Shown one piece after another: positions 1 through 64,000 of a DNA stretch of 64,000 nt (the stretch's first letter is position 1; every line of letters starts with the position of its first letter). Source of the DNA: Planctomycetia bacterium (lineage in GTDB: Bacteria; Planctomycetota; Phycisphaerae; Phycisphaerales; SM1A02). The notes under the pieces are model-generated. The model was not told the DNA's origin. It ran no database searches and saw only the letters and a list, made by a program, of their open reading frames with translations. The stretch covers positions 62,001 to 126,000 of the forward strand of contig SXUI01000017.1 of assembly GCA_005790605.1 (NCBI GenBank), given 5' to 3'. The translations under genes and the position numbers were made by a program.

Positions 1-50
1 GCGGTTAGGATCCGAGTGACCGGCACGCTTCCTCGTTCGAGAATTGCCTC

Positions 51-611
51 ATGCGAACATCCATCATTGCCCTCTCGGCCGTTGCCCTCTTCTCACTCGG
101 CGCAACCATCGCCTCTGCGCCTCCGTCGCTGAAGTTCACATCCATGGGATTCTCGATCGCGCCAATCATCGCCACTGAAGACGCAACGGAATTCATCCCG
201 CTCACCATGTCACTCCCCGCGACTGAAGACGGTTTCACGCCGAGCGTCAGTGTGCTCATCCAACCCTGGGAGCAGACAATGGAGGAGTACCGAGAGCAAT
301 CGATCCGACAACTGAAGGATGCGGGTTGGACCGTGCTCGGAGAGGGTTTCACGGCGAACACTGAGGGCGGGACCGATGACGCGAAGGCGCTCGTCCTCGA
401 GTACGAGGGTGGCGAGGGCGACGCACTCGTGCACTATTACGCGAAGGCTAAAGCGCGACGAGGCAACATCGTGCTTGCGACAGCGAGCGCCTCCGCGCTC
501 GCATGGAAACAACATGCCGTGACGCTGAAGACATGCGTCGACAGTCTCACCGTCGATGGCGCGCGCAAGCCGACAACTCCACCAGCAGCGGCGAAACCAG
601 CCAAGCCGTGA
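51..611 (+). CDS. Secreted PsbP/DcrB-like hypothetical protein
   Basis: A 186-residue protein. It starts with a clear signal peptide (MRTSIIALSAVALFSLGATI, cleavage probably near Ala22-Ser23) and ends in a low-complexity Pro/Ala/Lys tail. The middle has the rhythm of the PsbP/DcrB (DUF1795) fold: an N-terminal GFSIAPI strand, a helix around EEYREQSIRQLKDAGW, an ALVLEYEG strand and a late W-K-Q-H helix leading to VDSLTV. No catalytic residues are recognisable. The stop codon overlaps the GTG of the next gene in a GTGA junction, so the two are probably translationally coupled. Function is unknown; an exported substrate- or lipid-binding role would fit the fold but is a guess. Confidence 0.75.
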   Translation: MRTSIIALSAVALFSLGATIASAPPSLKFTSMGFSIAPIIATEDATEFIPLTMSLPATEDGFTPSVSVLIQPWEQTMEEYREQSIRQLKDAGWTVLGEGFTANTEGGTDDAKALVLEYEGGEGDALVHYYAKAKARRGNIVLATASASALAWKQHAVTLKTCVDSLTVDGARKPTTPPAAAKPAKP

Positions 612-1531
612 GTGGCGCATCGACTATCACGCTCCGATGCGACGCCGCGCGATCTCAATTGACGCTCGAACCGTCGTTTGGGTGTGTTGCGACAAGTTGG
701 CTCGTCGATGAAGCGGAGTTGCTCGCGCTTCCTGCGCCGCGCGAGGAATTTTTACGCTCAACTCGCACCGGGGGCATCCCGTTGCTCTACCCCTACGCGA
801 ATCGGCTTCGAACCGATCGATTCTTGTGCGCCGGCCTCGAGGTTGATCTGTCGCGCGAACTTTCACTCAAGCGCGACGCAGGAGGACTTCCGATACACGG
901 CCTTCTCCTCCGATGGCCACACTGGGTGCTCACGCAGCCGAGCGAAAGCGCCCTCTGCGCGAAACTCGATTGGGCTGCGCATTCGTGGTTGATGCATGCG
1001 TATCCGTTCGGACACACGCTTGAACTTCGCTGGGAGTTAACAAAGATCGCCGACCAAGCGGCGCTCACGATCACCACCACAATCCACGCGGACCGCGACA
1101 CACCGGTCCCAATCGCGTTTGGCTGGCATCCGTACTTTCTCGCTCGATCGCCGAGCGCAGCGACAGCGGAGTTTCCATCAATGCGTGAGGTGAAACTCCT
1201 CCCTTCCGGCGTGCCTTCGGTTCCGCTCACACTCGACCCCAACCGCCGACACCTCCCCGTCTCTATCGGGAGTGGAGTTGATGCGCTCTTCCAAATCGAA
1301 TCGCCCTCCTCGCAGGTGGTCCTGCGAGAACCGACCCGCTCGATCGCAATCGAGTTCCTTCAGGGCTATCGTTGGATGCAAGCGTTTTCGCCCCTCGGCG
1401 CAAACTACGTCGCCATCGAACCGATGACCGCCCCGACTTCAGCCCTCTCCGATGGGAGCGCAGCCGTTATCCCAAGCGGCGAAAGCACCTCTGCGAGCTT
1501 CTGCGTGCAGGCCCCCTGTCGGAAAAACTGA
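608..1531 (+). CDS. Aldose 1-epimerase (mutarotase) family protein
   Basis: A 307-residue cytosolic protein of the aldose 1-epimerase/YeaD superfamily, which interconverts sugar anomers. Recognisable landmarks are the GGIPLLYPYANRL segment near the N-terminus, PIHGLLLRWPHW (the first conserved His region), and IAFGWHPYFL, the second catalytic His region of the family. A late YVAIEPMTAPTSAL segment carries the conserved Glu. The GTG start at 608 sits on the upstream stop (GTGA overlap); longer upstream starts would run far into gene one and lack homology. Substrate cannot be told from sequence. No fucose-specific feature ties it to the operon at 35-41 kb. Confidence 0.85.
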   Translation: MSGASTITLRCDAARSQLTLEPSFGCVATSWLVDEAELLALPAPREEFLRSTRTGGIPLLYPYANRLRTDRFLCAGLEVDLSRELSLKRDAGGLPIHGLLLRWPHWVLTQPSESALCAKLDWAAHSWLMHAYPFGHTLELRWELTKIADQAALTITTTIHADRDTPVPIAFGWHPYFLARSPSAATAEFPSMREVKLLPSGVPSVPLTLDPNRRHLPVSIGSGVDALFQIESPSSQVVLREPTRSIAIEFLQGYRWMQAFSPLGANYVAIEPMTAPTSALSDGSAAVIPSGESTSASFCVQAPCRKN

Positions 1532-1580
1532 CCTATTTCGAACCGATTCCGAAGGATCCTTTGCTTCAGATACAACCGAG

Positions 1581-1736
1581 GGTAGACTCCGTCCGGAGGT
1601 CGACCAAGGGGTCCGACATCGTTTACGGTTGCCGCAGCAGGCAACACCTGGCTTCCCGGCTAGGAAAGGGCGTAAGCGATGTGGATTGCCGTCTTCGGGC
1701 GGTGCTTGGCGGCACAGCGTTAGGGAGGGTCCGGTC
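1581..1736 (+). ncRNA. Candidate structured RNA / leader of the 46-aa ORF
   Basis: Several helices can be drawn directly. Hairpin one spans 1581-1605 (GGTAGAC..TCC against GGA..GTCGACC with one mismatch and one bulge). A 12-bp helix pairs 1616-1627 with 1671-1682 (one G-U). It encloses a perfect 6-bp hairpin, 1628-1633 with 1640-1645, loop GCAGCA. A third hairpin at 1688-1703 has a UUCG tetraloop. A Shine-Dalgarno and a small ORF follow, then an intrinsic terminator. I could not match it to tmRNA, 6S, RNase P, SRP RNA or a riboswitch class I know. Cis-leader versus independent RNA cannot be decided here. Confidence 0.5.
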
Positions 1737-1877
1737 ATGTCCAGCAATGCGTTCGCCTCGGCGGGCAAACGGGATAGCCGCATTCCGGCGACCGTCCGCG
1801 AATCGTCACCCAGTAGCGAAAGTGCTGCGCTCGCAGACGCAGCCAGGATTGTGCTTCAAGCAATCATCGGTCGCTAA
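1737..1877 (+). CDS. Small ORF, 46 aa, unknown function
   Basis: ATG at 1737 is preceded by AGGGAGGG with 7 nt spacing, one of the best Shine-Dalgarno sequences in the window. The 46-residue product begins MSSNAFASAGKRDS, is rich in Ser and Ala, and ends in a predicted amphipathic helix (ALADAARIVLQAIIGR). It has no signal peptide or Cys. It lies between the structured element at 1581-1736 and a terminator at 1910-1946, so it would be the only coding part of that transcript. It could be a leader peptide, a regulatory target of the RNA, or a chance ORF. Confidence 0.45.
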   Translation: MSSNAFASAGKRDSRIPATVRESSPSSESAALADAARIVLQAIIGR

Positions 1878-1909
1878 GAAGTCTTGATCATCAAACGGAG
1901 GGGAAATCG

Positions 1910-1946
1910 ACAGCCGTGCGCGAATGCGAACGGCTGTTGCTTTTTT
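1910..1946 (+). terminator. Intrinsic terminator after the 46-aa ORF
   Basis: ACAGCCGT at 1910-1917 pairs perfectly with ACGGCTGT at 1930-1937, with a 12-nt loop and a TGCTTTTTT tail ending at 1946. It would end a transcript carrying the mutarotase and/or the structured RNA and small ORF. Confidence 0.85.
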
Positions 1947-2041
1947 GGCTTGCAGAAGTCCCCCTCGCGCGCACACTCGACAAACCCTCGATGCGAATAC
2001 TGAGTCCTAAGCCGCCGCGCAACCAACAACGCGCCAAACGC

Positions 2042-3445
2042 ATGCTGTCGCTGCGAGCATCTGCCATCGTCCTCGCTTTCCTTTCAATGAACGCGACATC
2101 GCGTGCGTGTGACGGCGATCTCAACGGCGACAACACGGTGAATGCGCAGGACATCGCACAACTTCTCTCAGCCTGGGGCGGAAATGCGGGTGACATCAAT
2201 GGCGATGGCATGACGGATGCCGCAGACTTAGCCGCGCTACTCGGAAGCTGGGGAGAATGCCCGGCACCCGTTGAGTGGACGGTTCTTACTCGGCTCGACA
2301 ACAACACAACCACGGCGATTGACGCGAACGGAACCACTGTTCGAACCTGGACTGGAACCGGAAACGGCGCGAGCATCGGCTACTTGCTCAGCGACGGCTC
2401 GCTTGTGCGACCAGCGATCTACGCACAAGGAAGTTTCACAGGTGCGGGACGAGGCGGCCGCGTGCAGATCTTCTCTCCCAGCGGCGCGCTCGCGTCGGAT
2501 CTCATCATTGCATCTGCCGCGTTTCAGCAACATCACGACATCTGCCCCCTTCCCAACGGGAACATCTTGTGCATCGTGTGGGAGCTTCGCTCACAAACCG
2601 AGGCCACCGCGGCCGGACGGAGCGCGATCGCTGGAAACATGTACTCCGAGCGCATTATCGAAGTGCATCCGACTGGCATGAGTACCTATGAGATCGTGTG
2701 GAGTTGGAGCCTCTGGGATCACCTTGTGCAAGATGTGAATCCCGCTCTCGCGAACTATGGGGTGGTGTCGCAGGCGCCGCAACTCATGGACATCAACTTC
2801 GGCGCAATCGTGAACAGCGATTGGATCCACCTCAATGCGATCGACTACAACCCCGCGCGCGACGAAATCGTCGTGAGTTCTCGCTCGCTCAATGAACTCT
2901 GGGTCCTCGATCATTCCACGACGACAGCTGAGGCTGCGTCACACAGCGGCGGCGCGCGCGGCAAGGGAGGCGACCTGCTCTATCGATGGGGCAATTCTCA
3001 AGTGAGTCGTCGTGGAACAGCCAACGACCAGTACTTTCGCGTCGTCCATAGTGCGACATGGATCGATGAAGGGATGCCGGGTGCTGGAAACATCCTCGCG
3101 TTCAACAACGGTGATCGGACCGGATCAACCAATGATTGGTCGCAGCTCGTCGAGATTGTTCCCCCTCGCGACAAGACCGGCGGGTACACGGTGCCAGCGA
3201 CCGCCGCATTCGGCCCTGTGAGCCCCGTGTGGACGGTCGGTCAACAAGGTGGGTTTTACGGCGGCCCGACGCAGTGCGGAGCGTTTCGGCAGAGCGATGG
3301 ATCGACGCTCGTCACGCTGACCAACAGCGGAACGATGTTTGAAGTCAGCGCAAGTGGATCAACGACCGCGACGCAGCAACTCACCGGGCAAGTCGCGCGA
3401 GCTGTTCGCTATCGCCTTGTCAACGGGGCGTGGATCGGTCACTAG
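2042..3445 (+). CDS. Arylsulfotransferase-like protein with N-terminal dockerin module
   Basis: A secreted protein of about 467 residues. The chosen ATG at 2042 gives a compact signal peptide (MLSLRASAIVLAFLSM); an ATG at 1991 would add 17 basic residues and is possible. Immediately after the signal comes a two-repeat GC-type dockerin (DLNGDNTVNAQDIAQLLSAW, then DINGDGMTDAADL). The rest resembles the aryl-sulfate sulfotransferase (ASST) propeller: QHHDICPLPNGNILC, HLNAIDYNPARDEIVVSSR, NELWVLDHS and a late FRVVHSATW. In ASST enzymes these His residues take part in sulfuryl transfer; whether this protein is active is unknown. The dockerin is at the N-terminus, whereas in the other dockerin proteins of the window it is C-terminal. 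Confidence 0.75.
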   Translation: MLSLRASAIVLAFLSMNATSRACDGDLNGDNTVNAQDIAQLLSAWGGNAGDINGDGMTDAADLAALLGSWGECPAPVEWTVLTRLDNNTTTAIDANGTTVRTWTGTGNGASIGYLLSDGSLVRPAIYAQGSFTGAGRGGRVQIFSPSGALASDLIIASAAFQQHHDICPLPNGNILCIVWELRSQTEATAAGRSAIAGNMYSERIIEVHPTGMSTYEIVWSWSLWDHLVQDVNPALANYGVVSQAPQLMDINFGAIVNSDWIHLNAIDYNPARDEIVVSSRSLNELWVLDHSTTTAEAASHSGGARGKGGDLLYRWGNSQVSRRGTANDQYFRVVHSATWIDEGMPGAGNILAFNNGDRTGSTNDWSQLVEIVPPRDKTGGYTVPATAAFGPVSPVWTVGQQGGFYGGPTQCGAFRQSDGSTLVTLTNSGTMFEVSASGSTTATQQLTGQVARAVRYRLVNGAWIGH

Positions 3446-3481
3446 GCGATGCAACAAAGCGCTCGCCGTGCGAGTCCGGAG

Positions 3482-3487
3482 TAAAGT
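3482..3487 (+). promoter_or_regulatory. Possible -10 box of a leaderless transcript
   Basis: TAAAGT lies 6 nt upstream of the GTG at 3494. With transcription beginning about 6-7 nt after a -10 box, the mRNA would start at or next to the start codon. No convincing -35 is visible. Confidence 0.3.
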
Positions 3488-3493
3488 GCGGCA

Positions 3494-4297
3494 GTGGCCG
3501 ACTCGTTAGAACATCGCGAAGCACTGCTACCGCTACTCGCTGACGGTGCGCGGGAGATAGCCCTACGCTTCTTTCAATGCGAAGAGCTTGGCGTTGCGGA
3601 GAAGGCCGACGCATCGCCCGTCACGCAGGCCGATCACGCGATCGAGGAGTTTCTTCGTTCGACCATTCACACGCACTTTCCAAATGACGCCCTCCTCGGC
3701 GAGGAGTTTGGGGAAGCAAGCGGCGCGAGCGGATATCGCTGGATCCTCGACCCAATCGATGGCACAGTCAGCTTTGCCAATGGCGTTCCGCTCTTTGGAA
3801 TCTTGATAGCGCTTGCGCGCTGCACACAGGATGGGCAAGACGAAGTCATCGCAGGTATCGCAGATTTTCCAGCGCTCGGTGAACGAATCATGGCGAGCCG
3901 AGGGCGCGGCGCGCTCTGGATGCGAGATGACAAGTCACCCAAAGTAGCTCGCGTCCGAACTGGAGTGCGCGCACGCGATGCAGTGATCTGTACGAGTGGC
4001 AGCGAGTACTACTTCAAAGCGAATCGCGTCGACGCGTTGCTGCGCGTCGCGCGCGCGGTCGGTCGCCTTCGTGGATGGAGCGACTGTTACGGACTCCTTC
4101 TCGTTGCGACGGGGCGCGCGAATGCGATGATCGAACCCATCATGCGCCCATGGGACATTGGACCATTCGCAGTCATTCTGCCTGAAGCCGGCGGCACACT
4201 CACCGATTGGACAGGAATGGCGCGCATCGATGGAGGAAATGCCATCGCGGCTGAACCCGTGCTCGCGCACGAGCTTCGAGCGCTCCTCCAAGATTGA
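3494..4297 (+). CDS. Inositol monophosphatase family phosphatase (HisN-like)
   Basis: A 267-residue protein of the inositol monophosphatase/histidinol-phosphatase superfamily. The metal-binding signature is intact: GEEFGE (first Glu), WILDPIDGTVSFANG (the DPIDGT motif) and WDIGPFAVILPEAGG near the C-terminus (the WD motif). The DPIDGTVSF variant and the overall length resemble HisN-type histidinol-phosphate phosphatases and CysQ-like enzymes more than classical IMPase, but the substrate cannot be fixed. GTG at 3494 is the only sensible start; there is no strong Shine-Dalgarno, and a TAAAGT box 6 nt upstream suggests a leaderless message. Confidence 0.85.
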   Translation: MADSLEHREALLPLLADGAREIALRFFQCEELGVAEKADASPVTQADHAIEEFLRSTIHTHFPNDALLGEEFGEASGASGYRWILDPIDGTVSFANGVPLFGILIALARCTQDGQDEVIAGIADFPALGERIMASRGRGALWMRDDKSPKVARVRTGVRARDAVICTSGSEYYFKANRVDALLRVARAVGRLRGWSDCYGLLLVATGRANAMIEPIMRPWDIGPFAVILPEAGGTLTDWTGMARIDGGNAIAAEPVLAHELRALLQD

Positions 4298-4371
4298 GTT
4301 CGGCCATGCGCGACGCGTGAGATTTGTTCGAAGATAGGGGCAACAACCCGCTTGGGACTCATTCCTAGATT

Positions 4372-6090
4372 ATGTTGAAGCCAATGACACCACGCGATCC
4401 CAACCGGAGGCACGCACTGAAGAGTGGACTCGGCGCGCTCCTGGCGATGAGCGCGTTTGAGCGCATCTCGAGCGCGCATTCCAACTTCGCAAACTTCCGT
4501 GCGCCCCCGCTTCCACCGGCACCTCCGCGATTCAACCTTGACCCGGTGCTCCGCCTCCACTCGCTCGGTGCGAGTGAAGTCATCGGAGGCGTGCCCTTCG
4601 CCCCGACTTGGTTCGGTGATAGGTTCGGTTCAAACACACTTCCCTTCCACTCGTGCGAGAATTGCGCTGAATATCCACCACCTGAAGAGAGCATCGATGT
4701 TGCGATCATCGGCGGTGGACTCTCAGGCCTTGCACTCGCGCATCAACTGCGCCATCGCGATACGGTGCTGTTTGAACTTCGCCCGCGGCTTGGCGGCAAT
4801 GCGATGGGCGAGTCATTGCAAGCGCAATCGTGGAGTCATGCCAGCGCGTATTTCATGCAGGATGATCCTGGCACGCCGCTCCAAGATCTCTACGACGAAC
4901 TCCACCTGCCGCAACAGTGGAGGCAGGACAACGGCAACTTCTCCTTCGCGTATGACGGCGCGATCACGGAGGATCTTCTTGGAGCAGACGCGAGCCCAAA
5001 GCATCGCGCGTCCCTCGCCGCCTACCAAGCGGCAGTCAAGCAACTCGCGTTCGGTGAGTATCCAGACATTCCATTTGACGGAAAGCCGTCGCCCCTCATT
5101 CTCGAACTTGATAGCCGGTCGTTTCGTGATGATCTCTTGCTGCGATGCGGCGAGCTTCCACCACGGCTGCAATATCTGCTTCAGGCGTACTGCGCGTCGA
5201 GCTTGGGGGTTGGCACCGATGAACTCAGCGCAGCTGCGGCATGGAACTTCGTCGCTGCAGAAGAGTTTGGTCGCAATGTGCTTCCTGCGGGAAATGCCGG
5301 GCTCGCACGAGCGCTTTGGCAACATGCGCGCGTCCAAGGCAACGGCGCGCATGGCGCCCGCTTCCGATCGCATGCCACCGTTGGTGCCGTAGAACTCACC
5401 GATGGCGGCGCACTCGTGTATTGGCGAGATGGCCAAGGAAAGCGGAGAACGACCTTTGCGCGGCAAGTCGCGTTCGCCAACGCGAAGCACATCGTCAGGC
5501 ACATGCTTCCATGGCTTGAAGAGGCCGACGCAGCCAAGCGCGAAGCGATGCAGCTTGTGCCAACGATGCCGTATGTCGTTGCGAACATCGTCTTGAACGC
5601 GCCGCTCGGTCACGACTTTTACGATCTGTACCTGAATGGCAGTAGCGCGTTCCCCGCAGATGCAAATGCGTTCGAAGCTGCGCGCATCATCACCGACGCC
5701 GTGAATGGCGGGTTCGCTGTGCACCCAACCAACAAGGGCGTGCTGACGGTGTACTGGCCGCTGCCATGGCACACCGCGCGATTCACCATCGTGCAAGAAT
5801 CGGACTGGCGCGAGTCAGCGATCCGCGCGGCGCCACAGATCCAAGAGTTGCTCGCACTGCTGCGAGTTGATGTCGGTTCGGTCGAGCAAGTGCGGCTCGC
5901 GCGCTGGGGTCACGCGATGCCTTTCGCGCAACCAGGGACCTACTCCGCGGGACTGCCGCACGAGTTGCGTCGACCATTGAACGACCGACTGTGGTTCGTG
6001 AACCAAGATAACTGGCTCCTTCCTGCAGTCGAGACGGCGCTTACCGAAGCCCTTTGGGCGGCGCCGCAAATCGACAGCGCGCTTTCCTGA
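4372..6090 (+). CDS. Exported FAD-dependent oxidoreductase
   Basis: A 572-residue protein with a Tat-like leader (RRHALKSGLGALLAMSAF, residues 12-29) and an FAD-binding Rossmann motif near residue 110 (DVAIIGGGLSGLALA), followed by the second dinucleotide-binding Glu region (FELRPRLGGNA). The C-terminal part has the amine-oxidase-like ending FVNQDNWLLPAVETAL, where the flavin pyrophosphate is usually bound. Flavoproteins folded in the cytosol are typical Tat cargo, so a periplasmic enzyme is likely. The substrate is not evident. ATG 4372 and ATG 4384 both retain the Tat motif. Confidence 0.8.
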   Translation: MLKPMTPRDPNRRHALKSGLGALLAMSAFERISSAHSNFANFRAPPLPPAPPRFNLDPVLRLHSLGASEVIGGVPFAPTWFGDRFGSNTLPFHSCENCAEYPPPEESIDVAIIGGGLSGLALAHQLRHRDTVLFELRPRLGGNAMGESLQAQSWSHASAYFMQDDPGTPLQDLYDELHLPQQWRQDNGNFSFAYDGAITEDLLGADASPKHRASLAAYQAAVKQLAFGEYPDIPFDGKPSPLILELDSRSFRDDLLLRCGELPPRLQYLLQAYCASSLGVGTDELSAAAAWNFVAAEEFGRNVLPAGNAGLARALWQHARVQGNGAHGARFRSHATVGAVELTDGGALVYWRDGQGKRRTTFARQVAFANAKHIVRHMLPWLEEADAAKREAMQLVPTMPYVVANIVLNAPLGHDFYDLYLNGSSAFPADANAFEAARIITDAVNGGFAVHPTNKGVLTVYWPLPWHTARFTIVQESDWRESAIRAAPQIQELLALLRVDVGSVEQVRLARWGHAMPFAQPGTYSAGLPHELRRPLNDRLWFVNQDNWLLPAVETALTEALWAAPQIDSALS

Positions 6091-6215
6091 TGTCGTGAGC
6101 AGCGCAATCCATGCACCGCGCTCTCGCGCCCGAAGGTGTCGAGTAGCAAGAGTCTGACTTCGCGCAAGAATTCACCCGGAACTTTGGGAGGATTTTTCGA
6201 TGTGCCCTCGAGCGC

Positions 6216-8183
6216 ATGGTTCAATGGCACGACATGGAAAAGACGAGGTTGGAATCGATCCCGCACTGGGCGACTCGCGCCCTGGCACTCGCGCTCGCGT
6301 TTGCAAACGAGCAGTCGCTCGCGCACGACGGCATTGAGGCACACGCAACGCATCGCATGATGTCTCAGCGCTTCACGCCTCCGTGGAGCGGCGAGCGTGG
6401 GGTGGTCACTGCGCTGACCGCAAACAGACCTGTCGCGCGGTTGGAGGCGATAGCGCATGATCGATCGCTCACACGAGCCCTCGCGCAGAGCGAGGCCACC
6501 TTCACGATGATCGGACTACCAGACACGCAGAACTACAGCGAGTTCTTTCCGTCCACGTTCATGGCGCAGACGGAGTGGATCGGAGTGAACCGAACACCGC
6601 TCGGCATTCGATTCGTTTCACACTTCGGCGATGTCGTGAATCATGCGTTGGATGTGACGGAGTGGAAGAATGCGGATATCGCGATGCGCGTCCTCGATGA
6701 GTTGGGCGTCATCTACGGCGTATGCCCAGGAAATCATGACATCACGCCAGAGGGAACACCTAGCTCACCGTATGTGCCGCAGCAGTATCTCGAATTCTTC
6801 GGAGCCCAACGATGGAGCGATCGGCCTTGGTTCGGAGGCGCATCACCATCGGGAATGAGCACCTATCAGTGTTTCAACGCCGGCGGCGTTCCGTTTCTGG
6901 CGCTTCACCTCGACTGTGATACACCCATCGCGGAACTCGCGTGGGCGCAGGGCATTCTCGACAAACACAAGGATCGTCCAACACTCGTAACGACACACAA
7001 GTACTTGCAAGATGCAGAGGACTATGTCGCAGGCGTCCCGATCGTCCCGAGTGGTCGCTACCCGTCGAGCTGGTACCTGCAAGAGGGCTTCTACAACCCC
7101 TACGGAGTGCAAGCGGAGGAGTTCTTCGCGTGGTTTCTCCGAAAGAACACCAACATATTCCTCGTGCAGTGTGGTCACTTTCACGAGGAGTACCGACAGG
7201 CAAGCGTGAATGTCGACGGGCGCATCATCCACGAGGTCCTCGCGGACTTTCAAGACGATCCCAACGGTGGCGATGGATGGTTGCGCGTGATGCGGTTCGA
7301 CACGGAGGAAGACCGCATCGACTTCGAGACTTACTCGCCGACACTCCGCGCGATTCGGATGACTGACGAGAGTCACTTCTCGCTCAGCGTGCCATTCGAT
7401 GCATACAGCTCGCCGGAGGGCACACAGTTTCGTGCCTTTCAAGAGGGAGTTGGAGACTACGCCGGCACGCGCGACACTTGGGTGAGCGAAGCAACGCCTG
7501 ACACGAGTTACGGGCAATCGAGCACGCGCGTGTCCGATGACGATGTGAACAACGCGATCTTGAGTGACGCTGCTGGTCAAGCACTCATCCGATTTGAGAA
7601 CATCTTCGGCGTTCAAGGCATTCCGGCTGATGCGACCGTCACATCCGCGACGCTCGTGCTCGACATCCCTGACGACATCGACAGCCCTCTCTACGACCCG
7701 GACTTCTTCGTCTACCTCGTCGAGCGACCATGGACGGAGAGTTCCACTTGGAACTCGCTTTCCGACGGGCTTACCGTGGGTTCTGACTTGAGCGCGCTCA
7801 TCGCGGTCTTCGGGGGTGACAGCGTGCCTGACTCGGACACGATGCGGCGCATCGACATCACCTCGGCAGTCCGGCTTTGGCAACAGGGACATCCCAACTT
7901 CGGCATCGCGATCCTCCCAGAGATCATCGTTGGCAACGACGACGGCATTGCCATCCGCACGCGCGAAAATCCGAACACCATTCTGCGGCCACGGCTCGAA
8001 GTTGTCTTCACGCAAGCCGAACCTCGACCCCGTTCCGACCTCACGGGCGATGCAATCGTGAATGCCGCAGACCTCACCCTACTTCTTTCCGCTTGGGACA
8101 CGCAGGACCCGTTCGCTGACCTCGACCGCGATGGGTTTGTCGGCGCAGCCGATCTCGCGATGCTACTCACTGGATGGTCGTGA
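6216..8183 (+). CDS. Secreted metallophosphoesterase with DNRLRE and dockerin domains
   Basis: A 655-residue modular protein. A weak signal region (ATRALALALAFANEQ) is followed by a calcineurin-like phosphoesterase: MIGLPDTQNYS, HFGDVVNH, GNHDITP and GHFHEEY supply the expected Asp, Asn and His metal ligands. Residues about 430-600 look like a DNRLRE domain (ATVTSATLVLDIPDD, VERPWTESSTW, DITSAVRLWQQG). The last 45 residues form a two-repeat dockerin (DLTGDAIVNAADLTLLLSAW, then DLDRDGFVGAADLAMLL). Start is uncertain: ATG 6216 and ATG 6234 are in frame, and GGGAGGA near 6187-6192 is rather distant. Probably a cell-surface phosphatase or nuclease; the substrate is unknown. Confidence 0.8.
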   Translation: MVQWHDMEKTRLESIPHWATRALALALAFANEQSLAHDGIEAHATHRMMSQRFTPPWSGERGVVTALTANRPVARLEAIAHDRSLTRALAQSEATFTMIGLPDTQNYSEFFPSTFMAQTEWIGVNRTPLGIRFVSHFGDVVNHALDVTEWKNADIAMRVLDELGVIYGVCPGNHDITPEGTPSSPYVPQQYLEFFGAQRWSDRPWFGGASPSGMSTYQCFNAGGVPFLALHLDCDTPIAELAWAQGILDKHKDRPTLVTTHKYLQDAEDYVAGVPIVPSGRYPSSWYLQEGFYNPYGVQAEEFFAWFLRKNTNIFLVQCGHFHEEYRQASVNVDGRIIHEVLADFQDDPNGGDGWLRVMRFDTEEDRIDFETYSPTLRAIRMTDESHFSLSVPFDAYSSPEGTQFRAFQEGVGDYAGTRDTWVSEATPDTSYGQSSTRVSDDDVNNAILSDAAGQALIRFENIFGVQGIPADATVTSATLVLDIPDDIDSPLYDPDFFVYLVERPWTESSTWNSLSDGLTVGSDLSALIAVFGGDSVPDSDTMRRIDITSAVRLWQQGHPNFGIAILPEIIVGNDDGIAIRTRENPNTILRPRLEVVFTQAEPRPRSDLTGDAIVNAADLTLLLSAWDTQDPFADLDRDGFVGAADLAMLLTGWS

Positions 8184-8233
8184 ACGACCCCGCGCCTGTC
8201 TGCCTCCATGCCGCACCTTGCAGATCGCGGGCC

Positions 8234-9601
8234 TCAACTCGTTACGAGTGCGTCCCAACTCGCGTCAAACGCGAACGCATAGTTCCGCCAGCGCCCGATG
8301 CTCGAGCGATTGATTTTCCGGCGAACCTGCTCATGACTCAGTGTAAGAACGGTGCGCTCATTCGCTTCCGGGCTCAACACACTCGCATCAAACGCAACCC
8401 CGAGATGCTCAAGCACGCGTCTGATTTCGATTTCTGGCTTGTCGACGAGCGACTCATATTGGAGACGCAGCGCTCGAAGCGCGAGGGCCTCCAACGATGG
8501 AGCAACGAGCCTCTGATGCGCAACCATGACTCGACGGATCATCTCGAGACTCGCTGTAAACCCGAAAGACTGTGGGTGAAAATTCGAGAGAAACATGCTG
8601 ATCGCGCAGTCCCGAGGATCTCTCTCGATATGAACGAGTGCGATGTTGGGCAGCACGGCAGCAACGGCTGGCAGCAACCGCCACGCTCGAAGTGTCTTGT
8701 CGAACGTGTGCGACGCTCCCGCCCTCCTCCTCATGCGCGCGCCTTCGAGATACGCAGACTGCAGTTGCGTTGCATCCTCAGTCGGCGAGTCGCGAAGTCG
8801 GGCGGGCCAGAGCCCCCGCGAAACAAGCGCATCGCCGATGTCAGAGATTCCTTCGTACTCGCCGATTCCCGCGATCAACGGGTGCCGATCGAGCATCTGC
8901 TCCACGAGTGTCGTCCCGCTGCGTGGAAGTCCCACGATCATCGCCGTGGCCTCACAGTCGGGAACTCCTGCGCGTCGGCCGGGACGACTCAATCCTGCAC
9001 GCGAAGCGCGCGCGAGCAACGCCAATTGCTCATTCGCGTCAAGCTCGACTCCCGTGATGTCAAATGGCGGCGTTGTCTGTTGGTGGAGCCACTGAGCAAG
9101 TTCGAATGCTTCTCGATACCGAGCGTCCGCATCAAGCATGCGAACCGCTTCGAAACCCGCGATCCGTTTCAACGACAGGCTCCGGCTCGCCTCCGCGCAG
9201 GCGCGCATCCGCTCGATGCCGCGCGGACGATCGGTCTGGGCGATCTGTCGCGCTTCGAAGAGCGCGCCGCGTTCGTCCGACTTCCAATCAGCCCTCGACG
9301 CAAGGAGCGCCTCGGCCTCACTCTTGCGACCTCCGCGAGACAAGATCTCCGCGAGCATGACCGTCGCCTCGACGGCGTTAGGCGGTTGTTGTGCGAGAAG
9401 CCTTCGGAGGCGATCAACCGCGAGCGAAGTGCGGCCGAGCCGGTGATCAACGACAGCGCGAACCAAAGCCAAGTAGGGGTGATCGCTCCGCACGCGAAGG
9501 CCAAGCTCTGCGAGGTCGAGTGCCTCCGCGAGTCGACCACTGCTGAGCGCCGCGTTCGCATCCCGAAAGAGACGGTCAACCTTGTTTTCTGGAGGAGGCA
9601 T
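8234..9601 (-). CDS. TPR-containing sulfotransferase
   Basis: A 455-residue cytosolic protein. The first ~110 residues are TPR-like helices (LFRDANAALSSGRLAEALDL and following). From residue ~220 a PAPS-dependent sulfotransferase domain begins with the 5-prime phosphosulfate-binding loop MIVGLPRSGTTLVEQ. The 3-prime phosphate motif is HIERDPRDCAISMF near residue 325. Fusion of TPRs to this family is common in Proteobacteria and Planctomycetes. The acceptor is unknown; a polysaccharide or tyrosine are possibilities. It converges with the metallophosphoesterase gene, leaving only 50 nt between them. Confidence 0.88.
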   Translation of the reverse strand: MPPPENKVDRLFRDANAALSSGRLAEALDLAELGLRVRSDHPYLALVRAVVDHRLGRTSLAVDRLRRLLAQQPPNAVEATVMLAEILSRGGRKSEAEALLASRADWKSDERGALFEARQIAQTDRPRGIERMRACAEASRSLSLKRIAGFEAVRMLDADARYREAFELAQWLHQQTTPPFDITGVELDANEQLALLARASRAGLSRPGRRAGVPDCEATAMIVGLPRSGTTLVEQMLDRHPLIAGIGEYEGISDIGDALVSRGLWPARLRDSPTEDATQLQSAYLEGARMRRRAGASHTFDKTLRAWRLLPAVAAVLPNIALVHIERDPRDCAISMFLSNFHPQSFGFTASLEMIRRVMVAHQRLVAPSLEALALRALRLQYESLVDKPEIEIRRVLEHLGVAFDASVLSPEANERTVLTLSHEQVRRKINRSSIGRWRNYAFAFDASWDALVTS

Positions 9602-10667
9602 GCCTCCGAGAGCCTACAGCCGAGGCCGCGGCGGTGACCTTTTTTGGAAAGGACACGCTGAGCAACAGCGATGCGACAGTCTCGGCGTCCATGATTCAGA
9701 GACTCACCGCCCGCGCAGCGTCGATCCACTTCCTCTTCGGAAACCCTGGAGCTTCATGCACGGCGCATTGGTCGAGGATCCCCCTCGGTTGGTTGGGGAC
9801 CGCCCCTCCTGTCCTCCAACAATCGCACGGACTGCCTATCACATTCGAACCCGTCCTCATTCGTTGAATGCGCTCGAAGTCGGGCGAGGTCGAGATCGGG
9901 CAGCTAGGGCAACGCGAGGTGAGGACGCAAAGGGATCCGTCTCATGAACGCTCCCCTCACCAACTCCGCGGGTCGCTGATTACCTGCGCGCTCCCCCGAA
10001 GCCTTCGCCCTGACTCGAATTCGCGTCTGTCGGTTCGTGCAGCGCGCTCTCACAATCCCGTTCGAGGGACAACGCAGCTGCACTCTCGGCTTCCAAAAAT
10101 TGCCCCGACTCGGAGCGCCTGCGTGGGAGGTGTGACTCCGAACGCACGCTCTCTCGGTTCTTTCGCGCCCTCAATCGCAAACGCGAAATGCACGTAGCGC
10201 GGCGCGACTCCGTGCGCACGGTCTCGCGACAACATCGACCCGCATGCCGAGGCTCGACCTCTTCCCCACCCACTCCGAGGATTCTGCGAAACCCCGGCGC
10301 ACCACTGCTGCAAACGGCGGCGCTCGATTGGGTTCAGCGGCTCGCCTCCCTCCACCTGCCCTGAGGCATCGGGGCTAGCGCAGCGCATCGCGCAAACCTC
10401 GTTGCCGAATGAGCTTTCGCTTCGAACCAGAAGAGGCCTCCCAAACTGCCCCCACACAAATCGCGTTGTTATCAGCCGAGCCAGGTGTGCGCGGGGTAAA
10501 CGATGGAATTCTCCAAGAAACTTCCGCTGTTTCATTTGACCCCTCCAAACCTTGCGTCACTCTCACCCCTGAGTTGCCGCTTGACTCGCGCACGATTGAG
10601 AGCGTGTTCGAATCACGGTTGCACTAGTTTGTTCGACCGTCTGAAAACACCCTTTTTTGGAGAGAAT
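9602..10667. other. About 1.07 kb without a convincing gene
   Basis: ORFs here are short, mutually overlapping on both strands, Arg-rich and without domain-like or signal-peptide patterns. I see no tRNA, no strong hairpin with a U-run and no repeat array. The last ~60 nt contain the 5-prime region of the PEP-CTERM-like gene. The rest may be a decayed gene or an intergenic regulatory stretch. Confidence 0.5.
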
Positions 10668-11210
10668 ATGAAGACCATTCTTGCAGTTGGCGCGCTCACA
10701 GCGGCCGTCGCATCCGCCGCATCGGCTGATGTGACCTACACCCTCACGAACCAGACATTTGCTGGTTTCGCCTTCAGTGAAGCAGCGACCGCGGGCAGCC
10801 TTTCCGGCACCCTCACTGGCGCTTCGATCAACATCGTCCTCGAGGCCTCGGTTTCGTGGACCTACGCGGATGACCTCTGCGTGTATGTCGCTGGAACCCC
10901 TCTCGCAACTGGCGGCATGCTCCAGTGCGGCGGTTTCTCGAACCTGAGCGCAGCTCAGCGTTACTTCTGGCCAAACGGCGCTAGCTCGGCACCAGGCACC
11001 ACGTCGATCGGAACCGTGAACTTCACGACCGGCATTGACATGGCTGCGAATCCAACCATGTCGGTTTGGATTGGTAACGGCTACGGCGCAGCGGGTACCT
11101 CCGGTACCTTCAGCGGAACCATCACCCTTCACGGCGTGAACGCAGTTCCAGCACCAGGCGCCATCGCTCTCCTCGGTCTCGTCGGCCTCGCTGGCCGCCG
11201 TCGCCGCTGA
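10668..11210 (+). CDS. PEP-CTERM-like secreted protein
   Basis: A 180-residue secreted protein. ATG 10668 follows GGAGAGA and starts a classic signal peptide (MKTILAVGALTAAVASAASA); the upstream in-frame extension has no signal. The body is Gly/Ser/Thr-rich with two Cys (DDLCVYVAG and LQCGGF). It ends in VPAPGAIALLGLVGLAGRRRR: a Pro-Ala-Pro motif, a hydrophobic helix and an Arg cluster, the architecture of PEP-CTERM sorting signals in Phycisphaerae. The last residues align with those of the protein at 31744-32424. It is probably processed at the envelope or exported to the surface. It stands alone with its own terminator. Confidence 0.85.
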   Translation: MKTILAVGALTAAVASAASADVTYTLTNQTFAGFAFSEAATAGSLSGTLTGASINIVLEASVSWTYADDLCVYVAGTPLATGGMLQCGGFSNLSAAQRYFWPNGASSAPGTTSIGTVNFTTGIDMAANPTMSVWIGNGYGAAGTSGTFSGTITLHGVNAVPAPGAIALLGLVGLAGRRRR

Positions 11211-11277
11211 TTGCGAAACCAATGACTCACAACCGTTCTCCGGAACGGGCAAAGTGAGATCAGCAGGTCAACTCAAC

Positions 11278-11320
11278 GCGGCGCGATTCGTAAGATTCGC
11301 GCCGCGCTTGTTTTTGTTTT
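11278..11320 (+). terminator. Intrinsic terminator of the PEP-CTERM-like gene
   Basis: GCGGCGCGA (11278-11286) pairs perfectly with TCGCGCCGC (11297-11305) around a 10-nt loop, followed by GCTTGTTTTTGTTTT. A weaker 6-bp hairpin (CCGTTC/GAACGG, 11233-11248) lies between the stop codon and this site. Confidence 0.9.
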
Positions 11321-11640
11321 CCGCAGTGTCGACCACTGAGGACAGTGACGGGAATGGGCACGCGGTAATCGCGGCATCCAATGGATGCGATCTCGCAATC
11401 CCCATGCATTCGAAAAACTCTTGCGCGCGGCTCGCGAGATTCGCACACAACGCCTCGCGCTTGACTCTTGCCTTCTGCTCCGTGGTTTGATGAGGTTTGG
11501 CGGCTTGACTCGGGAAGCGTTGATAGAGGAACGAGGCGCGCACAACCTCACAGCGAGTGTTCGACGAAACCGAAGGCGCGCTGCGCGATCCGCAGGACGC
11601 GGTCAGCCGCTAGCACTCACCCAAGCAGCTCGGAATTGCC
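11321..11640. other. 320-nt gap with no recognised gene
   Basis: Between the terminator at 11320 and the end of the minus-strand lipoprotein gene at 11641 I find only short overlapping ORFs with no signal peptide or domain pattern, and no RNA gene. Confidence 0.5.
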
Positions 11641-12252
11641 TCACGATTCTGTCGCACCTTCGATCGCTGAAGCCCAATGTTCAAAGGTCTTTTCGATCGC
11701 CCCCCAAGTGCTGAACTGTTCAAGCCCAGCGCGGCTGGTTGCATCGGTGTCTCGAAACCGGAGCATCAAAGTGCCATCAGCGCCGTTGGAAATCGTGGCA
11801 TCGACTGCCGCGTACCCGCGCCCAGCACCCATCACGCGACTCGGAAGCGCGATGTTCCGAAGCGGCTTGTTCGGGACCGCACGGACGATCTTCGCCTGAA
11901 CCACGAGCACATTCGGACCCGCAGCCGCGGCCCGCGCGTAACTCTTGAAAAACGCTGATTCAAGGTCTTTCTGTAGTTTCGCGCGCAAATCATCGAGTTG
12001 CGCCGCATCCACATCATCGCCTTGCGTGGCGTCGGCGGTGATCGTCGGATACTCCACCAAGACAGCGTTGAACTTGGAGAAATCCGCGCCCTGCGTGCGG
12101 ATGATCTCTGGCTCAGGATCAACAAGCGAGTCCTTCGTGTTTGGGCTCATCGGGTCCTGATTGAGAAGACCCTGACCGCCGCACGCGCTCAGTGCGAGTG
12201 TGACTCCAATGCAGACCCATGCCGTTTGAACTGTGTGACCGATGTTGCGCAT
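11641..12252 (-). CDS. DUF3313-like lipoprotein
   Basis: A 203-residue protein. Start at 12252 (MRNIGHTVQTAWVCIGVTLALSACGG) gives a lipoprotein signal with lipobox LSAC; the longer reading frame upstream only adds non-signal residues. The mature part resembles DUF3313 lipoproteins: ADFSKFNAVLVEYPTI, then a helix LRAKLQKDLESAFFKSYA, VLVVQAKIVRAVPN, and a late MLRFRDTDAT. Family members are uncharacterised periplasmic lipoproteins of Gram-negative bacteria. It lies downstream of the thioredoxin-TPR gene on the same strand with a gap of about 60 nt, so co-transcription is possible. Confidence 0.7.
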   Translation of the reverse strand: MRNIGHTVQTAWVCIGVTLALSACGGQGLLNQDPMSPNTKDSLVDPEPEIIRTQGADFSKFNAVLVEYPTITADATQGDDVDAAQLDDLRAKLQKDLESAFFKSYARAAAAGPNVLVVQAKIVRAVPNKPLRNIALPSRVMGAGRGYAAVDATISNGADGTLMLRFRDTDATSRAGLEQFSTWGAIEKTFEHWASAIEGATES

Positions 12253-12311
12253 CTGCGCAGCATAGCTCACGCGCCACGAATCGCCGAACTCCGTCCATCG
12301 GGCGCGCAGCG

Positions 12312-13550
12312 TCATTGCGCGGGTGTTGCGCCTTCATCTCCACTTGGATCGTCGGCGGTTTTTCCTCGCACCGTGTTTCGTGGTTTACTTGGTTCAGGCC
12401 CCGGGACTGCCTCCTTCCACCGCGCGAGTTTCTGCATCCACTGCGCGCGCAACTTTCCGGTGGCATCAAGCGCGATCGCACGATCGAGATTCGCGAGCGC
12501 TTGTTCGCGATCACCTGTCGACCAGTAGGCAAGCGCAAGCGTCTCAGCCGCGCGCGCGTCACTCGCTCCTGCAAGCGCGTCGGCTCGCTGTGCGAGTTCG
12601 AAAGCCCAGGGAAGATCGCGATGCTGCACATACGCCGCGTTCAGCACCGTTCGCGCGATGGACCGCAAAACCGTGGCATCGGATGCGTACTCGAGCGCAA
12701 GCGTTTTGCCATACGCGTAGCCCTCTTCCTCCTCACCCATTGAACCAACCAGAGCTCCGAATCGGATGAGTTCAAAGACCGACTTCCGCTCGGGAAATCC
12801 CGCGATGATCGCATCAAGCAGCGTCCTCAATCCAGACCAGTCCCCACTCTTTTCACACGCGGCATACGCTTGATTCACCTCATCGCGCGCGCGTTTCTCC
12901 TGCGAGTTCAGAATGAACTCGGCACGAATGGACTCCGGTTTCCAAGTCCCATCGAGTACCGCGCTCAGTGGTTTGTCGAGATCGTCTGGATGGCCATACC
13001 ACTGCACAGCCCCATCGCGGACGATGAAAACTCTTGGTGTCGTGTGCTGAAGCGTCGCAAGTTGAAACTGAGAAAGCGTGGACTTATCCGGATCCGCTGC
13101 GATTGGATAGGTCATGATCGCGCGACGGTCATCATCTCCGAGCCACGCCGTAACAAGCGCGGGCTCCTCTTCAGTCACCGCAAAGAGCACTACGCCTCGC
13201 TCCGAAAACACTCGCGCGTACTCTGCGACGAGCGGCGCGGACTCTTCACAGTGCCCACATGTCGTAAGAAAAAACTCGATCAAGTAGACCTTCCCAGGCT
13301 CCCAGGCCGTGAATGGTCCGCCCTGCACCCACGACGAGATTTGTGGGAAAGGCACCTTCGCACTAGGAAACAGGCGCGGACGCGCCTTTCGCCAACCGCC
13401 AGGAGCGGAGCCGTTTGGAGGGGCTTTCTGAGATACCGATGGAGGACTCGTGACTGCAGGTGTGTTCTGCCCTATCGCGCGCGGCTCGACAATGGCTCCA
13501 AACAGAAAGGCGATGGTGACGCAGGCCCGCCGTACGACCGTGTTATCCAT
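12312..13550 (-). CDS. Periplasmic thioredoxin-fold protein with TPR tail
   Basis: A 412-residue exported protein with an N-terminal signal region (RRACVTIAFLFGAIV). Residues ~60-210 form a TlpA/AhpC-TSA-like thioredoxin domain with the redox motif TTCGHCEES (CGHC at about 98-101) and the cis-Pro region TTPRVFIV. Residues ~230-380 form TPR-like helices, including AAETLALAYWSTGDREQAL. The C-terminus is a charged low-complexity tail. It probably reduces or isomerises disulfides in the envelope while the repeats bind partners. A second, simpler TlpA-like protein is at 18978-19622. Confidence 0.8.
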   Translation of the reverse strand: MDNTVVRRACVTIAFLFGAIVEPRAIGQNTPAVTSPPSVSQKAPPNGSAPGGWRKARPRLFPSAKVPFPQISSWVQGGPFTAWEPGKVYLIEFFLTTCGHCEESAPLVAEYARVFSERGVVLFAVTEEEPALVTAWLGDDDRRAIMTYPIAADPDKSTLSQFQLATLQHTTPRVFIVRDGAVQWYGHPDDLDKPLSAVLDGTWKPESIRAEFILNSQEKRARDEVNQAYAACEKSGDWSGLRTLLDAIIAGFPERKSVFELIRFGALVGSMGEEEEGYAYGKTLALEYASDATVLRSIARTVLNAAYVQHRDLPWAFELAQRADALAGASDARAAETLALAYWSTGDREQALANLDRAIALDATGKLRAQWMQKLARWKEAVPGPEPSKPRNTVRGKTADDPSGDEGATPAQ

Positions 13551-13813
13551 TGAACAACTCCTTATCGACTTCCGTCCAATCCAAGCGTTCAGCGACGCTG
13601 CCGAGCGATGCTGCCAACCGTTCTAACGGCAAACCCTACCTCAGACGACGCATACCGGCAAGATCTCAAACCCCGTCCAAAGCCGCATTCTGGGAACAAT
13701 CCGCAACGCTCGCTCGAACCTCTCCTTGACTGCGTATGCTTTCTGGGCGATTCTTCCCTTGTATGAGCGCACAACGATCCATCCTGAGCCATCGAGCGAG
13801 TGGGTTTGAACGC

Positions 13814-14575
13814 ATGCGATCACGCGGGTTCACGCTTGTTGAATTGCTCGTCGTTGTTGCCATCGTCGCGTTCCTCCTCGCGCTCGTCCTCGTCAGTGCG
13901 GGAAAGCTGAAACAGCAGGTTCGACTCACAGAGTCGATGCAGCATCAGCGCTCCATCACAACCGGCTTTCTCGCCTACTTCGTGGACAACAATGGCAAGT
14001 TTGCAGGTGTCGATACCGGTCTGCATCCAAGCTACGACTGGGTCGTGAGCTCCGTTGCAGGGAACACAGATGAGGAAGGGTTCGAGAAAGAGTCAGCCAT
14101 CACGAATGGCGCGCTGTGGAGTTATGTGGGCAACCTCAGCGCCTACAAGAGTCCGTTCGATCCACACCCGCTTTCCGAGCGCATGCGAAGTTATTCGCTG
14201 AACGGTTTTCTCGCGTCTACAGAGACCGCCGCTTTTTGGGGCGGTCCTCCGAGTGCTCAAGTCGACCGTATGTCGAAGGTTGTGCACCCCGCCGAGACGC
14301 TTTGCTGCGTGAGCGAGTTCGACCACCGAAAGTACAACCATGATGGCTGGATGATCATGGGGAATTTCAGTTTCGTTTGGCGTGACAAACTCCACAACTG
14401 GAACCCAGGCTATTGGGAGTTTTCATACATGGATGGGCACACCGAGCCCCTCCACCATGCGTCGAATCAAACAGATGTTGATCACTACATGAACCTTGAG
14501 CAGGAGAGCTTCTTCTTCGAGACACCAGACTACAAGTGGCTCGTGCTCCATCTTTATCCGGGACAAGATTGGTGA
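13814..14575 (+). CDS. Prepilin-type protein with C-terminal DG motif
   Basis: About 253 residues. The N-terminus MRSRGFTLVELLVVVAIVA is a type IV prepilin/pseudopilin leader: cleavage after Gly5, Phe at +1, Glu at +5, then a hydrophobic helix. An ATG at 13763 would give a 22-residue leader and is also possible. Near the C-terminus FSYMDGHTE matches the H-x9-DG ending of the very abundant planctomycete prepilin-like (DUF1559-related) proteins, whose function is unknown. The stop overlaps the GTG of the next gene (GTGA), indicating coupling. Confidence 0.85.
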   Translation: MRSRGFTLVELLVVVAIVAFLLALVLVSAGKLKQQVRLTESMQHQRSITTGFLAYFVDNNGKFAGVDTGLHPSYDWVVSSVAGNTDEEGFEKESAITNGALWSYVGNLSAYKSPFDPHPLSERMRSYSLNGFLASTETAAFWGGPPSAQVDRMSKVVHPAETLCCVSEFDHRKYNHDGWMIMGNFSFVWRDKLHNWNPGYWEFSYMDGHTEPLHHASNQTDVDHYMNLEQESFFFETPDYKWLVLHLYPGQDW

Positions 14576-15126
14576 TCATTCGCTGCATTCGTTCCGTGAT
14601 TCTCTTCAGCGCGATCGGAATCGCCGCGTTGGGCACCCTCTATTTCGCACATGGCAATCCGACGAGCGCCGCGAGCGGCATTACGACAACCGCTGACGAA
14701 GGGCGCGCCTCGGAAGCCGTCTCCCACGCGCGTCCGCTGACGAAGGATGAACTCGAGACGCTGACCGCGTGCCCAGTTGCGAAGATTTCCGTTGACGAGC
14801 GATCAGCGGAGCAAGCCAACGAGACAAGTGGCGAAGCGCAAGTCCGATTACGCGCCGCGCAAATCGTCTCCGAAGATCGATTTGAGCAGTTCCGAAATCT
14901 CGCGAAGCCGTATCTCACAACTGTGCGAAGCATGCTCCCACTCGATCATCGATTTGCGACGAATGAGATCACGTCGGAAGAGTCAGCGCGCTATTGGAAA
15001 CTTGATGCGACAAAGAACGCGCAGTGGCGAACTGTGTGGAACTGCATTTATGACAAGCAGTGGTCGATCGAGGACCGTGGTGCGATGATGCAGTGGCTTC
15101 TCTTCGAGTCAACGACGAGTCGCTGA
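14572..15126 (+). CDS. Membrane-anchored hypothetical protein coupled to the prepilin
   Basis: A 184-residue protein. GTG at 14572 overlaps the preceding stop. An N-terminal transmembrane segment (SVILFSAIGIAALGTLYFA) is followed by a soluble, mostly helical, charged region with two Cys (TACPVAK and VWNCIYD). I recognise no family. Its coupling to the prepilin gene suggests the two act together at the envelope, for example as an accessory or assembly partner, but this is inference from position only. Confidence 0.65.
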   Translation: MIIRCIRSVILFSAIGIAALGTLYFAHGNPTSAASGITTTADEGRASEAVSHARPLTKDELETLTACPVAKISVDERSAEQANETSGEAQVRLRAAQIVSEDRFEQFRNLAKPYLTTVRSMLPLDHRFATNEITSEESARYWKLDATKNAQWRTVWNCIYDKQWSIEDRGAMMQWLLFESTTSR

Positions 15127-15149
15127 CTCAAACAGCGCGACTCGCTCGC

Positions 15150-15737
15150 TTACTCGTCTTCCTTCACTCCGAACTCTTCATGCGCGTGCTCGCGCTCCTT
15201 CTCAATCTCCTCAAGCATGGACTTTGCCTCCGAGAGCTTGCCGTCCATGATGGCGAGTTCGAGTTGCAAGAGCGCTTGCGCGAGACGAACCATATCGCGA
15301 CGGAAGTGTGCGGAAACCTTCGCCTTCGCTGCATCGTCCTTCGCGTCCTTGAGCATGTCCGCGGGCATAGGGGCGTTCTTCGCAAGGATGCAGCCACGCT
15401 CCATATCGCCGATGAGCTTGAGATTGTCTGCGGTCTTCGACGTGTCTTCGATCGAGTCCTTGAGAGACTTCAGGGCTCGATTCATTGCTTTCATCGACCC
15501 GCCCATGCTCGGATTTTCACCGCGAGGCCCGCGCGCTGCGCCGCCATCCTGACCCTGGCGGCGGGCGCCTCCGCGACCCGGGGCTTGCTCGCCGCTCGGC
15601 GCGTCCTGCGTAGGACCAGACTTCGGAGCTGCGGGCGCGTCCTGCGCAATCGCCGGCATCGCCGCGACAAGGAGAGAAGTAGCGACCGCCGTGACGGCGG
15701 CAAAGGAGAGGCGTGAGAAGCGTTGGGATGTCTTCAT
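15150..15737 (-). CDS. Cytochrome b562-like periplasmic protein
   Basis: A 195-residue protein. Start at 15737 (MKTSQRFSRLSFAAVTAV...) gives a good signal peptide. A low-complexity Pro/Gly/Arg linker is followed by four helices matching cytochrome b562: a conserved Met in MKAMNRALKSLKDS (axial ligand in the family), then MADMLK-type loops, then AIMDGKLSEAKSMLEEIEKE and the C-terminal His of REHAHEEF (second axial ligand). There is no CxxCH, so heme would be non-covalent. The upstream linker is unusual for this family, which is normally ~106 residues mature. It lies 22 nt downstream of the zinc-finger gene. Confidence 0.7.
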   Translation of the reverse strand: MKTSQRFSRLSFAAVTAVATSLLVAAMPAIAQDAPAAPKSGPTQDAPSGEQAPGRGGARRQGQDGGAARGPRGENPSMGGSMKAMNRALKSLKDSIEDTSKTADNLKLIGDMERGCILAKNAPMPADMLKDAKDDAAKAKVSAHFRRDMVRLAQALLQLELAIMDGKLSEAKSMLEEIEKEREHAHEEFGVKEDE

Positions 15738-15759
15738 GGCTGTGTCTTCCGAAAGAGAA

Positions 15760-16077
15760 TCATCGATGAAACAGTCGAGCAAGAAGACCAGCACGCGCCT
15801 TCGAGTGACTCAGGAGAAGTTCTAGCTCGCCGCAGTCAAAGAAGACCCCCTTGCAAGAGCCGCACTGATCGATCGCGACATTTTCATACGCCTGCTCACA
15901 CATCTGCGCCCCGCACTTGGGGCAGCGCAGCCAATGCGCAGACTTCGCTGCAGCGCTCTCCGCTGCCTTTCGCTTCGCGTCGAGTAGTGCGCGCATCTTC
16001 TCCAAGGCTTTCGCGTCGAGTTCGTGAAAGCGTGCGTCTTCGTGACTGTAGCCGGTTGGTTCCGTGATATTCGACAT
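15760..16077 (-). CDS. zf-TFIIB-like zinc-binding protein
   Basis: A 105-residue soluble protein starting MSNITEPTGYSHED; upstream in-frame residues look non-coding. The C-terminal half carries two CxxC knuckles, RCPKCGAQM and DQCGSCKGVFFDCGELE, the signature of the zf-TFIIB (PF13453) family, which binds one zinc. The conserved CxGxxxD/E-type ending (FFDCGELELLL) fits. Family members are small and mostly uncharacterised; nucleic-acid binding is often assumed but not shown. The gene is probably co-transcribed with the cytochrome b562-like gene. Confidence 0.8.
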   Translation of the reverse strand: MSNITEPTGYSHEDARFHELDAKALEKMRALLDAKRKAAESAAAKSAHWLRCPKCGAQMCEQAYENVAIDQCGSCKGVFFDCGELELLLSHSKARAGLLARLFHR

Positions 16078-16151
16078 GGGAAATTCCGATTGGTCACGAA
16101 GTATACGCGACCATTCAGACTCTATCGACAGCTTGGTACGTCGTACTGAGA

Positions 16152-18869
16152 CTAGTCGCAGTTTCCCCACGCGCTCAGAAGCATTGACATGTCGGCAGCA
16201 TCCGTGATCCCGTCGTGATTCAGATCGGCGAATCCTCCAGATCCCCACTGTGACAGCATGGCCGCCAAGTCCTGCGCGTTGACCACGCCGTCGTGCTGCG
16301 TAGGTGCGATGTCCGCAACACAAACACCAGGAACACTGTTCGGATCGGCGGGATCACTTCCCGCTTGAATCTCATCGGCATCGAAATAGGTGTCGGTGTC
16401 GCGGTCAATCCCGAGACGCACCTGAGTTCCCGCAGGCACAAGTGTGTAGGTCAACTCGCTTCCCGTCGACGCGAGCGCGAGCAACTGCGCCGGAGAGAGC
16501 AGCCCCTCCGCCGCGCGATCACTCCGGAAACTTCCACCCTGAAACACCCAGCCGCGTGGCAAACTATTTTGGTTCCCTTTGACGATGAGTGCGACCTGCC
16601 CAGTCGATGCGATCGAAACGAGCGAGTTGATACGCGCCGTGTCGCTTCCAACGCCCGTGGCGGTTGTCTGCGCGCCAACGCCTGCGCGAGTTTCCGTGCC
16701 AAAGGAGAGACAGAACGCTTCGACATCTCGGCGCTGCTGGGCTCCAGTGGCTCCGCCGGGGAACGCGAACCCAACCGAAAGAAGATCTTGAATCGTGGCC
16801 TCTTCGCCATTGTGATCGAATCCAAATCCGCGCAGCGCAACAGTGGAACCACGATTGGCGCCGACCTTTCTCCACACATCGCGCAAGGGCGCGTTCTTGC
16901 GATTCTGCGCCTCCCCACCTGGCGCAGGGATATCAACAATGTTGTTTGTGCCTGCGATTCCCGAATGACAGTTGAGACACGTGAGTCCAGGCGGTGCGCC
17001 GAAGATTTGCGCGGTGTTGAAGATCGATTGACCGTTGACCGGGTTTCCGGTTCCGCCGATGCCCGTCACGACTCCGCCAAAAATCGGCAGCGATGTCTTG
17101 AGTGAATTGTCGAGATTGCGATTCGGATTCGGGGGAAATGTCAACGACGCGAGATAGTCCGTCATGGAAGCCATCTCCGCCGCCGTCAACTCAGACGCGC
17201 GCCCTTGCAGGTGCGTGAAGGCCACATTGAATTCAGTGATGTCGTCTTTCTCGCCGCGCCAATGCAATGGCTCATTGCCGATGATGCCAAAGAGTGTCTG
17301 CGTCGTCATGGGCCCCTTCATTGGATGCCATGCAATGCAACCCGGAACCTGACAGGTTTCATCAAACGCTTGGACGGCGCCTGTCGGATCACCGAGGTCC
17401 CATCCAAGTCGGTCGCTACGCCCATCAATGTGGCATGTCGCACAAGAAGTGTGCCCAAGGCCCGATGTGAGGTTTGTGTCGAAGATAAAACGCCGTCCAT
17501 TCTTGACGGCAACCGGTGTTGCGTCATGAAACGGAACACGCGCGGTCTCCACGAGCGAGGTCGTGTTGATACTGCTGACAGAGCCGTCGAAGCGATTGAG
17601 CACATAGACGAACGCGCCGTTGGGCGCTGCGACGAGTCCGCTTGGCCCTTCACCAACCGCGACTTTGCCGATGCGAGAGCCGCTCGCGTTGACCGCGACA
17701 ACTGCATTAGAGCCAAGCGACGCGACGAACGCTGAGTTCCCATCCGGCAACCACGCGACGCCACGCGGATCGCCGATCGATTGATAGCGCTCGAGCTCTG
17801 GAATCGACGAGGATGTATAAGTCAAGTGCGGATTGAGATCGAAGATACTCGGTGAACCGGTCCCACCACTTGCAACGAGTGCGCCCATCATCTTTGCGAA
17901 CTTTCCGTCAATCATCGGTTCGAAACGAACCTGATTGCCCGCTTCGATGCCTACCGCGAGAACGGAACCGTCGGGCGCAACGCCAATGCTGGCGACGCAA
18001 CTCATCAATCCCGTGACATAACTCGTCGAGAGCGTCGTGGCATTCACCACGGCGATGTCGTTGTCGACGACATCCCACGGAATCTGATTCGTCCAATTCC
18101 GGTTGTTGTCATCGATCCACTGATTCGCAGCATTCTTCCGCGCGATGTGAGCGACTCGCGGCGGAATCGGCTGCCCGACCGTGCGCGGAGGATTGAACGC
18201 AGTACCAGCATTCGGCGGCGGATTCGCGCCCGCATAGGGACCTGCGGGATTGTTGACTGCTGCCCGTGGAATCACGGTCGTCTTGTTTCCTGACTCGAAA
18301 ATCGCAACATAGACCAGCGTCCCTGATGGACTCACGGCGAGCGCGCGTGGTTGCGCACCAAGAAGCGCAGTACTCGTCAATGCGGGCGCAGCGCTCGTTG
18401 GATCAAAGCTCACGAGCCGCGAAGATGCCGCGAGCGAGACGAATGCGCGAACTGGTTTCACTGTGAAGACGATGTCCGCTGGTTCGTCACCGACGAGAAT
18501 CGTTCGCGTCACTCGCATCGACGCAAGGTCCACGACACTCACAGAGTCAGAAATCTGATTGACGACCCACGCCTCACCGTTCGAGCGGGCCCGCACTGAA
18601 ACCGGATCGACACCAACGGGAACAGAGCCATAGCGCACTGGAACCCCGCCGATGAGATCGAACACCTCTAGCTGCCCGTCCGCAGTATTGACGGCGAGCA
18701 GTTTCCCCCCGTCCGGAGTGACATCGATCGGATGCGATTGCGGCGACTCAAAATTCACGAAACCGGTCTGCGCGAGCGCGTTCGCGGCAGTCAGCACTGT
18801 GCATGCAGCGGCTCGCAGTGCAAAGCCAAACTTCGATCGTCGGTGCAATGAGGTGTGTGTGTGTGTCAT
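16152..18869 (-). CDS. Beta-propeller / cytochrome c / dockerin secreted protein
   Basis: A 905-residue secreted protein. After a signal peptide (ALRAAACTVLTAANALA) residues ~40-450 form YncE-like propeller repeats (LVYVAIFE, GVAWLPDGNSAFVASLG, VYVLNRFDGSVSSINT). Two c-type heme motifs follow: CATCH ending near residue 480 and CLNCH near residue 635, with the IAWHPMKGPMTTQTLFG and DYLASLTFPPNPN segments seen in di-heme cytochrome c peroxidase-like proteins. A Ca-binding-type RDTDTYFDADE precedes a two-repeat dockerin at the C-terminus (ending DAADMSMLLSAWGNCD). Likely a surface redox protein; the electron partner is unknown. Confidence 0.85.
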   Translation of the reverse strand: MTHTHTSLHRRSKFGFALRAAACTVLTAANALAQTGFVNFESPQSHPIDVTPDGGKLLAVNTADGQLEVFDLIGGVPVRYGSVPVGVDPVSVRARSNGEAWVVNQISDSVSVVDLASMRVTRTILVGDEPADIVFTVKPVRAFVSLAASSRLVSFDPTSAAPALTSTALLGAQPRALAVSPSGTLVYVAIFESGNKTTVIPRAAVNNPAGPYAGANPPPNAGTAFNPPRTVGQPIPPRVAHIARKNAANQWIDDNNRNWTNQIPWDVVDNDIAVVNATTLSTSYVTGLMSCVASIGVAPDGSVLAVGIEAGNQVRFEPMIDGKFAKMMGALVASGGTGSPSIFDLNPHLTYTSSSIPELERYQSIGDPRGVAWLPDGNSAFVASLGSNAVVAVNASGSRIGKVAVGEGPSGLVAAPNGAFVYVLNRFDGSVSSINTTSLVETARVPFHDATPVAVKNGRRFIFDTNLTSGLGHTSCATCHIDGRSDRLGWDLGDPTGAVQAFDETCQVPGCIAWHPMKGPMTTQTLFGIIGNEPLHWRGEKDDITEFNVAFTHLQGRASELTAAEMASMTDYLASLTFPPNPNRNLDNSLKTSLPIFGGVVTGIGGTGNPVNGQSIFNTAQIFGAPPGLTCLNCHSGIAGTNNIVDIPAPGGEAQNRKNAPLRDVWRKVGANRGSTVALRGFGFDHNGEEATIQDLLSVGFAFPGGATGAQQRRDVEAFCLSFGTETRAGVGAQTTATGVGSDTARINSLVSIASTGQVALIVKGNQNSLPRGWVFQGGSFRSDRAAEGLLSPAQLLALASTGSELTYTLVPAGTQVRLGIDRDTDTYFDADEIQAGSDPADPNSVPGVCVADIAPTQHDGVVNAQDLAAMLSQWGSGGFADLNHDGITDAADMSMLLSAWGNCD

Positions 18870-18921
18870 GAGAAACCTTCAGCCGCATTGCCCCCTCAAC
18901 ATGCCACGGGGACGACACAAC

Positions 18922-18945
18922 GGAAACTTGATCCTTCAAGTTTCC
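18922..18945. repeat. Perfect 10-bp inverted repeat between two minus-strand genes
   Basis: GGAAACTTGA (18922-18931) pairs with TCAAGTTTCC (18936-18945) around a TCCT loop. It lies downstream of the TlpA-like gene and upstream of the cytochrome gene. There is no clear U-run on either strand, so it may be a weak terminator or a 5-prime stabilising stem. Confidence 0.6.
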
Positions 18946-18977
18946 CGGTGAAAGCGCGGGACTACTCCCAACGCGAG

Positions 18978-19622
18978 TCAGTCTTGCTTCGCTGGCGCCT
19001 CAGGGGCATTGGTCGGTTTCTCAGGCGCGCCTGCCGGCGCAGCGTCCTCCGCACCATCCTCCTGCTTGTCCTCAGACTTTGAGGATTTCTTCGCTGGCAG
19101 CTTGCTCGTCTTGGCCTGGGTGGCGATCGCAGCCGAAAACTGCTCGCTCGTCGGATGTCCGATGAACGCGATCTTGCCCTCCGTATCAACGACGAACGCG
19201 CAGGGAATGCCGCCTTGCTTGGCTGCTTGCATCCACGCCTTGCTCATCGAACTATCGTTGTCGATCGCAACGCGGTACTCCATTTTCTCGCCCTGACTGG
19301 CAACGAACTTCTTGACGCCAGCCGCAGCGCTCTTTCCTCGCTCCGCGCCAGCAACTCCGATGAAGATCATGTTTGGATTGGCCTTCTGCAACTCAGTGAG
19401 GTGCGGAATGCTCGCAACGCATGGTGGGCACCAAGTTGCCCAAAACTCGACGACATACGCTGTGCCGGGTTCCAACTTTCGCACGCGCTCACCCTTGACC
19501 CATCCATCCACGGAAATCTTCGGAGCTGGCGAGCCAACCTTCAGGTCCGCTGCACGAGTTCCGGCGCCGAGAAGAACGGATGAAACAGTGAAGGCCGCGA
19601 GGATTGATGCGAGCTTGTTCAT
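18978..19622 (-). CDS. TlpA-like thioredoxin family protein
   Basis: A 214-residue exported protein: signal peptide MNKLASILAAFTVSSVLLGAG, then a TlpA/ResA-type thioredoxin domain with active site FWATWCPPCVASIP, followed by IFIGVAGAERGKSAAAGVKKF and the cis-Pro loop GGIPCAFVVDTEGKI. The unusual Cys directly after the cis-Pro is worth noting. The last ~40 residues are a low-complexity Lys/Ala/Pro tail. It likely keeps envelope thiols, such as apocytochrome heme motifs, reduced; the cytochrome c protein immediately downstream would be a plausible client. Confidence 0.88.
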   Translation of the reverse strand: MNKLASILAAFTVSSVLLGAGTRAADLKVGSPAPKISVDGWVKGERVRKLEPGTAYVVEFWATWCPPCVASIPHLTELQKANPNMIFIGVAGAERGKSAAAGVKKFVASQGEKMEYRVAIDNDSSMSKAWMQAAKQGGIPCAFVVDTEGKIAFIGHPTSEQFSAAIATQAKTSKLPAKKSSKSEDKQEDGAEDAAPAGAPEKPTNAPEAPAKQD

Positions 19623-19668
19623 GGAAGCAGCGTACCGCCTGCACCCAAAAAAGCGCTAACTTAACGAG

Positions 19669-20688
19669 GTGCAATCCGATCTTCAGCATCGCCGCGACGC
19701 CTGTCGCACTCTTCTCGGAGCAGCCGTGACCGGCGCGTTTGCTCCGTTGAGTGGCTGCACAACAGACAGATTCGTGCACCCCATCATGATCACTCCCAAT
19801 TCCCGCATCCCTGTCATGCTGAGTACTTGGAAGCATGGACTTCCCGCGAACACTGCTGGCCTCGCGATCTTGGCGCGCGGCGGTACTGCGCTCGATGCCG
19901 TGGAGGCAGGCGCGATGGTCGTTGAGATTGATTGCCCCGACAAGACCGTCGGGCTCGGCGGAATGCCCGATCGTGATGGCATTGTCACGCTCGACGCCGC
20001 GATCATGAGTGATGACGGCCGCTGCGGCGCTGTTGCTGCGGTCGAGGGGGTTGTCCATCCGATCACTCTCGCGCGTCGCGTCATGGAAGAGACGCCGCAC
20101 TGCCTTCTTGTGGGAGAGGGCGCGCGACACTTTGCGACGGCATGCAAACTCGAAGTGCGCGAAAACAAACTCACTCCCGAAAACGAGAAGGCATGGCGCG
20201 AGTGGCTTGTGGAGAAGCAATACGCACCGCTCATCAACCCAGAGAATCACGACACTATCTCGCTCCTCGCGCTCGATGCGCAGGGCCATCTCGCCGCCGC
20301 CTCAACCACGAGCGGATTAGGGTTCAAGATGCACGGCCGCGTAGGAGATTCACCCATCATTGGCGCTGGTCTCTATGTAGAACCCAAAGTTGGTGGCGCT
20401 GTTTGCACGGGCCTCGGTGAGATGGTGATCCGAACGCTCGGCGCGTTTGTCGCTGCGGACTGCATGCGCCGAGGTGCGAGCCCGCAAGAGGCGTGCGAAG
20501 AAGCGCTTCGCATCATCATGCAAAAGAACTCCGCGGACCCCAAGACCTACCAAGTCGGCATGCTCGCGCTCGATTTCCAGGGCCGCGTTGGCGCCGCGAG
20601 TGTCCAGACTGGATTCAACTACGCGCTTGGATGGACCGAGAAAGGGTCGACCTCGAACACGCTGCACGACGCAAAGTTTCTTGTCTGA
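19669..20688 (+). CDS. N4-glycosylasparaginase / isoaspartyl peptidase family lipoprotein
   Basis: A 339-residue Ntn-hydrolase. The catalytic Thr is in NPENHDTISLLALD, the self-cleavage site typical of glycosylasparaginase/isoaspartyl peptidase (HDT-I). Supporting segments are ILARGGTALDAVEAG, GLGGMPDRDGIVTLDAA, GDSPIIGAGLYVEPKVGG and CTGLGEMVIRT. The N-terminus RRDACRTLLGAAVTGAFAPLSGC could be a Tat/lipoprotein leader with lipobox LSGC. GTG 19669 is preceded by TAACTT 6 nt upstream and no clear Shine-Dalgarno. It probably cleaves Asn-linked glycans or isoaspartyl dipeptides outside the cytoplasm. Confidence 0.85.
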   Translation: MQSDLQHRRDACRTLLGAAVTGAFAPLSGCTTDRFVHPIMITPNSRIPVMLSTWKHGLPANTAGLAILARGGTALDAVEAGAMVVEIDCPDKTVGLGGMPDRDGIVTLDAAIMSDDGRCGAVAAVEGVVHPITLARRVMEETPHCLLVGEGARHFATACKLEVRENKLTPENEKAWREWLVEKQYAPLINPENHDTISLLALDAQGHLAAASTTSGLGFKMHGRVGDSPIIGAGLYVEPKVGGAVCTGLGEMVIRTLGAFVAADCMRRGASPQEACEEALRIIMQKNSADPKTYQVGMLALDFQGRVGAASVQTGFNYALGWTEKGSTSNTLHDAKFLV

Positions 20689-20697
20689 CCGCGATCA

Positions 20698-22587
20698 TCA
20701 GTACAAGACGCGAAACCGAATCGTCCCCGCCACTGCGCGAAGTTCGCCGACGACCGCTTCGTCGTAACTCCGATTCACATCCGTGACGACATACCCACTC
20801 GTCTCATCGGTCCGAAGCGACTGCCCAAGAATGTTGATCTTGCGTGCGGCGAGGATCCCGTTGATCTGCGCGAGCACACCCGGTTGATTCCGGTGGAGAT
20901 GCAGAAACCGATGCGAGCGAGGAGTGGCACTCAGCGAGATCTCAGGCAGATTGACGGCGCCCGCCGTCGCGCCGAGATTCACATAATCGACCAACCGCGA
21001 CGCGACGAACGAGGCAATGCCCTGCTGCGCCTCTGCCGTCGACCCACCGATGTGCGCCGTCAAGATCGTGTTCGGGATGCCGCGCAACGGACAATCGAAG
21101 GGTTCCTTGTTCGAGTTCGGCTCGTGCGGGAAGACATCCACACCCGCGCCGCCCAAGTGTGCGCTTCGCAGGCTCCGGGCAAGCGCGTCGAGATCGACGA
21201 TGTGTCCGCGTGCGAGATTGAGCAGAATGGCACCTGACTTCATGCGGCCCAACTCACGCTCACCAATGAGGTGCGTGTTCTCTTTGCGACCGTCCACATG
21301 CACACTCACGATGTCACTGCGCGAGAGCAAGTCGGACATGGACTTTGCTTTGCGCGCGTTCCCAAGCGGCATCACCTCCGCGAGATCGTGATAGATCACT
21401 TGCATGCCCATCGCCTCAGCGAGCACGCTCAGTTGCGAGCCAATGTGGCCGTAGCCAAGAATGCCGAGGGTCTTTCCGCGAACTTCGGCGCATCCAAGCG
21501 CACTCTTTCGCCATCCACCGCCGTGCAGAACGCGGTCACTCTCCGTCGCCCGGCGCAACAGCATCACAATCTCTCCGATCGCCAATTCCACAACGCTCCG
21601 CGTATTGGAGTAAGGCGCATTGAACACGGCGACGCCGCGGTCTTGCGCGCCACGCAGATCGACCTGCTCTGTCCCGATGCAGAAACATCCAGCCGCGAGC
21701 AAGCGATCAGCCTCGGCGAGAACTGTCCTCGTCAGGCGCGACTTCGAGCGAATGCCGAGAATGGACACGCCTTTGATCGCGCGACAGAGGTCGACTTCCG
21801 AAAGCGCGTCTGAGATCGCCTCGACGCGATACCCCTCCGCTTCGAGTCGTTGCGCGGCGTCTGCATGAATGTTCTCAAGCAACAGCGCAACCATGCGCGA
21901 CTTTGGGTAACTCGGCGCGCCGGGAAGACTGTAGATCCAAAGCAGTTCATCAACGCCGCGCACGACTCGATCCGCGCGAGCGACGACCGCTTCCCGTTCT
22001 ACATTCTCGCAGTACGCAACAAACTCCGATGCCGCACCAGCATCGCGAATCTCGCTGTCTGTCGCGCCATCACCAACCGCGACCACGCGTCCCGCGAGCT
22101 TGAGCCGCTTGACTGCTTCAGATTTCCCGCCCACGCGAGCAAGGGGCGATGTTCGATCAAACCCACTGACGACGCCATCTTTGGTCCAAGTGAATGCATT
22201 CGCGACGACACGATCCTCTGGAATACCTAACTCCGCACAGACGGGAACGACATACTCACGAAATCCCGAACTCACGACGAATATGCGCCCGGCGTTCCGC
22301 TTGACGAGCGTCTTGTGCCGACGAAAACTCGGCGAGAGTCGCGCCTTCAACAACTTCACCGCCGCGGCCACATGCGCCTTCGTGATCGTGAGCATCGCCA
22401 GACGCTTCGCAAGGGACTCGTCAATGCCGATGCGCCCCTCCATGCCGTCTCGCGTGATGCCTTCAATCGCGAGTACTTTCGCCTCCGAATCAGGGTCTTT
22501 CGCGAGCGCAAGCTTGGCGATCTCGTCAAGTCCCTCGGCTGCAACGATGGTCGAATCAAAGTCGAGGATAAGGGTCACTGCATCCAT
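20698..22587 (-). CDS. Fused phosphoserine phosphatase - D-3-phosphoglycerate dehydrogenase
   Basis: A 629-residue bifunctional serine-biosynthesis protein. Residues 1-~215 are a SerB-type HAD phosphatase: DFDST (Asp9/Asp11), VVSSGF, Lys155 in VGGKSEAV, and GDGATD (173-178). Residues ~230-545 are SerA: NTRSVVELAIGEI, NAD motif GYGHIG (378-383), catalytic Arg in LARGHIVD (~460), Glu in DVFPHEP (~489) and His in TAHIGGST (~512). Residues ~560-629 form a C-terminal ACT domain (NQPGVLAQINGILA), the usual serine-feedback site. The two enzymes are the first and last steps of the pathway; the middle enzyme SerC is not in the window. Start ATG 22587 is placed just before the HAD motif. Confidence 0.85.
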   Translation of the reverse strand: MDAVTLILDFDSTIVAAEGLDEIAKLALAKDPDSEAKVLAIEGITRDGMEGRIGIDESLAKRLAMLTITKAHVAAAVKLLKARLSPSFRRHKTLVKRNAGRIFVVSSGFREYVVPVCAELGIPEDRVVANAFTWTKDGVVSGFDRTSPLARVGGKSEAVKRLKLAGRVVAVGDGATDSEIRDAGAASEFVAYCENVEREAVVARADRVVRGVDELLWIYSLPGAPSYPKSRMVALLLENIHADAAQRLEAEGYRVEAISDALSEVDLCRAIKGVSILGIRSKSRLTRTVLAEADRLLAAGCFCIGTEQVDLRGAQDRGVAVFNAPYSNTRSVVELAIGEIVMLLRRATESDRVLHGGGWRKSALGCAEVRGKTLGILGYGHIGSQLSVLAEAMGMQVIYHDLAEVMPLGNARKAKSMSDLLSRSDIVSVHVDGRKENTHLIGERELGRMKSGAILLNLARGHIVDLDALARSLRSAHLGGAGVDVFPHEPNSNKEPFDCPLRGIPNTILTAHIGGSTAEAQQGIASFVASRLVDYVNLGATAGAVNLPEISLSATPRSHRFLHLHRNQPGVLAQINGILAARKINILGQSLRTDETSGYVVTDVNRSYDEAVVGELRAVAGTIRFRVLY

Positions 22588-22630
22588 GCGGGTTACCTCT
22601 AAGGCGCGGCCGACAATATCGTAAAGCGAC

Positions 22631-23434
22631 TCACTTCGGAATGCAGAGCAGATCGAATCCGTGCGAGCAGTCCATACCCTGCAGATCGATCGCCTCGCCG
22701 AGCATGGATTCATCGCCACCATACCGATGCACGCGATAGCCGAGGTCGACAAAGAACTCATAGAGCGCGCGGCGCGCCTGCGCACTGAGATGCGAGAACA
22801 CCTCACTCTTCACCACCGGGCGATACCGCTCAAGCAGGGAACGAATGGACTTGAGCACTTCTAGATCGTGTCCCTCAACATCTGTCTTGACAAAGGTGAG
22901 CCGAGCAAGTCGCTCACCATGCTTCTCCGCAAGCAATGACGCGAGGTTCACGCCCTGCACCCTTTGACGGAACTTCGGACGAAACCGAGAAGCCGCGACT
23001 CGCTCTCCTCCATTCATAAAGTCGGGGTCACCGTACTCGAACTCAACCTCGCGACTGCAGTCGAGCGCCGCAAGTGGGTAGGCCGCGATGTTTGCGTGCG
23101 TGCGAGTGAGCGCTGCGTTCTGCGCAAGGATTGGGAAGATGAAGCGATTCGGCTCGAGCGCGACAACCTCGCCAGAAACCCCCGCAGCGCACGCAATAGC
23201 AAGCGTCGAGTCGCCGCAATGTGCGCCGACATCAACCGCAAGGTCGCCCTCTCGGACAAACTGACGCATCTCATCAATCATCTTCTCGGTGATCTGCAGC
23301 GACTGCGCGCGCGGGTGCGTCCACTGTGCGATGGTCAACTCGCCGTATCTTCCGAGCGATCGGTGTTGTTCGACTCCCGCGAACATCTTTGGAGCGGGCG
23401 CGTGGACGAAGTACAAGAGTTCACGGAGCTTCAT
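22631..23434 (-). CDS. FkbM family methyltransferase
   Basis: A 267-residue SAM-dependent methyltransferase of the FkbM type. The SAM loop is DLAVDVGAHCGDSTLAIA, with VVALEPNRFIFPILAQN as the second binding strand and FVKTDVEGHDLEVLKSI as the family-typical motif near the C-terminal half. Such enzymes O-methylate sugars or secondary metabolites. The ATG overlaps the stop of the upstream glycosyltransferase gene (ATGA), so the pair is translationally coupled. A role in modifying a surface glycan is likely by context. Confidence 0.88.
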   Translation of the reverse strand: MKLRELLYFVHAPAPKMFAGVEQHRSLGRYGELTIAQWTHPRAQSLQITEKMIDEMRQFVREGDLAVDVGAHCGDSTLAIACAAGVSGEVVALEPNRFIFPILAQNAALTRTHANIAAYPLAALDCSREVEFEYGDPDFMNGGERVAASRFRPKFRQRVQGVNLASLLAEKHGERLARLTFVKTDVEGHDLEVLKSIRSLLERYRPVVKSEVFSHLSAQARRALYEFFVDLGYRVHRYGGDESMLGEAIDLQGMDCSHGFDLLCIPK

Positions 23435-24312
23435 CGGACTGGTCCTAGTGCGTGAAAGTGCTTCCTCGAAAAATCAGCGCAGAGCACTCGCTCAAGGAAA
23501 TCCTTCACTCTGAATCGGTGGTCTCGCATCGAAGGTTTGTAATCGGCATCGGGCGCAAAATCTCGATTGGCGACCGTCGCAAGCCACGCATGGGCGACAA
23601 GTGGATGAGTCCCGCTAAACGCGCCGAGCGCCCGATGATCGACCTGGGAGTAGGGCTTGGCGGGAACGATCTTTCCGCCCCACATTGCTGAGATCGCGAG
23701 CGCCTTCGCCAAATGCGCCTCGGTCGGTCGAAGCCAGCCGTAATGAAACATCCGCGCGCCGGAAGGACGCGCGTTGGGATACCGCATGCGGCGTGTGCGG
23801 TCGATGATGGTGTAACACTGCGCATCGCTCGGCACGACGAAGCGCTTGGAGTTTCGCAAGAGCCGAACCTCTCTTCGATACCACCGCGTTCCCTTGCCCA
23901 AGATGTCGGGGCGACCATAGAAGTGAAGGTACTCAAATGTCAGCGCTTCGACTCGAGGGTCCTCGTCCGCGGCGTCGATCGCCGCTTGGATCTTCGGCAA
24001 ATCGTCCTCGTGCACGACTTCATCACCCTGGATTGAAAGCACCCAGCGAGCACGGGTCTGAAAGAGCGCGAGCATCGTTTGCTGCGCGTACACGAACCCG
24101 TTGGGCACCGAGGTATTCCAAACCGACTCCACAACGCGAATCTTGGGGTCGCCAATCGAACGCACTGCATCAAGCGTTCCGTCCTCGCTCTCTCCGACAA
24201 CCACCACGAATTCATCCACGATGCTCAAAACAGAGCGAATGCTCTCGATGAATGGATACCCCAATCGGACGCCGTTGCGTACAAAGGTGATCGCCGCGAG
24301 TCGTGGCTCCAT
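23431..24312 (-). CDS. Family 2-like glycosyltransferase
   Basis: A 293-residue protein beginning MEPRLAAITFVRNGVRLG. The N-terminal GT-A half has VDEFVVVVGESEDGTLDAV and a later IQGDEVVHEDDL segment in the place of the DxD region. FHYGWLRPTEAHLAKAL in the C-terminal third is common in bacterial GT2 enzymes. The upstream extension of the frame looks non-coding; ATG 24321 is an alternative start. No signal peptide or membrane helix is seen. It is coupled to the FkbM gene and might sit in one unit with serBA 43 nt further on. Confidence 0.82.
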   Translation of the reverse strand: MEPRLAAITFVRNGVRLGYPFIESIRSVLSIVDEFVVVVGESEDGTLDAVRSIGDPKIRVVESVWNTSVPNGFVYAQQTMLALFQTRARWVLSIQGDEVVHEDDLPKIQAAIDAADEDPRVEALTFEYLHFYGRPDILGKGTRWYRREVRLLRNSKRFVVPSDAQCYTIIDRTRRMRYPNARPSGARMFHYGWLRPTEAHLAKALAISAMWGGKIVPAKPYSQVDHRALGAFSGTHPLVAHAWLATVANRDFAPDADYKPSMRDHRFRVKDFLERVLCADFSRKHFHALGPVR

Positions 24313-24393
24313 GCGACGCATCCTATCGGGCGAACGCCCCGCAGATTTCGATGACTGAACCTGCGAGCGGCGCGCGTAGAACCGGCTTCCCGC

Positions 24394-24399
24394 TAGAGT
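24394..24399 (+). promoter_or_regulatory. Possible -10 box of a leaderless transcript
   Basis: TAGAGT lies 7 nt before the GTG at 24407, with no Shine-Dalgarno in between. The -35 is not convincing. Confidence 0.25.
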
Positions 24400-24406
24400 A
24401 GACGGC

Positions 24407-25849
24407 GTGAAAGTCGTTCGCATGCATGATGACGCGTTGTCGCAGGTGAGTTATCTCATCGGTTGCACACAAACCAATGAGTGCATCGTGCTCGACCCAC
24501 CTCGGGATGTTGATCGAGTCTTCAAGACCGTCGACGAAGCCGGCTGGAAACTCCTCGGTGCGTTCGAAACGCATTTACACGCGGACTTCGTGAGCGGTCT
24601 TCGCACCCTTGTCGAAGGTCATGGCATCCATGCGTGGTTGAGCACGGAAGGATCGGATCTTCCTGCGTGGACATCAAAGTGCGCACATCTCGTGCACGCA
24701 TTGCATGATGGCGACGAAGTCTCCATCGGGCGCGCTGGTCAATTGCATGTTCGCGCGATCCACACGCCCGGACATACCGCTGAATCCATGTCCTTCGCGG
24801 CGTTGGGCGAAGAAGGTCGCGTGCTCGGTTTGTTCACGGGCGACTTCATTTTTGCAGGCGAAGTCGGTCGACCCGATTTGAGTTCGAGACTCCTCGGCGG
24901 CACCGATCCACGCATTGCAGCACGCGCGCTGCGAGAGGCACTCCTCAAGCTTGAAGGGTTCAGTGGTGAAGTGCCGTTGTATCCAGGACACACCGCAGGC
25001 AGCATGTGTGGTCGAAAGATCTGCACGCTCCCCCGCTCGTCCATGGCGATTGAACGGCGCATCAACAAGTCGCTGCAATGCGCGCACGACGAGGAGGTCT
25101 TCGTCGAGCAGGTAACGCGTGGACTGCCAGATCCGCCCAGCTATTTCAATCGTGTCAAGGCGATGAATGCGATCGGCGCCGACGCGCAAGCGCTCCCAGC
25201 ACCAGAGTTCTTGGAAGCAAGCGCCTTTCTCGCGCGATCCCGCGAGCCAGGTTGCGTGGTTCTCGATACACGGTGCTTCACCAGATTCAGCGAGGCCTCG
25301 CTCCCGAACTCGATCTCCGTGAGCGTCGACAAGTGGTTTGCATCCGCTGCTGGGAGTTACCTCGAACGCGATGACCGCGTCCTCATGGTGGTGGAACCTA
25401 CGCTGCTCGAGAAGGCGATTCGAGTGCTGTTCCGAGTCGGTGTTGATCGATTGCTCGCGTGGACGACACCGGCCGAACTCGAAAGTCTCTCTGACGACGC
25501 ATTCTTCGAAACGGACATCAACGAGATTTCACCACGCGAGGCTCGCAGACGACTTGAAGCGGGCGAGGCAACCTTTCTCGATGCGCGATTGTGCGGCGAG
25601 TACGAATCTGGTCACCTCCCAGGCGCGATCTTCGCTCCCTTCACACAGATGCCACATCGACTTGCATCGCTGCCCCGTGATCAAGAGATCATCTGTTACT
25701 GCCGAAGCGGCAATCGATCCGAACTCGCGTGCGCATACTTGCGTCGCCACGGATTCAAAGTGGCAAACCTCCGCGGCGGATATTGGCCGTGGGCTGGTCG
25801 CGGTTTCCCGATCGAAGTCGGCGCACCTGTCGGTGTTGCGCACTGCTAA
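24407..25849 (+). CDS. Persulfide dioxygenase-type MBL fold protein fused to two rhodanese domains
   Basis: A 480-residue cytosolic protein. Residues ~1-240 are an ETHE1/CstB-like metallo-beta-lactamase domain: ETHLHADFVSG, HTPGHTAESMSF, FTGDFIFAGEVGRPD and YPGHTAGSMCG, which provide the His/Asp iron ligands. Residues ~265-360 form a rhodanese-like domain without an active-site Cys. Residues ~365-470 form a second rhodanese domain with the loop CYCRSGNRSE, whose central Cys is the persulfide carrier. Such fusions oxidise glutathione or CoA persulfide and transfer sulfane sulfur during sulfide detoxification. GTG at 24407 has no Shine-Dalgarno. Confidence 0.85.
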   Translation: MKVVRMHDDALSQVSYLIGCTQTNECIVLDPPRDVDRVFKTVDEAGWKLLGAFETHLHADFVSGLRTLVEGHGIHAWLSTEGSDLPAWTSKCAHLVHALHDGDEVSIGRAGQLHVRAIHTPGHTAESMSFAALGEEGRVLGLFTGDFIFAGEVGRPDLSSRLLGGTDPRIAARALREALLKLEGFSGEVPLYPGHTAGSMCGRKICTLPRSSMAIERRINKSLQCAHDEEVFVEQVTRGLPDPPSYFNRVKAMNAIGADAQALPAPEFLEASAFLARSREPGCVVLDTRCFTRFSEASLPNSISVSVDKWFASAAGSYLERDDRVLMVVEPTLLEKAIRVLFRVGVDRLLAWTTPAELESLSDDAFFETDINEISPREARRRLEAGEATFLDARLCGEYESGHLPGAIFAPFTQMPHRLASLPRDQEIICYCRSGNRSELACAYLRRHGFKVANLRGGYWPWAGRGFPIEVGAPVGVAHC

Positions 25850-25865
25850 CGCGGTGAGTTCGAAG

Positions 25866-26588
25866 TCAAGGTCGCTTCGTCAGCGCGTGCTTCACGCCTG
25901 TCGCCCACACCGCATATCCCTCGGGAGAAAGGTGGAGGTAGTCGGGCATGAGTGAGCGCGGGATCGAACCATCGGGGTCGAGAAACTTCGAACCCAGGTC
26001 CAGACAAACAACGTGTTCATCGGAGGCGAATCGGCGCGCAACAGCCTGATTCACTTGCAGGATGTCTCCTCGCTGCTGGTTGAATCGCTCGCCGCGCGGG
26101 AAGGTCGCGCAGGCGATGAGCGTCGCATCCGGCACCTGTGCGCGAATCGTCTCGATGACCTTCACCGTGCCGTCGAGCGTCTCGCGCGCGTCCGCCGTGC
26201 CGTGTCCAAGGTTGTTCGTGCCGATGAGCAAAATCACCGCCTTGGGATGCAACCGCGTAAGAGGCGCCTCCTGCAATCGATAGAGCACATGCTCGGTCCG
26301 ATCTCCTGAAACCCCGAGATTGAGCGCACCTTCTTCAGCGAAAGTAGCCTTCCAACTCGCCGCTCCAGCGTCCTCCCAACCTTGCGTGATGGAATCGCCG
26401 ACGAAGACGAGCGCCACCGGCGCGCTCTCCTTCGCGCGTTGGATGCACAGCGCCTGCCGCTCAAGAATGCCGGGATCCGTGCGCGGGGCGGCGATGACAG
26501 ACGCATGCGTCGACTGCGATTGCTGACTCGGCAGCACTGAGGTCGCCCCGACAACGAGCGAGAGAATGTCGACGATGGCAGAGATCAT
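25866..26588 (-). CDS. Secreted SGNH (GDSL-like) hydrolase
   Basis: A 240-residue protein resembling platelet-activating-factor acetylhydrolase-like SGNH esterases. Block I is LVFVGDSITQGW (catalytic Ser), the Gly block is NLGVSGDRTEHVLYRL, block III is LLIGTNNLGHG (Asn), and block V is MPDYLHLSPEGY (Asp-x-x-His). The first ~25 residues (MISAIVDILSLVVGATSVL) look like a signal peptide or membrane anchor. Start 26588 is preceded by TATGCT 6 nt upstream and no Shine-Dalgarno. It probably removes acetyl groups from glycans; the substrate is unproven. Confidence 0.85.
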   Translation of the reverse strand: MISAIVDILSLVVGATSVLPSQQSQSTHASVIAAPRTDPGILERQALCIQRAKESAPVALVFVGDSITQGWEDAGAASWKATFAEEGALNLGVSGDRTEHVLYRLQEAPLTRLHPKAVILLIGTNNLGHGTADARETLDGTVKVIETIRAQVPDATLIACATFPRGERFNQQRGDILQVNQAVARRFASDEHVVCLDLGSKFLDPDGSIPRSLMPDYLHLSPEGYAVWATGVKHALTKRP

Positions 26589-26717
26589 GTGCGGAGCATA
26601 TCGCCTCCCAACAAGGAACACGCCAGATCGAGCGCGCAAACGCAACAACAGCACAGCGCGAAGCTGTATTGTTCACGCTTCGTTTGCGAACCGTCGCCCA
26701 CCCCTAAAGGACTCGAA

Positions 26718-28037
26718 ATGACGCAGCACAAGATCGAAGGCAACGACAACTCTCGCCGCAACTTCATGGCCGACACGCTCGCAATCGGAGCTGCCAGCGT
26801 CGTCGCACCCTACGCGTTTGGAGCGTTGGGAACGAACATCCGCCCCTCCGCAAACGGATTCATCAATGTCGCATTGATCGGCTGCGGTGGTCGCGGCGCC
26901 GGCGCCGCCAACGACACGCTCACGGGAAATCCTGGGGTACGCCTTGTCGCTATGGCTGACATCAACACGACGACAGCGAAGGCTGCGCGCGATGAACTCG
27001 CGAAAAAGTTCGGCGATCGAGTCACTGTCAAAGATGTTGACATCTTCGATGGAATCGACGGCTACCTCAAAGTGCTCGCGCGCGCGGATGTTGATCTCGT
27101 GATTCTCGCGACTGCCCCTGGCTTCCGTCCTCAACACATCACAGCCGCGGTCGCTGCAAAGAAGCATGTGTTCGCCGAAAAGCCAGTGTGCGTGGACACC
27201 GCGGGCTATCACATCTGTTTGGCCGCGCATGACGCAGCGCTCGCGCAAGGCACGGCCATCGTGACCGGTACGCAGTACCGTCGACAAGACAGCTTCGTCG
27301 AGGCGATTGCGAAGATCCGCGAGGGCATGATCGGTGATGTCGTCGGCATGACTGCGCGCTACTGCTCGAATGGCATCTGGTATCGCGATCGCAAGCCTGG
27401 CATGAGCGACATGGAGTATCAGATCTACAACTGGATGCACTTCATCTGGCTCTCCGGAGATCAGATCACTGAGCAGGCCGTTCACAACATCGACTGCATT
27501 CACTGGGTCATGGGCGGCCCACCGACGCGTGCGTTTTCATCCGGAAGTCGTTGGCAACGACCCGCGGACAGTGAGATGTGGGACGGATTTTCCGTCGATT
27601 ATGAGTGGGCCGACGGAAAAATCTGCTCGCTCCAGTGCCGACACTGGCCAAACTCCTCGAATGACTTCGGCAATGTGGTGTACGGGTCGAAGGGTGTTGC
27701 GACAATCCGCGCGTTCTCTGAGGGGTCTGTGATCCGAGATCACAGCGGCAAAGAACTGTGGAGAACGAAAGGCGATATCGGCGCTGCATATGTCGCCGAA
27801 CACAAAGCGCTCGTGGCCTCGATTGCGGCAGGCAAACCGATCGTCGAACTCCGACAAACCGCTGAAGCCTCACTCATGGCTGTCATGGGTCGCGAAGCAG
27901 CGTATTCAGGAACCGTGGCAAGTTGGGAGTTCATGACGACGGAGTCTAAGCTCGCGCTCTTCCCCACAACCATTGACCTGCAGGGCAGCGCGCCGACACC
28001 GTTCGTCCGCCGACCAGGCGAATACAAACTGACCTGA
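26718..28037 (+). CDS. Tat-exported Gfo/Idh/MocA family oxidoreductase
   Basis: A 439-residue protein. The leader SRRNFMADTLAIGAASVVAP is a Tat-type signal; AAAGGA just upstream of ATG 26718 fixes the start. The NAD(P)-binding part has VALIGCGGRGAGAANDTL, VRLVAMADIN and the family signature KHVFAEKPVCVD. The C-terminal part includes HNIDCIHWVMGGPP with the conserved His. This subgroup, with Tat signals, is very numerous in planctomycetes and acts on unknown sugar derivatives outside the cytoplasm. It is not in an operon. Confidence 0.88.
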   Translation: MTQHKIEGNDNSRRNFMADTLAIGAASVVAPYAFGALGTNIRPSANGFINVALIGCGGRGAGAANDTLTGNPGVRLVAMADINTTTAKAARDELAKKFGDRVTVKDVDIFDGIDGYLKVLARADVDLVILATAPGFRPQHITAAVAAKKHVFAEKPVCVDTAGYHICLAAHDAALAQGTAIVTGTQYRRQDSFVEAIAKIREGMIGDVVGMTARYCSNGIWYRDRKPGMSDMEYQIYNWMHFIWLSGDQITEQAVHNIDCIHWVMGGPPTRAFSSGSRWQRPADSEMWDGFSVDYEWADGKICSLQCRHWPNSSNDFGNVVYGSKGVATIRAFSEGSVIRDHSGKELWRTKGDIGAAYVAEHKALVASIAAGKPIVELRQTAEASLMAVMGREAAYSGTVASWEFMTTESKLALFPTTIDLQGSAPTPFVRRPGEYKLT

Positions 28038-28053
28038 CGCAGGTCCCGATCAG

Positions 28054-29487
28054 CTAATGGACGCAAAGACTCACGCCTGCGGTGAGTCCAAGTCCCCATG
28101 CAAGCCACCCCACTTCATTTCCTCGGCCTGCGGCAAGTTTCATCACGGGCCAAAGGAGGAATCCGAATGCGATGCCGTGCGCGATCGAGAATGTAAGTGG
28201 GACTCCGGCAATCACTGCGAGCGCCGGGACGCTCTCCGTAGCATCATCCCAAGGGATGCGTTTCACCGCGCCAATGAGCAGCGCACTGATGAACAACAAC
28301 GCGGGCGCGGTGGCCGGCGCGAAGCTCCCAAAGCTCTGAAAGAGCGGCGCAAATGGGAGCGCAAGCAGGAAGCAGAGCCCAGCGACAATCGCGCACAAGC
28401 CGCGCCGTGCGCCGATGGGCGCAGCCACGGCGCTCTCCATAAATGCGCCGACGGAACTCGTGCCGATGAGTGGGGCCGCGACTGATCCAAGCGCATCGGC
28501 AAGAAGCCCACGCTGAAATCGAGGATCGAGTTCGTCGCGTCCTTCGGCAACCGGTGTCGTCTTCGCATCCTTCGCGATGGTTCCCGTGACAGCGAGCAGT
28601 GTGCCAGTGGCATCAAACAGGATCATGAAGAGCAAGACGATCGCACCGAGGAAGAGAGACGGGTCGAGCATCGCGCGCCAGTCGAGTCCCAAGAACAAAG
28701 GCGCGGGCGATGGAGGAATCGCGATCACGCCAGTTGGTAACTGAAGCCCGTGCATAACCAGACTCGAACTGACGGCATGCGACTGTGCGATACATGCTGG
28801 GAAAAACGGCATCAGTTCGCGAGCCAACAATCCAAGTGCAAAGGTAAGCGCGATCCCCACGACAACGGCACTCTTGAATCCGCGCGCGTGCAGCGCGATT
28901 GTCGCGATCAAGCCGAGTGTCGCGACGATGAGATCCGGAGAGAGCGGTTCAGAAGTAAAGGAGACAAAGGTGCCTTGACTCGCAACGACGACGCCCGACG
29001 CCTTGAGCCCCAGAAACGCGAGAAACAGTCCGATGCCACCGATGATCGCAGCGACCAGTGAGGGCGGAATCGCTTGCGCGAGCAGCCGTCGCATGCCGGT
29101 GACACTAATCGCAAGCAGAAGCAACGCGGAAAGGAATGTCGTCGCAAGTGCCGCACGCCATGGCTCTGCATACCCCGCTGCCGCTGCTGCAGGAACAAGT
29201 GCCGTTGCGAAGAAAATGTTTTCACCCATGTAAGGGGCGGCTGCGATTGGAAGACGACCGACAATCCCCATCAATACGCATGCGAGGGATGCGGCAAGAC
29301 AAGTTGCCGTAAAAGCCGCGTCCTCTGGAACTCCGAAGTTCATGCCGACCGCGCGGCCAGAGAGCACCGCTGGCTCGATGACCATGATGTATGCCATCGC
29401 GAGGAAGATCGCCATTCCCCCCTGTGTCTCAGTTTTCCATGAACTCTGGACTTCATGAGTTTCGTCGCACATTGCTTTGCTCCGCAT
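28054..29487 (-). CDS. AzgA-type purine (NCS2) permease
   Basis: About 477 residues with 12-14 predicted membrane helices. Family marks of the AzgA (hypoxanthine/guanine/adenine) branch are the early GGMAIFLAMAYIMVI segment, APYMGENIFFA, SLFLGAIVLLFMILFDATGTL with the acidic Asp in a helix, and GTSSVGAFMESAVAAPIGARRGL. It imports purine bases by proton symport in characterised relatives. ATG 29487 (MRSKAMCDETHEV) is chosen; 29472 and 29523 are possible. It converges with the oxidoreductase gene, 17 nt apart. Confidence 0.88.
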   Translation of the reverse strand: MRSKAMCDETHEVQSSWKTETQGGMAIFLAMAYIMVIEPAVLSGRAVGMNFGVPEDAAFTATCLAASLACVLMGIVGRLPIAAAPYMGENIFFATALVPAAAAAGYAEPWRAALATTFLSALLLLAISVTGMRRLLAQAIPPSLVAAIIGGIGLFLAFLGLKASGVVVASQGTFVSFTSEPLSPDLIVATLGLIATIALHARGFKSAVVVGIALTFALGLLARELMPFFPACIAQSHAVSSSLVMHGLQLPTGVIAIPPSPAPLFLGLDWRAMLDPSLFLGAIVLLFMILFDATGTLLAVTGTIAKDAKTTPVAEGRDELDPRFQRGLLADALGSVAAPLIGTSSVGAFMESAVAAPIGARRGLCAIVAGLCFLLALPFAPLFQSFGSFAPATAPALLFISALLIGAVKRIPWDDATESVPALAVIAGVPLTFSIAHGIAFGFLLWPVMKLAAGRGNEVGWLAWGLGLTAGVSLCVH

Positions 29488-29559
29488 AGATACATCCTCG
29501 CCGACAAGTGCTTCTTCACGCAAGTGAAGCGGTTGCGAAGGCGCGGCGCGACGAAGGAA

Positions 29560-30195
29560 CTATGCGACTTTGTCCGCGAGCAAACACTCAAGGACCGCGT
29601 CGATCGCGCGGGCAGCGTCACTCGCAGCCATACATGGACCGCCCCGCGCCGCCATCTGTTCTGGAAGTTGTGGGACATGAATAAACCCGCTGCACCGTGC
29701 ACGAGAGTTCCCGATAGCGATGTCATGCAGGGACGCGTACATGACTTCGTTACAAAGGAACGACCCCGCACTCAGCGAGGTTTCTTGCGCGACGCCTACC
29801 TGATCGCACGCGAGTTGCAGTTCTCGTAGAGGGAGCGTTGCGAAGTAGGCCGCCGGACCTCCCTCGATCACCGGGAGCTCCTTCGCCCAGACGCCGGCGT
29901 TGTCGGCAATGGAGCTGTCGCGAAGATTGATCGCAACGCGCTCAAAGGAAATGCGCGATCGTGTTCGCGCTTCGCCAAGGTGCACAACGACTTGTGGTGC
30001 GAGAGCCCCAATGGCGCGTCGACTCACGGCTCGCGCGCCTTCCGCATCACACCCTCCGATGACCGGAAGTTGCGCGAATGCCACGCCCCGCCTCTCGAAC
30101 TTTGGCGCGAGCATCGAGGCGATCACCATCGTCGGATTCACAGGGCTCTCGCCAAATGGCTCAAAGCTCGTCACCAATATGCGCGTAGGCGGCAT
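29560..30195 (-). CDS. pcp: Pyroglutamyl-peptidase I
   Basis: A 211-residue cytosolic cysteine peptidase (family C15) that removes N-terminal pyroglutamate. ILVTSFEPFGESPVNPT is the family N-terminus. The triad is visible: Glu in SFERVAINLRD, Cys in SAGSFLCNEVMY, and His in SGFIHVPQLPEQ. Length matches the usual ~210 residues. It lies 70 nt upstream of the purine permease start on the same strand. The opposite-strand 124-residue ORF here is a shadow. Confidence 0.9.
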   Translation of the reverse strand: MPPTRILVTSFEPFGESPVNPTMVIASMLAPKFERRGVAFAQLPVIGGCDAEGARAVSRRAIGALAPQVVVHLGEARTRSRISFERVAINLRDSSIADNAGVWAKELPVIEGGPAAYFATLPLRELQLACDQVGVAQETSLSAGSFLCNEVMYASLHDIAIGNSRARCSGFIHVPQLPEQMAARGGPCMAASDAARAIDAVLECLLADKVA

Positions 30196-30240
30196 GCTCT
30201 GAAGCGTAACCCAAGGCTTACGAACGCCGGGGCGGCGACC

Positions 30241-31650
30241 TTAGAGCTCGATGTCGTCACCACGCAGTGGCTCAACCGCCGTCACGCCCACTCGCGTCTT
30301 CGCCGCCACTGCAAGTGCGTGACGCGGCTCTGGCTCACCGTGTGTGAGGACAAGCTTCGGCCTGGTTTTTCCAGCGAATCCGCCTGCGATCCACTCAAGA
30401 AGTCCGCTCTTGCCGGCGTGAGCGCTCAAGCCGCCAATCGTGTGAATCTTCGCGCGGACGAGCACATCCTGGCCCAACACCCGGACATGCGATCGCTGCC
30501 CTTGCGAGGCTTCGACCAGCGCGCGACCGAGCGTGCCTTGTGCCATGAATCCAGGCAGCACCACCTGCACACCATGTCGCCACAGATTGTGTCGAAGGTG
30601 ATGCACGATGCGACCTCCGTTACACATCCCTGAACCCGCAATGACGACCATCGGCTCCCAGAGCGTGTTGAGCTCTCGCGATTCCGCGCCACTTAAAACT
30701 GGCTTTGCGATGGCGAGGTCGCGCGCGAGCACACCCACTCGACACGCGTTCTGCAACTCGTCATCAAGCAAGTCGCAGAACGAGGTGTAGAGCTTTGTCG
30801 CTTTCGCAGCGAGCGGTGAATCGAGATACACAGGAACTTGTGGCGACCGACCTTCTCGCGCAAGTTCCATCACAGCATGAATCATGAGTTGCGCGCGACC
30901 AACGGCAAATGCCGGCACCAACACCTTGTGCCGCGCCCACGCCGCTTGACGCAGAATCTCGGCGAGTTCCTCAAAGGTCTCGGCCGTTGGTCGGTGATCA
31001 CGATCTCCATAGGTGGACTCGCAGACGATGAGATCTGCATCTTGCGAACACAATTCAGGATCTCGAATGAACGGCATTCCCTTCTGCCCGATGTCACCAC
31101 TGAACACGACGCGCTTCGGCATACCGCCGGTTTCCGTGATATCGAGCACCACGGACGCGGATCCGAGGATGTGCCCGGCTTCTTGAAACCGAAGTTGAAC
31201 TCCCGGCGCGATCTCGCGACTCTTGCCGAGCGCGAGTGCGGTCCACTTGGTGGTGATCGCATCAACATCCTCGCGTCGATACAGCGGCTCGACCTGCGGC
31301 TTTCCCTCCCGCTCACGCCAACGGTTCTCTCGATCAGCTTCCGATTCTTGAATCCGCGCAGAGTCCTCGAGCATGATGCGCGACAGCTCCACAGTCGCAG
31401 GGGTTGCATGAAGTGCCGCGCGAAGGCCACGGAGCAGCGGCAGGCGACCGGTGTGGTCTTGGTGAGCGTGGGTCACGACGACCGCGTCGAGTGCCTCAGG
31501 AACAACGACTCCAAGATCGCGATTGCGATCGTCGTCGCCTCGCGATCCTTGAAACATGCCGAAGTCAATCAGCACCTTCGCGTGCGAGGTCTCGACGAGG
31601 TAACCCGATCCAGTGACCTCTCCAGCGGCTCCGAGGAATCGAATGCGCAT
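30241..31650 (-). CDS. Beta-CASP metallo-beta-lactamase nuclease (RNA-processing exonuclease family)
   Basis: A 469-residue cytosolic protein of the Ysh1/CPSF-like bacterial family. The MBL core has VVTHAHQDHTGRLP, EAGHILGSASVVL and FSGDIGQKG. The beta-CASP part has CESTYGDR, VPAFAVGRAQ, GSGMCNGGRIVHHL and GGLSAHAGKSGLLEW, and VLTHGEPEPR supplies the last His. These are zinc-dependent ribonucleases, endo- and/or 5-prime exonucleolytic. All catalytic motifs are present. A GATAGT box lies 8 nt upstream of the start (31659-31664, minus strand) without a Shine-Dalgarno. Confidence 0.9.
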   Translation of the reverse strand: MRIRFLGAAGEVTGSGYLVETSHAKVLIDFGMFQGSRGDDDRNRDLGVVVPEALDAVVVTHAHQDHTGRLPLLRGLRAALHATPATVELSRIMLEDSARIQESEADRENRWREREGKPQVEPLYRREDVDAITTKWTALALGKSREIAPGVQLRFQEAGHILGSASVVLDITETGGMPKRVVFSGDIGQKGMPFIRDPELCSQDADLIVCESTYGDRDHRPTAETFEELAEILRQAAWARHKVLVPAFAVGRAQLMIHAVMELAREGRSPQVPVYLDSPLAAKATKLYTSFCDLLDDELQNACRVGVLARDLAIAKPVLSGAESRELNTLWEPMVVIAGSGMCNGGRIVHHLRHNLWRHGVQVVLPGFMAQGTLGRALVEASQGQRSHVRVLGQDVLVRAKIHTIGGLSAHAGKSGLLEWIAGGFAGKTRPKLVLTHGEPEPRHALAVAAKTRVGVTAVEPLRGDDIEL

Positions 31651-31681
31651 GCGGAAACACTATCAGAACGCTTGACGAACA

Positions 31682-31712
31682 CGACCGCCCGAGCAAACTG
31701 CTCGGGCGGTCG
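31682..31712 (-). terminator. 14-bp perfect hairpin, terminator-like
   Basis: CGACCGCCCGAGCA (31682-31695) pairs with TGCTCGGGCGGTCG (31699-31712) around AAC. It lies about 32 nt downstream of the PEP-CTERM-like gene and upstream of the nuclease gene. There is no U-run on either side, so it may stop transcription only partly or protect the 3-prime end of the mRNA. Confidence 0.5.
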
Positions 31713-31743
31713 AGAATGACAAAGTGTGCTCCGAACGACGAAC

Positions 31744-32424
31744 TCAGCGGCGGCGGCGAGCGGCGAGACCCGCGAGGCCAAGGAGTGCGATCGCGCCTGG
31801 CGCAGGAACTGCATTGACCATGATGTTGTCAATGCGGCTCGTGCCGGCCGCGGCGGTCGTCACCAACGAGGAGAATCGAACGAGGACTGATGCCTGATTC
31901 GATGCCGTTTCGCCGAGTGCAACAGTCGTCGTAAAGACGAGAGGCTGATTCGTGATCGAATTCCACGAAGTCGTGCCATTCCCAGCGAGTCCGGCTTGAA
32001 TGACGGTGTAACTCGTAAGCGCGGTTGTCCAATTCACTCCATCGTCGATGCTCATGAGCACGGTGAAGCTCGACGGGCCAGTGCTGCTTCGGGTCTGATC
32101 CCAACTCACATCAACCGCTTCGACACCGATCGTCGAGAAAGCAATTTGGTAGTAGTCACCGATTGCCCAGTTGTTGCTGCTGAAGGAGAACTGTGACCCG
32201 TTGCCCGCGGGGCTCGAGTACGCAGTCGCTGCAGCGACATGGCTGCTGCTGAGCATCGAGCCAGCGATGGAATCGCCAAGGTCCGCGGCGCCGTAGTTGT
32301 ATGAGGTGCCGATCGTGCCAGATAGAATTCCGGTTGGCATCGTCCAACCAGCAACAAGCGATGCGGACGCGCCAGCAGCAATAGTGGACGTCACCGCCGC
32401 AGCAATGAGAAAATGCTTCGTCAT
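31744..32424 (-). CDS. PEP-CTERM-like secreted protein
   Basis: A 226-residue secreted protein with signal peptide MTKHFLIAAAVTSTIAAGAS and a Ser/Thr/Gly-rich beta-type body (VDVSWDQTRSSTGPSSFTVL, SIDDGVNW). The C-terminus VPAPGAIALLGLAGLAARRRR is nearly identical to that of the protein at 10668-11210. The Pro-Ala-Pro motif, hydrophobic helix and Arg cluster form a sorting signal, probably removed by an exosortase-like peptidase not present in this window. The bodies of the two proteins are otherwise unlike. Confidence 0.85.
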   Translation of the reverse strand: MTKHFLIAAAVTSTIAAGASASLVAGWTMPTGILSGTIGTSYNYGAADLGDSIAGSMLSSSHVAAATAYSSPAGNGSQFSFSSNNWAIGDYYQIAFSTIGVEAVDVSWDQTRSSTGPSSFTVLMSIDDGVNWTTALTSYTVIQAGLAGNGTTSWNSITNQPLVFTTTVALGETASNQASVLVRFSSLVTTAAAGTSRIDNIMVNAVPAPGAIALLGLAGLAARRRR

Positions 32425-32680
32425 CTTGGTCTCCTAAAATCTCTGAAAAGGGCAAAAGGGGAAAAGGGATTACAGAGGGCTGATCTGACTGCAAACTGAC
32501 AGCACGGTGAGGGGGCACCGCTACTGACCCGTCAAAGGTAGTCTCAGAGCGCGTCGAGTCCACAAACTTCGCGGATACTGACACTCTTTGAACAAATGCC
32601 ATAGCGCGAGCCCGCCGCGAAGTCCTATAAAAACTGCCGTGAGTAGCGGTGAATGAGAAAGCCGTTGCGGCATCCAACCT

Positions 32681-33634
32681 TCAAAACCGCCGTTCAAGCC
32701 CGAGCCACATCGCTCCGCTCGCCGCGCCACCTTCAGCGCTTGCTGCGTCGAGTCCGATGGGTGCCATGAATGTCTCGTCGAGCGTTCGCCACCCGGCGTT
32801 GAGTGAGAACATCCACTCCTCCGGAAGTGCAACCGCGACCTGCGCAGTCGCACCCCACGATGCATCGGTTCCGAGATTTGTTCCTCCCAAGTCCGCCTGC
32901 ATGGCGAATGTCATGCCGTCGAGCACACTCCAAGACGCGCGCGCCCCGACCAACGCGCCTGCAATCGCTTCCATGTCCGAACCCGGCGCCAGCGTCCCCT
33001 GCTCCACCGCGTAAACACGCGTACCTGCGAGCAAATCGACCTTCACTCCACCCATCTGTTGCGCGTCGTCATTGAAGAGGCGAAGCGCCGTTTGTGCGTC
33101 GACGAAAAAACTGCGCGTCCCCAGTCCGTTCCCGAGGTCTGCGTCGTCCAACTGAACAATGCGGCCATCGAGCACAACGCCAACGAGATCGTCATACCAC
33201 GCCTCGCCTCGGCCGGAAAAACCAAAGCGATTGGGCGTTTCCGAATCCGCCGCGTCAAGCTGCGCGACCGGCATCGCGATCACACTCTGCGCAACATCGA
33301 TACCGCGCAACGGGATCCACGAACTGGGCTCGAAACTGAACTCCCATCGCTCAAGATTTGCGCGCTCACCATCGGGACCGCTCTCGGGCGTCCAATGGAC
33401 CTTCGGTTTGACGATCTCATTGGGACCATCGTCTGGCTCGGGCACATTCGCGTCAGGCGCGGTTGGGTCAAAGATCTTCGGCGGATCGACCGCTTTCGCT
33501 GGTGTGCTTCCGAATGCAGGATTGGATGTCGGAGTGATTGGTGGGCGCGCTGCGGAAGGCGTCACGGGTGGCGCGATGCCCGCACTCTGCATGAGCGCGC
33601 CCAAGAGGAGGATGGAGAGCGAAAGGAACTGCAT
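32681..33634 (-). CDS. Outer-membrane beta-barrel-like protein
   Basis: A 317-residue exported protein: signal peptide MQFLSLSILLLGALMQSAG, a Pro-rich linker to about residue 85, then a domain of alternating aromatic/hydrophobic strands (LERWEFSFEPSSW, FGFSGRGEAWYDDLVG, EEWMFSLNAGWRTLDE). It ends in AMWLGLERRF, with a terminal Phe as in many BAM-inserted barrels. The strand count looks low for a porin, so a small barrel is likely. No ligand or channel role can be assigned. The divergent neighbour is the C25 protease. Confidence 0.65.
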   Translation of the reverse strand: MQFLSLSILLLGALMQSAGIAPPVTPSAARPPITPTSNPAFGSTPAKAVDPPKIFDPTAPDANVPEPDDGPNEIVKPKVHWTPESGPDGERANLERWEFSFEPSSWIPLRGIDVAQSVIAMPVAQLDAADSETPNRFGFSGRGEAWYDDLVGVVLDGRIVQLDDADLGNGLGTRSFFVDAQTALRLFNDDAQQMGGVKVDLLAGTRVYAVEQGTLAPGSDMEAIAGALVGARASWSVLDGMTFAMQADLGGTNLGTDASWGATAQVAVALPEEWMFSLNAGWRTLDETFMAPIGLDAASAEGGAASGAMWLGLERRF

Positions 33635-33822
33635 GCGCGAAGGAGCCGAGGCGACCGCAGAGGATAGGCAGTCAGGCGCCTAAAGGCGCTGCGCGACGAT
33701 CGCGAGAGCTCGGTCCCTGCGCGGCGCAACTCGGTGCTTACGCGGAGCAACTCGCGCTTCGGCAAGCTATCGTTCAGAGAAGGATCGCCGCGCCAGAGTC
33801 CCTTGAATCGGAATCTCGCACC

Positions 33823-35208
33823 ATGCTGCTCTCTGCTTCCCTCGCGTGCGCGTGCCTTGGGTATTCAACCCCGCCACGCGAAAAACTCCTCATCGTCGCA
33901 CCTGCCGCCTTCGCCGCCGCGTTGGAGCCGTTCATTGCGTTCAAACGAACGCAGCCCAACATCGAGCGATGCGACATCCTGACCCTCGAGGGTGCACTAC
34001 AGGAGGGTGAAGCGCGTGGCGATGCGGCTGAGCGACTCAAGCGAGCGATCTACACGCGTTGGATGGACAACACTTGCGACGCCCTGCTCCTCGTCGGCGA
34101 CTGCACGCACATGCCGTTTCGGTACATGATGCTCGACCGCGGGACGAAGCCAGCGTTCGACACCGCCTTCTATCCGAGCGACATGTACTACGCTGACCTC
34201 GCGCGCGAGGATCGATCCTTCGACGATTGGAATGGCGAGCGCGACTCTTTTCACGCCGAGTACTTTGGCGAGGTCCATGGAGAGACGGACAAGCAAGGCG
34301 CAATCAACTTTGACGGTATCTCCTACCTTCCGGAGATCAGCGTTGGTCGTTGGCCAGCGAGAACCAACGAAGAGGTCGAGATAATCGCGTGGAAGACGAC
34401 TTGCGCTCAGCGAGCTTGGGCAGAGTCGCGCGAGACGATCCCGGAAGTGCTCTTCGTCGCTGCAGGCGGTTGGATCGACAACCGCGTAGCAATCACCAAA
34501 CTCGCGCGGCCATCAACTGTCGGCGATGTTGCTCCGTGGAGCGCGCACTTGATGAGTTTCTTCGACGCCAAATCACCTGCTACAGAGCATGAACTTTTCA
34601 AGGCGCTTTTCTCTCGCGTTCCACGCATCGTCTGCCATACGGGTCATGGTTCCCCTCAAGGATGGGACCAATGCCTAGATATCCGCATGCTCGAGTTCGT
34701 CTTACGGAACCCCTCGCTCCCCGTTCTGTTCTCTATTGGCTGCTCAACTGCCGAAGTGGCTCCGCAGCCTCCCTACACCGCGTATCTCGATGTGCACGGC
34801 ATCGAGCACAAAGGAACGAATGCTGGAGAGGTGTTCACCGCGCCTCCGCCGCCCCCACATGTACTCCAAACGACAGAATTCGACGCGACAAGCATGAGCG
34901 AAGAGGCGCTCCGCGTGCGAACAGGCGGCGCGCCATGCGTGATTGGATGCGTCACAGGAGCACAACCCTGCGCCCATACGCTCCTCGACGGATTCGTCGA
35001 ATCGGCGCGAAAGAACCCGCAACAGTCCGTCGGTCAATGGTGGAAGTCCGCCCTCGCGCATTATCACGCGACGGAACGCCTCAGCGAAATCAAGTCCGAC
35101 GAAGGCTGGTATCCGCCGAGCATCTTCTTCCAAGGCATGAAGTTCATTCTCTTGGGAGATCCAACTTCGCGACCACTCGCGAGCGAAGTACGCGAGAGCA
35201 AGCCGTAA
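33823..35208 (+). CDS. Peptidase family C25 (gingipain-type) protein
   Basis: A 461-residue protein with a short hydrophobic N-terminus (MLLSASLACACLGYS), possibly a minimal lipoprotein or signal peptide. The catalytic dyad of family C25 is recognisable: His in RIVCHTGHGSPQGW, and Cys about 30 residues later in LPVLFSIGCSTAEV. Before it, LLIVAPAAF, ALLLVGDC and LPEISVGRWPA are typical of the caspase-like fold N-terminal part. Gingipains cleave after Arg or Lys. There is no type IX secretion C-terminal domain, and the C-terminus ends soon after the catalytic domain. Targets are unknown. Confidence 0.78.
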   Translation: MLLSASLACACLGYSTPPREKLLIVAPAAFAAALEPFIAFKRTQPNIERCDILTLEGALQEGEARGDAAERLKRAIYTRWMDNTCDALLLVGDCTHMPFRYMMLDRGTKPAFDTAFYPSDMYYADLAREDRSFDDWNGERDSFHAEYFGEVHGETDKQGAINFDGISYLPEISVGRWPARTNEEVEIIAWKTTCAQRAWAESRETIPEVLFVAAGGWIDNRVAITKLARPSTVGDVAPWSAHLMSFFDAKSPATEHELFKALFSRVPRIVCHTGHGSPQGWDQCLDIRMLEFVLRNPSLPVLFSIGCSTAEVAPQPPYTAYLDVHGIEHKGTNAGEVFTAPPPPPHVLQTTEFDATSMSEEALRVRTGGAPCVIGCVTGAQPCAHTLLDGFVESARKNPQQSVGQWWKSALAHYHATERLSEIKSDEGWYPPSIFFQGMKFILLGDPTSRPLASEVRESKP

Positions 35209-35214
35209 GTTCCG

Positions 35215-35535
35215 TCAGCCACGCGATCGGCGCGCTGTCGGCGCACGCATTGGATCTCGCGCGAGTTCAGCCTTGCGCGACGGAGTGAAGTGCCACCAAC
35301 TCGTCGGAGTGCCACCGCGGCATTCGTCGATCGTCGCGAGAAAAACATCGATTACGCAAGGATCGTGCCGTTGCTTCGTCAGAGCACAGAGTGATTCATA
35401 GAGTTCGTACGCGTCGTGCCGAGCGAGTTGCGCACGCGACTCAATGCCGAGCAGTTTGAAATCCCCAAGCGTCGCCTTCCCAACATTGGCGAGTGTCGCG
35501 AGTGAATCTGTCGTGGCTCGTCTCGTTCGCGGCAT
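35215..35535 (-). CDS. Cdd1/pathogenicity-locus family helix-hairpin-helix protein
   Basis: A 106-residue protein beginning MPRTRRATTDSLATLANVG. It shows the features of the Cdd1 family (PF11731): an HhH-like LANVGKATLGDFKLLGIESRAQL, then ELYESLCALTKQRHDPCVIDVF and a C-terminal WWHFTPSRK. Family function is unknown; the HhH motif suggests nucleic-acid binding. The frame extends upstream through the next gene, but that part is antisense-like and Arg-rich. It is the last gene of the fucose-type operon, 7 nt after the dehydrogenase. Confidence 0.75.
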   Translation of the reverse strand: MPRTRRATTDSLATLANVGKATLGDFKLLGIESRAQLARHDAYELYESLCALTKQRHDPCVIDVFLATIDECRGGTPTSWWHFTPSRKAELARDPMRAPTARRSRG

Positions 35536-35542
35536 GAGCGAG

Positions 35543-36685
35543 TTAGCCCACAAGGAGATCCGCAGTAATCTCCTCAAGCGTCGCGCAACCCGCGAGCGCC
35601 ATCGCAAGATCGAACTCGTTCTGGAGAAGTTCAAGCACGCGGTGCACACCCTCTTCGCCACCGACACCGAGTCCCCAGAGAATTGGCCGTCCGGCGCTCG
35701 CGCCGTGTGCGCCGAGGGCGAGAGCGCGCAAGACATCCGTGCCACGGCGGATCCCGCCGTCGACGATGACGCATGCGCGATCCCGCACCGCGTTTGCGAC
35801 TGCCTCAAGACTCTCGGCGGTTGCGGGCGCTCCGTCGAGTTGTCGCCCCCCGTGATTGGAAACGAGCACGCCCTTCGCGCCTGCGTCGACCGCACGAAGC
35901 GCGTCATCCTCTCGACAAATCCCCTTCACCATGATTGGAAGCGTCTGCTTTGACACAAGCCAGTCAAGGTCCTTCCACGAGAGCGATGCGTCAATCGTCC
36001 AGCCGAGCGCTTCAGCGATGCCACCACCCGTGTGCCCAATGCCACGCTCATGCGCATTCTGTCCATCACGCTGACGGTCGCTGCGCATGAGATTGACGAC
36101 TTCGATCCCAGCTGGCAAGCAGAACCCATTCTGTATATCCCGCTCGCGGACACCCCACACTGGCGTATCCACCGTCAACACCAAGGCGGTGCAGCCTGCG
36201 GCCTGTGCGCGAGCAGCCAAATCGAGCACATGTGCACGCTCCTTGCCGATGTAAAGCTGCATCCACACATCGACATGCTTCGCTGCGCGACAAACTTCCT
36301 CAACGCCAGTGGAACTTAGACTCGAAAGAATGAGCGGAACGCCTCGACGCGAGGCAGCCCTCGCGGTGGCAAGTTCACCTTCTGCACAGGCAAGTTTGTG
36401 AAGCGCTGTCGGAGCGACAACAAATGGGAACGCGCACTTCGAACCCATGAGTGTTGTCGCGGTCGTCCGCGTACTCACATCGACCATCACGCGATGAAAA
36501 ACTCGAATTGCCTGCCATGCTTCCACATTCCAACGCAGTGTGCGCTCATCCCACGCACCGGAACGGAAGTAGTCACTCGCCATCTTCGTCATGCGCGCGT
36601 ACGCAACCGACTCAAACTCTTCCACGCGGAGGAATTGCCTCGGGTCGAACGCCGTGGATGGGGCGTTCGAATCTAGCAACTCCAA
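35543..36685 (-). CDS. FMN-dependent L-lactate (alpha-hydroxy-acid) dehydrogenase
   Basis: A 380-residue member of the LldD/glycolate oxidase family, which oxidises (S)-2-hydroxy acids to 2-keto acids with FMN. Seen are VVAPTALHKLACAEGELATA, LSSLSSTGVEEV, LTVDTPVWGVRERDI, IMVKGI (Lys), the catalytic SNHGGRQLDG (His and Arg) and VDGGIRRGTDVL for the FMN phosphate. In this operon L-lactate is the expected substrate, because the L-fucose route upstream ends in pyruvate plus L-lactate. That assignment is inference. The start overlaps the SDR gene by 13 nt. Confidence 0.88.
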   Translation of the reverse strand: MELLDSNAPSTAFDPRQFLRVEEFESVAYARMTKMASDYFRSGAWDERTLRWNVEAWQAIRVFHRVMVDVSTRTTATTLMGSKCAFPFVVAPTALHKLACAEGELATARAASRRGVPLILSSLSSTGVEEVCRAAKHVDVWMQLYIGKERAHVLDLAARAQAAGCTALVLTVDTPVWGVRERDIQNGFCLPAGIEVVNLMRSDRQRDGQNAHERGIGHTGGGIAEALGWTIDASLSWKDLDWLVSKQTLPIMVKGICREDDALRAVDAGAKGVLVSNHGGRQLDGAPATAESLEAVANAVRDRACVIVDGGIRRGTDVLRALALGAHGASAGRPILWGLGVGGEEGVHRVLELLQNEFDLAMALAGCATLEEITADLLVG

Positions 36686-37437
36686 CCCCCGTCGACGACA
36701 AATGTCGCGCCGGTGGTATAGGAACTCTCATCACTCGCGAGGTGCAACACAAGTTCCGCAATCTCTTCTGGAGTGCCCAATCGGCCGATGGGTTGGCGAG
36801 CAACGAACGCTTGGCGAACTTCCGCGCCACCACCGAGCGCTTGAATTCGCGCATCAAGCGATGGCGTCTGCACGGTGCCCGGACAAACCGCGTTACAGCG
36901 AATTCCACGCGACACGAAGTCTGCCGCGACGGATTTCGTCAGGCCGATCACCGCAGCCTTCGTCGTCTGGTACGCGAAACGATTCGGCACGCCCTTCAAA
37001 CTCGACGCAACGCTCGCCATGTTGACGATGGAACCGTTTCCCGATGCAAGCATGGAAGGCAAGCAAGCTCGAATCGTGCGGAACATCGAACGCACATTGA
37101 GATCAAGCGCGAGCGACAAGTCCTCTTCCGTCGCGTCGAGAATGGAGCCGTGATGCACCATGCCCGCGCAATTGAAGAGGACATCTGTGCGACCCCAATC
37201 TTGAAACGCGTCCCGGATACTCGTCGCATCGAGCACATCGACGCGACAAGTGCGCATTCGAGGAAACTCCGCGGCAAGTGCGACAAGCGCAGACTCATTG
37301 ATGTCTGTCGCAAGCACTTCTGCGCCTTCGCGCAGGAACGCGAGGGCGCTCGCTCGACCGATGCCTTGTCCTGCGGCCGTAACCACCGCGCGCTTTCCAG
37401 CGAGCCGCCCCCCGCCTGTGCTCATGCCTGCAGTCAT
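36673..37437 (-). CDS. SDR dehydrogenase, 2-keto-3-deoxy-L-fuconate dehydrogenase-like
   Basis: A 254-residue short-chain dehydrogenase: TAAGQGIGRASALAFL (cofactor loop), LFNCAGMVHHGSILD, MASVASSLKGVPNRF, catalytic YQTTK and CPGTVQTPSLDARI. The HHGSILD and KGVPNRFAY segments are characteristic of the subgroup that oxidises 2-keto-3-deoxy-L-fuconate at C4 in the bacterial L-fucose pathway. It follows the fuconate dehydratase with an ATGA overlap, which supports the assignment. The product would go to a 2,4-diketo-3-deoxy-L-fuconate hydrolase, not seen in the window. Confidence 0.85.
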   Translation of the reverse strand: MTAGMSTGGGRLAGKRAVVTAAGQGIGRASALAFLREGAEVLATDINESALVALAAEFPRMRTCRVDVLDATSIRDAFQDWGRTDVLFNCAGMVHHGSILDATEEDLSLALDLNVRSMFRTIRACLPSMLASGNGSIVNMASVASSLKGVPNRFAYQTTKAAVIGLTKSVAADFVSRGIRCNAVCPGTVQTPSLDARIQALGGGAEVRQAFVARQPIGRLGTPEEIAELVLHLASDESSYTTGATFVVDGGWSC

Positions 37438-38768
37438 ACGTGCACTCCTTCACGATTCGCTTTGCGCGCTTGCCAAGCACTCCCGTTCGGATACGAGAAC
37501 GCGCGCAACGACGCATCCTTGATATCAGAGGAGTACCCCGGCATCGTTGGTGATTGATATCGACCGCCGCGCACGATGCATGGCGCCTCGAAGTGCTCGT
37601 GGAGATGATCCACAAACTCGCAGACGCGACCTTCCTCGCTTCCCGTGACACAGCAGTACTCAAAGTGCACGAGGTGATTCACAAGTTCACAAAGCCCGAC
37701 ACCGCCTGCGTGGGGACACACTCGAACTCCGAACTTTCGCGCCAGCAAGAGCACGGCGAGCACTTCATTCACGCCACCCAATCGGCATGCATCGATCTGG
37801 CAGAACTCGATCGCCTTCGCCTGCAAGAGTTGCTTGAAGATCACACGATTCTGACACTGCTCCCCTGTGGCAACGCCAATCGGCGCAACCGCACGCGCGA
37901 TCGCTGCGTGACCGAGCACATCATCTGGCGAGGTTGGCTCTTCAATCCACCACAAGTCGAAGGACGCGAGTGCGCGCGTCCAAGAGATCGCCTGCTCGAC
38001 ATCCCAGCGCTGATTCGCGTCGATCATGAGCTTGCGTGACGGGCCAATCTCTTCGCGAACGATGCGGAGGCGACGCACATCATCGTCAAGGTCCGCGCCA
38101 ACTTTCACTTTGAAGTGGTTGAATCCGTCCGCGATCGATTCGCGACACAGCGCCCGAATCTTGTCATCGGAATACCCAAGCCAACCGCAACTCGTCGTGT
38201 ACGCCGGATATCCGCGCCCTTCGATCGCGCGCATGCGCGCGAGCTTCTCGGCTGACTGCGCGTGGAGCATCTCAAGTGCCTCCGCTTCCGTCAGGGCGTC
38301 GGTGATGTAACGAAAGTCAATCGCCGCAACAATCTCTTCGGGGGACAGCGAGCACAGGTACTTCCACAACGGCAAACCCGCCTCCTTCGCGAGGATGTCC
38401 CAGATGCCGTTGACAACCGCCGCAGTGGCGAGATGCACCACGCCTTTTTCTGGCCCAACCCATCGCAACTGCGAGTCACTGGTGAGTGTGCGCCAGAACT
38501 CGCGCATATCCCGGCGAAGCGCACGAAGCGTGCGTCCCGCAACCAACGGCTCAAGGAGCTTGATCGCTGCAACGCAGAGATCCGTGCCTCGCCCGATGGT
38601 AAATGTGAAGCCTCGGCCTTCGAGCGTCGGGTGATCCGTCACGATGCGGACATATGCCGCGGAGTAATCGGGGTCAGGATGCATCGCATCAGATCCATCG
38701 AGCGTGTCACTCGTAGGGAAACGAAGGTCGATGACTTCAAATCGAAGAATGGTGATGTCGTCGCGCAC
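37434..38768 (-). CDS. L-fuconate dehydratase
   Basis: A 444-residue enolase-superfamily enzyme (mandelate racemase group) converting L-fuconate to 2-keto-3-deoxy-L-fuconate. All expected catalytic parts are present: FNHFKVKVG (KxK), LMIDANQRW (Asp), WWIEEPTSPDD (Glu), ATGEQCQN (Glu), CQIDACRLGG (Asp) and VCPHAGGVGLCE (His base). GYPAYTTSCGWLGY and the long N-terminal capping domain match the FucD/ENOSF1 type rather than other acid-sugar dehydratases. Start is a GTG at 38768, 11 nt after the lactonase stop. Confidence 0.9.
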   Translation of the reverse strand: MRDDITILRFEVIDLRFPTSDTLDGSDAMHPDPDYSAAYVRIVTDHPTLEGRGFTFTIGRGTDLCVAAIKLLEPLVAGRTLRALRRDMREFWRTLTSDSQLRWVGPEKGVVHLATAAVVNGIWDILAKEAGLPLWKYLCSLSPEEIVAAIDFRYITDALTEAEALEMLHAQSAEKLARMRAIEGRGYPAYTTSCGWLGYSDDKIRALCRESIADGFNHFKVKVGADLDDDVRRLRIVREEIGPSRKLMIDANQRWDVEQAISWTRALASFDLWWIEEPTSPDDVLGHAAIARAVAPIGVATGEQCQNRVIFKQLLQAKAIEFCQIDACRLGGVNEVLAVLLLARKFGVRVCPHAGGVGLCELVNHLVHFEYCCVTGSEEGRVCEFVDHLHEHFEAPCIVRGGRYQSPTMPGYSSDIKDASLRAFSYPNGSAWQARKANREGVHV

Positions 38769-38779
38769 TGCCGGTGAGC

Positions 38780-39673
38780 CTATCCGAGTTCCATGGGTCG
38801 CAGCGCGTAGACGCGCTGCGCGTTTGCGCCGAGAATTGCATCCCGCTCAATCGGCGAGAGTCGAGCGATGCAGTGCTCCACGGCTTCGAGCCACGCTCCC
38901 ATCGAACTACAGAGCGCAACGATCGGCCAGTCGCTACCCCAGAGCAATCGCTCTGAGCCGAAACAATCGAGCGCGACTTCAATGAACGGACGGAAGGTTT
39001 CTGATTCCACGCTCGCGCCCGCCTGCGCTGGCAGCCCCGAAAGTTTGCACACCGCGTTTGGATACCGCGCGAGTTGGATCAAGGCCGACTTCCACGCTCG
39101 CCATCCACCCCACTGCGCACCGAGATTCAACTCCGGCTTCGCGAGGTGATCGAGCACCACTGTCAGCGGCCGATCGAATCGCTGCGCAGATTGCATGAAC
39201 TCAAGCAATACAGGCAGATGCCTCGGATGGACGAGAGCGTCAAACGCGAGTGGCCGCTCGACGCCTTGCAAGACTGCCAAGGACTCGACAACCTCCGGAC
39301 GAATCAAGTACGCATCGTCCTCGATGTCCTGCAGCATCGGTCGCACGCCTACGAGCGTTTCGCCGCCGGGCAGGCTTCGAAGAGTCGTGATTTGTTGAAG
39401 TGTCTCGAGCGCTCCTGTGAGCGGCAACCATCCAACGACGCCTGCAACCCGCGTCGTCTTCGCCGCGAGGCTCAGCAGATACTCCGTCTCCGCGAGCGTT
39501 GGCGCTGCTTGAACGAGGACCGCGCGCTGCAATCCCGCAGCGGCGAGTTGCTCGCCCGCTTCGTGTATGGAATACATCCGTCGCAAACTTGGCGGCGCGG
39601 AGGCAAGCCAACCGTAATCACCTCGAGCTGGATCCCACACATGGAGATGCGCGTCGATCCGAGGCGATTTCAC
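38780..39673 (-). CDS. Amidohydrolase family lactonase (probable L-fucono-1,5-lactonase)
   Basis: A 297-residue amidohydrolase-2 (COG3618) protein. The metal-binding HxH is at the N-terminus (IDAHLHVWDP), with AVLVQAAPT, VVLDHLAKPEL and LLWGSDWPI (catalytic Asp) further on, as in L-fuconolactone, L-rhamnonolactone and 4-sulfomuconolactone hydrolases. Position directly before fuconate dehydratase makes L-fuconolactone the likely substrate. ATG overlaps the stop of the upstream Gfo/Idh gene (ATGA). Confidence 0.85.
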   Translation of the reverse strand: MKSPRIDAHLHVWDPARGDYGWLASAPPSLRRMYSIHEAGEQLAAAGLQRAVLVQAAPTLAETEYLLSLAAKTTRVAGVVGWLPLTGALETLQQITTLRSLPGGETLVGVRPMLQDIEDDAYLIRPEVVESLAVLQGVERPLAFDALVHPRHLPVLLEFMQSAQRFDRPLTVVLDHLAKPELNLGAQWGGWRAWKSALIQLARYPNAVCKLSGLPAQAGASVESETFRPFIEVALDCFGSERLLWGSDWPIVALCSSMGAWLEAVEHCIARLSPIERDAILGANAQRVYALRPMELG

Positions 39674-40755
39674 TGCTCGCCACCAGGCTGCGGGATCGGC
39701 GTCGCGCCCGTCGCGCTACTCGCGTAGCAGGCTTCAACCAAGGCCATTGTCTTCCACGCATCCTGCGCGCTCGACACCAAAAACTCATCTTCTCCCGCGA
39801 GGTATCTCTGCAAGTTGCACATCGGTCCCTCAAAAGCCTCGGGAAACCAAGAGCCGCGCAACGGGATCGATTGCCATCCTTCGGACTGCGCTGCGTGCAC
39901 TTGAAGCGTGTCGGGTAAGCCGCGCGGATAATCGAGATTCACTCCCATCTGTACGATCGCGGCCCCGCGCGTCCCTTCGACACGCAACTCACTGCGCTGC
40001 TGTGCAGCGCCGAATCGGTGATGATGATTGGACGCGACAAGCGCCCGAATCTCTTCGCCATAGTTGAGGATGACAGCGGAGCGTGAACTCGCGAGTTGTC
40101 GTGCATCAGGATGCGCCACGGTCTGCGCCCAGACACCACGTGGCTCTCCAAGCAAGTGACGCACAACATCGAGGTAATGGATCGAGTGCATCAAGAGTTC
40201 CATGCGCGCATACTGCGCCATGAACGGCCAGTTCTCCCACGGCATCGCGCAGTGCAGGCTCACTTCGCAATCAACGATCTGCCCAAGCGTGCCCTGAGCA
40301 ATGAGATCTCGCAGCGCGAGCATCGACGGTGCGAATCGGAGCTGAAAATTGACTGCGGCGACGATGTTTCGCGTGCGAATGATCGACAGTAACCGCGTTG
40401 CCTCTGCGAGGTCGCGGCCAAATGGCTTCTGCAGCAGCACGGCCGAGCCCTCGGGCAGGCGCGAGAGAATGGACTCCATTGCCTGCGGCGGAACCGCAAG
40501 GTCAAACACCACTCCTGGCATCGCGAGCGCGGCGTCAAGTGATTCAAACGCAATCGCATTGGCGAGCGTCGCAGTGCGACGCGCACGAGTCGCGTCAATG
40601 TCGAAGACTCCCGCGACTTCGAGTCCGACGGCTCGATAGGCAGGGAGGTGCGCGTCGATCACGATGCCGCCAGCGCCGAGGCAGACAATCTTGCGCGAAA
40701 CGGCGGGAAGTTCCCACTGCTGCCGCAGCGCATCGTGACCTCGTGGTGTGTACAT
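39670..40755 (-). CDS. Gfo/Idh/MocA oxidoreductase, candidate sugar dehydrogenase of the fucose operon
   Basis: About 361 residues starting MYTPRGHDALRQ; an in-frame ATG at 40776 would overlap the upstream gene by 14 nt. The NAD(P) loop is KIVCLGAGGIVIDAHLPAYR, followed by VAGVFDIDATRARR and a variant of the EKP motif, VLLQKPFGRDLAE. MHSIHYLDVVRHLLGEP carries the conserved His region. There is no Tat signal, unlike the protein at 26718. Located upstream of the lactonase, it may oxidise L-fucose (or a derivative) to the lactone; known L-fucose dehydrogenases belong to other families, so this is tentative. Confidence 0.82.
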   Translation of the reverse strand: MYTPRGHDALRQQWELPAVSRKIVCLGAGGIVIDAHLPAYRAVGLEVAGVFDIDATRARRTATLANAIAFESLDAALAMPGVVFDLAVPPQAMESILSRLPEGSAVLLQKPFGRDLAEATRLLSIIRTRNIVAAVNFQLRFAPSMLALRDLIAQGTLGQIVDCEVSLHCAMPWENWPFMAQYARMELLMHSIHYLDVVRHLLGEPRGVWAQTVAHPDARQLASSRSAVILNYGEEIRALVASNHHHRFGAAQQRSELRVEGTRGAAIVQMGVNLDYPRGLPDTLQVHAAQSEGWQSIPLRGSWFPEAFEGPMCNLQRYLAGEDEFLVSSAQDAWKTMALVEACYASSATGATPIPQPGGEQ

Positions 40756-40762
40756 GTTGGGA

Positions 40763-41251
40763 TTAACGGTCAGCATGAGAGGACGAGAGTGCAGGGTCCA
40801 CGGGAATCGACGGCGCAACTTCGAGATCTGCCGATCGCAGCGCCTTCTTGAACTCGCGCGCGAATTCCTCGGTCGCGCGCGACTGCAATGCGCGTCCGGG
40901 GCGCACGACGAAGTTCCCCAACTCCGAATCAATCCCGAATCGCACTTCGCGAGGCTCGATCTCATCAGGGTCCGAGACATCAACAAACACGAAGAGCGCA
41001 CTTTCTCCTCGGTAGTAGTCCCCGACGAATGGAAGATCAATCTCGCCATGTTCTCGATCGATCCGAGGTCGAGCGACGCCGCCCGCGAGCGCGCGAGCCT
41101 CAGCTTCGGGAGTCAGGGCACCAGTCGCGCGGAGTGTCGAAAGAGTCACCTGCCACGCGCGCTCAGCGTTGCCGTTCACCTTCACGCGCTCTCCGCATCC
41201 GATGAGCACGGTCACGAACGACGCCACGAGCAAGTACACAAGCCGCTTCAT
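40763..41251 (-). CDS. Hypothetical lipoprotein
   Basis: A 162-residue lipoprotein. Start 41251 gives MKRLVYLLVASFVTVLIGCGE with lipobox LIGC. The mature part has the pattern of a small alpha/beta domain (AERAWQVTLSTLRATGAL, EHGEIDLPFVGDYYRGESAL, ELGNFVVRPG) but I recognise no family. It lies 7 nt upstream of the Gfo/Idh gene and is probably the first gene of the fucose-type operon, though its own function need not be linked. Confidence 0.7.
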   Translation of the reverse strand: MKRLVYLLVASFVTVLIGCGERVKVNGNAERAWQVTLSTLRATGALTPEAEARALAGGVARPRIDREHGEIDLPFVGDYYRGESALFVFVDVSDPDEIEPREVRFGIDSELGNFVVRPGRALQSRATEEFAREFKKALRSADLEVAPSIPVDPALSSSHADR

Positions 41252-41315
41252 GGCATTCAATCATGCCGCGCACGACGGGCACGCGCAAGCGAGGCGCTCG
41301 CGCGGCATCGTTGAA

Positions 41316-41813
41316 TCAAGGTGTCTTGCGGGTTCGAGTTGCTCGGTAACTCTCGCGCGCACTCGGAGCGCGAACACCCTTCGCAACAGGCTTGAGGCCC
41401 TCTTCCTGCACCGCGACTCGGAAGATCTCAAAGGTTGTTTCAGTGAGGAGCTTTCGCACCGATGCTTGCATCCATACGAGCCGATCATGAATCGCACACG
41501 GTGTTCCAACGCCACAGACCCCCCCGCCGAAGGGGCACATATCGCTGATGTCCTCTCGCTCGAACAACTTCGCGACTTCTGCCAAGCAAATCTCCTTCGG
41601 CGTCCTGCCGAGGGTGTAGCCACCGCCTGGTCCGGGCGAGCCTGCCACGAGTCGCGCTTGCGAGAGCGTGGCAAGAAGCTTGGCAACCATGGCGCGCGGG
41701 AGCCCGCGAGCGTCCGCGATCTCCGAAGCAGAAAGGCGGGTTGTCCCGCCGTCCCAAACTTCCGCGAGCCGACTCATTGCCGCGATTGCTGTTTCAGTCT
41801 GCTTGCCGTACAT
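41316..41813 (-). CDS. Rrf2 family transcriptional regulator with Fe-S-type cysteines
   Basis: A 165-residue regulator. The N-terminal winged helix has TAIAAMSRLAEVW, SASEIADARGLPRAMVAKLL and GSPGPGGGYTLGRTPKEI. A loop after the wing carries CPFGGGVCGVGTPCAIH: three Cys and a nearby His, spaced much like the cluster ligands of IscR/NsrR. It probably binds an iron-sulfur cluster and senses redox state, NO or cluster supply. It sits 64 nt upstream of the lipoprotein/fucose-type operon on the same strand and faces away from the ArsR-like gene. Confidence 0.85.
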   Translation of the reverse strand: MYGKQTETAIAAMSRLAEVWDGGTTRLSASEIADARGLPRAMVAKLLATLSQARLVAGSPGPGGGYTLGRTPKEICLAEVAKLFEREDISDMCPFGGGVCGVGTPCAIHDRLVWMQASVRKLLTETTFEIFRVAVQEEGLKPVAKGVRAPSARESYRATRTRKTP

Positions 41814-42033
41814 CGGTGGATACTCTTAAGGCTTGATGACAGAAAATCGGAAGGCGTTCCGAGATGGACACCTATGAAATCATGATATCGGGATCTATGT
41901 TTTCGAGCAATTCCAATCGAAGTCCCTCGGGAGCCCCAGCACCGCTGGAATCCGAGTTCCCTCGATGCCACCGGCGGCTGATTCGATTTCTTACCAAACT
42001 TCAGAGATTGCGTGCATAGGCTATGTACGGCGC

Positions 42034-42039
42034 TATAGT
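42034..42039 (+). promoter_or_regulatory. Probable -10 box of a leaderless transcript
   Basis: TATAGT is 6 nt upstream of the GTG at 42046, leaving no room for a Shine-Dalgarno. TTGCGT at about 42008-42013 is a possible -35 but the spacing of 20 nt is long. Confidence 0.4.
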
Positions 42040-42045
42040 CAACGC

Positions 42046-42666
42046 GTGCACCCCCCTCGCATCTTTCAAGTTCGAACCCAAGAACAGTGGCGATTGTTCC
42101 GAAGCAGTGCAAAGAGCCGAGTGCTCCGCGCATTCATTGACAAAAAACCACGATCTGTGGCAGACGCCGCCCGCTGGCTCGGCCAACCTCCGCAGTCCGT
42201 CTACCCCCACCTTGAGGCGCTTGAGAAAGCTGGAGTACTCACGCGCGTCGGTTCAGAAGGCACGATCCGGTACGCATTTCCGTTCGACGGCGTCAGCCTC
42301 AACTTGGATGGACAAGGCGAGACCGCGAGCGAAGGATGGGATGAGGTCATCCGCGGCACCTTGCGCACTGCCGAACGCGTGTTCACGGATCGCGCCGCAC
42401 GAGGTCCCGCGCAAGAGGCAAACCGACACTCGCTTTCCGCGGATGAAGCAGTCCTCACGCTTGACGAGGCAAACGAATTCGCGGCAGACCTCCGAGCACT
42501 GCGCGCGAAGTTTCATGAGGCGACCGTGCGTGGTCTCAGTCGAGGAGCTGACGAGCCGAGCGTGCGCGTGAGTCTGCTTCTCGGCGTGACCGAGATCGAG
42601 CACGGCACCTCGCCGGCGCGCCGCACGCCAAATCGAGGCGTCGACGCACTCGCGTCAGACACCTAA
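42046..42666 (+). CDS. ArsR-like winged helix-turn-helix protein
   Basis: A 206-residue cytosolic protein. GTG 42046 gives MHPPRIFQVRTQEQWRLF; the upstream frame crosses the promoter region. Residues ~10-75 form a winged HTH (SSAKSRVLRAFIDKKPRSV, ADAARWLGQPPQSVYPHLEALEKAG) followed by a wing (GTIRYAF). The C-terminal half is helical with acidic stretches (LSADEAVLTLDEANEFAADL) and may be a dimerisation or ligand domain. No metal-site Cys pair is visible. Target genes are unknown; the OPT transporter begins 60 nt downstream. Confidence 0.75.
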   Translation: MHPPRIFQVRTQEQWRLFRSSAKSRVLRAFIDKKPRSVADAARWLGQPPQSVYPHLEALEKAGVLTRVGSEGTIRYAFPFDGVSLNLDGQGETASEGWDEVIRGTLRTAERVFTDRAARGPAQEANRHSLSADEAVLTLDEANEFAADLRALRAKFHEATVRGLSRGADEPSVRVSLLLGVTEIEHGTSPARRTPNRGVDALASDT

Positions 42667-42725
42667 AGAGAAGCCGGCCAAGGCTTCATCAGCAAGATTC
42701 GCGCGAGGGCTTACATTGCTCGCCT

Positions 42726-44966
42726 ATGGCATTGCCCCACCTGACGGACGACGCGGTTCGCACCTGGACTCGTGAGCAGAAAGATCGTTGGTGGTTAGAG
42801 AATGTCTTCCGCGGCAGCATGCCGCAATTGACGATTCGCTCGGCGCTGACGGGATTCCTGCTCGGCGGCGTGCTCTCCGCGACGAATCTCTACATCGGTG
42901 CAAAGACTGGATGGACGCTGGGCGTCGGCGTGACGAGCGTCATTTTGTCGTTCGTCATCTTCCGCGCGCTCTCCAAAGCGACTGTCTGCAAGGACATGAC
43001 GATCCTTGAAAACAACGCGGTGCAATCGATTGCAACGGCGGCGGGATACATGACCGGTCCGCTTATCTCCGCCCTCATGGCGTACATGTTTGTGACCAAC
43101 TCCACGATGGAGTGGCACAAGATGCTCATCTGGAATGTCATCGCGAGTTTGCTCGGCGTCATGGTTGCGTTCCCGATGAAGCGTCGCTTCATCAACGATG
43201 AGCAGCAGCCCTTTCCCGAAGGCCGTGCGTGCGCCGTTGTGCTTGATTCGCTCTACCCCGATGCACCGCAGGGCGGCACCAAGAACATGGTCAATGACAT
43301 GCCCGTGCACAACCCGCAGGCTGCGAAGGATGGCGGTGTCGACGCAGGCGTGTTCAAGGCGAAGGCACTTGCGGTCGCTGCGCTCATTGGCGCCGGACTT
43401 CAGTTACTCGTCGCCGGCGGTTACATGGCAATCTTGCAAATCACGGTTCTTGGATCTGCAAGGGCGAAAGAGGAACTCATCAAGATTCCCGAGCGCCTCG
43501 ATGCGTGGTATTACAAACTCGCAGCAGACAAAGGTCTCTATGTCCCCAATGTGAAGGGCGTAAGCCTTGATCAGCTTGGGGCACATGTCGCCTTCGATCT
43601 CTCGATGATCGGCGCAGGCGGCCTGATGGGAATGCGGGTGGCATCGAGTGTGTTCATCGGAATGGTTGTGAACTTTCTCATCGTCGCGCCAATGATGATC
43701 TCGGCCGGTGAGATCGCGCCGAAGAATTGGAAGTCGATCGTCCAGCCTGACGGTTCTTACTCAATGGCTGAGGCGGTGTTTGGTCGACCACATCTCACGA
43801 ATTCATGGTGTCTCTGGTGGGGTGTTGCGATGATGGTCACTGCCTCGATGGTCGGACTCTTCGCGAAACCGAAGGTGATTCTCAGCGCATTCACCGGGCT
43901 CTTTGCCAAGAAAGCCCAAACTGAGGACTGCGTGAAGCACATCGAGTTCCCGATCAAGTGGAGCATCATTGGCATCCCCGTAGCGTCCGCAGCGATCATT
44001 TGGCTGAACTGGGTTTGGTTCGACATTGACCCGCTCATCGGTGCGCTCTCGATCCCGATGATCATCGTGCTTACGCTCATTGCGGCCAATGCAACCGCGC
44101 TGACCTCCACGACGCCCACTGGGTCACTCTCAAAGATTACGCAGTTCACGTTTGGCACGATGGCGCCAACGAACCCTGCGACGAATCTCATGACGGCAGG
44201 CGTCACGACGGAAGTCGCCTCCAACGCATCAAACCTCTTGATGGATATCAAGCCTGGCTACATGCTCGGCGCGAAGCCCCGCCAACAAGCGATTGGGCAC
44301 TGCATCGGCATCCTCGCCGGCGCACTCGCTTCGACGCCGTTGTTCTTCATTCTGTTCATGTCCAATCAACAACCCGATGTCTCCGTGAAAGATCACATCA
44401 CGAAGTCATGGGCTGTTCCAGGTGCGATCCAGTGGGCAGCGATTTCAGATGTCATCGGCGGCATGGGCCAAGAGGGTGTGCAACTCGTTCAAAAGAGTGC
44501 GGAAGGAATTGAGAAATTCTGGGGCGTGCTTCCGGTTTCTGCCGCATGGGCAATGCTCGCAGGCGCCATCATCGCGATTGTGTTTGAGTTGTGGCGCATC
44601 ACGAGCAAGGGGCGCTTCCCACTCAGCGCGGTGGGCATTGGGCTCGGCATCGTGCTGCCTCCCGACTCAACCCTGATGATGTTTCTCGGCGCGTCAATCT
44701 TCGCGTTCTTCGAAGGCAGATACCACGAGAAGATCGGCACCTTTGGCTGGCGACTCTGGGTGGACTCGAAAGAGGCTGTTTGCGCAGGGCTGATCGCTGG
44801 CTGGGCTCTGCTCGGTGTCGGCGACGGTGTGATCGCGGCCTTCGGTCACTATCACGAAACGGTTGCCGAGGCAGACGCGGCGGCAGCGGAGTCACAGACA
44901 ATCAGCACCAACACTCCAATGACTCCCGCTGAAGGCCTCGCGGCGCAAGTGCTGAGTTCGCGTTGA
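42726..44966 (+). CDS. OPT family oligopeptide transporter
   Basis: A 746-residue polytopic membrane protein of the oligopeptide transporter (OPT) family. The N-terminal SALTGFLLGGVLSATNLYIGAKTGW and ENNAVQSIATAAGYM, the cytosolic FINDEQQPFPEGRACAVVL and the AGGLMGMRVASSVFIGMV segment fit the bacterial OPT group. About 14-16 helices are expected. Substrates in characterised members are peptides or metal chelates; here unknown. Start ATG has no Shine-Dalgarno but TACATT 8 nt upstream. The last ~25 residues are a charged tail. Confidence 0.9.
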   Translation: MALPHLTDDAVRTWTREQKDRWWLENVFRGSMPQLTIRSALTGFLLGGVLSATNLYIGAKTGWTLGVGVTSVILSFVIFRALSKATVCKDMTILENNAVQSIATAAGYMTGPLISALMAYMFVTNSTMEWHKMLIWNVIASLLGVMVAFPMKRRFINDEQQPFPEGRACAVVLDSLYPDAPQGGTKNMVNDMPVHNPQAAKDGGVDAGVFKAKALAVAALIGAGLQLLVAGGYMAILQITVLGSARAKEELIKIPERLDAWYYKLAADKGLYVPNVKGVSLDQLGAHVAFDLSMIGAGGLMGMRVASSVFIGMVVNFLIVAPMMISAGEIAPKNWKSIVQPDGSYSMAEAVFGRPHLTNSWCLWWGVAMMVTASMVGLFAKPKVILSAFTGLFAKKAQTEDCVKHIEFPIKWSIIGIPVASAAIIWLNWVWFDIDPLIGALSIPMIIVLTLIAANATALTSTTPTGSLSKITQFTFGTMAPTNPATNLMTAGVTTEVASNASNLLMDIKPGYMLGAKPRQQAIGHCIGILAGALASTPLFFILFMSNQQPDVSVKDHITKSWAVPGAIQWAAISDVIGGMGQEGVQLVQKSAEGIEKFWGVLPVSAAWAMLAGAIIAIVFELWRITSKGRFPLSAVGIGLGIVLPPDSTLMMFLGASIFAFFEGRYHEKIGTFGWRLWVDSKEAVCAGLIAGWALLGVGDGVIAAFGHYHETVAEADAAAAESQTISTNTPMTPAEGLAAQVLSSR

Positions 44967-44990
44967 TCGAAGTCGATAACCGCGGCATCG

Positions 44991-45011
44991 CTTGCGCCTT
45001 TCCGGCGCAAG
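44991..45011. repeat. 8-bp perfect hairpin after the OPT gene
   Basis: CTTGCGCC pairs with GGCGCAAG around TTTCC. The following bases are only moderately T-rich, so it is a weak terminator candidate. The right arm also forms a 13-nt direct repeat (CGGCGCAAGTGCT) with 44941-44953. Confidence 0.4.
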
Positions 45012-45116
45012 TGCTCTCATTCTCGACATCCGATCTCGACAATCTCTGCGTACCCCTGCAATGGCGCGCTCATCCGGCGCGTTCTCCAATCCATGCACGC
45101 CTCGAGTCGCACGCGC

Positions 45117-47903
45117 ATGAACATCGCGCATTTCCATCACTTGCCTCCTCGACTGACGCTGCCCATCACCCTTGTCGCTGCAGCACTTGCTGCAAGCGCC
45201 GCGCCGCCTCCCGCCTCTCTTGATCGCCCGTCAGCAGCCAGACGGGATGACCCGATGGAAGAGATGCAGAACGACGCGATGGATTCCGACGCCATGGGCT
45301 CGAGTGGGATGAGTGCCGGAGAGGTTCGACAGAAGGACCCTTCCGAACTCACACAGGCAGAAATCAGCTTCTTTGAAAGCAAGATTCGTCCGGTTTTGAG
45401 TGGCGCGTGTTTCAAATGCCACAGCGAAGGATCGCGAGTGCGCGGCGGCCTTCGCGTTGATACGCCAGACGCGATGCTGCGCGGCGGCGAGAGTGGGCCA
45501 GCCATCGTTCCCGGTGATCCAGACTCGAGCATTCTGATTCGCGCGCTGCGACACTCGGATGAAGATTACGAAATGCCTCCATCGGGAAAACTCTCCGATG
45601 CGGTCATCGCCGACTTCGAACGCTGGGTGGAAATGGGTTGCCCAGATCCGCGAGCGAGGGAGAACTTTGGAACGACATCAACGACGCCGGACGCGTACCG
45701 CGCTTCTGCGAGCGGCATCGACATCGAGAAGGGCAAAGAGTTCTGGGCATATCAACTTCCAACTCGCACAGAACCCCCTGCGGTGCAGCATGCAGACTGG
45801 CCACGCGGCGATGTTGATGCGTTCCTCCTCCACGGGATGGAGCAGCATGGCATCGCCCCGGTGAAAGACGCGGAAAAGTCGACGCTTCTTCGCCGAGTGA
45901 GCTACGACCTCACCGGACTTCCTCCCTCCCCGCGCGAGGTCGACGCGTTCATGCGAGACAAGTCGAAGGATGCGTATGAGAAGCTCGTCGACCGTCTGCT
46001 GGCGTCGCCTGCGTTCGGCGAGCGATGGGGCCGACACTGGCTTGATGTTGCGCGCTACGCCGAATCGAGTGGCAAAGAGACGAACATCCTTTACCCGCAC
46101 GCGTGGCGGTACCGCGATTGGGTGATCGATGCGTTCAACCAGAACACGCCCTACGACCGCTTCATCGTCGAGCAACTCGCGGGTGATCTTCTTCCCGCGC
46201 GCGATGATCGTGAGTTTGCGCAACTCTGGATCGCAACGGGATACCTCGCCCTTGGCACCAAGAGTCACAATGCGCGCGGGCGTGCGCAGTTCCAAGCAGA
46301 CCTCGTGGATGAACAGATCGACGCAATCTCGCAAGGCCTGCTTGCGACAACCGTCGCCTGCGCGCGTTGTCACGATCACAAGTTCGATCCAATTCCACAG
46401 AAGGACTACTACGCACTCGCTGGGATTTTTGCATCGACCGAAACGCGCTACGGAACCGTTGCGCAGCAACAGAACAATCATCCTGCGCAACTCATTCGAC
46501 TTCCGGAGGGCGTGGGACTTCCCCTCGGACCAACGCAACCGGAATCGGTGCAGCGCTTGCTCGCGGCTGCATACGACCGAATCGCGGCGACAGTCGAGAA
46601 TGCACCCACGGCTGCAGAATTGCGCGAAGCACGACTCGCCGAGAGCCGCGGTGAAAAGCCGAAGATCGATCTGCAAGCTGCGCAACGCGCGCGCAATGCG
46701 CAAGGTCAACTTGAGGTCTACAACCATCTCGCAACACGATTCGACACGGACGGAAAGCCAACGAGTGGCAACTTGCTCGCGATGGGCGCTGCCGAGTCTG
46801 GTCGCGTCATTGCGGTGCCACTGCTTGAACGCGGCGAGATCGACAAGGCTGGGGCGATTGTGCCGCGCGGGGTTCCCCAAGTCCTGTGCGTCGGCGCGAC
46901 ACCCGAACTTTCAAGTGCGTCGAGCGGACGGCTTGAACTCGCGCAATGGATCGCAAGCGACACGCATCCGCTCACCGCGCGAGTGTGGGTCAATCGCGTG
47001 TGGCTGCATCTCTTTGGGAAAGGGCTCGTCCGCACGCCTGACAATTTCGGATCGAGCGGACAAGCCCCGACACATCCCGAACTGCTCGACGCGCTCGCTG
47101 TCGACTTCATGGAAGACGGGTGGAACACGAAAGCATTGATCAAGAAACTCATGCTCTCGCGCGCCTACCAGCTCGATAGCACGCCCGACGCGAATCAAGC
47201 CAAGGTCGATCCCGATGCGGATTGGTACGGTCACATGCTGCATCGACGACTTGAAGCCGAAGCGATCCGCGACTCGATGCTCGCCGCGGCAGGAACGCTC
47301 GATCTCGAACGGCCTGTGGGCAGCATGGTCAACATGGTGGAAGGCTCAGCGCGGCTCGACCAGTTCATGCAATTGCTCATTCCCGACAGCCGAACACGGA
47401 GTCTCTATCTTCCGGTTGTCCGCGACGCGGTGCCGCAGTCGCTGCAAGTGTTTGACTTCGCGGAGTCAAGTTTCGTGACCGGCGATCGCGACGAAACAAC
47501 CGTTCCCACGCAGGCGCTCTATCTGCTGAATGACGAAAATGTGCTGCGCATCGCGGATGCATTTGCGAAGCGTCTGCAGCGCGACGAAGGCACGACAGAT
47601 GAGCGCGTGCAACGCGGTTTCGTGCTCGCCCTCGGACGCAAGCCAACCGGAGCAGAGGCATCCGCATCACGCGCGTTCATCAAACACTTCGAGCAGGTCG
47701 CCACACGCTCGAGCGCCGCGCAGCCTCAAGAAACACCAGCGCAAGCTCGCGGCAATCGCCGTGCGAATCAACCATTCGGCCAGCGGATCCGCGAGCGCAT
47801 GGGACGCAGCGACTCAACCATCCCTAACGACCCTGAACTCATCGCGCTGAGCGCGTTCTGCCAGTCCCTCTTCGCCACCGCAGAGTTCCGAACGCTCGAC
47901 TGA
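45117..47903 (+). CDS. PSD1 family protein (cytochrome c, DUF1549, DUF1553)
   Basis: About 928 residues, secreted. The leader is probably NIAHFHHLPPRLTLPITLVAAALA; ATG 45093 is an alternative. A planctomycete-type cytochrome c domain comes first (IRPVLSGACFKCHSEG, one CxxCH near residue 100, with MPPSGKLSDAVIADFERWV). DUF1549 follows (LLRRVSYDLTGLPPSPREV, FGERWGRHWLDVARYAES). DUF1553 is in the C-terminal third (HPLTARVWVNRVWLHLFGKG, KALIKKLMLSRAYQLDS). These proteins are hallmark planctomycete genes of unknown function, nearly always paired with a DUF1501 protein, as here 19 nt downstream. Confidence 0.92.
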   Translation: MNIAHFHHLPPRLTLPITLVAAALAASAAPPPASLDRPSAARRDDPMEEMQNDAMDSDAMGSSGMSAGEVRQKDPSELTQAEISFFESKIRPVLSGACFKCHSEGSRVRGGLRVDTPDAMLRGGESGPAIVPGDPDSSILIRALRHSDEDYEMPPSGKLSDAVIADFERWVEMGCPDPRARENFGTTSTTPDAYRASASGIDIEKGKEFWAYQLPTRTEPPAVQHADWPRGDVDAFLLHGMEQHGIAPVKDAEKSTLLRRVSYDLTGLPPSPREVDAFMRDKSKDAYEKLVDRLLASPAFGERWGRHWLDVARYAESSGKETNILYPHAWRYRDWVIDAFNQNTPYDRFIVEQLAGDLLPARDDREFAQLWIATGYLALGTKSHNARGRAQFQADLVDEQIDAISQGLLATTVACARCHDHKFDPIPQKDYYALAGIFASTETRYGTVAQQQNNHPAQLIRLPEGVGLPLGPTQPESVQRLLAAAYDRIAATVENAPTAAELREARLAESRGEKPKIDLQAAQRARNAQGQLEVYNHLATRFDTDGKPTSGNLLAMGAAESGRVIAVPLLERGEIDKAGAIVPRGVPQVLCVGATPELSSASSGRLELAQWIASDTHPLTARVWVNRVWLHLFGKGLVRTPDNFGSSGQAPTHPELLDALAVDFMEDGWNTKALIKKLMLSRAYQLDSTPDANQAKVDPDADWYGHMLHRRLEAEAIRDSMLAAAGTLDLERPVGSMVNMVEGSARLDQFMQLLIPDSRTRSLYLPVVRDAVPQSLQVFDFAESSFVTGDRDETTVPTQALYLLNDENVLRIADAFAKRLQRDEGTTDERVQRGFVLALGRKPTGAEASASRAFIKHFEQVATRSSAAQPQETPAQARGNRRANQPFGQRIRERMGRSDSTIPNDPELIALSAFCQSLFATAEFRTLD

Positions 47904-47922
47904 CGCATCGAAGGAGATGTTC

Positions 47923-49362
47923 ATGCACTTTGACTGCTGCTCCAATAGTGAAACCATCGTCTCGCGGCGCGAAATGCTCACGCGAGTTGGATGCGGGTTT
48001 GGTGCGATGGCATTCGCCGCAATGCTCGCGCAGAACAGCATGGCAAGCGCGATCCTCGGACCTGACGGCCGACCAGCACTAGTGGCGGGCGGGAAGTCCG
48101 CCAAAGCGAAGCGTGTGATTTTCCTCTACATGGCGGGCGGTCCGAGCCATCTTGACACCTTTGATTACAAACCTGAACTTGAACGCGCAGACGGAAAGAA
48201 TCTTTCCGTTGGTCGGGGCAACGGTCAACTGCTCGCGAGTCCTTGGAAGTTTCAGCAAGGCGGAAAGAGTGGACTCTGGATCAGCGACCTCTTCCCAAAT
48301 GTTCGCAACTGCGCCGACGACATTTGCCTCCTGCGCGGCATGAAGACTGCGGTGCCCGCACACGCGCAAGCGAGTGTCATGATGCACACTGGCTCCTTCC
48401 AGTTCGTGCGGCCGAGCTTTGGCTCGTGGGTGTTGTATGGACTTGGAAGCGGCAATGAGAATCTCCCGGGATTCATCACCATCAATCCAGGTGCGGGCAA
48501 CGGAGGGGCGCAGAACTACGGCGCGTCATTCCTCCCCGCTTCGGTGCAAGGAACGCGGGTCGATGTGGGCCGCAATGGAAATCGTGGAGGCGGCGGCGGT
48601 CGTGGCCAAGCGACACCAGATGAGCCGATCGAAGACTTGCGCAATGATCGATATACGCGCAGCGCGCAACGCGAGCAGATCGACTTTGTGCAGGCTCTCA
48701 ACAAAGAGCGGCAGCGACGCGAAAAAGACAACGCGATTGAGGGACTGATTGAGAGTTACGAACTCGCATTCCGCATGCAAGCAGAGGTTCCGGAGCTCAT
48801 CGATCTCACCAACGAGAAGCAGTCCACCCTCGAGATGTACGGCATCGGAACCGCAGCGACTGATGGCTTCGGCCGCCAGTGCTTACTCGCACGACGATTC
48901 GCCGAGGAAGGCGTACGGTTTATCGAAGTCTCGCAAGGCGGCTGGGACACGCATCGCAACCTCCGTACGGATATGGAACGGCAATGCGGCGCTGTAGATC
49001 GCCCGATCGCTGCGCTCCTCACAGACCTCAAGCAGCGCGGCATGCTCGATGACACGCTCGTCATCTGGGGCGGCGAATTTGGTCGAACACCCTACGCTCA
49101 AAATGGCGACGGTCGCGATCACAACGCGAAAGGCTTCACGATTTGGATGGCGGGTGGTGGCGTCAAGGGCGGACTGAGTTACGGATCCACGGATCCGACG
49201 GGCGGCGAAGCGATCGATGGCGTGATGGACATTCACGCATGGCATGCGACCGCGCTCCACCTCATGGGACTCGATCACTCGACGCTGACATTCAACCACG
49301 CAGGGCGTGACTTCCGTCTCACGGATGTGAAGGGTCGCGTTGTGCCTGAGATTGTCGCGTGA
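47923..49362 (+). CDS. DUF1501 family protein
   Basis: A 479-residue Tat-type exported protein. AAGGAG at 47911-47916 is 6 nt before ATG 47923 but abuts ATG 47917, so 47923 is preferred. The leader contains SRREMLTRVGCGFGAMAFAA. DUF1501 landmarks are VIFLYMAGGPSHLDTFDYKP, FQQGGKSGLWISDLFPN, ISQGGWDTHRN-like EVSQGGWDTHRNL, VIWGGEFGRTPYAQNG, GRDHNAKGF and HATALHLMGLDH. The fold belongs to the alkaline phosphatase/sulfatase superfamily by known relationships. The function with PSD1 is unknown. A Gly-rich insert at RNGNRGGGGGRGQ is unusual. Confidence 0.92.
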   Translation: MHFDCCSNSETIVSRREMLTRVGCGFGAMAFAAMLAQNSMASAILGPDGRPALVAGGKSAKAKRVIFLYMAGGPSHLDTFDYKPELERADGKNLSVGRGNGQLLASPWKFQQGGKSGLWISDLFPNVRNCADDICLLRGMKTAVPAHAQASVMMHTGSFQFVRPSFGSWVLYGLGSGNENLPGFITINPGAGNGGAQNYGASFLPASVQGTRVDVGRNGNRGGGGGRGQATPDEPIEDLRNDRYTRSAQREQIDFVQALNKERQRREKDNAIEGLIESYELAFRMQAEVPELIDLTNEKQSTLEMYGIGTAATDGFGRQCLLARRFAEEGVRFIEVSQGGWDTHRNLRTDMERQCGAVDRPIAALLTDLKQRGMLDDTLVIWGGEFGRTPYAQNGDGRDHNAKGFTIWMAGGGVKGGLSYGSTDPTGGEAIDGVMDIHAWHATALHLMGLDHSTLTFNHAGRDFRLTDVKGRVVPEIVA

Positions 49363-49446
49363 CACTCCACGCATGCCCATCGGAACATCAGCCTCCGGCA
49401 CTTCGGGCGCCGCAGACTCGGAAGATCCGTACCCTGTGATCCAAAC

Positions 49447-49788
49447 TCACGGAGCCGCGGCCGAGTGGTTGATCGTGAATCCAATCAACTCGCCACTCCG
49501 CGTGACATCGACGCTTACAACCGTTCCCTGCTCACCCAAGCTTGCCTTCGCGGCTCCAGCTATGTCAAGGAGTGCAGCCCCAGGATGCGCCTTTGCTGCC
49601 CACGTCCCCGCGCCAGGATTTCCTTCCGGGATCGAGACGACGATCTCCGTCAAACCGCCCGCACCCTGAGAGGTGCTAATCGTTGAGCCCATGACGAGCA
49701 CGTGCTCCGCCGTGTCACTCCGACAAGCACACAATCCACATCCAAGCAGCGCCACAGAGAACATCAACATTCGGTTTCGCGTCAACAT
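49447..49788 (-). CDS. Small hypothetical lipoprotein
   Basis: A 113-residue protein. Start 49788 (MLTRNRMLMFSVALLGCGLCAC) gives a lipoprotein leader; LCAC and LLGC are both lipobox-like. The mature part (VLVMGSTISTSQGAG, EIVVSIPEGNPGAG, SVDVTRSGELIGFTI) is a short beta-rich domain with no family I recognise. It converges with the DUF1501 gene. Confidence 0.6.
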   Translation of the reverse strand: MLTRNRMLMFSVALLGCGLCACRSDTAEHVLVMGSTISTSQGAGGLTEIVVSIPEGNPGAGTWAAKAHPGAALLDIAGAAKASLGEQGTVVSVDVTRSGELIGFTINHSAAAP

Positions 49789-49941
49789 GTCGTCCGCCCA
49801 TTCGTGAAATCGCTTGAAACAACCGTCGCTGGAGCGGTTCGGCCAGCATCCAGCACGTCCACTCCACCTCGAACCGCCCGGAGTGTGCTGGATCGTACGC
49901 GCGGCATTCGACCTCGACTCAGGAACGGCATCTGATAGGCG

Positions 49942-49979
49942 AAAAAAGAAAAAAGGGTCGGAGCGATGTGCTCCGACCC
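49942..49979 (-). terminator. Strong intrinsic terminator of the two-helix protein gene
   Basis: On the minus strand, GGGTCGGAGC (49979-49970) pairs perfectly with GCTCCGACCC (49964-49955) around a 5-nt loop. It is followed by a T-rich tail of two T6 runs separated by one C. It lies about 35 nt after the stop of the gene at 50013-50249. Confidence 0.92.
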
Positions 49980-50012
49980 CTGCGATCAATGCGTAGTTAG
50001 CCTCGATCAAAC

Positions 50013-50249
50013 TCAGGCTGTAGCGCGCTTGGTGAAGACGGAGATGATCACGAGAAGCGCGATCAGTCCAACAAATCCACCACTGCCGAGCTCAGTCACG
50101 AACGCCATGAGGTTGCTCGTGATGCCGGAGAAGAACCCAACATTGTTCGACCCGAAGATGATCTGAACAAGGACGCCGAGTCCGATGAAGAGCAGCATGA
50201 TGTCCATGAGTTCACGGGCCCAACCTTTGATCGAAGCGAATGCCTGCAT
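50013..50249 (-). CDS. Small two-helix membrane protein
   Basis: A 78-residue protein. AGGAG upstream of ATG 50249 (MQAFASIKGWARELMD) sets the start. A first helix (IMLLFIGLGVLVQIIFG) is followed by a short loop and a second helix (GFVGLIALLVIISVFTKR). It has an amphipathic N-terminus and a short basic C-terminus, with no family I can name. It has its own strong terminator and stands alone. Similar size and topology occur in small stress or holin-like membrane proteins, but no role can be assigned. Confidence 0.7.
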   Translation of the reverse strand: MQAFASIKGWARELMDIMLLFIGLGVLVQIIFGSNNVGFFSGITSNLMAFVTELGSGGFVGLIALLVIISVFTKRATA

Positions 50250-50598
50250 TTGTTGACTCCTGGGGATTCTGATCATTGGACGCGCTGCACGATGCAACGC
50301 GCCCCATGGCTGTTATCGTGCGGTTGCTCATTTCTCAAGAAGTTTTGTCCATAATTCATTGACTGCGATCCGCTTGGACCGCCCACCCACATCAAGAACG
50401 CCATTCTGGCGCGAAAAATGGGCTTTTTGACCAAGCGCGGTGCAGGCTGCTCAAACCGTCGATCCTGACTCGAACGCAGCAGAGCGACCGTATCCAATCC
50501 TCAACTCGTCAAACCGGTTGCACGAATCCAGGACGAAAGCGCGTGAGCCCCCTTGCGCACATACGGGAATGCGTTCGTCTCACCTCAACAAGATCAGG
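50250..50598. other. 349-nt gap, promoter region of the small membrane protein
   Basis: Only short ORFs without coding character. On the minus strand TTGAGA (around 50333) and TAACAG 17 nt further on could be the promoter of the two-helix protein gene. No RNA gene was recognised. Confidence 0.35.
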
Positions 50599-50961
50599 TC
50601 ACTCTTCATCATGCGCTGCAGGACGAACAACGACCCGCTCTCCGTGCAAGAGTGCCGGACAGCGCCGCGCGAGTGCCACTGCATGCGCGAGATCATGCGC
50701 GCGAAGGACGAAGTAACCAGTCAGCACATCGCGCGTCGGCGCGTACGAGCGTGCTTCAACCACATCATTAATGCGCTGGAGCAAGATCTGTTCCCGTCCA
50801 GCAGGCGCACCTGAGACGAACAAACCTTGATCTCGCAACGATGCAACCCACGCGCCATAGAGTTCCATGAGCTCGCGCTGTCGCGAAGATGGGAGCAGCG
50901 CCCACGCATTGTCGTCCTCGTACATGAGCACGAGAAACGGTGACAGCCCTTCGATCGTCAC
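50599..50961 (-). CDS. YCII-related domain protein
   Basis: A 120-residue protein with the dimeric alpha-beta barrel pattern of the YCII family: FLVLMYEDDNAWALLPSSRQ, ELYGAWVASLRDQGLFVSG, TGYFVLRAHDLAHAVALARRCP and ERVVVRP. The His/Asp typical of YciI-like proteins is only partly retained. Family function is mostly unknown (YciI-like thioesterase or dehalogenase-type chemistry). The ATG overlaps the stop of the upstream gene (ATGA), so both are co-expressed. Confidence 0.8.
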   Translation of the reverse strand: MTIEGLSPFLVLMYEDDNAWALLPSSRQRELMELYGAWVASLRDQGLFVSGAPAGREQILLQRINDVVEARSYAPTRDVLTGYFVLRAHDLAHAVALARRCPALLHGERVVVRPAAHDEE

Positions 50962-51515
50962 TTCGCACCACTTGGCGCCGGCGCAACAGGAGGCGGCGAG
51001 TCGGGCTTCACGCGCGTCATCACGAAGTCAGCGTGATCGGCTTGTTTTCCGTCTTGCTTCGCTGACCAATGCGAAGTGACATGATCCGCATCAATGAACT
51101 CAAAGACGACTGCATTCATATGCATCGCATTCTTGTCGGGAAGATTCGTTGCATCGATCATCTCAAACGCGGCACGCTTCGAAGTGGGGGATTTCGCAGC
51201 GAGCCGTGGTTGATTGCCAGCGGCGCAGTAATGCGTGCAGAGCAGCCGATCACCGTCCATGTGAAAGACCGTGATCATTTCATGTTCCGTATCTTTGAAC
51301 AGCGTCTCCGCGACTGCACTGCCGGCAGCGATGACTCGATACTCCACGCTGCCATCGCTCTTTCCATCGCCGTCCATGTCGACGCTCCAAGAACCCTTCA
51401 TGGCCTTGAACGGATCGAGCGGCGAAGCATGAATGTCAACCTGCAGCGGGCTCTGGGCCAAAGCAACGGCGGAGACGATCAAGAAACTTGTCGCGAGAAG
51501 AACCTGCTGTCGCAT
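50958..51515 (-). CDS. Secreted hypothetical protein (DUF1579-like lipocalin pattern)
   Basis: A 185-residue exported protein. Start 51515 gives MRQQVLLATSFLIVSAVALAQ. The mature part has KAMKGSWSVDMDGDGKSDGSVEYRVI, VAETLFKDTEHEMITVFHMDGDRLLCTHYCAAGNQ and HVTSHWSAKQDG. The order of strands, with an early G-x-W and an LLCTHYC-like strand, resembles small lipocalin-like proteins that estimate compound turnover (DUF1579 and relatives). A Pro-rich tail follows. The upstream partner of the YCII gene; function is unknown. Confidence 0.65.
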   Translation of the reverse strand: MRQQVLLATSFLIVSAVALAQSPLQVDIHASPLDPFKAMKGSWSVDMDGDGKSDGSVEYRVIAAGSAVAETLFKDTEHEMITVFHMDGDRLLCTHYCAAGNQPRLAAKSPTSKRAAFEMIDATNLPDKNAMHMNAVVFEFIDADHVTSHWSAKQDGKQADHADFVMTRVKPDSPPPVAPAPSGAK

Positions 51516-51639
51516 GACGAATACCTCGACTGTTTGCGGCGCGAAGAACGGCACAGACAGACTACCAATTCAGGATCAGGCCCGCGCCGCACCCGTCGCG
51601 AGCCGCGGTGCACCGATCGCTATACTCAACCGCAACGCT

Positions 51640-51712
<73 letters not shown>

Positions 51713-51732
51713 TGTTTGAGCGCTCGCGACTT

Positions 51733-51770
51733 GGATTCTGCTCCAAGCCGCAGAATCCTCGCTCGCTTTC
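51733..51770 (+). terminator. Hairpin after tRNA-Gly, possible terminator
   Basis: GGATTCTGC (51733-51741) pairs perfectly with GCAGAATCC (51750-51758) around TCCAAGCC, followed by TCGCTCGCTTTCG. The T-run is weak. Confidence 0.5.
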
Positions 51771-51830
51771 GACTGCGCCGGGCCGAGTGAATCGGCACCG
51801 GCGCAATGCAAGAGTTCTGTGAGCGATTCT

Positions 51831-51972
51831 GCGAGGCGATGCCTCGCGCTCCAAAGTCAGTAGCGGGCAACCTGCGTTCGCCAAGCGAACGCAGCGGGTG
51901 AGATGCAATGCATCTCGCACCGGGATTACGGTCTGAGCCTTCGGCTCAGGAACGAGCCCGTTCGCAGCGAAC
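51831..51972. repeat. Cluster of five short perfect palindromes
   Basis: Five hairpins follow each other: GCGAGGC/GCCTCGC (51831-51847), CTGCGTTCGC/GCGAACGCAG (51872-51894), GAGATGCA/TGCATCTC (51900-51916), CTGAGCC/GGCTCAG (51933-51949) and GTTCGC/GCGAAC (51960-51972). Loops are only 1-3 nt. Stops occur in all frames. This lies between the tRNA and the dockerin-RCC1 gene. Palindromes two and five share the GTTCGC/GCGAAC core also seen at 63819-63833. Confidence 0.8.
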
Positions 51973-52004
51973 AAATGAGCGCTCGCGACAATCGGAATTC
52001 GAAC

Positions 52005-54170
52005 TCAGCCCGTCCATCCACTCAAGAGGATGGCGAGATCAGCGCCGCCGACCAAGCCATCATTGTCGAGATCTGCGACGGTCCCGCTTGCGCCCCAGTA
52101 AGTCAGGACGAACGCAAGGTCGATTCCGTTGACATGCCCGTCACCATTGATATCAGGATCGGGTGCCTCCACCACAACGCACACACTTGCTCGATCATCA
52201 ATGGTCCCGTCGATCATCGCTTCTTGCGTCACGATCGTGATGTCGTTCGTCAGCAGCATCGCGCCTGGTTGAACGATGAGTCGTCGTGCATACACAACTT
52301 CAGGTGCTTTGCCCGGTGCGTTGTTGAATGCATCCACCAGCGAAACCGTCGCGCCCGCCATGATTTCAAGTTCACCGATAAGCGAGACATCCGTCTCCTC
52401 GCCGCTGAACGCGGACTCAACGCAGCCCACATCGAGACTCGTCGCTTCGAGGGACTGCACACTTCCGTCACAGCCGTTCAACGAGAGCTTCGCATCATCG
52501 AAGCGCACTTGATCGCTTGCGCACGCGAGTGCCATGTCGCCGCAGACGGAGACTTTCCAAACATCCTCGACAAATCGCAGGCCGCCCGCTGGTCCGACTT
52601 CGACCGCTCCCTCCACACGAATGCCGTCGCCGACCTGCGTACCGCCGCTGCCTCCGCCGTTGAAGTTTGGCGCCGAAATGACATTCCCGAAAATCACGCC
52701 GTTGTTGACGAGACTTCCTGTGATGTAAAGCACTCCAACCTGAGCAAGGATCTGCGAGCCCTGCTCGTTCGCGACATCACCGACTACCACGAAATCACCA
52801 ATCGCGATGACTCTCCCGTCCGCATTCATCAAATCGCCAAAGCACTGCCCCGAAACAGCGACAGTTGCAGCTTCCGTTCCGCCGCTGCTCAGTGTTTCGG
52901 TGAAGAGATCCCCAACGATCGCCGAGTTCGCGAGAATCGCGCTACCTCCTCGCACGACGACGCGATCCACATCAATTAGCGCGTCCACACCAACGAGGCG
53001 CCCCACAGGATCAGGCGATCCTGACAGCGAACCAAGGATGGTCAACTCATCCGCGCGAATCGCCCCGCCGAAGCAGCGTACGTCGCCGAACGGTTCCACT
53101 TGAAGAATGTCCGTTCCACCAAGCAGCGAGAACAAACCATTTTGATCAACTGTGAGGGAGCCAGCCAACGCGGTCTTCGCCGGCGCCGCGATCTGCATGG
53201 AGCTTCCTGACTCAATGGCAAGTTCTCCACCCGCGAGAATCGAGAACGCAGGATCAGCCACGGTGACGCGGTCGACCGAGAGCGTCACGGCAGTACCGAC
53301 GGGCAAGCGCATCGAGCCGCCAATCGCGAGATCCGCGTCGGTTTCGATGGAACTACCACTTCGCAGCGTGGCATTCCCGTCAATCAGAGTCGTCGTCGGA
53401 CCATTCGAGATGAGTTTGTTGAGCGGAGGAAGGTCAATCACACTCTCCATGCCGAACACCAAGCATGGCGTGACAGTTGCGTGCTCCGGCGAACTACAGC
53501 TCACAAAGCGCGCAGAAACGGAGTCTGCAGGTGAACTCGTGCCATCCGGATTCGAAGAGAAGACGCCGCCTTCCAGGATGATTCGATGGGTAGCGGAGAG
53601 ATCTGCTGAGCCGCTCGCCATGCGCAGATCGACTGCGCCCAACACGCGAACAGGCGCGTTGGAAATCGTCCGCGTTCCGGCGCTGGCGAGAATGCCGAAT
53701 TCAATCGCAGGCTCTGACGCGTCGGTCGCGTTTGATTGAAAGTAGCTCGTCGCATCATTGCCTGCACTTCCAATGAAGAGCGTTCCCTCCGTGACCACTC
53801 GGGCACCGTAGTAGAGGTGTACGACACCTGGAATACTCAATTCTTGAAGTCCGTGGATCGCTCGGTTGTATGCGACGAATCCGCCCGTCGCGATGGGCGT
53901 GACCTCAATGGTCCAATCCGGTGGAGTCGTCAGCGCCATAGACACGGATACATGGAGCGCACTCATCGCCCCATCGCTTGAGACCGCGCGCACCGGCAGC
54001 GAATTGGTTGAAACTGCAACGGTGTGATCAGCACCTGCGGCAAGAATGTTGAAGTCGCCTATCTCAGCGTGCGTGTCGCCGCGCCCATCTCCGTTGTAAC
54101 CCCAGCTCACGAGCGAACCATCTGCCTTGAGCGCAACCGTGTGGTATGTCCCTGCCGCGATGCCAGCCAC
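52005..54170 (-). CDS. RCC1-like/dockerin protein, C-terminal part (downstream of an in-frame TAG)
   Basis: This 721-residue open frame is in the same frame as 54381-54899, separated only by a TAG at 54381-54383 and the following sense codons. It starts at the first in-frame ATG (MAGIAAGTYHTVALKADG). It carries the last one to two RCC1-like repeats (SWGYNGDGRG, ILAAGADHTVAV). A long beta-rich region reminiscent of autotransporter/dockerin-anchored planctomycete proteins follows, then a C-terminal two-repeat dockerin (DINGDGHVNGIDLAFVLTYW, DLDNDGLVGGADLAILLSGW). Without the upstream part it has no signal peptide, so the product is probably not made or not exported unless the TAG is read through or is a sequence error. 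Confidence 0.75.
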   Translation of the reverse strand: MAGIAAGTYHTVALKADGSLVSWGYNGDGRGDTHAEIGDFNILAAGADHTVAVSTNSLPVRAVSSDGAMSALHVSVSMALTTPPDWTIEVTPIATGGFVAYNRAIHGLQELSIPGVVHLYYGARVVTEGTLFIGSAGNDATSYFQSNATDASEPAIEFGILASAGTRTISNAPVRVLGAVDLRMASGSADLSATHRIILEGGVFSSNPDGTSSPADSVSARFVSCSSPEHATVTPCLVFGMESVIDLPPLNKLISNGPTTTLIDGNATLRSGSSIETDADLAIGGSMRLPVGTAVTLSVDRVTVADPAFSILAGGELAIESGSSMQIAAPAKTALAGSLTVDQNGLFSLLGGTDILQVEPFGDVRCFGGAIRADELTILGSLSGSPDPVGRLVGVDALIDVDRVVVRGGSAILANSAIVGDLFTETLSSGGTEAATVAVSGQCFGDLMNADGRVIAIGDFVVVGDVANEQGSQILAQVGVLYITGSLVNNGVIFGNVISAPNFNGGGSGGTQVGDGIRVEGAVEVGPAGGLRFVEDVWKVSVCGDMALACASDQVRFDDAKLSLNGCDGSVQSLEATSLDVGCVESAFSGEETDVSLIGELEIMAGATVSLVDAFNNAPGKAPEVVYARRLIVQPGAMLLTNDITIVTQEAMIDGTIDDRASVCVVVEAPDPDINGDGHVNGIDLAFVLTYWGASGTVADLDNDGLVGGADLAILLSGWTG

Positions 54171-54380
54171 AGCGCTCAGTCCCCCAGGAGTGCTGCACTG
54201 ATCAGCATTGTTGAATCCCCAACACGCGACCGTACCATCCGTCTTTAGCGCGACTGTGTGAGCGAATCCGCCTGCAACATGAGCTACTGCAGTGAGGCCC
54301 TCGGGCGCAACGCACTGACCGTACTTGTTGCTTCCCCAGCAGGCGACCGTTCCGTCAGCCTTGACTGTAATGGTGTGCTC

Positions 54381-54899
54381 CTAACCCGCGGCGATCTCGA
54401 CCACTGCGCTGAGCTTCGCCGGAGCGTCGCACTGCCCTCTTGAGTTGGATCCCCAACACGCAACCGAGCCATCCGATTTCGCGGCGACGGTATGCGCATT
54501 GCCCGCGGCGATTCGTGACACGGCTCCCAACTTCGCGGGTGTATCGCATTGCCCTTGATTGTTCGAACCCCAGCACACGACTGCGTTGTCGACCTTGATC
54601 GCGACGGTATGCGCGCTGCCGGCGGCGATGCCGATGAAGCCTCCGAGCTTGTTGGGCGTGTTGCACTGTCCGTCCGCGTTCGATCCCCAGCACGCGATGG
54701 TCCCATCAGGCAAGAGCGCGACAGTATGTGCACCCCCCGCCGCGACATCCGCGATCGCACCGAGTCCTGCTGTCGCGTTGCACTGACCGTTCACATTCGA
54801 ACCCCAACACGCGGCACCTGGCCAACCACTCTGAGCATTCCCATTCGAGACGATCAGCAGTGCGGCGGCAAGAGATACAGACAGCGAGTCTTTGAGCAT
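54381..54899 (-). CDS. RCC1-like/dockerin protein, N-terminal part ending at a TAG
   Basis: A 172-residue fragment starting MLKDSLSVSLAAALLIVSNG (signal peptide), then RCC1-like blades of ~40 residues with the pattern A-C-W-G-S-N-x-x-G-Q-C...AAG-x-x-HTVA. Three complete repeats and most of a fourth are read before TAG. Translating on in frame gives EHTITVKADGTVACWGSN and further blades, so the repeat is cut at the codon that would complete AAGxxHT. Seven blades in total are seen across the whole gene, the number of a closed RCC1 propeller. TAG is used as a normal stop elsewhere in the window. Confidence 0.75.
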   Translation of the reverse strand: MLKDSLSVSLAAALLIVSNGNAQSGWPGAACWGSNVNGQCNATAGLGAIADVAAGGAHTVALLPDGTIACWGSNADGQCNTPNKLGGFIGIAAGSAHTVAIKVDNAVVCWGSNNQGQCDTPAKLGAVSRIAAGNAHTVAAKSDGSVACWGSNSRGQCDAPAKLSAVVEIAAG

Positions 54900-55088
54900 T
54901 TCATTTCTCTTTAGGTTTGGCCGGGGCCAACCTGTGAAACTTAGCATAGATCGCCTCCAATTCAAGTTCGCTGACTCAGAATCATGCGTCTGCGCTCGTC
55001 GAATTCGTCGCTAAGCCTGTCGTCTTTCCGTCGGAGGGACGTGCGAAACTCCCTTGCACCACATCAACCGCGAACATAGAGGAAAAAC

Positions 55089-55901
55089 TTACGAATACTG
55101 CTCAGCCACCAACGCGCATACCGCGTCATCGAAGCAGTCGTCGCGGCGCATCTGCAGGAAGAGTTCGTGGAGATCGGCTGCACTGAGTTTGCGTTTCTCA
55201 GCACCTGAAACATCGAGGTAGACGCGGCCGCGGTGCATCGCGATGAGCCGGTCGCCGAGCGATGCAGCCTGCTGCATCGAGTGCGTGACCATCAGCGTCG
55301 TCGAACTCGACTTTCCGATGAGTTCTTTGGTAACGGCGATCACAAGCTCCGCGCTGCGCGGATCAAGCGCAGCAGTGTGCTCATCAAGCAGGAGTACGGG
55401 AGGGTTCGTCAATGTTGCCATCAGCAATGTCACGGCTTGCCTTTGACCGCCGGAGAGAAGTCCGATTGGGTCGTCGAGCCGATGCTCAAGGCCGAGCCCG
55501 ATCTGTGCGAGAAGAACTCGCCACTCCTCGCGCTTCGCCGCACGCAGCAGTGGACGAAGCGTTCGCCTCTTTCCTCGGCGCGACGCGAGCGCGAGGTTCT
55601 CGGCAACCGTCAGTTCTGGCGCGGTGCCAGCAAAGGGATCCTGGAAGACCCTTCCGACGACGCACGCGCGGCGGCACTCCTCACCATCGGTGACGTCATG
55701 GCCATCGATGATGATCGAGCCGCTGTCGACTTTGAATGCCCCCGCGATCGCTGCCTGCAGTGTGCTCTTTCCTGAGCCATTTGTCCCAATGACGACCGTG
55801 AAACTCCCTGCCGAGAAGTGAAGGGAAACGCCGTCAAGCGCACGAACTTCGTTCGCGCTTCGGGGATAAAAGGTCTTCGAGACCGCGTCAAGCCTAAGCA
55901 C
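55089..55901 (-). CDS. ABC transporter ATP-binding protein (TrpX-type system)
   Basis: A 270-residue ATPase. GGAGG at 55907-55911 lies 5 nt before GTG 55901 on the minus strand, giving MLRLDAVSKTFYPRS; an ATG at 55928 would overlap the permease more. Walker A is GTNGSGKST, the Q-loop is GRVFQDPFAGTAP, the signature LLSGGQRQAVTLL, Walker B VLLLDEHTAALDP and the switch His is in MVTHSMQQA. DEHTAALDP and the overall type match the ATPases paired with ABC_sub_bind (TrpX-like) proteins. Last gene of a four-gene operon; 8-nt overlap with the permease. Confidence 0.9.
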   Translation of the reverse strand: MLRLDAVSKTFYPRSANEVRALDGVSLHFSAGSFTVVIGTNGSGKSTLQAAIAGAFKVDSGSIIIDGHDVTDGEECRRACVVGRVFQDPFAGTAPELTVAENLALASRRGKRRTLRPLLRAAKREEWRVLLAQIGLGLEHRLDDPIGLLSGGQRQAVTLLMATLTNPPVLLLDEHTAALDPRSAELVIAVTKELIGKSSSTTLMVTHSMQQAASLGDRLIAMHRGRVYLDVSGAEKRKLSAADLHELFLQMRRDDCFDDAVCALVAEQYS

Positions 55902-56850
55902 GCGCGCCTCCGTTGGTACGCGGTGCATCAGACATCGCGCGGGCTTGGTTAAATCGTTGCAGCCATCCGGGAGCAATGATCGCAACAAGCACAACCACAG
56001 CCGTCACCAACTTGAGATCATTTGGATTCAAACCGACGCGAATGGCGATCGCGACGAGAAGGCGAAACAGCAGCGCGCCCACGAGCGCGCCCGCGACCGC
56101 GAGCGAAATGGAACGCGTCGTTCCGATGAGCGTTTGTCCGATGATGACGCTCGCGAGTCCAAGCACAATCACGCCGATGCCCATTTGCGCATCGGCGAAT
56201 GTCTGCATCTGGGCGACGAGCGATCCACTCAGTGCCACCAACGCGTTCGACACGCCGAGCCCGAGAATCATCATTCGATCCGTACTTGTGCCGAGCGCGC
56301 GAAGCATGCGTGGGTTGTCGCCGGTTGCGCGCATCGCGGCGCCAAGTTCTGTCTTAAGAAGCAAGACGAGCGCGAACGCCGCGAGGAGCACAAACAACGC
56401 TGATGCAAACAGCAGTCCGAGGTCGCCACTAGGGACTTCGCGTCCAAGAATGACGGCTTCGTTGCCCCAGACCCAGCGCGCCGCTGACTCGAATGGCGTA
56501 AAGATCGTGTGACTGCTGATCGGCAAGTTGCTGCGCCCCATGACACGCAGATTGATTGAATAAAGCGCTGTCATCACGAGCACGCCTGCGAGGAGTGCAT
56601 GGACTTTGAAGTGCACATGAATGATGCCGGTCGTCATGCCCGCGACTGCTCCCGCGACGAATGCCGCGAGCGTGGCGGTGACAGGATCGCATCCATCGAC
56701 GATGAGTCTTGCGCTGACCGCAGCGCCAAGGGCGAAGGAGCCGTCCGCGGTGATATCAGGGGTGCGATAGATGCGAAACGCGACGAATACGCCGAGTGCG
56801 AGAATCGCAAACACCAATCCGAGGGCCAGTGTCGCGATCAGCAGGCTCAT
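55894..56850 (-). CDS. ABC transporter permease (branched-chain type fold, TrpY-like)
   Basis: A 318-residue permease with 8-10 helices. MSLLIATLALGLVFAILALGVFVAF is the start; ATG 56850 overlaps the upstream stop (ATGA). Family features are YRTPDITADGSFALGAAVSA, AGAVAGMTTGIIHVHFKVHALLAG, KTELGAAMRATGDNPRMLRALG and VSNALVALSGSLVAQMQ, which define the BPD_transp_2 permeases that act with TrpX-like binding proteins. Probably imports an amino acid, aromatic in the characterised streptococcal system; the substrate here is unknown. Confidence 0.9.
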   Translation of the reverse strand: MSLLIATLALGLVFAILALGVFVAFRIYRTPDITADGSFALGAAVSARLIVDGCDPVTATLAAFVAGAVAGMTTGIIHVHFKVHALLAGVLVMTALYSINLRVMGRSNLPISSHTIFTPFESAARWVWGNEAVILGREVPSGDLGLLFASALFVLLAAFALVLLLKTELGAAMRATGDNPRMLRALGTSTDRMMILGLGVSNALVALSGSLVAQMQTFADAQMGIGVIVLGLASVIIGQTLIGTTRSISLAVAGALVGALLFRLLVAIAIRVGLNPNDLKLVTAVVVLVAIIAPGWLQRFNQARAMSDAPRTNGGARA

Positions 56851-58031
56851 GAGGGCACCTCGCCGCTTTCGAGTTCCATCACCCAAACCACGCCGCGCGC
56901 GAAAGCAGATTCAAGACCCGTTGCATCCTCAAGACCATGCATAACCCCCTTCAGAGGTTGCTCAATCAACAGGGCGCCGACGGCGCTAGCGTCCACTGTG
57001 GAACGCGGAATCGGTCGGTAGGTCGCAGTTACCAGGTGCGCATGAAGATGCACATCAACGCCCGGCCTGTGAGTTGGTCGCAGTTGCGTGCGCACGCGCC
57101 CATCAAGCGATGCGAGATCTCGTGACGCGCAAGCGATGATCACCGCGACCATCGAATCGCCCGCATGCATCGGCTCACCCGAAAATCGCAGCGCCTGACG
57201 AATCGAGGAGCCCTTCATTTCGCTGACGCTCTGCGCCCAGCCGTCTGGCGATGTTCGCGCCCATACACCAAATGCGCCGGCGCACTCCCCTGCTGCGACA
57301 ATCGCGACGGGACCGTCTGTCGCAGCCACGATCGCTTCAGCAAGTCCACTCAGAGAGACGGCGCCCGCGTCGTTTCCATCGAAGTAGCCATGCAATGCAA
57401 TGGGACCTCGCGCAAGGAGCCCATTTCGAAGAAAGCAGGAGACCGCGCCTTCTGCACTCGATCCAAGGCAATCGGGTCGACTCGCGGCTGCATGCGCAAC
57501 CACAGCGGCTGAACCCGCGATGAGCCCTTCACCGTAATGCCCTGCCGCTCCTTCGCTGTGCTGCGCGAGCGCGACATGCCCGAGTGCGACGACATCGTGC
57601 GTGACTTGAATAGCTTCCGAGTCAACACTTCGCAGGCGCGCGCGAGGAGTTTGCTTCGACACACGGCGCAATGCGCCCGTCCAACTCGTTCCGATCGAAA
57701 TCGTCTCCTCTCGGATGCGCTCCACGGGTGCGACCGCGCCGAGCAGCACTTCAAGCTTCGAGATCCGAAGCATCTCTCGAACAGCATCACTCGCCGCAAC
57801 AACCGCAAGTGAGCCACCGACGCTTCGAATCCGCGTGAGGGTTCGAAGCAAGACCCCGATGCCGACTGATGAGATAAAGGTGACCCGTTCGAGATCGAGC
57901 TCAATGCGCGCGCGTCCGCTCCGAATCGCCGCGTCAAGCTCGATCGCGGCGAGCTGGGACCACGACGCATCAAATCGACCCTCAAAGCTGACGCATGCTG
58001 CATCGTCGCGCAGGCTACTCGTCACATTCAT
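56847..58031 (-). CDS. STAS-domain protein with an uncharacterised C-terminal domain, in an ABC operon
   Basis: A 394-residue soluble protein. Residues ~1-100 form a STAS domain (anti-sigma-factor-antagonist fold): CVSFEGRFDASW, ARIELDLERVTFISSVGIGVLLRTL with the Ser-Ser positions where SpoIIAA-like proteins are phosphorylated, and GGSLAVVAASDAVREML. Residues ~140-390 are a second domain with repeated Gly/Ala-rich motifs (GEGLIAGSAAVVAHAA, PVAIVAAGECAGAFGVW, ECAGAFG) that I cannot place. It is coupled by ATGA overlaps to both the binding protein and the permease. It may regulate the transporter by phosphorylation, but that is inference. Confidence 0.75.
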   Translation of the reverse strand: MNVTSSLRDDAACVSFEGRFDASWSQLAAIELDAAIRSGRARIELDLERVTFISSVGIGVLLRTLTRIRSVGGSLAVVAASDAVREMLRISKLEVLLGAVAPVERIREETISIGTSWTGALRRVSKQTPRARLRSVDSEAIQVTHDVVALGHVALAQHSEGAAGHYGEGLIAGSAAVVAHAAASRPDCLGSSAEGAVSCFLRNGLLARGPIALHGYFDGNDAGAVSLSGLAEAIVAATDGPVAIVAAGECAGAFGVWARTSPDGWAQSVSEMKGSSIRQALRFSGEPMHAGDSMVAVIIACASRDLASLDGRVRTQLRPTHRPGVDVHLHAHLVTATYRPIPRSTVDASAVGALLIEQPLKGVMHGLEDATGLESAFARGVVWVMELESGEVPS

Positions 58032-59083
58032 CGCGACGCCTCTGTCTGTATGAGGTCGCCTTCTGACTCCGCTGCGACTGCGCCCCGCGAGTACTCCTCC
58101 GGCAGCTCAAGCTTGAAATGCTTCATCAACTTCCAATTCACGAGAATCGTTGTTTTCTCTGTCGCTTGAAAGGGAATGGTCGCAGGATCTTCACCACGAA
58201 GCACGCGGTCGACGAGGCGCGCGGCGACAGCGCCAACCTCAACGAAGTCGCGAGAGACCGCGAGCGTCGCGCCTCGTTTCATGGTCGAGGGCGCGAACGA
58301 AAACACCGGAACATTGGCCCGCATCGCGCTCTTCGTGATCGCGCCAAAGCCCGTACTCGCGGTGTTGTCAGAAATCTGCAACATCACGGGGACGCCGCTC
58401 GCAAGCACCGCATCCGCCGCTTCAGGCAGTTCGGTGGGCTTCTCCACACCCATCGAAACGAGCTCAACTCCCACTGCCTCGAGCGCGCGAGCCCAAGTGT
58501 CTCGATAGAACACGCTATTGGATTCACTCGGCGCGTAGGTGGATCCCGCACGGCGAAGATTCGGGAAGACAGCCGTCGCCACTCGGATCATGCGCTCCCA
58601 GTCCGGAACGATCTCAGCGCCGGTGACATTCGGTAGGTGATCCGAACTTGAAACTCCCGCGCCCGCGACGACTCCCGAAGCCACCATACAAAAGACGACC
58701 GGTCGCTCCTTGATTGTGCGAACAGCGCACTGCAATGCCGGCGTCGTGAATGGAACGACCACATCCGGCTTCTCACTCGCGACCGCCGCAACGATCGTGT
58801 TCAGCACTCCGATATCGAGCTGCGCATCATGCAGAACCATGCGACAGGTCTTCCCATCCTCATATCCAAGCGTACGCATCTCCTTGAGAAAGCCGGCGTA
58901 GGACTCCTCAAAATTGGGCGTCTGGTTGTAAGTGATCACCGAGATCAACGGCATGTGCACCGCGTTCGATGTGTCTCCCGCCGCCTCCTCACGGGCCTTC
59001 GATCGATCCGTGAGAACAAGAACCACTGACGCGAGCGCTATCAAAGTAAGACCGAGTGCAAGTTTCCGAATTCGCTCCATCAT
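58028..59083 (-). CDS. ABC substrate-binding protein, TrpX-like (ABC_sub_bind family)
   Basis: A 351-residue protein starting MMERIRKLALGLTLIALASVV, a signal anchor or uncleaved leader without a lipobox Cys. PF04392 features are ISVITYNQTPNFEESYAGFLKEM, EKPDVVVPFTTPALQCAV, VFCMVASGVVAGAGV, NVTGAEIVPDWERMI, GVPVMLQISDNTASTG, and ATLAVSRDFVEVGAVAARL with the terminal VNWKLMKHFKLELP. Members bind tryptophan, tyrosine or similar ligands. First gene of the operon (TrpX-STAS-permease-ATPase); stop overlaps the STAS start. Absence of a lipobox is unusual for a Gram-negative tethered protein but fine for a soluble one. Confidence 0.88.
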   Translation of the reverse strand: MMERIRKLALGLTLIALASVVLVLTDRSKAREEAAGDTSNAVHMPLISVITYNQTPNFEESYAGFLKEMRTLGYEDGKTCRMVLHDAQLDIGVLNTIVAAVASEKPDVVVPFTTPALQCAVRTIKERPVVFCMVASGVVAGAGVSSSDHLPNVTGAEIVPDWERMIRVATAVFPNLRRAGSTYAPSESNSVFYRDTWARALEAVGVELVSMGVEKPTELPEAADAVLASGVPVMLQISDNTASTGFGAITKSAMRANVPVFSFAPSTMKRGATLAVSRDFVEVGAVAARLVDRVLRGEDPATIPFQATEKTTILVNWKLMKHFKLELPEEYSRGAVAAESEGDLIQTEASR

Positions 59084-59222
59084 GGGTCGAGCGCCGCGAT
59101 GGCAAACGTGGTTTCTGCGGGACAATCGCAGGTGCAGGACAAAATCCCTCTCAGCGCGCGCGCAAGGGTAGCGAATCACGATGCAGTTCGCTCGTTGACA
59201 TGGCGTAGGGGGAGAATCGAAG

Positions 59223-59228
59223 TACTCT
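59223..59228 (+). promoter_or_regulatory. Possible -10 box before the subtilase leader ORF
   Basis: TACTCT lies 7 nt before ATG 59236. A perfect TTGACA is at 59195-59200, but 22 nt away rather than 17, so the pair is only suggestive. Confidence 0.3.
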
Positions 59229-59235
59229 CAGTCGC

Positions 59236-59490
59236 ATGCAATTCGAACTTTCGCTCCTCGTCAGTAGCTTGCTCGGCATAAGCGATGTAGGCGCTCGGCC
59301 AGCCGAAGAGCACCCTCGCCCCGCTGTACCCGCGGTTGGCGCTGCCGCGACGAAGCCATCGGGTCCTTCGATGAGCCGAGGCATCGCGCCACCCTACACC
59401 GAAGTGCCGGGAGATCGAGAGTTCAATGGCGAGTTGATCGTGCGACCCAAGCAGCATCTCACGCGAAGCCAGCGCGCGCATTGGCGATGA
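59236..59490 (+). CDS. N-terminal fragment (signal peptide and prodomain) of the subtilase, out of frame
   Basis: An 84-residue ORF: MQFELSLLVSSLLGISDVGA is a signal peptide; a Pro/Ala-rich stretch and EFNGELIVRPKQHLTRSQR then look like the start of a subtilase prodomain (GELIVRPK being the usual strand). It ends in TGA at 59488-59490 in a frame different from the protease. A one-base loss near the GCGCGCGC stretch (59472-59479) would join it to ALAMIASESVRSYAATDEF in the downstream frame. Probably not a gene of its own. Confidence 0.6.
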   Translation: MQFELSLLVSSLLGISDVGARPAEEHPRPAVPAVGAAATKPSGPSMSRGIAPPYTEVPGDREFNGELIVRPKQHLTRSQRAHWR

Positions 59491-61469
59491 TCGCCTCAGA
59501 GTCCGTCCGCTCCTATGCCGCGACCGACGAGTTCATCCTGCGCATGCCGCCATCGCCGGAGCGCGCGGGCGCGACAGAAAATCGACGGAGCGCCGAGCTC
59601 CTCGCTTCAGGTCTCTTTCAATACGCGCACCCGAATTGGATTGTCTATCCCCTCTATGTGCCCAACGACCCGCGACTCCCAGAGCAGTGGCATCACGCGA
59701 TGATGCACTCCGCGGAGGCGTGGAACATTACAAGTGGATCACCAAGCGTCATCGTCGCGGTCACTGACACGGGCATCATTGGGCACGAGGATCTGTTGAA
59801 TCGAGTGAGCGGATTCAATGCCGTCTCGCTCGTACCCGAGGATGAGGGCGGCGATCTCACGGATATCCACGGCCACGGCACGCACGTCGCGGGCTGCGCA
59901 GCGGCAACCGGCGACAACGGAATCGGAGTCGCGGGCGTGGGTTGGTCACTCTCGATCATGCCGATTCGCGTGAGCGAGGCGGCCAACGGCGGAGCCTCGT
60001 ATGAATCACTACTCGCGGGATCCCGATGGGCGATCGAGCATGGCGCGAAAGTCACGAGCGCGAGCTACTCGGGCATCGGGTACGACGCGATCGAAACCAC
60101 GGGCGAGTACATCCGTTCACTCGATGGGTCCTTCTTGTGGGCGGCTGGAAATTCTTCCACCGACCATGAGGGATGGGACTTTGAGCATGTCCTCGTCATT
60201 GGTGCGAGCGATGGCAATGATCAGCGAGCATGGTTCTCAAGCTATGGTCGAGGCGTCGATCTCTTCGCACCGGGCGTAGGCATTTTGAGTACGACAACCG
60301 ACGGCGGGTATCAAGCGTGGAGCGGGACGAGTATGGCGACTCCCGTCGCCAACGGAGCACTCGGCGTCGTTCGCTCGGCCAACCCCGCACTCTCCGCGGC
60401 TCACGCCGAGTACATCCTGATGCACTCTTGCGACCCGTGGCCTGGTGGAAGCAATTCGACTCAATGGGGATTCGGACGCATCAACCTCAAGACAGCAACC
60501 GAGCAGGCACTCGCTGCAAACTCGCCGCAACCACCTGTCGCACGCGACGATTTCACGCGCTCTTTCGTCGGCGCGGTGATCGATGTCGATGTGCTCTCCA
60601 ATGACTACGACCCGAACATGGACACGCTTGTGATCGATTGGGCCGCGAGCACGACATCGCTCGGTGATCCCGCGACGATCATTCGCGCTTCCGGCGCAGG
60701 TGCGCGTGATCAACTCCGCTGCGTGTTTTCACCGAGTGCGGCGGTCGGGACCCGCACCATCGCGTACCGCCTTCGCGAACCGATCTCGGGGGCGACGGCG
60801 AATGCGGTCGTCACAATCACGCTTGATCCACTTCGCGCGCCGCACTATCCGGTCGGCGAAACCGCCGGAGTGGATTGCGACTACTACGAAGTGATTGGCG
60901 CTAGCGCCCTCCCAGACTGGTCAACGCTCACGCCGTATCTGACAGAAATCGTGCCTGCAGTGAATTTCCAAAGCACAAGCGACAACTTCGCGGGAAGCGG
61001 TCGCGCCGACAATGTTGGCGCGGTCTATGAAGGCTGGCTGCGGGTTCCAGCGAGTGGAGTGTGGACTCTCGCGATCAACTCCGACGATGGCTCGCGCCTC
61101 TCGATCGGCAGTGAAGTCGTGATCAACAATGATGGACTTCACGGCATGCAAACCGTGAGCGCGCAACTTGCGTTTGAAGCGGGCCTCCATCCGATCCGAC
61201 TTGAGTTTTTCGAGAACGGCGGAGGCGCCGGCTTCATCTTCTCATGGAGCGGCCCCGGAGTACAAGCTCAGACGATTCCCGCGGCATTTCTCTTTCACGG
61301 CGGCGGCGTATCACGGGCCGACATCAACCATGACGGACGCGTCGACGCGGCAGACCTCTCCAATCTTCTCGCCGCATGGGAGACCACGACAGCGTCTGCG
61401 GACATCAACGAGGATGGATGGGTCAATGCAGTTGACCTCTCCCTTTTGTTGTCGGCGTGGGGCGAGTAA
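59481..61469 (+). CDS. Subtilase (S8) with cadherin-like, PA14 and dockerin domains, frameshifted at its N-terminus
   Basis: A 662-residue open frame beginning at TTG 59481. The catalytic triad of family S8 is complete: Asp in VAVTDTGIIGHED, His in DIHGHGTHVAGC, Ser in WSGTSMATPVANG. An Ig/cadherin-like region (PPVARDDFTRSFVGAVIDVD) and a PA14 domain (VGAVYEGWLRVPASGVW, SDDGSRLSIG, PIRLEFFENGGGAGF) follow. The C-terminus is a two-repeat dockerin (DINHDGRVDAADLSNLLAAW, DINEDGWVNAVDLSLLLSAW). It lacks a signal peptide, which lies in the other frame just upstream (59236-59490). Substrate is unknown; a surface peptide or adhesin-like target fits the PA14. Confidence 0.88.
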   Translation: MAMIASESVRSYAATDEFILRMPPSPERAGATENRRSAELLASGLFQYAHPNWIVYPLYVPNDPRLPEQWHHAMMHSAEAWNITSGSPSVIVAVTDTGIIGHEDLLNRVSGFNAVSLVPEDEGGDLTDIHGHGTHVAGCAAATGDNGIGVAGVGWSLSIMPIRVSEAANGGASYESLLAGSRWAIEHGAKVTSASYSGIGYDAIETTGEYIRSLDGSFLWAAGNSSTDHEGWDFEHVLVIGASDGNDQRAWFSSYGRGVDLFAPGVGILSTTTDGGYQAWSGTSMATPVANGALGVVRSANPALSAAHAEYILMHSCDPWPGGSNSTQWGFGRINLKTATEQALAANSPQPPVARDDFTRSFVGAVIDVDVLSNDYDPNMDTLVIDWAASTTSLGDPATIIRASGAGARDQLRCVFSPSAAVGTRTIAYRLREPISGATANAVVTITLDPLRAPHYPVGETAGVDCDYYEVIGASALPDWSTLTPYLTEIVPAVNFQSTSDNFAGSGRADNVGAVYEGWLRVPASGVWTLAINSDDGSRLSIGSEVVINNDGLHGMQTVSAQLAFEAGLHPIRLEFFENGGGAGFIFSWSGPGVQAQTIPAAFLFHGGGVSRADINHDGRVDAADLSNLLAAWETTTASADINEDGWVNAVDLSLLLSAWGE

Positions 61470-61477
61470 ACGCTCCT

Positions 61478-62671
61478 TCAGCGCGCGAGAATCTTCGACC
61501 ACGATCGCTGCATGCGATCGAGTGCTTCGTCAAGCGTTTGTGGAGTTGTCGCGAGGCTCAAACGAATGTGGCCTCGCGCTCCGTTCCCAAACCACCGCGG
61601 GCTCCCAGCGACGACCCGAACGCGAGCGTAGCGTTCGATCCGCTGCGTGAACTCTTCTTCATCGATGCCCGTCTCGGTGATCCGAGGGAACACTACGAAT
61701 GTGGCTTCAGTGAGCTCGGAGATCTCGACGCCATCAAGAGCGCGCAAGCGTTCAATTGCATGCACTCGCTGCGCGGCAATGTGCTCGAGGAACGCGTTCT
61801 GCCATGCGCCGCACTTCTCCAGAGCAGCCGTCGCGGCGACCTGAGAAATCGTCGATGCCCCTTCTATCGTGTGGTCGAACCCAGCATCCGCACGGAAGGC
61901 GTCTGCGTCCTTCCCTGTCGGCGCGATGACCGCGCCAATGCGAAGACCTGCGAGCGCGAAACCCTTCGAAAGACCGTAGATCACCCACGGCTGGGCACCG
62001 CCTTGCTGAGCGGCGGCGAATGAAGTGAACAATCTCCCGTCAAGCACGGTGTCGCTCCAGACCTCATCGCTGACGATTGCGAGTCCTCGCTCAGCTGCAA
62101 ATGCGGCAATGCCTCGGACTTCATCATCTGACCAAAGCGTGCCCATCGGATTGTGCGGATGGCAGACGAAGATGGCCCGTGTTTTTTCGGTCACCGCAGC
62201 CCGAAGTGTGTGCCGCGTGAATCGACCGCGATCGTGCCGCCAAAATCGGATCGTGCCACCCGCGCGCCGAACGCTTTCCGCGACGAGAAAGTCCACCGGA
62301 TCTTGCACGATCACTTCGTCTCCAGCTCTCAGCAGATGCCGTGCCACAAGAGCGATCGCGCTCGCTGCCGCATTCGTCGCCGTAACGGAGCATGGATCGA
62401 CTTGAGCACCCTTGTTGACATTGAAATGTGCCGCGACTGCTTCGCGAAATGGTGCGAGCCCTGCTGCCGGGCCATAGCAGAGATGCGGCCGCGCGATGTA
62501 GTTTGCGATCGCCTCGACAACCTCCGGCGCAACGGGAAAGTCTGGGTCCGCCGCGGTTAATGGGATGACGCCAGGCTCCACGCTTGCCCATCGAAGGTTG
62601 TACGCGCGCTCGCGCAGCACATCGAAGTCGGGCGACGCAAGGACAGAGTGAGCGTTGGCAGCAGATGACAT
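61478..62671 (-). CDS. PLP-dependent aminotransferase class I/II, MalY/PatB-like
   Basis: A 397-residue enzyme; GAGGA 8 nt upstream of ATG 62671 supports the start (MSSAANAHSVL). It has LRWASVEPGVIPLTAADPDFPVAPEV, the MalY/PatB-typical start, HPHNPMGTLWSDDEV, IVSDEVWSD and the PLP-lysine motif GLSKGFALAGLRIG, plus a late RGHIRLSLATT (substrate-carboxylate Arg). Relatives are cystathionine beta-lyases or aminotransferases. No beta-lyase-specific residue can be singled out by eye. It converges with the subtilase, 8 nt apart. Confidence 0.88.
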   Translation of the reverse strand: MSSAANAHSVLASPDFDVLRERAYNLRWASVEPGVIPLTAADPDFPVAPEVVEAIANYIARPHLCYGPAAGLAPFREAVAAHFNVNKGAQVDPCSVTATNAAASAIALVARHLLRAGDEVIVQDPVDFLVAESVRRAGGTIRFWRHDRGRFTRHTLRAAVTEKTRAIFVCHPHNPMGTLWSDDEVRGIAAFAAERGLAIVSDEVWSDTVLDGRLFTSFAAAQQGGAQPWVIYGLSKGFALAGLRIGAVIAPTGKDADAFRADAGFDHTIEGASTISQVAATAALEKCGAWQNAFLEHIAAQRVHAIERLRALDGVEISELTEATFVVFPRITETGIDEEEFTQRIERYARVRVVAGSPRWFGNGARGHIRLSLATTPQTLDEALDRMQRSWSKILAR

Positions 62672-62716
62672 AGAAAAATCCTCAGTCCGGTTCAAACGCA
62701 TGTTCGTCGAAGGGCA

Positions 62717-63805
62717 TCATGCGACTAGCGGGATCGCGAGTTCCCCTCGATGAAGCGGGGCGAGAAATGCCGCTCGAAGGCGCTGACCCTCGCGAAACAT
62801 ATGGGCGTGGTGAGGTCGTCGCAACTCCGAGTACCGCGCGAGCGCGACGCGAACATCGCGTTCATCTCTCGCGGTCTGCAACACTTCGCGGAGGCAAACA
62901 GCGTCCACGAGTGCGCCGTTCGCGCCTTGGCTCGTAAATGGAAGGCACGCATGCGCTGCATCACCAAGAAGCGCGAGATTCTCCTGTGCGAGTTGAGCGA
63001 GCGGTGGAAGATCACGCGTCGGCCACAAGTGCGAGTCGGCGAAGTTCGTTGCGAGGAATGCTTCAACAACCTCGGGCGCCCAACCGCCGATGCGCGCCCG
63101 AACGAACTCAGAGAGGGTCCGCGCGTCTGCACTTGGGAGGGTCCAACGCGTCGCGTCAAACTGCACAAACCAGATCACGCTTGCATCACTCTGCGCAAGC
63201 ATTCCGATTGCAAATCCGCCCTCGGCGTCATGAAACTTTCGAAATGAGTTTCCAAGACGCGCCGCGAGCGCCGTCGAGCGCGCGACGGACACGATCTCCA
63301 TAACGAGAGGTCGATTGAGGCGTGCATGCGGAAACAGCTCGCGTCTGACTTTCGAGTTCGCTCCGTCACACCCAAAAAAGACATCGCCCTCGATGCAGGT
63401 TCCATTTTCAAGTTCAACGGCACGCGTGAGCCCGCTCGCCTCGCGAACGAGGCGTGAGAACGCCGCGCCTTCGAGCACCGGTACTCCACGGCACGCAGAT
63501 CGCAGCATGCGCAAGAACACCTCCCTCGAAATGCACACGCTAGCGTCGATCTCCACATCGCTTATGGAACGACCATCGTGTCGGCACAATTCCACGCGAT
63601 TCAGCACACGACCCGCTCTGAACCAGTCGTGTTCGGGCGCGATCGTCTGAAGCGCATGCAGTCCATTTGGCATCAGAATGAATCCCATCCCTGCAGCGTC
63701 GCCTGCAACGCGCCGCTCGAGGATCACGCGCTCACCCTGCGTCTCCCGCAGCGCGGCCGCAAGAGCGCAACCAGCTACACCACCGCCAATCATGACCGCG
63801 CGCAT
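62717..63805 (-). CDS. FAD-dependent monooxygenase
   Basis: A 362-residue flavoprotein of the PHBH-like group. MRAVMIGGGVAGCALAAALRE is the FAD loop, GCDGANSKVRRELFP is the DG motif and LALLGDAAHACLPFTSQGANGAL the GD motif, all in the right order. ERVILERRV and GMGFILMPNGLHALQ are also typical. The enzyme hydroxylates or oxidises a small aromatic or isoprenoid compound with NAD(P)H and O2; the substrate cannot be told. The frame extends upstream of 63805 but that part overlaps a palindrome and looks non-coding. Confidence 0.85.
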   Translation of the reverse strand: MRAVMIGGGVAGCALAAALRETQGERVILERRVAGDAAGMGFILMPNGLHALQTIAPEHDWFRAGRVLNRVELCRHDGRSISDVEIDASVCISREVFLRMLRSACRGVPVLEGAAFSRLVREASGLTRAVELENGTCIEGDVFFGCDGANSKVRRELFPHARLNRPLVMEIVSVARSTALAARLGNSFRKFHDAEGGFAIGMLAQSDASVIWFVQFDATRWTLPSADARTLSEFVRARIGGWAPEVVEAFLATNFADSHLWPTRDLPPLAQLAQENLALLGDAAHACLPFTSQGANGALVDAVCLREVLQTARDERDVRVALARYSELRRPHHAHMFREGQRLRAAFLAPLHRGELAIPLVA

Positions 63806-63818
63806 CTCCGGACTCCTC

Positions 63819-63833
63819 GTTCGCGAAGCGAAC
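63819..63833. repeat. Palindrome GTTCGC-gaa-GCGAAC
   Basis: A 6-bp perfect hairpin with GAA loop. The arms equal those at 51876-51890 and 51960-51972, so this core recurs in intergenic DNA of the window. Confidence 0.6.
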
Positions 63834-63842
63834 ACAAGTGGA

Positions 63843-64000
63843 ATGACGAGGTTGCGCCGAGGACGATCGACGCAACCCGTGCACCGGAGATCCGTTCGAC
63901 GCAACAGAATCTCTCACCCGGAGGAGCATGATTTTGGCAAAACTCTTACCCCTGCATTCGCGATTGCAACCGAAACAGACCTGCGGGAACTAGCGGCTTC
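63843..64000 (+). CDS. Partial ORF at window end, possibly a GNAT acetyltransferase
   Basis: From ATG 63843 one frame is open to the window end (52 codons). The last ~20 residues read PAFAIATETDLRELAA, similar to the beta-strand and first helix (I-R-x-A-T-x-x-D-x-x-x-L-A) that begin many GNAT acetyltransferases. The preceding Arg-rich stretch looks less like protein, so the true start may be downstream of 63843. The competing ATG at 63929 with a good GGAGGAG Shine-Dalgarno gives only a 21-residue peptide. Confidence 0.3.
   Translation, partial: MTRLRRGRSTQPVHRRSVRRNRISHPEEHDFGKTLTPAFAIATETDLRELAA

What the first reader, a model, noticed from the sequence alone, without database searches (positions are those of the whole stretch)
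1581..1946. Structured RNA, small ORF and terminator as a self-contained unit
A 12-bp long-range helix (1616-1627 with 1671-1682) encloses a perfect 6-bp hairpin, and two more hairpins flank it, one with a UUCG tetraloop. Then come a strong Shine-Dalgarno, a 46-codon ORF and a perfect 8-bp intrinsic terminator. This order is what a riboswitch-like leader controlling a small peptide, or an independent RNA with a peptide, would show. I could not assign it to any RNA class I know.
Basis: partly seen in the sequence, partly recalled or inferred. Interest (0 to 1): 0.75.

Follow-up and report, generated by a model that had tools for sequence, protein, structure and literature searches.

The report
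Orphan structured RNA leading tiny peptide
A small free-standing gene in one bacterial genus carries a conserved, folded RNA in front of a tiny conserved protein; neither matches the RNA-family library (Rfam) or the protein-family library (Pfam) searched here, so it looks like a real but unnamed RNA-controlled small-protein gene.

Summary
A candidate promoter (1561-1588), a folded 5' region (about 1595-1713), a Shine-Dalgarno, a 46-codon ORF (1737-1877) and an intrinsic terminator (1908-1946) form one unit. The same unit, in the same place, is in all four held genomes of the genus, although flanking proteins there are only 58-80% identical. The 12-bp helix is not unusual by chance alone (9% of pieces of this window have one as long); the case rests on comparison. 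All four leaders fold alike (z about -4.1 to -4.5), 97% of pairs are kept, six pairs change on both sides, and a model built from three members finds the fourth at 74 bits. The ORF is real too: its last 21-22 codons are under purifying selection and end in a conserved predicted helix; its N-terminus is free to vary. Rfam and Pfam have nothing, and no copy was found outside the genus in the family, order and class genomes searched. It is not tmRNA, which lies elsewhere in the genome. Most likely it is a cis-regulatory leader, riboswitch-like or protein-bound, controlling translation of the small protein. A dual-function sRNA is the main rival. Ligand, partner and even expression are untested.

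The parts
1561..1588 (+). candidate promoter: -35 TTGCTT (1561-1566), -10 TAGACT (1583-1588), 16-nt spacer
   Evidence: TTGCTTC invariant in four genomes, with TAGACT/CAAACT/CACACT/CATAAT 16-17 nt on; the same TAGACT hexamer lies upstream of the tmRNA genes of G000, G002 and G003. The consensus scan did not call it.
1595..1713 (+). conserved structured leader RNA, probably starting near +1
   Evidence: CM from three members finds the fourth at 74 bits; covariation; z -4.1 to -4.5 in all four
1599..1608 (+). P1 5' strand, pairs with 1705-1713; closes the whole domain
   Evidence: 94% of cells paired, one pair changed on both sides
1610..1627 (+).
   Evidence: 17 pairs, 97% of cells paired, two pairs changed on both sides
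1628..1645 (+). P3 hairpin (1628-1633/1640-1645), largely conserved loop
1647..1664 (+). P4 hairpin (1647-1652/1659-1664), variable loop
1665..1670 (+). J4/2 joining strand AAAGGG, invariant in all four; with A1646 it forms the conserved core of the three-way junction. Could also act as SD of a 14-codon upstream ORF
1688..1703 (+). P5 hairpin with UUCG loop (loop not conserved)
   Evidence: two pairs changed on both sides
1679..1723 (+). possible upstream ORF MWIAVFGRCLAAQR, start inside P2, stop inside the SD of the small ORF
   Evidence: start (ATG/GTG) and SD spacing kept in four genomes, stop lost in G003; weak
1721..1729 (+). Shine-Dalgarno TAGGGAGGG of the small ORF
   Evidence: purine-rich SD kept just before the start in all four
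1737..1877 (+). 46-codon small ORF, MSSNAFASAGKRDSRIPATVRESSPSSESAALADAARIVLQAIIGR; conserved C-terminal helix
   Evidence: pS 0.59 against pN 0.26, 3 of 2000 column shuffles as low; single-sequence AF2 helix 25-44 with pLDDT near 90
1908..1946 (+). intrinsic terminator, stem 1908-1917/1930-1939, T6
   Evidence: z -4.1; stem-loops in the same place in the other three (z -4.2 to -9.0)

Best explanation
A free-standing gene for a small protein (26-51 aa) whose whole 5' UTR, from about +1, is a compact five-helix RNA that regulates it in cis. Proposed steps: RNA polymerase starts near 1595. The nascent RNA folds P2-P3-P4 around the conserved junction A1646/AAAGGG (1665-1670), which is the likely binding site for a metabolite, ion or protein. 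Binding stabilises the marginal outer helix P1, and so sets how open the Shine-Dalgarno just downstream is. The ribosome then makes, or does not make, the small protein, and transcription ends at 1946. Shown here: the conserved fold, the conserved ORF with SD and terminator, single copy, shared genomic place. Inferred: that the promoter works, that regulation is in cis, that P1 is the switch, and that anything binds. The small protein probably works through its conserved C-terminal amphipathic helix, docking on a partner; this is inference.
For: The RNA ends about 20-25 nt before the start codon and lies directly upstream of the ORF in 4 of 4 genomes. No terminator or promoter was seen between RNA and ORF. 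Covariation and the held-out test (the structure adds 12 bits over sequence alone). Invariant unpaired bases cluster in the three-way junction and the P3 loop, as in a binding site. P1 is the helix that competes with pairings of the SD: its probability is 0.00-0.11 in G000 and G002 but 0.88-1.0 in G003 and G001.
Against: The alternative pairing that would hide the SD is not the same in the four genomes. A riboswitch class limited to one genus and to a gene of unknown role would be unusual, and no ligand can be guessed from the gene. Four sequences are few for covariation. Expression is untested.
Confidence: 0.55

Rival explanations
1. Dual-function small RNA: the folded 5' domain acts in trans (base pairing or protein binding), and the same transcript also encodes the small protein, as SgrS/SgrT or VcdRP do.
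For: Self-contained unit of about 350 nt with its own candidate promoter and terminator and no other gene inside. The RNA is conserved at 68-87% where the flanking genes are near saturation at silent sites. A 29-aa protein in such an RNA is on record (PMC8672173).
Against: The conserved bases are mostly locked in helices. The largest conserved single-stranded run is AAAGGG in the junction, a poor seed. No target search was possible.
Confidence: 0.25
2. Leader-peptide attenuator: the small ORF and the terminator at 1908-1946 control read-through into the arylsulfotransferase/dockerin gene downstream.
For: Terminator and downstream gene follow in the same order in all four genomes; the peptide's C-terminus is conserved, as in arrest peptides.
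Against: A second conserved promoter-like block, TTGCGNNTGTCCCCC, lies after the terminator, before that gene. No conserved antiterminator pairing seen. Silent sites of the ORF core are free to change.
Confidence: 0.08
3. Type I toxin mRNA: a small helix peptide with a translation-blocking 5' structure, kept silent by an antisense RNA.
For: Short ORF, strongly folded 5' UTR, C-terminal amphipathic helix (muH 0.45-0.51).
Against: The helix is only about 17-20 residues with charged ends and a mean hydrophobicity of 0.23-0.35, no membrane span. No antisense promoter called. Single copy, fixed place, slow evolution.
Confidence: 0.05
4. Translational coupling: an upstream 14-codon ORF (1679-1723), started from the junction SD GGAAAGGG, is the regulated frame, and its translation opens the SD of the small ORF.
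For: SD, start codon (ATG/GTG) and 8-nt spacing are kept in four genomes; the stop falls inside the next SD in three.
Against: The stop is lost in G003. The peptide is not conserved after MWI. UAG occurs naturally in UAGGGAGG. The start codon is locked in P2.
Confidence: 0.07

Closest known systems
Orphan riboswitch candidates / structured 5' leaders (e.g. the motif collection of PMC2864571)
   Same: compact multi-helix RNA with an invariant junction directly upstream of an SD and ORF; covarying helices
   Different: regulated gene is a peptide of unknown role; limited to one genus; no conserved expression platform identified; ligand unknown
Dual-function sRNAs (SgrS/SgrT; VcdRP/VcdP, PMC8672173)
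   Same: short free-standing transcript with a small protein and an intrinsic terminator
   Different: the structure lies 5' of the ORF and ends near its SD; no evidence of target pairing
tmRNA (RF00023)
   Same: structured RNA with a short reading frame
   Different: no tRNA-like domain, normal SD and start codon; the tmRNA is elsewhere in the genome
6S RNA (RF00013)
   Same: free-standing RNA of a few hundred bases with a long helix
   Different: encodes a conserved protein; three-way junction instead of one helix with a central bubble; no Rfam match

Membership tests
any Rfam 15 family | score at or above the gathering cut-off | tested here: not met
   only a tRNA at 51640 in the window; best chance-level hits E >= 1 at 1400-2100
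tmRNA | match to RF00023 at this locus | tested here: not met
   genomic tmRNA at G000:C75:117048-117398, 126.6 bits; no match here
6S RNA | match to RF00013 | tested here: not met
   no match here or anywhere in the four genomes; the model also misses 8 of 14 controls
riboswitch / cis-regulatory leader | conserved structured RNA with covariation in the 5' UTR of a coding gene | tested here: met
riboswitch / cis-regulatory leader | conserved alternative structure that controls SD or terminator | tested here: inconclusive
   P1 competes with SD pairing in two of four genomes only
riboswitch / cis-regulatory leader | ligand binding changes expression | not testable with these tools
   needs in-line probing and reporter assays
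dual-function sRNA | independent promoter and terminator | tested here: inconclusive
   stem-loops after the ORF in all four; conserved promoter-like block of the right spacing but not called by the consensus scan; no TSS data
dual-function sRNA | conserved translated small protein | tested here: met
   purifying selection on the C-terminal codons; translation itself not shown
dual-function sRNA | base pairing with mRNA targets in trans | not tested
   no target search was made
known protein family (Pfam) | match of the small protein | tested here: not met
   no family at E <= 5 for any of the four

The most novel reading that the evidence does not exclude
A new riboswitch class: a three-way-junction aptamer with an invariant AAAGGG strand that sits at the very 5' end of a transcript and whose only gene is a small helical protein, so that ligand sensing and the effector are packed into a transcript of about 350 nt.
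Probability: 0.3. Interest if true: 0.7.

Novelty: new member of a known kind. Interest (0 to 1): 0.5.

Why it matters
An RNA family and a protein family found together and in neither Rfam nor Pfam make a pair small enough to be tested whole. If the RNA senses something, the unit is a minimal sensor-plus-effector gene. If it acts in trans, it is a dual-function sRNA in a bacterial group that, to my knowledge, has few described. It also shows that structured RNAs confined to one genus are easily missed by family libraries.

Tried and rejected
Rfam at gathering and at E <= 10: nothing. Homologues outside the genus: covariance model on 181 family, 400 order and 397 class genomes, a more sensitive run on 40 relatives, the model with filters off on 22 loci beside family epimerase genes, a peptide profile on 181 genomes, an exact-core pattern in 84,980 species genomes (40 hits, none fits the model) and in viral contigs, phages and plasmids: none. 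The best outsider (G210, 24.6 bits) lies inside an ABC-transporter-like ORF and was dropped. A first alignment with two loci in the wrong orientation was redone. A first dN/dS run on the small ORF had the window copy one base out of frame and was redone. Reading the leader as coding in the small-ORF frame: rejected, because that frame shifts against the RNA between genomes. RNA from the minus strand: rejected, since 31 of 172 pair cells are G-U on the + strand and would be A-C on the other (counted by hand). A common rRNA-like origin (the GGGCGUAA run resembles 16S rRNA, from memory): no second match in the genome.

Full report
What is there. The window is part of contig C76 of a 3.03-Mb, 80-contig genome. 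Between an aldose-epimerase-like gene (PF01263) and an arylsulfotransferase/dockerin gene (PF05935, PF00404) lies an intergenic stretch of about 500 bases that holds, in order, a promoter-like block, a folded RNA, a Shine-Dalgarno, a 46-codon ORF and a terminator.

Single-sequence evidence. It is weak, as one should expect. The 12-bp helix, with one G-U pair, is equalled or beaten in 16 of 174 pieces of this window, and 1581-1740 folds at z = -1.9. The trimmed domain 1595-1719 gives z = -4.1. Infernal finds no Rfam family.

Comparative evidence for the RNA. All three other genomes of the genus carry it, once each, in the same gene order. These genomes are far apart: the epimerase is 58-63% identical in amino acids and silent sites are near saturation (pS 0.63-0.74), while the RNA core stays 68-87% identical. 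Each of the four folds into closely the same five-helix form with z of -4.1 to -4.5. On the alignment 97.1% of pair cells are standard pairs, six pairs have a change on both sides against 2.3 in shuffles, and none of 500 shuffles reaches the observed values of these measures; sliding the partners by one to three columns drops pairing to 30-48%. That sliding control is flattered because the structure came from the same consensus. The cleaner test is held out: a model from three members finds the fourth, the most diverged, at 74.1 bits, while chance places score under 19. Sequence alone gives 62.0 bits, so structure contributes but sequence carries most of it. Four sequences are too few for a formal covariation test.

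Anatomy of the RNA. P1 (1599-1608/1705-1713) closes the domain. P3 and P4 sit on its inner end as a three-way junction, and P5 follows P2 inside P1. Invariant unpaired bases include A1646, the strand AAAGGG 1665-1670, and three bases of the P3 loop; the loops of P4 and P5 vary. That is the pattern of a binding site in the junction, by inference.

The small protein. All four genomes have an ORF right after a Shine-Dalgarno. Length varies from 26 to 51 residues because the N-terminus varies, but the end is conserved: E-x-x-A-[LIM]-x-D-A-A-[RK]-I-[VL]-x-Q-A-[LI]. In the last 21-22 codons pS is 0.59 and pN 0.26, a ratio reached by 3 of 2000 column shuffles. A single-sequence AlphaFold2 model gives a helix at 25-44 with pLDDT around 90 and a loose N-terminus. 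No Pfam family matches, and the profile finds nothing convincing in 181 family genomes.

Ends of the unit. The -35-like TTGCTTC is invariant in four genomes, and a hexamer of the form nAnACT, or CATAAT, follows at 16-17 nt. The tmRNA genes of G000, G002 and G003 have TAGACT upstream, the same hexamer as here, and TTGC...TAGACT at this spacing occurs once in the window, exactly here (0.12 expected). The consensus scan needs 9 of 12 matches and did not report it, so the promoter remains inferred. Stem-loops follow the ORF in all four genomes, with different sequences; the T tract is good in G000 and G002, shorter in G003 and weak in G001.

How it probably works. The RNA fills the 5' UTR and ends about 20-25 nt before the start codon, which favours control in cis. 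P1 is the helix most easily lost: with the SD included, it is nearly absent in G000 and G002 and formed in G003 and G001. A P1 switch over the SD is therefore plausible, but the competing pairing differs between genomes, so this is not shown. In G001 and G002 the conserved UGUGGA can also pair with the bases in front of the start codon; in G000 and G003 that pairing is weak. A 14-codon upstream ORF from the junction SD keeps its start in all four genomes but loses its stop in G003.

Range. With models and patterns nothing was found outside the genus. The wide searches use strict filters and the genome sets are samples, so a very diverged relative may be missed; one as close as G002 should have been seen, judging by its 74 bits held out.

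Verdict. This is an undescribed structured RNA and small-protein gene as far as the libraries searched here show, new as a family but of a known kind.

Noticed in passing
window 1950-1978: Second conserved block TTGCGNNTGTCCCCC after the terminator in all four genomes, followed in G000 by an ACACT-like hexamer: probable promoter of the arylsulfotransferase/dockerin gene; the TGTCCCCC in its spacer may be an operator.
   Followed up: partly
L134, L135, L136 (tmRNA upstream regions): TAGACT hexamer upstream of the tmRNA genes of this genus, the same as the -10 of the unit; may be the housekeeping -10 form here.
   Followed up: partly
G000-G003: No 6S RNA is found by RF00013 in any of the four genomes; the model also misses 8 of 14 controls, so absence is not shown.
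   Followed up: partly
G001: tmRNA not found in this 94% complete genome though present in the other three; probably an assembly gap.
   Followed up: no
window 51-611: Small secreted-looking protein gene next to the epimerase, no Pfam match; no copy beside the epimerase genes fetched from other genera.
   Followed up: partly
window 1679-1723: Possible 14-codon ORF MWIAVFGRCLAAQR whose SD is the invariant junction strand and whose stop overlaps the next SD.
   Followed up: partly
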